The notes under the pieces were generated by a model. That model was given only the letters and a program-made list of their open reading frames with translations. It made no database searches and was not told where the DNA came from. DNA of 33,524 bases from Gemmatimonadales bacterium. GTDB taxonomy: Bacteria > Gemmatimonadota > Gemmatimonadetes > Gemmatimonadales > GWC2-71-9. Both the position numbers and the translations under genes were made by a program. The stretch spans positions 109,194-142,717 of the forward strand of contig DATAOI010000102.1 of NCBI GenBank assembly GCA_036265815.1, read 5' to 3'. The first letter of the stretch is position 1. Each line of letters begins with the position of its first letter. Positions 1 to 33,524 of this stretch are shown here, piece by piece.

Positions 1-512
1 TCAACGACATCATCCTCAAGGCAGTGGCCACCGCGCTGCGGCAGCACCCGGCCTGCAACGCCTGGTGGCAGGACGACCGGATTCGCTACTGGAACGAGGT
101 GCACGTGAGCATGGCGGTGGCCATCGAGGAGGGCCTGATCACACCGGTCATCCGCCACACCGACCTCAAGTCGCTGCGGGAGATCGCGGCGGAGTCCCAG
201 GATCTGGCCGCCCGGGCGCGGGAGCGGCGGCTCACGCCGGAGGAGTACACCGGTGGAACATTCTCCGTTTCCAACCTCGGTATGCTCGATATCGACGAGT
301 TCACCGCGGTCATCAACCCGCCCGAGGCGGGCATCGTGGCGATCGGCCGGATCGTGGAGAAGCCGGTGGCGCACGAAGGTCAGATGGCGATCCGGCGACG
401 GATGCGGCTCACCATGTCGTGCGACCACCGGGTCATCGACGGCGCGACCGGCGCCCAGTTCCTCAAGACCTTGAAGACGATGCTGGAGAATCCCCTGGCG
501 TTGGTGTGGTGA
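1..512 (+). CDS. 2-oxo-acid dehydrogenase E2 (dihydrolipoyl acyltransferase), C-terminal part
   Basis: The 5' end lies outside the window; the frame is open from base 3. About 169 C-terminal residues of the E2 catalytic domain are present. The active-site motif DHRVIDGA, with the conserved HxxxDG, lies near the end. GTFSVSNLGM and the INPPEAGIVAIG stretch are typical of the chloramphenicol-acetyltransferase-like core. The INPP(E/Q)A wording resembles pyruvate dehydrogenase E2 more than the 2-oxoglutarate enzyme, but substrate cannot be fixed without the lipoyl and E3-binding domains upstream. The protein transfers the acyl group from lipoamide to CoA. lpdA (E3) follows after 28 bp and lipB two genes later, so complex subunits and cofactor attachment are encoded together. 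Confidence 0.93.
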   Translation, partial: NDIILKAVATALRQHPACNAWWQDDRIRYWNEVHVSMAVAIEEGLITPVIRHTDLKSLREIAAESQDLAARARERRLTPEEYTGGTFSVSNLGMLDIDEFTAVINPPEAGIVAIGRIVEKPVAHEGQMAIRRRMRLTMSCDHRVIDGATGAQFLKTLKTMLENPLALVW

Positions 513-540
513 GCCGACCCCCAATCAGAGGTAAGAGAGC

Positions 541-1938
541 GTGGCGACCCAGTTCGACGTGATCATCATCGGCGGCGGGCCCGCGGGCTATGTGTGTGCC
601 ATCCGCGCGGCGCAGCTCGGCCTGGCCACCGCGGTGGTCGAGCGGGACAAGCTCGGCGGTGTCTGCGTCAACATCGGCTGCATTCCGACCAAGGCGCTGC
701 TGCAGAGCGCCTACGTGGCCAACCTGGTAGCGCACGATGCCAAGGAGCTGGGGGTCGAGGTGAGCGGAGTCAAGGCCGACTACGCCGTGGCGATGCGGCG
801 CTCCCGCAAGGTCTCCGACCAGAACTCCAAGGGCGTCGAGTTCCTGATGAAGAAGCACAAGATCACCGTCGTGAGGGGCAGCGGCACTCTGGGAAAGGAC
901 CGCACCGTCCGGGTGGGCTCGGAGGAATATCAGGCGCGGAAAGCGGTCATCATCGCCACCGGGTCGCGGGTCAAGGGGATTCCTCAGATTGGCCTCGAGC
1001 TGGACAAGACGACCGTCATCAGCTCCGACGAGGCGCTCTTCCTGGAAAAGGCCCCGGCGAGCCTGGCGGTGGTCGGCGCCGGCGCGGTCGGCACCGAGTT
1101 CGCCGACATCTTCCACGCCTTCGGCACCAAGGTGACCCTGATCGAGGCACTTCCCCGGATGCTGCCCCTGGAAGATGCCGAGTCGTCGGATGCGCTTGCC
1201 AAGAGCTTTCGGAAGCGGGGCATCACCGTGTACGCCGGAGCCAAGGTCACCAAGGCCACGGTGGCCAAGGACAAGGCCGTGCTCCAGGTCGAGACCGGAG
1301 GCAAGACCGAGAGCGTCGAGGTCGAGAAGGTCCTGATGGCGGCCGGGCGTGCGGTGAACACCGAGGGGATGGGCTTCAAGGAGGCCGGCGTGCAGCTGAC
1401 CGAGGCCGGCTTCGTCAAGGTCAACCGCGAGACGCTGGAGACCACGGCGCCCGGGATCTACTGCATCGGGGACGTCGCCGGCCCGCCGATGCTGGCGCAC
1501 AAGGGGAGCCGTGAGGGGGTGATCGTGGCGGAGCGGATTGCCGGGCAGCATCCGCACCCGATCCGCTACGACAACGTTCCCAGCGTCACCTACTGCCATC
1601 CCGAGGTGGCGAGCATCGGGCTCACCGAGGACCAGGCCAAGGAGCGGAAGCTGGAGTACCAGGTGGGGCGCTTCCCCTTCAGCGCCAACGGGCGCGCGCG
1701 CGCCGCCGGCGAGACCGAAGGGTTCGTGAAGATCATCCGGGACAAGAAGTACGGCGAGATTCTCGGAGCGCACATCGTGGGGAGCCACGCCTCGGAGCTG
1801 ATCCACGAGCTCACGGTGGCGCGGGAGAACGAGTATACGGTGGAAGAGGTCGACTTGGCGATCCACGCCCACCCGACGCTCTCCGAAGCCATCGCGGAGG
1901 CGGCGCTCGACTCGATGGGCCGGGTAGTGCACATCTGA
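541..1938 (+). CDS. lpdA: Dihydrolipoyl dehydrogenase (E3)
   Basis: A 465-residue flavoprotein disulfide reductase that reoxidises the dihydrolipoyl arm of the neighbouring E2 using FAD and NAD+. Visible motifs are the N-terminal FAD fold GGGPAG (11-16), the redox-active pair C42/C47 in VCVNIGCIPTK, the NAD-binding GAGAVGTEF, the second FAD motif GDVAGPPMLAHKG, and the C-terminal HAHPTLSE with the His-Glu catalytic dyad. Length is normal for the family. The start is GTG at 541, preceded by a purine-rich AGAGGTAAGAG ribosome-binding stretch. It probably forms one operon with the E2 gene upstream and the membrane protein 2 bp downstream. Confidence 0.97.
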   Translation: MATQFDVIIIGGGPAGYVCAIRAAQLGLATAVVERDKLGGVCVNIGCIPTKALLQSAYVANLVAHDAKELGVEVSGVKADYAVAMRRSRKVSDQNSKGVEFLMKKHKITVVRGSGTLGKDRTVRVGSEEYQARKAVIIATGSRVKGIPQIGLELDKTTVISSDEALFLEKAPASLAVVGAGAVGTEFADIFHAFGTKVTLIEALPRMLPLEDAESSDALAKSFRKRGITVYAGAKVTKATVAKDKAVLQVETGGKTESVEVEKVLMAAGRAVNTEGMGFKEAGVQLTEAGFVKVNRETLETTAPGIYCIGDVAGPPMLAHKGSREGVIVAERIAGQHPHPIRYDNVPSVTYCHPEVASIGLTEDQAKERKLEYQVGRFPFSANGRARAAGETEGFVKIIRDKKYGEILGAHIVGSHASELIHELTVARENEYTVEEVDLAIHAHPTLSEAIAEAALDSMGRVVHI

Positions 1939-1940
1939 AC

Positions 1941-2402
1941 GTGGTGACCAACTTCGCCGGCGAGCCGGTGAGCGGGTCTCGCGACCTGGTGCTGGTGGCA
2001 TTCCGGGGCATGGCCGTGGCCGTCCTGCTGGGCACGGGCCTGGTGATGTTCGTGCTCTGGGGCGTAGGGGCCCTCGTGGCGGCGGGTCCCACTGGAGGGC
2101 CGGTCACCGGGGAGCCGGTTACAGGAGGTCCTCCGCTGCTCCTGCTGCTCGGGGGCACTCTGCTGGCGCTCCTCGCCAGCGCCGCAACCGCCTGGGCGTG
2201 CTTGACCCCGATCGACTCCTATTACCGCCGGGGCGGACTCGCGCTGGTATGCGCGTTCGCCACCTTCGTCACGTCGGTGCTGGCGGCACCCCTCCACTAC
2301 TTTCTGGGACAACGCGCCCTGCTCGGTGTCGGCGCCGGCGCGCTGGCAGGAGCGGTGCTGTTGCTGCGGATGACTCCGACGGCGGGGAGTGGAAACTCCT
2401 GA
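1941..2402 (+). CDS. Small integral membrane protein, function unknown
   Basis: A 153-residue protein of no family I recognise. About four hydrophobic segments are visible (roughly residues 17-48, 66-90, 98-118 and 125-142). A Gly/Pro/Thr-rich loop with a short internal repeat (GPVTGEPVTGGP) sits between the first two. GTG start is 2 bp after the lpdA stop; a second GTG follows immediately. The stop TGA overlaps the ATG of lipB by one base, so lipB translation is probably coupled to it. The lipoate-gene context suggests co-expression but gives no function. Composition matches the neighbours. Confidence 0.75.
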   Translation: MVTNFAGEPVSGSRDLVLVAFRGMAVAVLLGTGLVMFVLWGVGALVAAGPTGGPVTGEPVTGGPPLLLLLGGTLLALLASAATAWACLTPIDSYYRRGGLALVCAFATFVTSVLAAPLHYFLGQRALLGVGAGALAGAVLLLRMTPTAGSGNS

Positions 2403-3088
2403 TGGGGCCACTCGTGGTTCATGAGCTGGGCCGGCGGCCTTACGCCGAGGTTCTGGAGCTGCAGCGCGAGCTCCGCCGGCAACGGCTGGCGGGAGAGCTG
2501 GCGCAGGACGTTCTGCTGCTGGTCGAGCACGAGCCCGTGGTGACGCTGGGCCGATCGACCCGCCCGGCGAGTCTTCCGCTGCCGGTAGAGGAGCTGGAGC
2601 GCAGGGGCATCGCGGTGGCGGAGGTGGAGCGTGGGGGAGACGTGACCTTCCACGGGCCGGGGCAGCTGGTGGGGTACCCGATCCTCGACCTCACACGCCA
2701 CCGGGAGGACCTGCACTGGTATCTCCGGCGGCTGGAGGACGTCCTGATCACGGCCCTCGACCAGCTCGGCGTGCCCGCCGGGCGCAACCCGGGACTCACC
2801 GGCGTGTGGACCCGGGGCCGCAAGATCGTGAGCATCGGAGTGCACGTGAAGCAGTGGGTTACGCTGCACGGCTTCGCGCTCAACGTCACCACCCGGCTCG
2901 AGCCGTTCGAGATGATCGTGCCGTGTGGCATCCGCGACGTGGTCATGACCAGCGTAGCGCAGGAGCTCGGGCGGACCGATCAGGCGCTGGATGGGGAGGC
3001 GCGCCAGGCGGTCGTGAAAGCGTTTGCGGCGATATTCGAGCTGCAGCCCGTTCCCGGGGCGCGGGTGCTCAGCCCGAGCCACCCATGA
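2402..3088 (+). CDS. lipB: Octanoyl-ACP:protein octanoyltransferase (lipoyl(octanoyl) transferase)
   Basis: A 228-residue protein that moves octanoate from acyl carrier protein to the lipoyl-domain lysine of E2-type proteins, the first step of endogenous lipoate attachment. The family signature RGGDVTFHGPGQLVGYPI lies at 77-94. The catalytic lysine is K141 in GRKIVSIGVHV. HGFALNV and the catalytic cysteine C175 in PCGI follow. Frame-open sequence continues further upstream, but ATG 2402 is chosen because it gives the normal family length and overlaps the preceding stop (TGATG). The stop overlaps the next ATG (ATGA). Co-location with E2 and E3 supplies the substrate context. lipA is not in the window. 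Confidence 0.95.
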   Translation: MGPLVVHELGRRPYAEVLELQRELRRQRLAGELAQDVLLLVEHEPVVTLGRSTRPASLPLPVEELERRGIAVAEVERGGDVTFHGPGQLVGYPILDLTRHREDLHWYLRRLEDVLITALDQLGVPAGRNPGLTGVWTRGRKIVSIGVHVKQWVTLHGFALNVTTRLEPFEMIVPCGIRDVVMTSVAQELGRTDQALDGEARQAVVKAFAAIFELQPVPGARVLSPSHP

Positions 3089-3708
3089 CCGATCTCATCG
3101 ACACCCGTGCGCCGGACCGAACGCGCCTGCCGCCGGGTCAGATCATCACTCGGAAATGGCCCGTGCTCCACGCCGGCATCGTGCCGAAGGTGGACCTGGC
3201 GCACTGGCGCTTCACGCTGAGTGGCGCCGTCGAGCGGCCGTTTGCGATCACCTGGGACGAGCTCCAGGCGCTGCCCCGGCGGCAGACGGCGTGCGACATC
3301 CATTGCGTCACTCGCTGGAGCCGCTACGACAACGTCTTCGAGGGCGTGCCGGTGCAGCTCCTCCTGCAGCGAGCCGGGGTCAAGCCCCAGGCCCGGTATG
3401 CCCTGGTGCACGCAGAGCAGAAATTTACCACCAACCTGCCCCTGAGCGACCTGGACCGCCCCGAGAACCTGCTGGCGCTCTCCCATGACGGCGAGCCGTT
3501 GAACCCGGAGCACGGGGGTCCGGTGCGGCTTCTGGTACCCCATCTCTACTTCTGGAAGAGCGCCAAGTGGGTTCGCGGGATCGAGTGCCTGGAGGAGGAC
3601 GTCCCCGGCTTCTGGGAGGAGAACGGGTATCACATGCGGGGCGATCCGTGGCAGGAGGAGCGCTACGGGAGACCGGACCCCGCCCGCATGCGCCGGGGTC
3701 CGCGGTAG
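3085..3708 (+). CDS. Sulfite-oxidase-like molybdopterin-dependent oxidoreductase
   Basis: A 207-residue protein with the sulfite oxidase / YedY molybdopterin-binding fold. Cys74 in CDIHCVTRWS is the expected molybdenum-ligating cysteine. GGPVRLLVPHLYFWKSAKWV is the downstream cofactor-binding stretch typical of the short cytosolic members. No Tat or Sec signal is visible, so it is probably cytoplasmic, unlike MsrP/YedY. No haem or dimerisation domain is attached. Substrate is unknown; this subgroup is usually annotated only as sulfite-oxidase-like. ATG 3085 overlaps the lipB stop by 4 bp, which argues for coupled translation as the last gene of the lipoate-block operon. Confidence 0.88.
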   Translation: MTDLIDTRAPDRTRLPPGQIITRKWPVLHAGIVPKVDLAHWRFTLSGAVERPFAITWDELQALPRRQTACDIHCVTRWSRYDNVFEGVPVQLLLQRAGVKPQARYALVHAEQKFTTNLPLSDLDRPENLLALSHDGEPLNPEHGGPVRLLVPHLYFWKSAKWVRGIECLEEDVPGFWEENGYHMRGDPWQEERYGRPDPARMRRGPR

Positions 3709-3771
3709 CGCGGTGCCGCTCTCCCCGGCCCACTCTTGTTTTTGCCGAGCAATCCAGTTTTCCTGTCTAGC

Positions 3772-4326
3772 ATGGTAGAATCGCCCCGACATCCGTCGCC
3801 CGAAGCGCAGGCGGACCAGCGCATCGGCGAGATCCTGAGGGCGGCGGGCAGCTGGTCCAGGGAAGCTCCGGGCGCGCTCATGCCGGCCATCCGCGCGGTC
3901 TGCATCCGGCTGGCGGAGATGGTGGCCGACCAGCGCCATTATCTCGCCCCGTTGCCTGAGCCGCAGGAGACCGAGCGGCGAACCGTGCTCACCCTGGTGG
4001 CCGACCGGCTCCGCTCGTCCCAGGTCACCGGCGGGCTGGAGCCGCACCTCAAGGCACTGGAGGAGCTCGAGCTCCGGTCCACCGGGTCGTGGTCCACCGT
4101 CGACACGGCCCAAAGCGAGTGGATCACCACCGCCATCCGCTACCTGGAGAGCTGTGCCTCCAAGCTGCCGGCGGGCGAGCGGCCCGATCCCTACTGGGCC
4201 GATGACGTGGTCGCGGGCATCATCGCGTCCGTACGGGCCCTGATCGGGGTGGATGAGCTGCATGCCCGGACCGAGGCCCGGTATTCGGGCCCGGTCAAGC
4301 GGGTCTCCCCGGAGGACGATCTCTAG
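3772..4326 (+). CDS. Hypothetical protein
   Basis: A 184-residue protein not recognised as any family. It is mainly helical and charged, with no signal peptide, no membrane segment and no obvious metal motif. ATG 3772 is chosen over an in-frame TTG at 3736, which would add a hydrophobic MFLPSNPVFLSS stretch. Neither start has a clear Shine-Dalgarno sequence. The 63 bp upstream are unusually T-rich for this genome (TTGTTTTTGCC, TTTTCC) and probably contain a promoter. The stop is 15 bp from the stop of the convergent peptidase gene. Codon use looks like that of its neighbours. Confidence 0.7.
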   Translation: MVESPRHPSPEAQADQRIGEILRAAGSWSREAPGALMPAIRAVCIRLAEMVADQRHYLAPLPEPQETERRTVLTLVADRLRSSQVTGGLEPHLKALEELELRSTGSWSTVDTAQSEWITTAIRYLESCASKLPAGERPDPYWADDVVAGIIASVRALIGVDELHARTEARYSGPVKRVSPEDDL

Positions 4327-4327
4327 C

Positions 4328-4362
4328 CCGCTCCCACCGCCTCAGTCCGCTCCCACCGCCTC
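4328..4362. repeat. 19-bp tandem duplication at the peptidase 3' end
   Basis: The 16-base CCGCTCCCACCGCCTC occurs twice, at 4328-4343 and 4347-4362, 19 bp apart. It covers the last codons and stop of the M20 peptidase (-) and the short gap to the convergent hypothetical gene. It looks like a small local duplication; the downstream copy lies outside the reading frame. Confidence 0.8.
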
Positions 4363-5784
4363 GACCGCCTCCTCCTCACTCGCCCGCGGCTGCGCAGCAG
4401 CGCCGCCCTGCTCCGCAAACAGCTCGAAGAACCGCCCGAAGATCTCGATCCCGCTCCACAGCTGCTGCAGGTCCAGCTTCTCGTTGGGCGAGTGCAGCCC
4501 ATCGTCCGGGAGTCCGATGCCGGTCAGCAGGACCGGGGCACCGGTGCGGCCGAGCTCGGGGATGATGGGGATCGATCCCCCAGCACGGATCCGCACCGCG
4601 CGCTGGCCGGTGACGGCTTCGAACGCCTGGTCCAGCAGGTCGAACGCCGGGTGGTCGACGTCGACCTGCACCGGGTCGCCCCCGTGCAGCAAGGTGACCT
4701 TCACGTCGGCCCATCGGGGAGCCAGGGCCGCCACCGCGCGTTCCAGCTGATGGCCCACCTTCTCGTGTCGCTGATCCGGCACCAGCCGGAGACTCACCTT
4801 GGCCGTGGCTTGGGCCGGGATCACCGTCTTGGCACCCTCACCGACGAATCCGCCTCGGATGCCGTGGATCTCGAACGTCGGCAGCGCCCAGACCCGCTCG
4901 AAGATCGAGTGCGTCTTCAAACCGGTCAGCGCTCGACCGCTGACCTCGTCCCGCAGAAACGCCTCCTTGTCGAAGGGCAGTTTCTTCCAGGATTTGAGCT
5001 CTGACTTGGCCGGCGGCTCGACCGACTTGTAGAGCTTGGGGATCTGGATCTCGCCGTCGGCGGCCTTGAGCTCCGCCAGGATCCGGACCAGCGTCTCGAT
5101 GGCGTTCGGCGCCACCCCGCCGTAGGTGCCGGAGTGCAGATCCCGCCCGAGCGTGCGAACCGAGATCTCGGCGTAGCACAAGCCGCGGAGCGCGGTGTAG
5201 ACGGCCGGCCGGCCGGGGGCGTAGTACGACATGTCGCAGACCAGGGCGGCGTCGGCCTCGGTACGGGCCGGCTCGGCATTGAGCAGGTCGACGACGACGT
5301 GACCGCCGGATTCCTCCTCGCCTTCGAAGATGAAATGGACATTGAGCGGCGGCTGTCCGTTTTCATCGAGCACCGACTCGTACGCCTTGAGCAGGCAGAA
5401 GACCTGCCCCTTGTCGTCGTCGGCGCCACGACCATAGATCCGGCCGTCGCGAATGGTGGGCTCGAACGGGGGAGAGATCCACTCGTCGAGCGGGTCCGGC
5501 GGCTGGACATCGTAGTGCCCGTAGATCAGCAGGGTCGGACGCCCGGGCACAGGGGGACTCTCCGCCCAGACCACGGGGTGTCCGCTTCCCTCGATGACCT
5601 CGACGATGGGACAGCCCAGCCGGCGCAGCTCCTCGCGCAGCCATTCGGCCGCCCGCCGGCAGTCGGAGGCGTGGGCGGGGAGAGCACTCACGCTGGGTAT
5701 GGAGAGGAAGTCGACCAGCTCCCGGAGCAGGCGGTCCTGCTCGCGGGTGACGAAGGCGGTGTCCATCGGCGCGGCCTCGAGCAT
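4342..5784 (-). CDS. M20 family metallopeptidase (dipeptidase-type)
   Basis: A 480-residue peptidase of the M20 / CNDP-like group, expected to cleave dipeptides or short peptides in the cytoplasm with two metal ions. Metal-site motifs are GHYDVQPPDP (His90, Asp92), GRGADDDKGQ (around Asp123) and EGEEESGG (154-161). These are followed by the insert-type dimerisation domain (DLHSGTYGG and beyond). No signal peptide is present. The start is ATG at 5784; an in-frame ATG at 5766 is equally possible because ribosome-binding signals are weak at both. It is transcribed alone, with a 184-bp gap to the divergent gene at 5969 that must hold both promoters; no convincing box was found there. Confidence 0.93.
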   Translation of the reverse strand: MLEAAPMDTAFVTREQDRLLRELVDFLSIPSVSALPAHASDCRRAAEWLREELRRLGCPIVEVIEGSGHPVVWAESPPVPGRPTLLIYGHYDVQPPDPLDEWISPPFEPTIRDGRIYGRGADDDKGQVFCLLKAYESVLDENGQPPLNVHFIFEGEEESGGHVVVDLLNAEPARTEADAALVCDMSYYAPGRPAVYTALRGLCYAEISVRTLGRDLHSGTYGGVAPNAIETLVRILAELKAADGEIQIPKLYKSVEPPAKSELKSWKKLPFDKEAFLRDEVSGRALTGLKTHSIFERVWALPTFEIHGIRGGFVGEGAKTVIPAQATAKVSLRLVPDQRHEKVGHQLERAVAALAPRWADVKVTLLHGGDPVQVDVDHPAFDLLDQAFEAVTGQRAVRIRAGGSIPIIPELGRTGAPVLLTGIGLPDDGLHSPNEKLDLQQLWSGIEIFGRFFELFAEQGGAAAQPRASEEEAVEAVGAD

Positions 5785-5968
5785 GAGGGACAGGAACTCC
5801 GACCGCTGAGAAAGCTACACGCCGCGGCCAGTCGCGCGAGTGGACCGAGTGACCTGTCTCACCGACGGCTCGGCGCGGGAGTCGGTAGCGTCGCCAGTCG
5901 TCTCTGATACCCAGCGGAAGGGTCCGCCTGCAGCGACGCCCATCCGAAGCTCATAGCGAGGAGGAAGC

Positions 5969-6358
5969 ATGCTGAGGAAACCCCGAAATGCGGCCGTCGG
6001 CGCGTTCGTGCTGCTGGCGCTTGCCAGCGCGAGCCACCGGGCAGCCGCGCAGGACACCAGCCGTGCCGGCGAGGCCTCGCCGGACACTTCCGCCTACACC
6101 GGAATTGGGGCCCGCGACACCACGGATACCACGCTCCGCACCGGCGTGGAACAAGTGGACACCACGGCACGCCCCGGGCAGGCAGGCGGGATGAGCGACA
6201 CGTCGGTCACGACCGATACCTCCGCAATCCAGCCGATTCCGGGCGACTCGACCGATTCGACCAAGATCGGTGACGGCACGTCGCCTCTCAAGCGGCCGGG
6301 GACATCCTCGGACTCGACCTCAGGCGCGAGCCCGACACCGGACTCGACGCAGCGCTGA
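5969..6358 (+). CDS. Secreted low-complexity D[S/T][S/T]-rich protein
   Basis: A 129-residue protein with a clear Sec signal peptide (positive MLRKPR, hydrophobic core, cleavage near AAAQ) after a strong AGGAGG site at 5959-5964. The mature part has no globular look: eleven tripeptides of the form DTS, DTT or DST are spread over about 100 residues, with Gly and Pro and almost no large hydrophobics. This suggests an intrinsically disordered exported protein. No family recognised. Acidic-hydroxyl repeats could bind divalent cations or carry modifications, but that is speculation. It is monocistronic and ends at the hairpin at 6379-6416. Confidence 0.75.
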   Translation: MLRKPRNAAVGAFVLLALASASHRAAAQDTSRAGEASPDTSAYTGIGARDTTDTTLRTGVEQVDTTARPGQAGGMSDTSVTTDTSAIQPIPGDSTDSTKIGDGTSPLKRPGTSSDSTSGASPTPDSTQR

Positions 6359-6378
6359 CCCTCGCGGCCCTTGCCGCA

Positions 6379-6416
6379 CAATGAGCTTCTGCCCCGTGTG
6401 GGGCGGGAGCTCATTG
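6379..6416. terminator. Bidirectional hairpin between convergent genes
   Basis: A 17-bp stem (6379-6395 with 6400-6416, two G-T wobbles) closes on a GTGT loop. The outer arm is CAATGAGCT/AGCTCATTG and the inner arm GCCCC/GGGGC. It lies just after the secreted-protein gene and includes the stop codon of the (-) aminopeptidase gene (6411-6413). No T-tract follows on either strand, so it may be a weak or Rho-assisted terminator. Confidence 0.7.
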
Positions 6417-7490
6417 CTTGATCGAATCCGAGACGGCCTGCTCCAGGCGGGCGTAGGCGCTATCTCCCTCAACCCCCTCCATCAGCCGGCCCAGGCTCGC
6501 GACGCTCCGCCGGATGTCCCGACCGTGCTCGTCGTACCAGCGGTCGAACAGGTCGAGGCGGGTGCGGTAGATCCGGGCACCGATCAGGCGTGCGTTGTTG
6601 ATCGGACGGTTGGCCAGCCGGCCGATGTGGAGGGTGCGGAGCCGGCTGGCTACGGGACCTTCCAGCTGGGCCCGGGCCCAGACCCCCGCCGCGGCTCGTC
6701 CTGCCTCGAGCGCGGTGGAGTCCGGGTGCCCGCCGTAAAGCGTCTCCAGTCGGCCCACCAGCTCGGCGTAGAACTCCCCAAGCACCATCTCGTCGCTCCA
6801 CCGCTCGGCGGCCTGCCGTGCCCTCACGCTGTCGCCGCGCTCGGCGAAGAACCGCTGGGCCGAGTGGTAGCCCACGAACTGGGCGTAGCTCTCGTTGAAG
6901 GGGGTGGCGCTCTTCACGTACAAGGTGTTGTGCGCGATCTCGTGGAACACCAGGGCCGCCAGCTCGACCGAGTCGGAGCCGGCCACGGCCGTGGAGAGGA
7001 GCGGATCGTTGAACCAGCCCAGGGTGGAGAATGCCGAAGAGGGGCGCAGGTAGACGTCATAGCCCGAGGCGGCGAGCCGATCGGCGGAACGGTGCGCGGC
7101 CTGGGCATCGAAGAATCCCTTATACGGAATCCGGCCGACGATCGGATAGCGCCAGGTGTAGGGACAGATGCAATCCTTGGGGGCTGCCTGCAGCACCAGC
7201 AGGAGGGTGTCCCGTCCCACGTCGGCGTAGGTGGTGTAGGTCTCCTTGGCGTTGAGGCCCAGCCGGGCCGCGTAGTCCCTGGACTCCAGCACCAGTCCCA
7301 GCGCGCCGCGAAGCGCGGGGTCGGTGTGCGGATCGGCCACCAGGGACGCGATCGGCTGGCGCGCCTCCAGGATCCGGGTCTCCTCGATGCCAGCCCGGGT
7401 CAGATACCGGACATCGTCGCTGGCCAGATACGCGGTGCCGTAACCCGCGAACAGCGCGGCGACCACCACCAGGAAGATCACCCGCTTCAC
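6411..7490 (-). CDS. Putative membrane-anchored aminopeptidase (HExxH zinc peptidase)
   Basis: A 359-residue protein matching the predicted aminopeptidase family of COG4324 type. It has an N-terminal uncleaved-looking signal/anchor ([18 protein letters not shown]), YLTRAGIEETRIL near residue 30, SAFSTLGWFNDPLLST (152-167), and the zinc motif HEIAH at 183-187 with a following Glu in FNESYAQFVG (E200). Activity on peptides is predicted for the family; the catalytic part should face the periplasm. GTG 7490 overlaps the stop of the preceding metallopeptidase lipoprotein gene by 4 bp, so the two are co-translated. In many relatives a lipobox cysteine follows the hydrophobic segment; none is seen here. 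Confidence 0.87.
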   Translation of the reverse strand: MKRVIFLVVVAALFAGYGTAYLASDDVRYLTRAGIEETRILEARQPIASLVADPHTDPALRGALGLVLESRDYAARLGLNAKETYTTYADVGRDTLLLVLQAAPKDCICPYTWRYPIVGRIPYKGFFDAQAAHRSADRLAASGYDVYLRPSSAFSTLGWFNDPLLSTAVAGSDSVELAALVFHEIAHNTLYVKSATPFNESYAQFVGYHSAQRFFAERGDSVRARQAAERWSDEMVLGEFYAELVGRLETLYGGHPDSTALEAGRAAAGVWARAQLEGPVASRLRTLHIGRLANRPINNARLIGARIYRTRLDLFDRWYDEHGRDIRRSVASLGRLMEGVEGDSAYARLEQAVSDSIKQ

Positions 7491-9151
7491 CGAATCCGGG
7501 CGATTCCGATGCGAGGGGCCACCGAGTCGGGCACCGTCTGCGTGGTGTCGGGCGCCGACAGGACGAAATTGACGCCGCCGGACGACGCAGGCTGGATGAT
7601 GCGCACGTGGACGCCGGAGCCGGCGCGGAGGGTGCCGGAGCGCGAAAAGCTGCCGTTCATCGTGCTGTCGGGGATCAGGGGAAAGGTCAGCGAGTTCGCC
7701 GCCGCGAGCGCCCGGAAGTTCCAGCTCTTGTAGCGGAGACGTCCCGTAGGGTCGGAGAAGCCGGGAAGGTCATCGAGGTAGTTGGCCATCTGCCACTCGG
7801 TGACCAGGGTGCCGAAATCGACGCCGGCCTGGCTGGCGACGTTCTCGCCGCCGACCAGGGTGGTGGACTCGAGCTTGCGGGTAAAGTCCGTGCCGAGAAT
7901 CGAATCGGTGGCGAAGTGATCGGCCAGCCAGCGGACGAAGAGCCAGTTGGCTCCCCGCTCCTCCAGCGAGCCTTGCGAGTTTCCCGGCTCGATCAGGAAA
8001 AAGCTCTCCGGATCGCCGAGGTAGCCGAACGCATTCGGAAGGTCTCCGTTGCCGATGAACTGATCCGCGCAGGATGCGAAGTCGGGGCAGTTCACGTCGG
8101 GGACCTGGCGCCCGCCGAGCTCCTCGGCAAAGTGCGACAAGCCTTCGTTCAGCCAGGTGACCTCCGCACCGCCATCTCGGGTCACCACGTGCTGGCCGAA
8201 GCTGATCATGTGCTGAAACTCGTGGATGAAGACGGGCGCGAGATTGTCGGTCGCGAAGGCCTTGGAGATGTCGCACGAGGAATTATTCGGGTCCGGCACC
8301 AGGCCGTAGAAGACCTCGCCATTGTTCGTGTTGGGTTCGGAAGGCAGCAGGTCGAGGCCGAAGAAATAGCCCAGGATGACGCTCCCTTCGGAGGAGCAGT
8401 TCGGGCTCAACTGGTTCACTCGGGGCGTCAGCAGCACTACCACCACGCCATTGTTGTCGATATCGGACTCGTGCCCGAACGCCGTGGTGTCGATGGGGTA
8501 AAGATGAGAGTCGAAGAGCTGTCCCACGGTCGTGAGATCGGTCTGGCTGTAGCCGCCGGACGGGACCGTGTCGTCGACGAAGATGGCCACCCGCTGCCCC
8601 ACCACCTTGGCCGTGGCGCTGCTCACGACGAAGCTGTCGCATTGGGCGGTCGAGCAGACGTTGAAGGTGCGCGTGTCGCCAACTTGCGGGCGAGTGATCG
8701 CGGCGGCGGTCTTGCGGCTCTGGTTGAACAGCGCGGTGCGAGGTGAGAGGGAGAGCTCCCGCTCCCGAGCCCTGAGCCGGGCGTGGAAAGCCGCGGCCGG
8801 ACTCACCGTGCGAGCGGCGCGCGAGAAGGCGCGCGTCATCGGCATGACGGACGCCACGGCCGGGGAGCTTCCCTGGAGATGGTAAGCCGTCGAGACGCCG
8901 TTGTCGGTCACCCGGCCCGTCGTCGAGACTGCCACGTAGAGGTACTCCGCCCCTTGCGAGCTGGCCGCCGGAAACCGGGTGCAGCCCGTCGAGTCGGCCT
9001 CGATGACCGTATGAGCCCCCGCCACAAGCGAGGTGGGCTCGACCCGAGAGCACTCCACCCCGGCCGGTTGACTCGGTTCAGAGCCGCCACTACATCCAGC
9101 GAAAATCAGAACTCCGGACAGCAGGCCGAGATAACTGGGAGACCGGTTCAC
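7487..9151 (-). CDS. Secreted lipoprotein zinc metallopeptidase (M30/hyicolysin-like)
   Basis: A 554-residue exported protein. The lipobox at LIFAGC (Cys20) is followed by a Ser/Gly-rich linker. A peptidase domain carries HEFQHMI (310-314) and, 21 residues on, [15 protein letters not shown] with the likely third zinc ligand Glu336. This HExxH plus NEG arrangement and the flanking sequence resemble M30 hyicolysin-type peptidases. The C-terminal ~100 residues look like a beta-sandwich accessory domain. The frame stays open to 9223, but GTG 9151 is preferred: GGAG lies 8 bp upstream and it places a proper signal peptide at the N terminus. It heads a two-gene operon with the aminopeptidase. Substrate is unknown. 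Confidence 0.82.
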
Positions 9152-9193
9152 GTGATATGCTCCAAGCCCGCGGAAGGGTGAGAGAACGCCAGC

Positions 9194-9223
9194 AAGATAA
9201 GGAATGCCAAGGGCTTTTGACAA
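9194..9223 (-). promoter_or_regulatory. Candidate sigma70-type promoter for the metallopeptidase operon
   Basis: On the minus strand TTGTCA (9223-9218) and TATCTT (9199-9194) are separated by 18 bp, about 40 bp before the chosen GTG at 9151. The -35 box abuts the 5' end of hisIE on the other strand. The match is by eye only. Confidence 0.45.
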
Positions 9224-9225
9224 TC

Positions 9226-9894
9226 GTGAAAGCTCCCGGTACCTTCTTTCCGGTGTCCGAGACTCGGTGGCTGTCGGCGATCAGATTCGGGGCCGATGGC
9301 CTGGTGCCCGTGGTGGCGCAGGAGAGCCGCTCCGGCGACGTCCTGATGCTGGGGTTTGCCAACCGCGAGGCGCTGGAACTGTCGGCCAGCACCGGGCAGG
9401 CGCACTACTACAGCCGGTCCCGGGCGGCGCTCTGGCGGAAGGGTGAGCGCTCGGGCCACGTCCAGCAGATCCGGGAGATCCGGATCGATTGCGACGGCGA
9501 CACCGTGCTCTATCGGGTGGAGCAGACCGGCCCCGCCTGCCACACCGGGGCCCGCACCTGCTTCTCGACCGCCGTCGATGCGGCGGGCCTGGCCGGCCCC
9601 GGCGAGGACCCCGGCGGCCACCTGCTGAGCCGTCTGGCGGCCCGCATCGCGCGCCGGGCCGAGGAGCGGCCCCAGGGCTCTTACACCGTCACGCTGCTCG
9701 ACGGCGGGGTGCCCAAGATCTCGCAGAAAGTGGGCGAGGAAGCGGTCGAGGTAGTGGTCGCGGCGAATTCGGAGGATGACGAGCGTCTCGCGTCCGAGGC
9801 GGCCGACCTCCTCTATCATCTTTTGGTGCTGCTACGAGCTCGCGGTGTCCCGCTGGACGCCGTCTGGAGAGAGCTGGAGCACCGCAGTCGGTAG
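9226..9894 (+). CDS. hisIE: Bifunctional phosphoribosyl-AMP cyclohydrolase / phosphoribosyl-ATP pyrophosphatase
   Basis: A 222-residue fusion catalysing steps 2 and 3 of histidine synthesis. The N-terminal HisI half shows [14 protein letters not shown], the magnesium-binding DCDGDT and the zinc cysteines in CHTGARTCF. The C-terminal HisE half (MazG-like) shows [23 protein letters not shown] and [13 protein letters not shown]. The start is uncertain: GTG 9226 fits the domain boundary, but the frame is open to ATG 9157 and neither has a strong ribosome-binding site. It is divergent from the metallopeptidase operon and only 2 bp before dnaE. No other his gene is in the window, so hisIE is detached from a his operon here. 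Confidence 0.95.
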
Positions 9895-9896
9895 GC

Positions 9897-12800
9897 ATGG
9901 GCTTCGTCCATCTCCACACCCACAGCGAATACTCCCTGCTCGACGGGGCCAATCGGATCCCCGAGCTGGTGGCGCACGTCAAGAAGCTGGGCATGGACAG
10001 CCTGGCTGTCACCGATCACGGCAACATGCACGCGGCCTGGTCGTTCTACGAGCAGGCCAAGTCGCAGCAGCTTCGCCCCATCCTCGGCTTCGAGGCCTAT
10101 CTGGCCTATGGGCCGCGCCACGCCCGTGAAAAGCCCAGCTGGGCGCCCGCCGCGTACAGCCACCTCGTGCTCCTGGCCAAGAACCGCGCCGGGTACCGCA
10201 ACCTGGTCCGGCTGACGTCCATCGGCTACACCGAGGGGTTTTACCGGCGCCCCCGGATCGACAAGGAGGTGCTGGAGCGGCACTCGGAAGGCATCGTCTG
10301 TCTCGCCGCCTGCCTCTCGGGGGAGGTGGCCCACCACCTTCGGCAGGGCAAGTTCGAGGACGCCAGGAAGAGCGCCGAGTGGTTTGCCCGCGTGTTCGGC
10401 CCCGGCGGGTTTTGGCTCGAGGTCCAGCACCACGGCATCGCGGAGGAGCGGATCGTCACCGAGGGGATGCTGCGCCTGGGGCAGGAGCTGGGACTCGGTG
10501 TGGTGGCCACCAACGATGCGCACTACCTCCGGCGGGAGGACGCCGAGGCGCACGACGTGCTGCTCGCCATCGGCACCGGCAGCGACCTGGACGACCCCAA
10601 GCGCTTCCGTTTCAGCGGCCAGGAATCCTACGTCAAGTCCGAGAAGGAGATGCAGGCGCTTTTCCCGACGCATCCGGAAGTGTTGGCCAATACGGCGACG
10701 GTGGCGGACGCCTGCGAGTTCGATTTCGAGAAGCGGTACTTCCTCCCCAGCTTCCCCCGCCCCGCCGAATACGTCTCCGACGAGGCGCTGCTCGACGATC
10801 TGGCCCGGCGGGGCGCGGAGCGGCGGTACGGACGCCCGCTGCCGCCCGCGGTGGCCGAGCGGCTGGAGTACGAGCTCGGCGTCATCAACACGGCCGGGTA
10901 CGCCGGCTACTTCCTCATCGTCCAGGACTTCATCGCCGCCGCGCGGGAGCGAGGTATCCCGGTGGGTCCGGGGCGCGGATCGGCCGCCGGCTCCATCGTG
11001 GCGTATGCCCTGGGGATCACCGACGTCTGTCCTCTCAAGTTCGACCTCCTCTTCGAGCGCTTCCTCAACCCCGAACGGGTGTCGATGCCCGACATCGACG
11101 TGGACTTCTGCTTCGAGCGGCGTGGGGAAGTGATCGAGTACGTCCGCGAGCGCTACGGGCGGGCCAGCGTGGGGCAGATCGTCACCTTCGGCACCATGAA
11201 GGCCCGCGCGGCGGTGAAGGACGTGGCGAGGGTGCTGCGCATTCCGCCGGGCGAAGCCGACAAGATCACCAAGCTGATCCCCTCCGGCCCCGCCTACAGC
11301 CTCACCGTCGCCGAGGCGGAAAAGAAGGTCGACGAGCTGCGGGACCTGGTCAAGGGAACCCCGGCGTATCGCCGGCTGGTGGACCTGAGCTCGCGGATCG
11401 AGGGGATCTCCCGCCACATGTCGGTGCACGCGGCTGGGGTGGTGATCGCCCCAGGCCCCCTGGCCGAGTATGTGCCGGTGTGCACCGCGCCGACCAGGGG
11501 GTCGGGCGCGGCGGCGGATGGCGAAGAGTCGATCATCACCCAGTACGAGATGGGCGCGCTCGAGAAGGTCGGCATGCTCAAGATGGACATGCTCGGCCTC
11601 AAGACGCTCACCGTGATCCACGACGCGGTGCTGATGATCGCCGCGCGGACCGGCGTGGACGTGGACATGACCGCGCTCACCTTCGACGACCCCAGGGTCT
11701 ACGAGCTGCTCCGCCAGGGGCGGACCGCCGGCGTCTTCCAGTTCGAGTCGCCGCTCGCCACCGACACGCTTCGGGCCATGCGGTGCGACCGGTTCGACGA
11801 CCTGGTCGCGTCCAACGCGCTGCTCCGCCCGGGGCCGCTCGACGCCGGGATGCACACCGTCTTCATCCGCCGGAAACTGGGACTGGAGAAGGTCACTTAT
11901 CCCCACCCGTCGCTGCGGGAGGTCCTGGAGCCGACCTACGGCGTCATCACCTACCAGGAACAGGTGATGCGGATCGCGAACGTGCTGGCCGGGTTCACTC
12001 TGGCCGAAGCCGACGTGCTGCGGAAGGCGGTCGGAAAGAAGGACGCCGAGCTCATCAAGAAGGAGCTCGGCAAGTTCTGCGAGCGGGCGATGGCACTGGG
12101 TCACCCGAAGCGCCTGGTCGACGAGCTGGCGGCCCAGATCGAGACCTTTGGCCGCTACGGGTTCAACAAGTCCCACTCGGTGGCGTACTCGGTCCTCTCC
12201 TATCAGACGGCGTGGCTCAAGGCCCACTATCCGGCCGAGTTCATGGCGGCGCTGCTGTCCTCGGAAATCGGGAACACCGACAAGGTGGTGCAGTACATCA
12301 ACGAAGCGCGCGAGCTCGGGCTCGAGGTGTTGCCCCCGGACGTCAACGAGTCGGGGTTCAAATTCACCGTGGTCGGCGAGCAGCGCATCCGCTTCGGCCT
12401 CGGCGCCATTCGGAACGTGGGCTGGGGCGCCATCGAGAGTATCATCGCGGGACGGCAGGAGGCGCCGTTCACCACCCTGGCGGACCTGGTGGAGCGCATC
12501 GACCTCCGGCTCTGCAACAAGCGCGTGCTCGAATCCCTGATCGTGGCCGGCGCCTGCGACGGGCTCGGCGGCCACCGGAAGCAGCTCTGCGAGGCGCTCG
12601 ACCACGTCTTCGGCGAGGCCCAGCTACTGCAGCAGGAGAAAGAGGCGGGGCAGGCGTCGCTGTTCGGCGAGGCCACCGCTCCCCGCCCCCGGCGGGCCGG
12701 CCTCCCGGACATTCCCGCCTGGACCGAGGCCGAGCGGCTGGTCAAGGAGAAGGAGGTCCTCGGCTTCTTCATCTCGGGCCATCCGCTCGAGCGGTTCAGG

Positions 12801-13376
12801 GACGAGGTCGAGCTGTTCGGAACTCGCACCACCGCCACGCTTGGCGAGTGGAGCGAGCACCAGGTCAGCGTGGCCGCGGTGGTGACCGGGGTGAAGCGGC
12901 AGATCTCCAAGAAGACCGGAAAGGAGTACGCCCGGCTGGTGCTGGAGGATTTTCATGGCACCGCCGAGGCCATCGTGTTCCCCGACGCCTGGGCCAAGCT
13001 CAACCAGACCATCGTGCCGGACGCCGCACTCCTCCTGCTCGGGGGCTACAGCGACCGGGACCGGGGGGAGGACCATGCCCCCTTCGTGGTCGAGTCGGCC
13101 CGGCCCCTGGGGGAGCTCAAGTCGTCGGGAGCGGTGGCGTTGAGCCTCCGGTGGAGGGCAGCCACGGCACCCCCGGCGGAGGCCCTCCAGGCCGCGGCCG
13201 CCCTCTGCTCGGCGCATCCGGGGCCGACGCCGCTCTATATTGAGTGGAGCGACGGGAACGGAGAGGCGGTCCGGCTCCGCTCGCGTCGTGTCCGCGTCGC
13301 GGCGGAGGAAGACCTCCTGAGGGCCCTGCGCGATCTCCTGGGCGCCGATTCCGTTCACTACGTCAGGGCGGGGTAA
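9897..13376 (+). CDS. dnaE: DNA polymerase III alpha subunit
   Basis: A 1159-residue replicative polymerase of the DnaE1 type. The PHP domain opens with [13 protein letters not shown] and keeps TDHGN and a NDAHY motif. The palm has [10 protein letters not shown] and the catalytic aspartates D399 and D401 in PDIDVDF. The fingers/thumb region has [15 protein letters not shown] helix-hairpin-helix region follows, then the likely internal beta-clamp binding motif QASLF (919-923), then an OB fold and a C-terminal domain. Length is normal. ATG lies 2 bp after the hisIE stop. It polymerises DNA in the replisome with the clamp and clamp loader. The large open frames in other registers of this gene are high-GC artefacts. 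Confidence 0.98.
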
Positions 13377-13380
13377 CCCG

Positions 13381-14343
13381 ATGGCCTCAGCCTACACGCT
13401 GGAGTTCGAGAAGCCCTTGCTCGAGCTGGAGCGGCAGATCGACGACCTGAAGCGGATCGGGACCGAGCGGCAGATCGACATCGAGGGAGAGCTGCAGGGT
13501 CTCCAGGCCAAGCTGGAATCGCTCCGGGCCGAGATCTACCGCAACCTGACACCTATCCAGCGGGTCATGGTCGCCCGCCACCCCCGCCGCCCCTACACCC
13601 TCGATTATCTCAGCACCATCTTCACCGACTTCATTGAGCTCCACGGCGACCGCCTCTACATGGACGACCCCGCCATCGTGGGCGGCTGGGCCCGGCTCGG
13701 CGGCGTGTCGGTCATGGTGATCGGACACCAGAAGGGCCGGGACACCAAGGAGAACCTCAAGCGCAACTTCGGCATGCCCCACCCGGAGGGGTATCGCAAG
13801 GCGCTGAGGATGATGAAGCTCGCGGCCAAGTTCAACGCCCCGGTCATCACCCTCATCGACACTCCGGGTGCCTACCCCGGGCTGGGCGCAGAGGAGCGGG
13901 GGCAGTCCGAGGCGCTGGCGCGCAACATCCTCGAGATGTCGGCGCTCCCCACCGCGACCGTCGCCGTGGTCATCGGCGAGGGGGGCTCGGGCGGCGCGCT
14001 GGCCCTCGGCGTGGCCGACCGGATCCTGATGCTGGAGAACTCGGTCTACTCGGTCATCTCGCCTGAAGGGTGCGCCGCGATCCTGTGGAAGGACGCGAGC
14101 CAGCGGGAACGGGCAGCGGAGGCGCTGAAGCTCACGGCCAACGACCTGCTCCAGCTCAAGATCATCGACGAGATCGTGATGGAGCCGGTCGGCGGGGCGC
14201 ACGTCGACCCCGACGCCACCGGCGAGGCGCTGAGGGAAGCGCTGATCCGGCATGTCACCGAACTGCGGAAGATCCGGCCCGAGAAGCTGGTTCGCCGCCG
14301 GGCCGAGAAGTACGCGTCGATGGGCGCGTACACCGAGGCCTGA
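13381..14343 (+). CDS. accA: Acetyl-CoA carboxylase carboxyltransferase subunit alpha
   Basis: A 320-residue carboxyltransferase subunit, the usual AccA length. With AccD it transfers the carboxyl group from biotin to acetyl-CoA in fatty-acid synthesis. The N-terminal helical part ([15 protein letters not shown]) is followed by the crotonase-like core with [28 protein letters not shown] and the oxyanion region [15 protein letters not shown]. It starts 4 bp after the dnaE stop; the dnaE-accA adjacency is common in bacteria. accD is not in the window. The stop is directly followed by the GTG of the next gene. Confidence 0.97.
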
Positions 14344-15450
14344 GTGGGCCAGACCGTCGAGGTCCGGTTCAAGGGAACCCGGAAGGCATACTTCCTCTGG
14401 GACGACGCGGCCACGCCGCTCCGGGTCGGGCAGCCCGTCGTGGTGGAAGCCGAGCGTGGCCGCGACCTCGGCCGGGTCACCGCCGTCGGGGATGTGGCCA
14501 GCAAGAAGTGCGGCTCCGGATGCTCCGGCTGCGCCGTCGGTGGCGAGGCAGCCGAAGAGGCCGCACCGCCCAAGACCGTGCTCCGCCGCGCCACCCCCGA
14601 GGACCTCCGGACCCACGACGAGATCCGCCGCTCGGAGGAGGAGGTCAGGCGCAAGGTGATTCAGCGGGTCCGGACCCACGACCTTGTCATGAAGGTGAGC
14701 GACACCGAATGGCAGTGGGACCGGGCCAAGCTCACCATCTACTTCACGGCCGAGAAGCGGGTCGACTTCCGGGCGCTGGTGCGGGACCTCGCCTCGCTGT
14801 TCCGCACGCGGATCGAGCTCCGGCAGATCGGCGTGCGCGACGAAGCTGCCCGGCTCTCCGGCGTGGGCCGCTGTGGCCGGGAGTACTGCTGCTCCTCATG
14901 GCTGGGCGAGCTCTCGCCGGTGAATCTCGGGCTGGCCAAAGACCAGCATCTCTCGCTCAACCCCTCCCAGATCTCCGGCGGCTGCGGCCGCCTGCTCTGC
15001 TGCCTCAAGTACGAGCACGAGTTCTACGTGACCGCGCGCCGGCGGTTCCCCAAGGAAGGGAAGTCGGTGACCACATCGGCAGGGGTCGAGAAGGTGGTGG
15101 CGGTCGACATCTTTCGGGAGCGGGTCTTTCTCCGGAGCGAGGAACACGGGTCCCGCATCATCCCGCTGGTTCAACTGCGGGAGGAAGTGGAGCTGCTCGG
15201 CGGCATGCTGATGACGGCAGAGGCGCGGAGCCAGTCCACCGTAACTGCCGAGCCGATGGTGGACACCGTGCTGGAAGACGAGGCCAACGCCCTCAGCTCC
15301 CTGAGCGAGGGGCCCGCGGCCGGTTCCGAGGGCGGCAAGCGGCCCGCTTCGGAGCGGGGCGGCCGGCGGCGGCGCCGGCGGCACCGGGGAGGCGGCTCCG
15401 GTGGCGGCGGATCCAATGGCGGCGGCCAGGGGGATGGCGGACCCGCTTAG
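14344..15450 (+). CDS. PSP1-domain protein, RicT/YaaT-like
   Basis: A 368-residue PSP1-domain protein. In Bacillus the homologue RicT (YaaT) works with RicA and RicF on RNase Y-dependent RNA maturation and binds Fe-S clusters. Cysteine groups here are C56/C60/C63 (CGSGCSGC), C177/C182/C183 (CGREYCC) and C214/C219/C220 (CGRLLCC). The last two are the conserved PSP1/RicT positions; the first is an extra group. The C-terminal ~60 residues are disordered: an Arg-rich cluster (RRRRRRHR) followed by Gly/Ser repeats. That tail is unusual for the family and resembles RNA-binding RG-rich tails. The GTG start directly abuts the accA stop. metG follows, as in the Bacillus yaaT-metS neighbourhood. Confidence 0.85.
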   Translation: MGQTVEVRFKGTRKAYFLWDDAATPLRVGQPVVVEAERGRDLGRVTAVGDVASKKCGSGCSGCAVGGEAAEEAAPPKTVLRRATPEDLRTHDEIRRSEEEVRRKVIQRVRTHDLVMKVSDTEWQWDRAKLTIYFTAEKRVDFRALVRDLASLFRTRIELRQIGVRDEAARLSGVGRCGREYCCSSWLGELSPVNLGLAKDQHLSLNPSQISGGCGRLLCCLKYEHEFYVTARRRFPKEGKSVTTSAGVEKVVAVDIFRERVFLRSEEHGSRIIPLVQLREEVELLGGMLMTAEARSQSTVTAEPMVDTVLEDEANALSSLSEGPAAGSEGGKRPASERGGRRRRRRHRGGGSGGGGSNGGGQGDGGPA

Positions 15451-15510
15451 ATTCCGGGCTGCCATGACCTGGCTGCATCTGGCCGGGTCGGTCCGGAAAG
15501 GAGTCCGCCA

Positions 15511-17025
15511 GTGCCGAAGTTTTACCTCACCACCGCCATCGACTACTCCAATGGCGATCCCCACCTGGGTCACGCTCTGGAGAAGGTGGGCGCCGACTGC
15601 ATCGCGCGCTACCGGCGGCTCCGGGGAGACGACGTCCATTTCCTCATGGGCATGGACGAGCACTCCCAGGCGGTGCTCCAGGCCGCCCAGGAGCACGCCG
15701 TCGCACCCAAGGCCTGGGTCGACCGGATGGCGGAGCGGTTCGAAGGCTTCTGGCAGCGTCTGGAGTGCAGCAACGACGACTGGATCCGGACCACCGAGCC
15801 ACGGCACCATCGCACGGTCGCCGCGCTGCTCGAGCGCATCGCGGAACGCAATCCGGACGATCTCTTCGTGGGCGAATACGAGGGGCTCTACTGCATCGGC
15901 TGCGAGGAGTTCAAGCAACCGTCGCAGATAGTGAACGGCCGCTGCATCGAGCATCCCACCCGGGAGCTGATTCCCACCAAGGAGCGGAACCATTTCTTCC
16001 GGCTGAGCCGCTACCGCGACCAGTTGCTGGCGCTCATCGGCTCGGGGGAGTTCCGGGTGGAGCCGGCCATCCGCCGGAACGAAGTGGTGCGGCTGCTGGA
16101 GGACGGGCTGCAGGACATCTCAGTGTCGCGAAACCGGCAGGCCTGGGGCATCCCCTTCCCCGGCGATCCGGACCAAACGGTGTACGTCTGGTTCGACGCC
16201 TTGATCAATTATCTCTCGGCGACAGGCTACCCCGAGCCGGGCTACGGCCGTCTCTGGCCCGCCGACCTGCACGTGGTCGGCAAGGGAATCACCCGGTTCC
16301 ACTGCATCATCTGGCCGGCGATGCTGCTGAGCGCGGGCATCGAGCTGCCCCGCCAGGTGTGGGCCCACGGCTACGTCCAGTGGGAAGGCACCAAGATGTC
16401 CAAGTCCGAGGGGACGGCGGTGACGCTGGACGAGACGATCGACCGGCACGGCCCCGACGCGCTGCGCTATTTCCTGCTGCGGGAGGTCGGGTTCGAGAGC
16501 GACGGTAACTTCACCTGGGAGCGTTTCGACGAGCGCTACACCTCGGATCTCGCCGATGGCCTGGGCAACCTCGCCTCCCGCTCCCTGGCCATGCTCGCGA
16601 AATATCGGAATGGTCTGGTGCCTGCGGGTGTGGCCGATTCGTCGCTGGACGAAGCCGGCCGGGAGACCGTGCGGGCCTACGCCAGCGCCATGGACGCCTT
16701 GGATCTTCGGGGCGGCGCGGAGGCCGCCTGGGAGCTGGTGGCCACCGCCAACCTGTTCATCCAGCAGACCGCGCCATGGAGTCTCGCCAAGCAGGGCGAG
16801 GACGCCGAGCTGGATGCGTGCCTGGGCGCCCTGGCACGGGTGCTCTATCGGCTGGCCGTGCTCGGCAGCCCCTTTGTCCCGGGGAAATCACAGCTTCTGT
16901 GGCACTCGTTGGGCCTCGAGGGGGAGGCCGCGCGCGTGCCCTGGGACAGTCTCGCCTCGCCGCCCGTGGCGGGCCGGGCCACTGTCAAGCCCGAGAACCT
17001 GTTTCCCAAGCCCGCCGTCGTGTAG
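15511..17025 (+). CDS. metG: Methionine-tRNA ligase
   Basis: A 504-residue class I aminoacyl-tRNA synthetase charging tRNA-Met. The HIGH-type motif is HLGH (18-21) and the KMSKS motif is at 295-299. A single zinc knuckle of the Thermus type is present (C128, C131, C145, H148). The C-terminal helical anticodon-binding domain ends the protein, and the Trbp111-like dimerisation domain of longer MetRS forms is absent. GTG start, with AAAGGAG seven bases upstream, is well supported. The 60-bp gap after the RicT-like gene carries no obvious terminator, so co-transcription is likely. Confidence 0.97.
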   Translation: MPKFYLTTAIDYSNGDPHLGHALEKVGADCIARYRRLRGDDVHFLMGMDEHSQAVLQAAQEHAVAPKAWVDRMAERFEGFWQRLECSNDDWIRTTEPRHHRTVAALLERIAERNPDDLFVGEYEGLYCIGCEEFKQPSQIVNGRCIEHPTRELIPTKERNHFFRLSRYRDQLLALIGSGEFRVEPAIRRNEVVRLLEDGLQDISVSRNRQAWGIPFPGDPDQTVYVWFDALINYLSATGYPEPGYGRLWPADLHVVGKGITRFHCIIWPAMLLSAGIELPRQVWAHGYVQWEGTKMSKSEGTAVTLDETIDRHGPDALRYFLLREVGFESDGNFTWERFDERYTSDLADGLGNLASRSLAMLAKYRNGLVPAGVADSSLDEAGRETVRAYASAMDALDLRGGAEAAWELVATANLFIQQTAPWSLAKQGEDAELDACLGALARVLYRLAVLGSPFVPGKSQLLWHSLGLEGEAARVPWDSLASPPVAGRATVKPENLFPKPAVV

Positions 17026-17052
17026 CAGTTACCGATTCGGGAGACAAAACTA

Positions 17053-17065
17053 TTTGACAGTCAAA
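17053..17065. promoter_or_regulatory. Short palindrome in the metG / M23 gap
   Basis: TTTGACAGTCAAA is a perfect 6-bp inverted repeat around one base. It lies in the AT-richer 200-bp gap after metG, with a second TTGACA at 17088-17093. Either TTGACA could be a -35 box for the M23 gene, but no good -10 box sits at the right distance. It may be an operator or chance. Confidence 0.3.
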
Positions 17066-17224
17066 GAGTTATCCGCTCCCCGCACTCTTGACATGGATCC
17101 GATGACGGCCCACCTTGCGGGGAAGCCGCGTGACTTCTGTCACTCCTCGGTGCGGTGGCTCGATACAGATTAGTCGTGCGGATAGTGGAACACGCTTCCG
17201 GGTCTACACGTGAGGTGACACTGG

Positions 17225-18118
17225 ATGGCCAAACGCCGCTGGACCGTCGTTCTGGTGCCGCATGGGTCGGAGCCCTCGAAGATTCTCGAGGTCTCCTACA
17301 GCGTGCTCAAGATGGCGGCCGGTGGCGCGGGCATGGCTCTGGTGGCGGTCCTGTTGGTCGGGTACGTCACCGTCTCACGCAGCGCCGATCTCACCCGGTC
17401 GAGTCGGCTGCAGCACGAGAACGCCGTCCTGGCCCGGGAGCTGGGTGAATTACACGGCCGGCTCGCCGGCCTCTCCGACACCCTCCTCCGGATTTCCCAG
17501 CGGGACGCGCGTGTCCGGGTCCTCGCCAACCTCGAGCCGATCGATCCGCAGGTGCAGGCGGCCGGCATCGGCGGGCCGACGGTGGCGCCGCGGACCTCCG
17601 ACGGGATCAGGGTCGATCTGGACGGATTGATCCGCCGGGCCAATCTCCTGGCCTCATCCTACAAAGAGGCCACCGACAGCCTGGCCGGCCATGCGCAACG
17701 CCTGGCCGCGACGCCGTCGATCATGCCGACCCAGGGTTGGCTCACCAGCGCCTTCGCCTCGATGCGGGAACACCCGATCCTCCACATCATGCGTCCGCAC
17801 GAGGGCATCGACGTCACCGCGCCGATGGGGAGCCCCATCGAGGCCCCGGCGGCTGGCGTGGTGACCGATGCCGGCTGGGAGTCGGGCTACGGCAACACCG
17901 TCACCATCGATCACGGTTACGGCATCGTCACCAAGTTCGCCCACGCCTCGAAGCTGCTGGTCAAGACCGGACAGCGGGTGTCCCGCGGTCAGCGCATCGC
18001 CCTGGTGGGCAATACCGGACTGGCCACTGGTCCCCACCTGCACTACGAGGTGCACGTGAACGGCCGGCCGGTGGATCCGCTCAAGTACGTGCTGCCGGAG
18101 CACGTGGTGACGGACTAG
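17225..18118 (+). CDS. M23-type (LytM) murein peptidase, membrane-anchored
   Basis: A 297-residue protein with a short cytoplasmic N terminus, one membrane segment (about 30-50), a coiled-coil stretch (about 60-95) and a C-terminal LytM domain. Metal ligands are intact: H192 and D196 in HEGID, and H271/H273 in HLHYEV; H240 is the catalytic-type His. It should therefore be an active periplasmic peptidoglycan endopeptidase rather than a degenerate EnvC-type activator. The start at ATG 17225 is supported by GAGGTGA at 17212-17218. The gene stands alone after a 200-bp gap and ends directly at the intergenic repeat element. Confidence 0.92.
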   Translation: MAKRRWTVVLVPHGSEPSKILEVSYSVLKMAAGGAGMALVAVLLVGYVTVSRSADLTRSSRLQHENAVLARELGELHGRLAGLSDTLLRISQRDARVRVLANLEPIDPQVQAAGIGGPTVAPRTSDGIRVDLDGLIRRANLLASSYKEATDSLAGHAQRLAATPSIMPTQGWLTSAFASMREHPILHIMRPHEGIDVTAPMGSPIEAPAAGVVTDAGWESGYGNTVTIDHGYGIVTKFAHASKLLVKTGQRVSRGQRIALVGNTGLATGPHLHYEVHVNGRPVDPLKYVLPEHVVTD

Positions 18119-18281
18119 GGGAGGGCGGCGGGAAAGGCGGGGAAAGACGGTAAGGACGGGAAAGACGGTAAGGGCGGTAAGGAGTGAGAGGACGGAAGGT
18201 CGTCTCGGAACGACCCGCCGTCCTCTCCTTTATGCTTGCCGTCCTTAGTCCTTCCCGTCCTTACCGCCCTTCCCGCCGCCC
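18119..18281. repeat. Intergenic inverted-repeat element, copy A
   Basis: The whole gap between the M23 and lemA stops is built from degenerate tandem units of the type ACGGTAAGG / GCGGTAAGG / ACGGGAAAG on the left and their complements on the right. Nested inverted repeats are: 12 bp perfect at the ends (18123-18134 with 18270-18281); 15 bp perfect (18148-18162 with 18252-18266); and a central hairpin with a 10-bp stem (18186-18195 with 18218-18227) enclosing GGTCGT/ACGACC. A 14-base core (18191-18204) recurs with one mismatch in copy B near 30540, in the opposite orientation. It may also end both convergent transcripts. Confidence 0.85.
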
Positions 18282-18847
18282 TAGAACTGCACCTTCGGCG
18301 CTTCCGTCGCGCCCGCGGCGGCCTCGAAGTACTCGCGCGGCTTACCAAATCCAAACACCTTGGCCGTCAGATTATTTGGAAAGCGCCGGATATAGGCGTT
18401 GTATTCGCCGACCGCGGCGTTGTAATCCTGTCGGGCCACCGAGATCCGGTTCTCGGTGCCCTCCAGCTGGTCCTGCAGCTGGCGGAAGTTTTCCTGCGAA
18501 CGCAGTGTCGGGTAATTCTCCGAGATCGCCAGCAGCCGGCCCAGGCCCTGGGTGAGCTGGGCGTTGGCGGCAGCCATCTCGGGCACGTTGCCGGCCTGGA
18601 TCGCCCCCCCGAGGCGGGATCGCGCATTGGCGATCGAGATGAACACGGTGTCCTCCTGCTTGGTGACCCCCTTCACCGTGTTCACCAGATTGGGAATCAG
18701 GTCCGCCCGGCGCTGGAGCTGGGTCTGGATTTGCCCCTGCGCCTGATTGACCCGCTCGTCCAGCGTCTGAATCTGATTGTACCCGCAGCCGGCCGAGAAC
18801 AGCGTCAGGGCGAGGAGCGGCAAGGCCAAGAACGACGAGCGCTTCAT
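18281..18847 (-). CDS. lemA: LemA family protein
   Basis: A 188-residue LemA protein. The N terminus is a signal peptide with lipobox-like LFSAGC (Cys21), then an extracytoplasmic long-helix domain. Family hallmarks are RRADLIPNLVNTVKG, NAQLTQGLGRLLAISENYPTLRSQENF (in part), LQDQLEGTENRISVARQDYN and the end FPNNLTAKVFGF. Many LemA proteins keep a membrane helix instead of a lipid anchor; which applies here is uncertain. ATG 18847 overlaps the nucleotidyltransferase stop by one base (TGATG). The gene closes an operon with TPM and NTase genes; LemA next to TPM/YgcG-type proteins is a common pairing of unknown function, probably envelope-related. Confidence 0.93.
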   Translation of the reverse strand: MKRSSFLALPLLALTLFSAGCGYNQIQTLDERVNQAQGQIQTQLQRRADLIPNLVNTVKGVTKQEDTVFISIANARSRLGGAIQAGNVPEMAAANAQLTQGLGRLLAISENYPTLRSQENFRQLQDQLEGTENRISVARQDYNAAVGEYNAYIRRFPNNLTAKVFGFGKPREYFEAAAGATEAPKVQF

Positions 18848-19566
18848 CACTGATCTCCGAGCTGAAGTTGGTCCACGTATCGCGCCGCCTGCGCCACCGC
18901 CTCCATGTAGCGCTCGAACTCGGCGGGGGCACAGCGCCAGCCACGCTCCGCCCGGTGGCGGAAGACATGCAGCAGCTGGTCCGGCTCGAGGCCAGCGGCG
19001 GCCGCGGCCGCTCCGGCGAGCTCGAGCGGACCAGTGGGAACCGGGCGGCCCAGCAGGTGGAGCAGGCCCCGCAGCAGCACCATGATGGTGGCCGCGCTCT
19101 GCCCCGCGAGCGTACCCAGGGCCTGGGGATCGGTGGAGGCGGCCACGTAGCCCTGACGAAGCCGCAGCAGCTTCCCACGGAACTCCCGCTCGAGCGCGCG
19201 GCGGAGGTCCGACCGGTCGATCTCGAGCGCCGCCAGGGGGTCCAACCCCCGCAACACCCGGTAGGCCGCACGCATGTCGGTGATCTCCAGGGGGAACACG
19301 TCGGTGGCCCGGGCCCATTCGGCGCGGCTGATGAGCAACGGCGGGTCGTACCGGGACTTGCGCCAGCGGTCGTAGGCGCGCCGGAGCGTTGCGAGGGTGG
19401 TCGGAGAGAGCTGGTCCACCACCAGCATCAGATTGATATCCGAGCGGCCGGGAACGAAGTCCCCCCGCGCGGCCGAGCCGTACAGCACCGCGCTGTACGC
19501 CGGACCAAGGGCCAGGTCGGCCTCGGCCAGGAACGGGGTGATCACCTTCTCGACCGCATCGTCCAC
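18847..19566 (-). CDS. Nucleotidyltransferase-fold protein
   Basis: A 239-residue cytosolic protein with a polymerase-beta-type nucleotidyltransferase core: GSAARGD (30-36), then SDINLML (42-48). The usual second catalytic carboxylate in SDxD is Asn45 here, so metal binding and activity are doubtful; relatives with SDIN exist. The C-terminal half is helical, with an Ala/Leu-rich stretch, and resembles HEPN-like or substrate-binding helices. GTG 19566 begins directly after the TPM stop, and the stop overlaps lemA, so its dosage is tied to both envelope genes. A role as nucleotide-sensing partner or as an antitoxin-like NTase is conceivable, but no partner toxin is seen. Confidence 0.75.
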   Translation of the reverse strand: MDDAVEKVITPFLAEADLALGPAYSAVLYGSAARGDFVPGRSDINLMLVVDQLSPTTLATLRRAYDRWRKSRYDPPLLISRAEWARATDVFPLEITDMRAAYRVLRGLDPLAALEIDRSDLRRALEREFRGKLLRLRQGYVAASTDPQALGTLAGQSAATIMVLLRGLLHLLGRPVPTGPLELAGAAAAAAGLEPDQLLHVFRHRAERGWRCAPAEFERYMEAVAQAARYVDQLQLGDQ

Positions 19567-20409
19567 CTAGAAGCTCCTTCCGGCGCCACCGCCGCTGGCT
19601 CCGCCGCCACCACCGAAGCCACCGAAGCCCCCTCCACCGAAGCCACCGCCCCCGAATCCACCACCGCCACCCCAGCCGCCACCGATCCAAGGACCTCCCC
19701 AATATATCCCGCCCCTTCGGCGCCGACCCCGGCCGCTCAGCAGCATGAACAGGAGGAAGAGGATGATCGGGAAGAGCGCGCGAAGCAGTGATCGCGGAGC
19801 CACCGATACGGCCGGTGGTCCGCCAGTGGGCGAGGTGGCCAGACTCGAGTCGGTCACGCCGTACGCCTGCGCGATGCGCGCCACCAGCGCGCGCGTGCCG
19901 GTCAGCAGCCCGGGACCGTACTTGCCCTCGCGCAGCTCCGGCAGCATCAGGTCGCTCACCTGGCCGGCTTCGGCATCGGTCACGATGCCTTCCAGCCCCT
20001 GCCCCACGGCGACGTAGACCTTGCCCGAGTTGGCCACTCCCTCCTTGCGGGGCACCAGCAGCAGCACCAGCCCCGCGTTGCGCCTGACGTCGCCCACCTC
20101 CGCCTTGGCACCGATCCCCCAGCGGCGGATGATGGCGACTCCGACGTCGCTGGGAGCGTAGTCCTCGATCGTGGGAAGGGTGACCACCGCCAGCTCGGCG
20201 CCGGCCGCGTTCCGAAGCCGGGTGATCAGGTCCTCCATGGCGGCGGCGGACCCAGCATCGACGACGGTAGCGAAGTCGTTCACGTACCCCACGGGCTCGG
20301 CCGGAAAGAGGCGGTCGATCCCGGGGCGCTGGGCGGCCGCCAGCGAGGCCGTCAGTTGTAGCACTGCCAGGAGGGCGATAGCTTTGGCTCGTGTTCCTCT
20401 CAAATGCAC
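19567..20409 (-). CDS. TPM-domain (YgcG-like) membrane protein
   Basis: A 280-residue exported protein. The signal peptide ends near LAAAQ. The TPM domain follows (about 35-170, with GYVNDFATVV, ELAVVTLPTIEDY, GLVLLLVPRKEG and VAVGQGLEGIVTDAEAG), then a membrane helix (about 208-224), RGRRRR and a Gly-rich tail of about 45 residues (repeats of GGGGFGG). This is the standard TPM/YgcG layout; the domain has been linked to phosphatase activity or photosystem repair in plants, but its bacterial role is unknown. The start is GTG 20409; TTG 20403, with GGAG five bases upstream, is an alternative. It heads the TPM-NTase-lemA operon and overlaps the start of the divergent gene. Confidence 0.88.
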   Translation of the reverse strand: MHLRGTRAKAIALLAVLQLTASLAAAQRPGIDRLFPAEPVGYVNDFATVVDAGSAAAMEDLITRLRNAAGAELAVVTLPTIEDYAPSDVGVAIIRRWGIGAKAEVGDVRRNAGLVLLLVPRKEGVANSGKVYVAVGQGLEGIVTDAEAGQVSDLMLPELREGKYGPGLLTGTRALVARIAQAYGVTDSSLATSPTGGPPAVSVAPRSLLRALFPIILFLLFMLLSGRGRRRRGGIYWGGPWIGGGWGGGGGFGGGGFGGGGFGGFGGGGGASGGGAGRSF

Positions 20410-21158
20410 TCCGGAAGTTGACCCACCCGCTGCTACTCGGTCTCGCCGTCGTCGCCTGCGGGCGGCCGCGCGACGTGGCCGTCCGCGTCTCGATTCCGGG
20501 GCCCGACTCCATGGAGACCCCGGTGACCGGCGTGGGCCTCGTCGCCTTGCCCTACGATCGGGACAGCGTGCTCAAGAGCCTGGAGGCGGCGGCGCACTCG
20601 TCACGGCCCCATGTGGCGGCGCTCGACTCGCTCTTCCGAGACTTTCGCGGGCCGTTCAACACCTATTCCGCCGCAACCTTCCGAGTGGGCAAGCTGCGCG
20701 ATTCCGTGGCGGAGATGAAGGCCGCGCTCGATTCGCTGCCCCGGAATGCACCGGAGTACGCGACGGCCTACGCCCGCTTCGGGCGGCTCTCCGACTCGCT
20801 CAAGGTGGCTCAGGCGGCGGCGGAGACCGCACGGGGGGCGCTGGACCGGGCCCGCGCCGGTTTCGTTGCCCGAAGCGAGAGCCTTCGGGCCGAGGTCCGC
20901 AGTTGGGAAGATAGCACCTACCGAGGGTACGACAGCATCGTGCATAACCTGGCGCTCAGGCAGCACCGCGAGCCGGTGACCGACACCACCCGCTCGGACG
21001 GGTGGGCGCGCCTGCGGCTCGAGCCGGGACGCTGGTGGATCTACGCCCGCTCGTGGGACGCCACCGATCCCAATGCCGAGTGGTACTGGAATGTGCCGCT
21101 GACCGGGGACACGCTGCTGCTCTCCAGCCGGACCGGCCGGCGGCAGCCGCGTTACTGA
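20391..21158 (+). CDS. Putative lipoprotein, coiled-coil, function unknown
   Basis: A 255-residue protein of no family I recognise. It has a positive N terminus (RK), a hydrophobic core and lipobox LAVVAC. A helical middle (about 55-170) rich in Ala, Leu, Arg and Ser suggests a coiled coil. A C-terminal beta-looking part contains WARLRLEPGRWWIYARSWDA. GTG 20391 is the only start keeping the positive N terminus, yet AGGAGGG lies 15 bp upstream, too far for a good site. The start overlaps that of the divergent TPM gene by 19 bp. The stop overlaps the DsbA-like ATG by one base. Confidence 0.7.
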   Translation: MFLSNALRKLTHPLLLGLAVVACGRPRDVAVRVSIPGPDSMETPVTGVGLVALPYDRDSVLKSLEAAAHSSRPHVAALDSLFRDFRGPFNTYSAATFRVGKLRDSVAEMKAALDSLPRNAPEYATAYARFGRLSDSLKVAQAAAETARGALDRARAGFVARSESLRAEVRSWEDSTYRGYDSIVHNLALRQHREPVTDTTRSDGWARLRLEPGRWWIYARSWDATDPNAEWYWNVPLTGDTLLLSSRTGRRQPRY

Positions 21159-21787
21159 TGAGGACACTCCTTGGCATCGTGCTCCTGGCGTGCGTCCCGC
21201 TCGCCCACCTCGCGGGCCAGGCGGCTCAGCCCGATCCACTGGCCGGCCGGGTCAAAGGGTCGCCCAAGGCGCCGGTGACGGTGTACGAGATGTCGGATTT
21301 CCAGTGCCCCTACTGCCGGCAGTTCGCGCTGGAAACGTTTCCGGCCCTCGATTCGGCCTACGTCACGACGGGGAAGGTGCGTTGGGCCTTCGTCAACTTC
21401 CCCCTGACCAGCATCCATCAGAACGCCGTCGCGGCGGCGGAGATCGCGCTCTGCGCTGCCAAGCAGGACAAATTCTGGCCGGTGCACGACCTGCTCTATC
21501 GCCACCAGGATGTCTGGGCGCCGCTCAAGGAGCCGGCGGCGTTTCTGCTCTCGCTGGCCGACTCGGCCCACCTCTCCAAGCCGGCGCTGCTCGCGTGCGC
21601 CAAGGCAGCGTCGACCGATGAGGAAGTCCGGGCCGACGCAGAGGGGGCCAGCCGGACTGGCGCGGGGAGCACGCCGACGTTCTATATCGAGGGCGGTCTC
21701 TTGGTAGGTGCCCAGCCGCTCCCGGTCTTCCGGCAGGTGCTCGATTCCGTGATCGCCAGCAAGACCGGAGCGGCCGGGCGAAAATGA
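21158..21787 (+). CDS. DsbA/Thioredoxin_4-like periplasmic thiol oxidoreductase
   Basis: A 209-residue exported thioredoxin-fold protein. The signal peptide (MRTLLGIVLLACVPLAHLAG) is followed by the active site CPYC (C50-C53) in SDFQCPYCRQF, the DsbA-type helical insert, and the cis-proline loop GSTPTF. It resembles the DsbA/BdbD/Thioredoxin_4 group that forms or rearranges disulfides in the periplasm. The ATG overlaps the upstream lipoprotein stop (TGATG), so the pair are probably co-expressed and the lipoprotein may be a partner or substrate. Convergent with the CPBP gene; a 10-bp palindrome (GTGAGCTCAC, 21794-21803) lies in the 26-bp gap. Confidence 0.92.
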   Translation: MRTLLGIVLLACVPLAHLAGQAAQPDPLAGRVKGSPKAPVTVYEMSDFQCPYCRQFALETFPALDSAYVTTGKVRWAFVNFPLTSIHQNAVAAAEIALCAAKQDKFWPVHDLLYRHQDVWAPLKEPAAFLLSLADSAHLSKPALLACAKAASTDEEVRADAEGASRTGAGSTPTFYIEGGLLVGAQPLPVFRQVLDSVIASKTGAAGRK

Positions 21788-21813
21788 ATGGACGTGAGCT
21801 CACCTGACCGTCA

Positions 21814-22572
21814 TCAGGCTACCGAGCCCGCCAGCGCGAGGAAGACGTCATACAGCGCGTGGGTCCACGCGGTGATCCCGAAGCCGCGCAGCAGGTACAT
21901 CCCGCTGAACACCACTCCCGCGATGGCCCGGAAGGCGAATGAGCCGAGCTCGAGCCGCTCGCCGTAGGGCCCGATGTAGTGGAAGGCGGAGAAGATCAGG
22001 GCACCGGCCAGGGTGGCGAAGACCCCAGCCGCGCCCGCACTCCAGCCGAAGCCGCGCCGGGCCAGCGCGGCGAGTGTGCCGACGATCAGCACGCGGAAAA
22101 GCAGCTCCTCGTAGATCCCGGCGCCCAGGGAGATCATGAGCTGGGTGGCCAACCCGAGCTGGGTCACTCCGCCGAGCCGGAGCGCCGGCGCGGTGAGGGC
22201 CAGCCCGTGCAGCAGCACGGCGGTGAGTCTCCCGACGACGATCCCGAACACCAGCGCATAGCCCACCGATTCGAGCGCCATCCAGCAGAACACCCGGCCG
22301 TCGACCGGGCCGGACGTCCTCCGATCGCGCCACACCAGCGCCGCGCCGGTGCCCACCAGCAGCGCCCCGAACACCACGAGACCGTTCCTCCCGCCGAGCG
22401 TGAGGAAGAGACTCTTGAGCAGCACGTCCGCCCCGTTCCGCACGCCGATCAGCGCGTCGTGCGAGAGCGTGAACGCCAGCGCCTCGTAGGCCACCAGCAG
22501 GGGAAGGGCGAACGTCAGGCTGTAGCGCGGCGCGCGGGAGGCGCGCCAGTAGTCGCGAAGGACGGAGGGCAT
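21814..22572 (-). CDS. CPBP family intramembrane glutamic endopeptidase
   Basis: A 252-residue polytopic membrane protein with about seven hydrophobic segments. CPBP/Abi (Rce1-like) motifs are intact: EELLFR (155-160), FSAFHYIG (H198) and WTHALYD (236-242). Family members are intramembrane proteases or scaffolds; substrate is unknown. ATG 22572 is chosen (TTG 22578 is the alternative); no normal Shine-Dalgarno sequence precedes it. Instead a perfect intrinsic terminator ends four bases upstream, so expression must involve read-through or a regulated leader. Two stop codons in tandem end the gene. Confidence 0.88.
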   Translation of the reverse strand: MPSVLRDYWRASRAPRYSLTFALPLLVAYEALAFTLSHDALIGVRNGADVLLKSLFLTLGGRNGLVVFGALLVGTGAALVWRDRRTSGPVDGRVFCWMALESVGYALVFGIVVGRLTAVLLHGLALTAPALRLGGVTQLGLATQLMISLGAGIYEELLFRVLIVGTLAALARRGFGWSAGAAGVFATLAGALIFSAFHYIGPYGERLELGSFAFRAIAGVVFSGMYLLRGFGITAWTHALYDVFLALAGSVA

Positions 22573-22576
22573 GGTC

Positions 22577-22604
22577 AAAAAAAGGGGCCGCGGTCAGCGG
22601 CCCC
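22577..22604 (-). terminator. Intrinsic terminator immediately upstream of the CPBP start codon
   Basis: On the minus strand GGGGCCGC and GCGGCCCC (22604-22597 and 22591-22584) form a perfect 8-bp GC stem with a TGACC loop, followed by seven T (22583-22577). Four bases later comes the ATG of the CPBP gene. It either ends a short upstream RNA or attenuates the CPBP gene. Confidence 0.85.
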
Positions 22605-22724
22605 CCCAGGTTCGAAGTGTCGCCCGGGTCTCAGCGTGCAGCGCTGTCTAGCGTCCGCAGGCGACCCTTGACTCTGTAGACAATGGATCACCTCCCTCGG
22701 TTGCAGGTGGAACATGGAATGCCA
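22577..22724 (-). ncRNA. Candidate leader RNA or small RNA upstream of the CPBP gene
   Basis: A predicted ~150-nt transcript runs from the promoter at 22731-22760 to the terminator at 22577-22604. It contains an 11-base perfect complement to the 16S 3' tail (GGAGGTGATCC, 22695-22685). An upstream CACCT could pair with it, and GTCGCC/GGCGAC and TGTCTA/TAGACA can form helices. Possible coding parts are a 17-codon frame from ATT 22684, an 11-codon frame from TTG 22683, and a 46-codon frame from ATG 22715 that ends two bases before the CPBP ATG. Existence is inferred, not shown; function unknown. Confidence 0.4.
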
Positions 22725-22730
22725 GGATGA

Positions 22731-22760
22731 ATTTTATCTCCACTCCCGCTCCACGTGCAA
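22731..22760 (-). promoter_or_regulatory. Candidate promoter for the leader RNA
   Basis: Minus-strand TAAAAT (22736-22731) matches five of six -10 positions. TTGCAC (22760-22755) lies 18 bp upstream as a partial -35 box. It lies in the 200-bp gap after the DUF4097 gene. Confidence 0.5.
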
Positions 22761-22811
22761 CCCCCGGGCGAGCCTGCCAATCGACCCGGCCCGTGCGGGG
22801 CGGCGACCCGG

Positions 22812-23690
22812 CTACTGAGGACGAAGGCGAATCGTGCCTTTGAACGTGCGCGCCGCCACCTGCGCCCCGCCACGCCCGAGGCTCAACCGAATCGAGTGCG
22901 GTGTCGCGGCGATCGGCCGAGCCTCGGCGAAGCCGTTCTCGATGGCCCCGACGACGCTCGACAACGCAAATACGCCGGATACCGACCGCGCGAGCAGCAG
23001 ATCGATTGCCCCGCTGTGACTGGAGAAATCAAAGATCGCACCGGCGGCCGGCGCACCGGCGTAATGCACGTCGCCCGATACCGAGCCGAACTGTCCGCGC
23101 AGAATCGCCGAGCTCGCGATGCTGAGCGTCCCGCCGATCGTCGCCGCATCGACGTCCTGCGGATCGCCACGGACGAGCAGATTGCCGTCGCCGGTTCGCG
23201 CCCGCACCCAGGGGGTCGCGACATCGAGATCGACGTTGCCGCTCATCGCCTGCACCTCGATCGTGGTTGCCGCTCCATTGAGACGCACACCGCCAGACAC
23301 CGTATAGAACCACCCGGACACGTCGCTGGCGGTAATGTCGCCAGTGACCGTCTTGAGCGAGACCTGACTCCCTCGGGGCAAGTACACCAGCAGGTCGGAG
23401 TCCGCCATCGGTTTGCCATCATTCCGATCCTCGATGCCGAGCTTCATCAGCGAGTCGTTGCCGGAGAGGTACAAGGCCTCGCCCTTGGCGACTCGCCCGC
23501 GGATGAGGAGCGAGTCCCGATCCCAGCCCACCAGTCGGACCGAGCCGGCGGCGTTGAACATCTTGACCAGCGGCGCCGGAGAAGCGTGGCGGGCACGAAG
23601 CACGGGGCCATCGCTTGCCCCGGCCTGCGCGCCCACCGCGCTCGGTACCGCAACCAGAAGCAGTATCGCCGACACGAATGGGCCTGTCAT
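22812..23690 (-). CDS. Exported DUF4097-like (adhesin-fold) protein
   Basis: A 292-residue secreted protein. The signal peptide ends near AVGAQA. The rest is a regular beta-helix-like run of short strands with alternating SG/TGD turns (LKTVTGDITASD, VQAMSGNVDLD, VRARTGDGNLLVRG, FGSVSGDVHYAG), typical of DUF4097/DUF4098 proteins found in operons with ECF sigma and anti-sigma factors. Molecular role is unknown. The reading frame stays open far upstream into the anti-sigma gene, but ATG 23690 is chosen because it opens with the signal peptide and lies 4 bp after the anti-sigma stop. It is the last gene of the ECF operon. Confidence 0.85.
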   Translation of the reverse strand: MTGPFVSAILLLVAVPSAVGAQAGASDGPVLRARHASPAPLVKMFNAAGSVRLVGWDRDSLLIRGRVAKGEALYLSGNDSLMKLGIEDRNDGKPMADSDLLVYLPRGSQVSLKTVTGDITASDVSGWFYTVSGGVRLNGAATTIEVQAMSGNVDLDVATPWVRARTGDGNLLVRGDPQDVDAATIGGTLSIASSAILRGQFGSVSGDVHYAGAPAAGAIFDFSSHSGAIDLLLARSVSGVFALSSVVGAIENGFAEARPIAATPHSIRLSLGRGGAQVAARTFKGTIRLRPQ

Positions 23691-23694
23691 GGCG

Positions 23695-24363
23695 TCAACC
23701 CGCGTTCCCGACGCGCTTGAGGACGTCCACCTTCTGCCGGTAGGAGGCTGCCAGTAGGCGTCGCAATGCGGGGTTACCTGGATCGCGAGCAATCGCCTCC
23801 TTGAGCTCGGCGATGGCCGCATCGACGACCCGCAAGTCGTGGTCAATCGCGACGACGGCTTCGGGGCGCAACATCGCGCGTCGCAGCTCGAGCTGATTGA
23901 GCAGCGTTTGCGCCTCCTCCTCGTACGCCTGCGCCGAATCGGCCACGGCGATGAGCGATGCCGTGGCTTGAGTCCGTGCCCCGGGCGCCGGGCGTCGCGC
24001 ACTGGTGCGGAGGCCGACGGCGATGACGGCGACCACCAGCGCTGCCGCCATCCCGACCGCGAGTGCGAGACGGGGTACCCGTCGCCGACCCCCGAGTCGC
24101 AGCGCCTGGGGCGGCAGCGGAATGACCTTGCTCGCCTCGATCCGCGTGCGGATCGACGGCCATAGCTCATCGAGCGGTGGCAGGACCGGGGTCGGCGCGC
24201 CGTGGACGCGCGTGAGGAGCGTTCTGATACGGGTGATATCGGCGACACAAGCCGCGCAGCCGCGCAGGTGTGCCTCGATGGTCGGGAGCTGCTCGAGCCG
24301 CACCGAGCCGTCGGCAAGGGCGTGCCGTTGCTCCTCGCTGAGATGCGATCCTGCGTCCGTCAT
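23695..24363 (-). CDS. Zinc-finger anti-sigma factor, membrane-bound
   Basis: A 222-residue transmembrane regulator. The N-terminal anti-sigma zinc motif is H32-x3-C36-x2-C39 (HLRGCAAC). A basic segment GGRRRVPR precedes one membrane helix (about 98-118). The extracytoplasmic C-terminal part is a helical hairpin (about 130-222, AYEEEAQTLLNQLELRRAML onwards). It should hold the ECF sigma factor inactive until an envelope signal arrives. ATG 24363 overlaps the sigma-factor stop by 4 bp (ATGA), tying their amounts together. The C-terminal helical domain is similar in style to periplasmic sensors, but the ligand is unknown. Confidence 0.87.
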   Translation of the reverse strand: MTDAGSHLSEEQRHALADGSVRLEQLPTIEAHLRGCAACVADITRIRTLLTRVHGAPTPVLPPLDELWPSIRTRIEASKVIPLPPQALRLGGRRRVPRLALAVGMAAALVVAVIAVGLRTSARRPAPGARTQATASLIAVADSAQAYEEEAQTLLNQLELRRAMLRPEAVVAIDHDLRVVDAAIAELKEAIARDPGNPALRRLLAASYRQKVDVLKRVGNAG

Positions 24364-24923
24364 AGATCGAGGAGCCTCAGGAGCGCGCGGCGAGCGCGCC
24401 ACAACTGCGCGCGGGCCGTTCCCGGCGCGATGCCGGTCATCTGTGCGATCTCCTCGTGGGAGTAGCCTTCGATGTCGTGCAGTACGAATACCGCGCGTGC
24501 GCCGCCCGGGAGTCGCACGAGGGCCGCGTGGAGGTCGATGCGGGCGTCCACCTGGCCGGCGGGCGAGCGGCCACCAAACGTGGTGTCGTCGCCCTCGATG
24601 AACCGTGACGCATCGCGCTTCGCGGAGCGGAGGTGCTCGAGGACGACGTTCACCCCGAGCCGATGCAGCCACGTTGCCAGCGAGCTTTGGCCGCGGAACG
24701 TCGTGAGGCGCTCCCAGGCCCGAACGAAGATGTCCTGTACCAGATCCAGCGCCTCCCTATCGGTCCCGACCATGCGACGGCAGAGCGCGTAGATGGCGGC
24801 CGAGTGCGCACGATACAGTCCCTCGAACGCCTCCACGTCGCCCTGCTGGGCCCGGCGAACGACGTTGTCGACGCCGCTCACCGTCGCCACCGCCTCGATC
24901 GCTCCCCGCACGCGAGGGTTCAT
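24360..24923 (-). CDS. ECF-type RNA polymerase sigma factor
   Basis: A 187-residue sigma-70 family protein with region 2 (about 32-100, AFEGLYRAHSAAIYALCRRM, DLVQDIFVRAWERL, WLHRLGVNVVLEHLR) and region 4 (about 131-184, GYSHEEIAQMTGIAPGTARA as the helix-turn-helix). Region 3 is missing, as in ECF factors. The frame stays open upstream, but ATG 24923 gives the normal length; the ribosome-binding site is weak, so coupling to the gene 17 bp upstream is possible. It is encoded with its anti-sigma factor and a DUF4097 protein, suggesting an envelope-related stimulus and likely autoregulation. Confidence 0.93.
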   Translation of the reverse strand: MNPRVRGAIEAVATVSGVDNVVRRAQQGDVEAFEGLYRAHSAAIYALCRRMVGTDREALDLVQDIFVRAWERLTTFRGQSSLATWLHRLGVNVVLEHLRSAKRDASRFIEGDDTTFGGRSPAGQVDARIDLHAALVRLPGGARAVFVLHDIEGYSHEEIAQMTGIAPGTARAQLWRARRALLRLLDL

Positions 24924-24940
24924 CTGCCGGGGTTGATGGG

Positions 24941-25429
24941 TTACCGCGTTGCCGCTTGGGCCAGCGTGGAATCGATCTCTCTGGGGGCGACGGGACGAGG
25001 TATCGGATTGCCCGACGCGAGCTCGGTGGGCACGCGGACCGACGCGACACTGCCGCTGCGATCGAACGTCACGATCGCGGTCGTGTGTTGCAACGCGATT
25101 CGAAGCAGCCAGGCCCCGTCGCTCGGCCATTGACGCCGGACGGCGAACACGCCCGGACGCCCGGTGGTGTCGAAGCGAAGGGTGATGCTGCGCCTGGATC
25201 CGTCGACCATTCCCTCGGCGGTGCCGCTGAGGTCAGAGAGCTGAACCTGGCCCTCGCGAAAGACGGCATGGACCAGGAGCACGGCACCGCGCGACGTGGG
25301 ATCGAACGGATTGACCGGCGACTCGATCGAAAGCCAGGGCGGCCACTCTACGACAGCTGGAGCGGTGAAGGCTGCCGTCGCCATACCTAACGCCAACAGC
25401 GTTGCGGGAAGCAGAGCGCGAGTGGTCAT
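24941..25429 (-). CDS. Exported protein heading the ECF operon, function unknown
   Basis: A 162-residue protein with a signal peptide (MTTRALLPATLLALGMATAAFTA, cleavage near TAPA) and a beta-rich mature part with no recognised family. It contains WPPWLSIESPVNPFDP, HAVFREGQVQLSDLSGTAEG and FDTTGRPGVFAVRRQWP. ATG 25429 is chosen because GGAGG lies four bases upstream; ATG 25453 is in frame but lacks a site. It is 17 bp before the sigma-factor start and is therefore probably the first gene of the operon. It could be the envelope component sensed or protected by the system, but this is only inferred from position. Confidence 0.72.
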   Translation of the reverse strand: MTTRALLPATLLALGMATAAFTAPAVVEWPPWLSIESPVNPFDPTSRGAVLLVHAVFREGQVQLSDLSGTAEGMVDGSRRSITLRFDTTGRPGVFAVRRQWPSDGAWLLRIALQHTTAIVTFDRSGSVASVRVPTELASGNPIPRPVAPREIDSTLAQAATR

Positions 25430-25452
25430 AGATCCTCCAATTGATTGAGGCA

Positions 25453-25476
25453 TAATCGCTGACTCAACCGATTAGA
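25453..25476 (-). promoter_or_regulatory. Candidate -10 box and inverted repeat before the ECF operon
   Basis: TAATCG (25453-25458) and CGATTA (25469-25474) form a perfect 6-bp inverted repeat with a 10-bp spacer. On the minus strand it overlaps TCTAAT (25476-25471), a five-of-six -10 match. It lies 24-47 bp before ATG 25429. It could be the operon promoter with an operator over the start site. No typical ECF GGAAC -35 box was seen. Confidence 0.4.
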
Positions 25477-25633
25477 TGATCACAGGCCCCGATTTGCTTA
25501 CGCGCCCTGGTGGCGCCTCCAATCGGGCGATCAATTGTAATTCCATCTCCCGATCCGCCGGCAGCCCCACGCCGGCAGCCCCAGTCCGTCGCGGGCAATT
25601 GACCTTCCGCCACCCCACCACGACATTGCCGCG

Positions 25634-26929
25634 ATGCCATCCACAGCGCCCGGCTACCGGGCCGCGGTTCGGCTGGGGGTCGCCCTGGGTTCTATCGCCG
25701 GGCTGTTCGACGATAAGCTGCGGACCGGCCACCGGGGACGCCGGGCGGCCCCAGCGCGGCTGAGCGAGTGGGCGCGCACCGGACGGGACCGCGGCCGCCC
25801 CCTCGTCTGGTTCCACGCGTCTTCGGTTGGTGAGGGGCTCCAGGCGGAAAGCGTCCTGCTGGAGCTCCGGCGCATGCGGCCCGACTGCCAGGTCGTCTAT
25901 ACCCACTTCAGTCCTTCGGCGGCCGGCCTGGCACGGCGCCTTCCCGTCGACGTCGCCGATTACCTGCCATACGATCTGCCCCGCGAAGTCGACCGCCTGC
26001 TGGCGGCGCTCGCTCCGACCCTCCTGGTGTTCTCCAAGCTGGACCTGTGGCCCGAGCTCGCCCTGGGGGCCGCTGCGCGGCGGATTCCGGTGGCCATTGT
26101 AGCGGGCACGGTGAGCCGGGGCAGCGGGCGGCTCCGCTGGCCGGCCCGGTCGCTGTTGGCGCCAGGCTATGCCGTGGTTCGCGCCGCAGCCGCCATCTCC
26201 CGCGAGGACGGAGAACGGCTGGCGCGGCTCGGCGTGCCGGAGGAGCGGATCCGCGTGTTGGGCGACCCTCGGTTCGACAGCGCGGCGGCCCGAGTGGCCG
26301 GCGTCGCGCCGGACGATCCGCTGCTGCGCTTCGGCCGAGAGGCCCCGACCCTGGTAGCGGGCTCCACCTGGGCGCCGGACGAGGCAGTGCTGCTCGCCGC
26401 CTTTGCCGCGGTTCGCGCCCACCGCGGAGACGCGCGCCTCATCCTGGTGCCCCACGAGCCGACGCCGGCTCACCTTGCGGCGGTGGAGCGCACGGTGGAG
26501 CGCGCCGGACTTCCCTTCCCTACCCGGCTGAGCGACGCCGACGGGCCGGTGCCGCTGCTGCTGGTGGATCGAGTCGGCATGCTCTCCACGCTCTACGGTG
26601 CCGGAACGATGGCCTACGTTGGAGGCGGGTTCGGGCGAGCCGGGCTGCATTCGGTGCTCGAGCCCGCGGCGTGGGATCTGCCGGTGGCCTTCGGCCCGCG
26701 CTGGCAGCAGAGCCGAGACGCGGAGCTGCTCCTGCACGACCGCGCCGCCATCGCGCTCGGCAGCCGGAGCGTGGCTGCCGCCGGCGTGGAGCTGGCGCGA
26801 GTCTGGGAGGGCTGGATGGCGGACGGGGCGGCGCGTGAGGCGCAGGGCCGCCGCGCGGGCGAGACCGTGACCAGAGGGTTGGGCGCCGCCCGGCACGCAG
26901 CCGAATGGCTGGCGGAGATTATTTCGTGA
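25634..26929 (+). CDS. waaA: 3-deoxy-D-manno-octulosonic acid (Kdo) transferase
   Basis: A 431-residue GT30 glycosyltransferase that adds Kdo to lipid IVA from CMP-Kdo at the inner membrane. N-terminal half: VWFHASSVGE (the catalytic Glu of the family lies in this motif), YTHFSPSA and YLPYDLP. C-terminal half: VAGSTWAPDE, LVPHEPTP, the nucleotide-sugar region YVGGGFGRAGLHSVLEPAAW and FGPRWQQS. Length is normal. ATG 25634 has no strong ribosome-binding sequence. It shows that the organism makes LPS. The 3' end overlaps the convergent lipoprotein gene by 11 bp. Confidence 0.96.
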   Translation: MPSTAPGYRAAVRLGVALGSIAGLFDDKLRTGHRGRRAAPARLSEWARTGRDRGRPLVWFHASSVGEGLQAESVLLELRRMRPDCQVVYTHFSPSAAGLARRLPVDVADYLPYDLPREVDRLLAALAPTLLVFSKLDLWPELALGAAARRIPVAIVAGTVSRGSGRLRWPARSLLAPGYAVVRAAAAISREDGERLARLGVPEERIRVLGDPRFDSAAARVAGVAPDDPLLRFGREAPTLVAGSTWAPDEAVLLAAFAAVRAHRGDARLILVPHEPTPAHLAAVERTVERAGLPFPTRLSDADGPVPLLLVDRVGMLSTLYGAGTMAYVGGGFGRAGLHSVLEPAAWDLPVAFGPRWQQSRDAELLLHDRAAIALGSRSVAAAGVELARVWEGWMADGAAREAQGRRAGETVTRGLGAARHAAEWLAEIIS

Positions 26930-27305
26930 CCACGCCCTCGAACGTCACCGATCGCGGCACGATGAGGCCGCCGGTGAGCAGGGTGATCAGCAGATCGGAG
27001 AACCGGCTGCGGACCCGGATCCTGACGTCCGCCAGCCCGCCGCCACCGCCGAGCTGGCCGGCCAACGCCTTCCGGAGCGATGGCTGCTTGAGGCGGGCGA
27101 TCCCCCAGAGTCCGAACACCGCCTTGCTGGTCAGCGTGAAGCGCTCACCCTGGGCTGGCTTGGCGGCCGCGGAGGCCAGGGTGGCGGGCACGCCGAGCGT
27201 GCTGGCGTCGAAGGTCTGGGCGCAGCCTCCCAGAGGGAGGGTGGAGAGCAGAAGGGCAACTGCAATGGATGCGTGGAGCGAGAGGTGGCCCGGACGGGCG
27301 CTCAC
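26919..27305 (-). CDS. Small lipoprotein, function unknown
   Basis: A 128-residue protein with a signal peptide and lipobox (LPLGGC, Cys28). The mature part has a Gly-rich turn (QLGGGGGLADV) and ends in FSDLLITLLTGGLIVPRSVTFEGVV. No family recognised. GTG 27305 overlaps the stop of the upstream beta-barrel-like gene by 4 bp (GTGA), so the two are translated together and the lipoprotein could accompany that protein in the outer membrane. The last 11 bp overlap waaA tail to tail. Confidence 0.72.
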   Translation of the reverse strand: MSARPGHLSLHASIAVALLLSTLPLGGCAQTFDASTLGVPATLASAAAKPAQGERFTLTSKAVFGLWGIARLKQPSLRKALAGQLGGGGGLADVRIRVRSRFSDLLITLLTGGLIVPRSVTFEGVVTK

Positions 27306-27979
27306 AGTCCGGGAACCCGGAACGTATAATGGGCCCCGAGGCCGAACACGCCCGGATGACTGGATCCGCCGGTGCGGTAATCGTAGGCGGCCTGGAGGCC
27401 GAGCCCGCTCAACAGATTGAACTCCAGCCCACCGCTCAGGGCGAACTTGGTCTCGGTGTCCGAGGCGCCGTTGAGCTTGGTCCGGGTGACATCCACCCGA
27501 GGCGCCAGCCACGGCTTGATGGCGAGCACCGGGTTGGGAATGGTGAGCGCGAAGCCGACCCCCACCGGAAAGTGCAGCACCGAAACCTCGTCGCTGGGGA
27601 GCAGGCCGTCCGGCTTCGCATAGCCCACGCCGCCCTGCAGGGTCACGCTGAGCGGCACCAGTGGCCCGCCGAATACCCGGAAGTTGCCGGTGGCCCCGAC
27701 CGAGGTCACGCTGCCGGCAGGCCCGTCCGGATTGAAGGTGGAGACTATAGCGGTGACGCCGAGCAGCCCGAATCCCGCACGCCCGGTGAGAGCGAGCGCC
27801 GTGCCTTTCCCGGCATCCGCATTGGGAAAGCCCACGTCCCCGTAGAGCCCGATCCCGCGCGCGATGCCGCTGTTGTACACCGGGATCCCCAGCACCTGGG
27901 CCCAGGCGGGCGAGGCGTCCACGGTCGTGCCGACCGAAATCACCAGGGTCAGGACGGCCGCGCACATCGATTGCCTCAT
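27302..27979 (-). CDS. Outer-membrane beta-barrel-like protein
   Basis: A 225-residue exported protein. The signal peptide ends near PAWAQ. The mature part is a series of alternating, Gly-rich amphipathic strands (GIARGIGLYGDVGF, LTGRAGFGLLGVTAIV, PVGVGFALTIPNPVL, LSGGLEFNLLSGLGLQAAYDYR, GVFGLGAHYTFRV), as expected of a small barrel. It lacks a strict terminal Phe (ends FRVPGL), so membrane insertion is not certain. GGAGG precedes ATG 27979 with good spacing. It is first of a two-gene operon with the lipoprotein and has its own candidate promoter at 28034-28063. Confidence 0.75.
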   Translation of the reverse strand: MRQSMCAAVLTLVISVGTTVDASPAWAQVLGIPVYNSGIARGIGLYGDVGFPNADAGKGTALALTGRAGFGLLGVTAIVSTFNPDGPAGSVTSVGATGNFRVFGGPLVPLSVTLQGGVGYAKPDGLLPSDEVSVLHFPVGVGFALTIPNPVLAIKPWLAPRVDVTRTKLNGASDTETKFALSGGLEFNLLSGLGLQAAYDYRTGGSSHPGVFGLGAHYTFRVPGL

Positions 27980-28033
27980 GCGTTTCCCTCCAGGAAATGC
28001 GGGATGCCGCCTGTGGGGTCCGAACGGCCGGGG

Positions 28034-28063
28034 AAGCTACTCGGACGCTCGGAGGGAAGTCAA
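28034..28063 (-). promoter_or_regulatory. Candidate promoter for the 27979 operon
   Basis: Minus-strand TTGACT (28063-28058) and TAGCTT (28039-28034) are separated by 18 bp. They come directly after the T-run of the upstream terminator, and about 55 bp before the ATG. A -35 match of five of six supports it; the -10 is weak. Confidence 0.45.
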
Positions 28064-28066
28064 CAC

Positions 28067-28102
28067 AAAAGCGCCCGGCCGCAGCGGGGTGCGGCCGGGC
28101 GC
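28067..28102 (-). terminator. Intrinsic terminator after the atp / barrel operon
   Basis: A perfect 13-bp GC-rich stem (28102-28090 with 28083-28071, arms GCGCCCGGCCGCA and complement) with a 6-base loop is followed on the minus strand by TTTT. It lies 20 bp after the stop of the 28122 gene and probably ends the atpAGDC-barrel transcript. Confidence 0.9.
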
Positions 28103-28121
28103 CCGAGCGCCGCCGGAAGGG

Positions 28122-28739
28122 TCAGCGGATGTAGGCCAACGAGATGGCCACGCCCTCGATATCGCCGATGCCGCCGCTCACCCTGAGTGCGAGATCCTCG
28201 CTGAACCGGACGTCCACCCCGAGCCCGAGGGCCGCGTCCACGTCGCTGTCGCCACCGCCGAACCTCGGCACCAGGACCGGGTGGACGTAGGGCACGAAGG
28301 TGGTGTTGGAGCCCTCGAGATTGAACCGCCGGCCCAGGCTGATGCCGATCGGGATGTAGTAGGCGTCGTTGCCGTCGCCCACATTAGCGCCGATGCCCAG
28401 GGTCAGCGCACCGTCCAGCGGAAAGCTCTCGCTGTAGGTGAGGATCTGGGTGCGGAGGTCCCCACCGATCAGGTAGCGGGTGCCGGCGGACCCGTTGAGG
28501 TCCTCGAAGCCGCCCCGGATGCTGAGATCGTAGGGCCCATGCCCGTAGCGGTAGAACCCCTCCAGCGCAAAGCTCACGCCCTCACCCGGATCGGAGAACG
28601 ACGCGCCCAGCTCATGAGTGGTGAATGTCCGGTACGGCGCCTTGAACACCGGCGTGCCGGTTTCCTGCGCGGACGACGTGCTCGCGGCTCCCGCCAGCAG
28701 GGCCACCACGAGGAACCCAACGCAGCAGCTACGCAGCAT
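28122..28739 (-). CDS. Outer-membrane beta-barrel-like protein overlapping atpC
   Basis: A 205-residue exported protein. The signal peptide ends near STSSAQ. The rest shows alternating amphipathic strands (VSFALEGFYRYGHGPYDLSI, LTLGIGANVGDG, AYYIPIGISLGRRF, ALGLGVDVRFSEDLALRV, GVAISLAYIR), a plausible 8-10 strand barrel. ATG 28739 is chosen over an upstream in-frame start because AAGGAG sits six bases before it; both that site and the start lie inside the end of atpC, giving an 11-bp overlap. It is probably transcribed with the F1-ATPase genes, which is an unusual pairing, and is followed by a strong terminator. Confidence 0.78.
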   Translation of the reverse strand: MLRSCCVGFLVVALLAGAASTSSAQETGTPVFKAPYRTFTTHELGASFSDPGEGVSFALEGFYRYGHGPYDLSIRGGFEDLNGSAGTRYLIGGDLRTQILTYSESFPLDGALTLGIGANVGDGNDAYYIPIGISLGRRFNLEGSNTTFVPYVHPVLVPRFGGGDSDVDAALGLGVDVRFSEDLALRVSGGIGDIEGVAISLAYIR

Positions 28740-28988
28740 GAGCGTCTCCTTGTACGTGTTCGGCGACCACCCGCACTCGATTGTCCACGACCTGGAGGAA
28801 CCCACCTCGAACCACGAAACGGCTGACGGTGCCCCCCTGGCGCACGGTCAGCGTTCCCTCTCCCAACAGCGTCATGAACGGCGCGTGGTTCGGCAGGATG
28901 CCGACTTCTCCATCGAAGGCGGGCGCGACCACCGCGTCCGCTTCCCCGTCGAACATAGCCGCCTCGGGGGAGATGACCGTGACATGCA

Positions 28989-28989
<1 letters not shown>
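28729..28989 (-). CDS. atpC: F1-ATPase epsilon subunit (short form)
   Basis: An 86-residue epsilon subunit consisting of the N-terminal beta-sandwich only (MHVTVISPEAAMFDGEADAV, DGEVGILPNHAPFMTLLGEG, FVVRGGFLQVVDNRVRVVAE). The C-terminal two-helix domain of ~50 residues that in E. coli and Bacillus can inhibit ATP hydrolysis is absent; the frame ends at TAG just after the sandwich. Short epsilon forms occur in other phyla, so this need not be damage. ATG overlaps the atpD stop by one base, and the 3' end contains the ribosome-binding site and start of the next gene. Confidence 0.92.
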
Positions 28990-30623
<1,634 letters not shown>

Positions 30624-31502
30624 CTATCCCTGCAACGCCGCTGCCCCGCCGACGATTTCCGCGATCTCCTGGGTGATCTGCGCCTGTCGCTGCCGGTTGT
30701 AGGTCCGCTTGAGCAGTTCCAGGATCTCCCCTGCGTTGTCCGTGGCATTCTTCATCGCCGTGCGCCGGGCCCCGTGCTCCCCCGCTGCCGTCTCCACCAA
30801 ACCGCGGTAGACCGCGTTCCGCACGTAGAGCGGCAGCAGCTGCTCCAGGATCGCGTCGGCACTGGGCGCCAGGATGTAGTCCCGCGCGGGTTTGTCCGAG
30901 GCCGGCGCCTCGACCGGGAGGATTCGCACAGTGGCGGGCGGGGTCTGCAGCGCGCTCACGAAGCGGGCCTGCACCAGATCCACGCTCGCCAGCTCCCCCG
31001 CGGCGTAGGCCCGGATGAGCGGCTCGACGATCTCGGCCGCATGCTCGGCGGTGGGACGGTCACCGATGTCCACCCGCTCCGCGGCGAGCTTCCGGCCCAG
31101 GTAGCGGAAGAAGCCGATCCCCTTCTTGCCGATCGCGTGGAGCTCGACCGTGTGGCCCTCGGCCTCCAGCGCCTCGATCCGGCGGCGGGCTTCCTTGATG
31201 AGATTGGCGTTGAACCCGCCGGCCAGCCCGCGGTTGGAGGTCAGCAGGATCACCGCCGCCCGTTTGGGCCCACCCTTGGCCGGCGGCGCCGGGCGGCGGA
31301 GGAGCGGGAACCGCTCGGCCAGCTCCGCCGTGATCAGATCGGAGATCACCTGCCGCAGCGCCTCGGCGTAGGGCCGGGCGGCCACGACCCGATCCTGCGC
31401 CCGCTTGAGCTTCGACGTGGCCACCAGCTCCATCGTCTTGGTGATCTTCCTGGTGTTCTGGACGGAGCGGATCCGTCCTTTGAGCTGCCGGCTCTTGGCC
31501 AT
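30624..31502 (-). CDS. atpG: F1-ATPase gamma subunit
   Basis: A 292-residue central-stalk subunit, one copy per F1, transmitting rotation between F0 and the catalytic sites. The N-terminal helix has RQLKGRIRSVQNTRKITKTM and ELVATSKLKRAQ. The middle has the Rossmann-like AVILLTSNRGLAGGFN. The C-terminal helix has ARRTAMKNATDNAGEI and YNRQRQAQITQEIAEIVGGA. ATG 31502 overlaps the atpA stop (TAATG). The frame stays open upstream inside atpA and is not used. The stop is followed by the inverted-repeat element. Confidence 0.97.
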   Translation of the reverse strand: MAKSRQLKGRIRSVQNTRKITKTMELVATSKLKRAQDRVVAARPYAEALRQVISDLITAELAERFPLLRRPAPPAKGGPKRAAVILLTSNRGLAGGFNANLIKEARRRIEALEAEGHTVELHAIGKKGIGFFRYLGRKLAAERVDIGDRPTAEHAAEIVEPLIRAYAAGELASVDLVQARFVSALQTPPATVRILPVEAPASDKPARDYILAPSADAILEQLLPLYVRNAVYRGLVETAAGEHGARRTAMKNATDNAGEILELLKRTYNRQRQAQITQEIAEIVGGAAALQG

Positions 31503-33079
31503 TACTCGGCGACGAAGAGCGGCTTGAAGGCGGCGATCGCGGCCTTGAGGCGGCCGGTGAGATCGTCGTCCAGCGCCCGCTTGGTGCGGATGTCGGTCAG
31601 GATGGCGGGCTGCGAGGCCTCGAGATAATCGAGGAAGTCGCGCTCCCATTGGCGAATGTGCGGGACCTGCACCTCATCCAGATGGCCGTTGGTCACGGCG
31701 TAGATGATGGCCACCTGCCGCTCCACCGGGACCGGATCGTACTGGGGCTGCTTGAGCACCTCGACCAGCCGTGCGCCCCGGGCAAGCTGCCGCTGGGTGG
31801 CCGCATCGAGGTCCGAGCCGAACTGGGCGAACGCCTCGAGCTCCCGGTACTGGGCCAGGGAGAGGCGGAGCGGCCCGGCCACCTGCTTCATCGCCTTGAT
31901 CTGCGCGTTGCCGCCCACCCGGCTTACGCTGATGCCGGCGTCCACCGCGGGGCGCACGTTGGAGTAGAAGAGATCGGTGGTGAGGAAGATCTGGCCGTCG
32001 GTGATGGAGATGACGTTGGTGGGGATGTACGCCGACACGTCGCCCGCCTGGGTCTCGATGATCGGCAGCGCGGTCAGCGAGCCGCCCGGCTTCTTGATCC
32101 GGGTGTCGAGCTTCACCACGTCCGGATTCTCGCTGATCTTGGCGGCGCGCTCCAGCAGCCTGCTGTGGAGGTAGAAGACGTCGCCCGGATAGGCTTCCCG
32201 GCCGGGCGGCCGGCGCAGGATGAGCGAGAGCTGGCGGTACGCCGCCGCCTGCTTGGAGAGGTCGTCGTACACGCAGAGCGTGGCCTTCCCCTCCTCATAC
32301 ATGAAATACTCGGCGATGGCGCAACCGGTGTACGGCGCGATGTACTGCAGCGGCGCCGGGTCCGATGCCGAGGCCACCACCACGATGGTATAGTCCATCG
32401 AGCCGGCCTGTTTGAGCCGTTCCACCACCGTGGCCACCGTGGAGCGCTTCTGGCCGATCGCCACGTACACGCAGACGACGCCGGCGCCCTTCTGGTTGAT
32501 GATGGTGTCCACCGCGATGGCCGTCTTGCCGGTGCCCCGGTCGCCGATGATCAGCTCCCGCTGGCCGCGGCCGATCGGGATCATCGCGTCGATCGCCTTG
32601 ATGCCGGTCTGGAGCGGCTCCTTCACCGGCTGCCGGACGATGATGCCCGGCGCGACCATCTCGACCTGGCGGGTCTTGCTGCTCTGGATGGCGCCCCGGC
32701 CGTCCACCGGCCGGCCCAGCGCGTCTACCACCCGCCCCAGCATGGCCGGCCCCACCGGCACCTCGAGCAGGCGGCCGGTGCGGCGCACCGAATCGCCTTC
32801 CTTGAGCTTGAGGTAGTCGCCCATGATGGCGGCGCCGACGTTGTCCTCCTCCAGGTTCAACACCAGCCCGGTCACCACGTCGCCCGACTCCTGCGCGGTG
32901 AACTCGAGCATCTCGCTCGCGATCGCGGACTGGAGCCCGTAGATGCGGGCCACGCCGTCGCGAACCTCCAGCACCGTGCCCACCTCGGACACATCGGTGG
33001 TGCTGAGATCGGCGGCCGCAATTTCCCGGAGCAGGATGTCCTTCAGTTCGCCCGGACGAAGGATAGAGTCAGTGGCCAT
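31502..33079 (-). CDS. atpA: F1-ATPase alpha subunit
   Basis: A 525-residue regulatory nucleotide-binding subunit, three per F1. The N terminus contains the [19 protein letters not shown] barrel region. The Walker A motif is GDRGTGKT (179-186). The Walker B region is [10 protein letters not shown], and [20 protein letters not shown] and [18 protein letters not shown] follow, then a normal C-terminal helical domain. ATG 33079 has only a poor ribosome-binding sequence. It is first in the operon atpA-atpG-atpD-atpC; atpH (delta), which usually precedes atpA, is absent, and a regulator gene lies upstream instead. A candidate operator lies 43-60 bp upstream. Confidence 0.98.
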
Positions 33080-33121
33080 GAGGTCAGACGCCTGGCTGAA
33101 AGGTTCAGGTCGGTGAAAGGC

Positions 33122-33139
33122 TTGTGAAAATAATCACAA
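33122..33139. promoter_or_regulatory. Perfect CRP-family-like palindrome upstream of atpA
   Basis: TTGTGA (33122-33127) and TCACAA (33134-33139) form a perfect inverted repeat with a 6-base AT spacer, containing TGTGA-N6-TCACA, the classic CRP-type half-site layout. On the minus strand it overlaps a candidate -10 (TATTTT, 33132-33127) whose partial -35 TTGCCC lies at 33156-33151. Binding there would be expected to repress; with another promoter it could activate. Confidence 0.55.
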
Positions 33140-33148
33140 TAGGCGGAG

Positions 33149-33188
33149 CCGGGCAAGAGTATCGCCCGGAAGCCCTACAAGATAGGGC
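33149..33188. other. Two small hairpins between the AraC-type gene and atpA
   Basis: CCGGGC/GCCCGG (33149-33154 with 33164-33169) and GCCCTA/TAGGGC (33172-33177 with 33183-33188) are perfect 6-bp inverted repeats. They lie about 50 bp after the regulator stop and could help end its transcript; no T-tract follows. Confidence 0.35.
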
Positions 33189-33236
33189 GGCGGCGACCGC
33201 AGGGCACCATCCCGGCTCGCCGGGGTGACCCAGACG

Positions 33237-33524
33237 TCACATCCGGCTTCTGGTGTTCCCCCGGACGAACGCCGCCAGCACCCCTCGGGGACCGAGCCCG
33301 CCCAGCCCGCTGGTCGGCACGTTCGCGATGCGGCGGGCGGTCCCGCTCAGGTGGCTGGCGGAGGCGAAATGGAGGATCCGGACCACGGTGGGAATCGAGT
33401 AGCCCGGGTTGGCCAATAGCTGGGCCGCGCAGGCGACCCGGGTCAGATCGATCACGCGCTTGAGGTTGGGGGCGCCGCCGGCGCCGAACTGGCGGGAGAG
33501 GTGCTCCCGGCTCACCCGGAGCCG
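33237..33524 (-). CDS. AraC-type transcriptional regulator, C-terminal part
   Basis: Cut by the right edge of the window; the frame is open to the last base. About 95 C-terminal residues are visible and form an AraC/XylS double helix-turn-helix: LRVSREHLSRQFGAGG as the first recognition helix region, RVACAAQLLANPGYSIPTVV as the linker, and VRILHFASASHLSGTARRI as the second. The N-terminal ligand or partner domain is outside. A short disordered tail follows. It is encoded upstream of atpA on the same strand, 157 bp apart; whether it regulates atp cannot be judged. Confidence 0.82.
   Translation of the reverse strand, partial: RLRVSREHLSRQFGAGGAPNLKRVIDLTRVACAAQLLANPGYSIPTVVRILHFASASHLSGTARRIANVPTSGLGGLGPRGVLAAFVRGNTRSRM

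Follow-up and report, generated by a model that had tools for sequence, protein, structure and literature searches.

Introduction

In Shine-Dalgarno-sequestering switches and in engineered toehold switches, the ribosome-binding site and the start codon are held in a hairpin and a 5' part is left exposed. A predicted RNA in the window analyzed here (the whole 33,524-nt stretch of Gemmatimonadales DNA) appears to share the hidden ribosome-binding site and start and the exposed 5' part. It would differ from toehold switches in that its possible trigger is the end of 16S rRNA and the blocking strand is supplied by its own mini-ORF. Among the closest described RNAs is CC2171 (Rfam RF01867), a Caulobacter small RNA (sRNA) that likewise begins with GGAGGUGAUCCA-NUG-UCU, continues into a structured body and ends in a 3' GC hairpin. 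The two differ in peptide, body stems and phylum, and the Rfam alignment of CC2171 shows neither a mini-ORF nor the full helix that hides the Shine-Dalgarno sequence.

Two further kinds of RNA combine a short translated ORF with a terminator, as described in excerpts of the cited papers. In leader-peptide attenuators such as trpL/rnTrpL of Sinorhizobium, the ORF is followed by a terminator, and rnTrpL can also act as a separate small RNA (PMC10117765). The window RNA appears to share these traits and is unlike such attenuators in that its downstream gene is not constant, it has no antiterminator and its peptide is unconserved. Pos19 of Rhodobacter sphaeroides, likewise an sRNA, has a small ORF that is translated and a Rho-independent terminator; it differs in its length (219 nt), its ORFs (150 or 135 nt) and its RpoE promoter, and its authors report it absent outside R. 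sphaeroides (PMC5036791).

Published surveys, again as excerpted, bear on how often such RNAs are translated. Of 54 new small ORFs in Sinorhizobium, a third lie on annotated sRNAs (PMC10117765). Intergenic Caulobacter noncoding RNAs were untranslated with two exceptions (Schrader et al. 2014; PMC4117421), which counts against the explanation that we favor below, and 24.6% of Caulobacter coding sequences carry a Shine-Dalgarno sequence (PMC4117421). Bartonella BbsR14 bears anti-Shine-Dalgarno rather than Shine-Dalgarno motifs (PMC7717549).

Within the excerpts of open-access literature searched, CC2171 appeared only in the Rfam paper and in a Mesorhizobium table, and AGGAGGUGAUCC appeared in connection with YbeY. 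The motif letters and three mini-ORF peptides had no match in that literature, and the matches listed included nothing relevant on Gemmatimonas sRNAs and no natural 16S-triggered toehold switch. Neither the occurrence of this RNA in Gemmatimonadota nor its predicted self-occluded start was found described in the open-access literature searched.

Locus architecture

The locus comprises the following features, in order of transcription, with their basis:

22755..22760, minus strand: putative -35 element TTGCAC, 18 nt from the -10 element (sequence)
22731..22736, minus strand: putative -10 element TAAAAT (sequence; -10-like elements in genus relatives)
22577..22724, minus strand: predicted small RNA of ~150 nt (promoter position, terminator, conservation in genus and phylum)
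22685..22695, minus strand: extended Shine-Dalgarno sequence GGAGGTGATCC (complementary to the 16S rRNA 3' end)
22659..22693, minus strand: S1 hairpin (fold; same helix in two other alignments; shuffle test)
22648..22683, minus strand: mini-ORF TTG...TAG, 11 codons, MSTESRVACGR (sequence, relatives)
22619..22625, minus strand: GGGCGAC, predicted to pair with the S1 3' arm, GGGUCGCC, as an alternative (genus alignment; constrained fold)
22584..22604, minus strand: terminator stem-loop (sequence, genus alignment, fold)
22604-22597, minus strand: terminator 5' stem arm GGGGCCGC (sequence)
22596-22592, minus strand: terminator loop TGACC (sequence)
22591-22584, minus strand: terminator 3' stem arm GCGGCCCC (sequence)
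22577..22583, minus strand: terminator T7 run (sequence)
22576-22573, minus strand: GACC spacer between the T run and the CPBP ATG (sequence)
22572-22570, minus strand: CPBP ATG (sequence)
21814..22572, minus strand: CPBP (Rce1-like) protease gene, a neighbor outside the RNA gene (PF02517, E 3.4e-9)

The original prediction described an 8-bp GC stem, seven T, GACC and an ATG on the minus strand, and both the letters and the fold agree with it. Read from 22604 to 22570, the strand is GGGGCCGC-TGACC-GCGGCCCC-T7, then GACC and the CPBP ATG. The stem is perfect (8/8 pairs), and G-U pairs could lengthen it into the T run. In the ensemble fold of a 158-nt RNA, all eight pairs had probabilities of 0.995 to 1.0, and opening the 3' arm in a constrained fold cost ~15 kcal/mol (-65.1 to -50.4). 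This GC-rich stem-loop, with a T run directly after it, has the form of an intrinsic terminator. The pattern-based terminator scan of the window did not return this site, probably because the G-U pairs reach into the T run. Alignment of the region in relatives, which the prediction had suggested as a check, showed the GGGGCCGC/GCGGCCCC stem unchanged in 7/7 aligned genus members, each with four or more T after it. This terminator cannot credibly be put down to chance.

We placed the start of the small RNA ~7 nt past the putative -10 element and its end at the T run. Genus relatives carry the -10-like elements TAGAAT (L010), TACAAT (L013) and TAATAT (L014). After identical stretches were merged and ORFs of >40 codons were left out, promoter-like pairs with a score of ≥8 preceded 17/76 Gemmatimonadota loci (3.25 in upstream controls) and 48/105 other, mostly alphaproteobacterial, loci (4 in controls). 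The end of the -10 element clustered ~30 to 45 nt before the Shine-Dalgarno sequence in Gemmatimonadota and ~20 to 25 nt before it in the other loci. In the same sets, terminator-like sites were found at 18/75 Gemmatimonadota loci, compared with 1/75 further downstream, and at 38/105 other, mostly alphaproteobacterial, loci, compared with 3/95. The promoter peak and the terminator enrichment are together what a transcription unit of its own would show; that T-run terminators were recognized in only 18 of the 75 Gemmatimonadota members counts against the explanation favored here.

Conservation, promoter position, structure and distribution support one half of the original interpretation, a small RNA gene abutting the CPBP gene; the other half, attenuation of CPBP, fell away (see below). 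The terminator is best read as closing an autonomous RNA gene, which has a putative promoter of its own, and not as a CPBP attenuator. The gene is very probably a separate, translated and structured RNA gene, and the explanation that we consider likely is that it is a structured mini-mRNA (about 22724-22577, minus strand) that ends beside CPBP by chance. A tRNA/tmRNA search of the window returned none. An upstream ATG frame that overlaps the Shine-Dalgarno sequence (present in L010) was dropped as not conserved in relatives.

Distribution and possible relationship to CC2171

The region was found by DNA similarity in 17 of 102 family genomes, 8 of them (the window's own included) from the same genus, and seven aligned genus sequences share a largely invariant core from the Shine-Dalgarno sequence to the terminator. 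With at most one mismatch, the motif is present in 159/394 Gemmatimonadota genomes, nearly always in a single copy (125/287 high-quality genomes; 62/141 genera); the reversed control pattern hit one genome among the matches listed. Across the whole collection, the exact motif occurs in at least 119 stretches, mostly from Alphaproteobacteria and Gemmatimonadota, and lone matches elsewhere (e.g., one archaeal and one acidobacterial) look like chance.

No Rfam family reached its gathering score in the window. The window does match CC2171 end to end (model positions 1 to 159 of 159), but with 23.6 bits (E 0.0031) it stays below the gathering score of 75 bits; the best of 20 further Gemmatimonadota loci scored 39.8 bits. 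Subthreshold matches lay at the expected place in 11 of these 20 loci (E up to 1; best, 6.5e-5), so that the end-to-end match at the same place is repeated in relatives, and 5/18 loci scanned passed the CC2171 cutoff. These weak but repeated matches link the window RNA to CC2171 and would tie an uncharacterized alphaproteobacterial sRNA to a wider class. Rhodobacteraceae members (L026, L029, L031, L035, L044, L055, L073, L106 and others) sit in a conserved gene neighborhood.

Probable translation of the mini-ORF

From 22695 to 22678, the minus strand reads GGAGGTGATCCATTGTCT, which holds the Shine-Dalgarno sequence, the TTG start and the TCT codon. With the N of NTG left free, the start codon was GTG in 95, TTG in 21, ATG in 14 and CTG in none of 130 distinct stretches (L001, at the same place as L009, was left out, and identical stretches were merged). 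Across 186 tabulated loci, near-duplicates included, the mini-ORF spans 9 to 33 codons, mostly 11 to 26 in relatives; five loci have longer ORFs (L062, L068, L090, L102 and L138). Lengths are constant within clades: all members of the Rhodobacteraceae type have 18 codons, those of the Bradyrhizobium type 14 and those of the window's genus 11, with 14 or mostly 19 to 22 in other Gemmatimonadota. TAA, TAG and TGA interchange at these clade-constant stop positions, and the genus members end in TAG or TGA at the identical place.

The encoded peptides differ from clade to clade, and third codon positions are no more variable than first and second positions. We computed pN/pS in groups set by ORF length, without ORFs of >40 codons; because of this grouping, the stop counts in these groups are partly circular, and the Rhodobacteraceae type also came to 18 codons in a tally made without the length filter. 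Purifying selection on amino acids was not seen in 7/8 groups (pN/pS 0.87 to 1.20), and the value of 0.59 from the 6 sequences of the window's genus may reflect weak selection on the peptide there. The start and stop thus appear to be kept and the peptide mostly not, which suggests that translating is itself the function. A gene that keeps its start and stop but barely its peptide across a phylum would be unusual. In Azospirillum (L062, L090 and L102), the start motif opens 57- to 59-codon ORFs (MSHGA...LLTAGIA..C...) whose products resemble a secreted small protein, unlike those of all other members.

These data also bear on whether the RNA is instead a conventional noncoding, trans-acting sRNA like CC2171, with a Shine-Dalgarno sequence and mini-ORF that are incidental or protect the 5' end. 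Rfam lists CC2171 as an sRNA, the peptide is unconserved in most groups and the structures are strong, all of which speaks for such an RNA. Against it, the absence of CTG among 130 starts, the closed ORFs of clade-constant length and the interchanging stops point to real translation, and we regard the noncoding reading as unlikely.

Gene neighborhood and the rejected attenuation of CPBP

A second alternative is that the RNA is a CPBP attenuator or leader peptide, in which translation of the mini-ORF decides between termination and read-through. Its appeal lies in the gap of only 4 nt between the T run and the ATG in the window, in a mini-ORF with a strong Shine-Dalgarno sequence ahead of the terminator and in the presence of CPBP downstream, in the same direction, at 12/79 Gemmatimonadota loci by a CPBP protein search of the flanks (11 of them distinct, since L081 and L158 have the same RNA sequence). 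The RNA, however, is far commoner than this adjacency. CPBP lies divergently upstream of the RNA gene at 5/79 loci and was not found in the flank (mostly ~1.5 kb) of the remaining loci, bar a short, distant match in L174. In two members of the window's genus (L013 and L014), CPBP is missing, and the DsbA-like gene that elsewhere comes after CPBP directly follows the RNA. The mini-ORF also lacks a run of codons for one amino acid. The original prediction had proposed a search for an alternative antiterminator fold; none was found that competes with the terminator, which forms with a probability of ~1 and is costly to open, as given above. Because of gene order and fold, we rejected attenuation of CPBP, which we hold to be very unlikely.

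The four nucleotides before the CPBP ATG contain no Shine-Dalgarno sequence, and the position of this ATG matches that in relatives, whose starts lie a few codons ahead of a shared YWR. Expression of CPBP is possible by read-through, leaderless translation or a cryptic promoter. Convergent with CPBP, the window carries the DsbA-like thioredoxin gene (21167-21784, plus strand; PF13462, E 1.3e-27), which keeps its place next to the RNA gene where genus members lack CPBP. Upstream of the RNA gene, a DUF4097 (Toastrack) domain falls within the last third of a frame at 22815-24317 (minus strand).

Highly improbable is a small-protein gene with the 11- to 26-amino-acid peptide as its product, for even with a strong Shine-Dalgarno sequence, a conserved start, a Met-Ser N terminus and the lower pN/pS of the window's genus, the peptides vary between clades, the other seven groups show no such lowering and third positions are no freer.

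Predicted RNA structure and a possible switch

Returning to the structured mini-mRNA, its GGAGGUGAUCCA-UUG-UCU motif is complementary to the 16S rRNA 3' end, which reads CTGCGGCTGGATCACCTCCTTTC in other Gemmatimonadota (L222 to L224). The 28-nt 16S end had no match with ≤3 mismatches in the window's own genome assembly, probably because the 16S gene was not assembled. The duplex of the window RNA with the 16S 3' end has a predicted energy of -26.0 kcal/mol. GGAGGTGATC occurs 51 times in the window's genome (G000), and its reversed control occurs 0 times; this 10-mer alone is therefore not unique to the RNA gene, and other genes may use long Shine-Dalgarno matches.

In the predicted fold, the 5' arm of S1, which holds the Shine-Dalgarno sequence and the start codon, pairs with the ORF-internal UCAAGGGUCGCC (22660-22671). 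RNAalifold recovered S1 in three separate alignments (19, 15 and 7 sequences), in which GGUGAUC(C), together with the start codon in two of them, pairs with an ORF-internal GAUCGCC, GGAUCGCC or CAAGGGUCGCC; this internal arm resembles the 16S end GGAUCACC. The S1 arms hardly vary, so the helix itself shows next to no covariation. When compared with 40 dinucleotide shuffles (identical stretches merged; ORFs of >40 codons left out), the Shine-Dalgarno/start region paired downstream above all 40 in 6/8 groups, including 9.31 paired bases versus 6.78 (sd 0.49) in 59 CC2171-like sequences. A mixed group exceeded the shuffle mean only, and the 14-codon group went against S1 in single-sequence folds (3.38 versus 4.89 in shuffles), whereas its alignment favors S1. 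Averaged over 77 and 107 loci, again without ORFs of >40 codons, the bases right before GGAGG were mostly unpaired and GGUGAUC mostly paired; the start codon was mostly paired in the 107-locus set and mixed in the 77-locus set. Some comparative counts dropped rows with an unread base or a short flank. The Shine-Dalgarno sequence and start are thus predicted to be paired in the free RNA, except in the 14-codon single-sequence folds.

Forcing them open in the window RNA cost 13.8 kcal/mol (-65.1 to -51.3), and the freed S1 3' arm then paired with the downstream GGGCGAC, in which only the first base varies among the aligned genus members. A second helix, S2, is predicted in Gemmatimonadota whose mini-ORFs are longer; in it, the S1 loop pairs with RNA past the stop codon. 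True S2 partners paired better than in all 10,000 random reassignments in each of two groups, one of 19 and one of 24 sequences (L172, in which the motif was unmatched, was left out). S2 covaries and is present in most relatives; the window's genus, with an S1 loop of only 4 nt, lacks it. S1 and S2 cross, so that a pseudoknot would result if both form, and we infer that they may do so simultaneously.

Our best reading, based on these models, is a mini-mRNA or sRNA with a self-occluded start that would be opened by the 30S subunit. The proposed RNA would run from promoter through Shine-Dalgarno sequence, start and Ser codon UCU, mini-ORF and folded domains to, in the window, the intrinsic terminator. 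In the closed state, S1 would hide the Shine-Dalgarno sequence and start within the mini-ORF's own sequence. A 30S subunit might dock where the A/G-rich 5' part of the Shine-Dalgarno sequence lies exposed and displace the arm that mimics 16S rRNA; given an opening cost of 13.8 against a 16S duplex of -26.0 kcal/mol, docking and displacement are plausible. Translation of the mini-ORF, and not its product, would switch the RNA between a closed (S1) and an open state, with the freed arm pairing downstream in the open one. Where CPBP comes next, its expression would depend on read-through or on a leaderless mRNA. We put forward the 30S-triggered switch only tentatively. Sensing of free 30S subunits, if it occurs, would make the RNA a direct gauge of translation capacity.

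A more specific version is a natural toehold switch, present in two phyla and triggered by the mature 16S 3' end, which strikes us as rather doubtful. The 5' part of a 14-nt 16S complement would be exposed, and a built-in sequence nearly identical to the 16S end would hide the rest together with the start; through translation of a content-free mini-ORF, the RNA would report either free 30S subunits or 16S ends that have been trimmed correctly.

A stop codon in a hairpin loop was eye-catching at first and is not claimed here. It was found in 38/77 loci versus 30.8 (sd 3.8) with shuffled flanks, a signal weakly above shuffles, and the mostly alphaproteobacterial set showed no clear loop peak at the stop (30/107; up to 40/107 at other offsets). 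Identical stretches were merged in both tests, and the mostly alphaproteobacterial one left out ORFs of >40 codons. L204 and many other f5-type Gemmatimonadota loci carry a CGCGCCG...ATCGCGCCGGG-like block ~100 to 150 nt past the motif, after the mini-ORF, and this block is partly the S2 3' arm.
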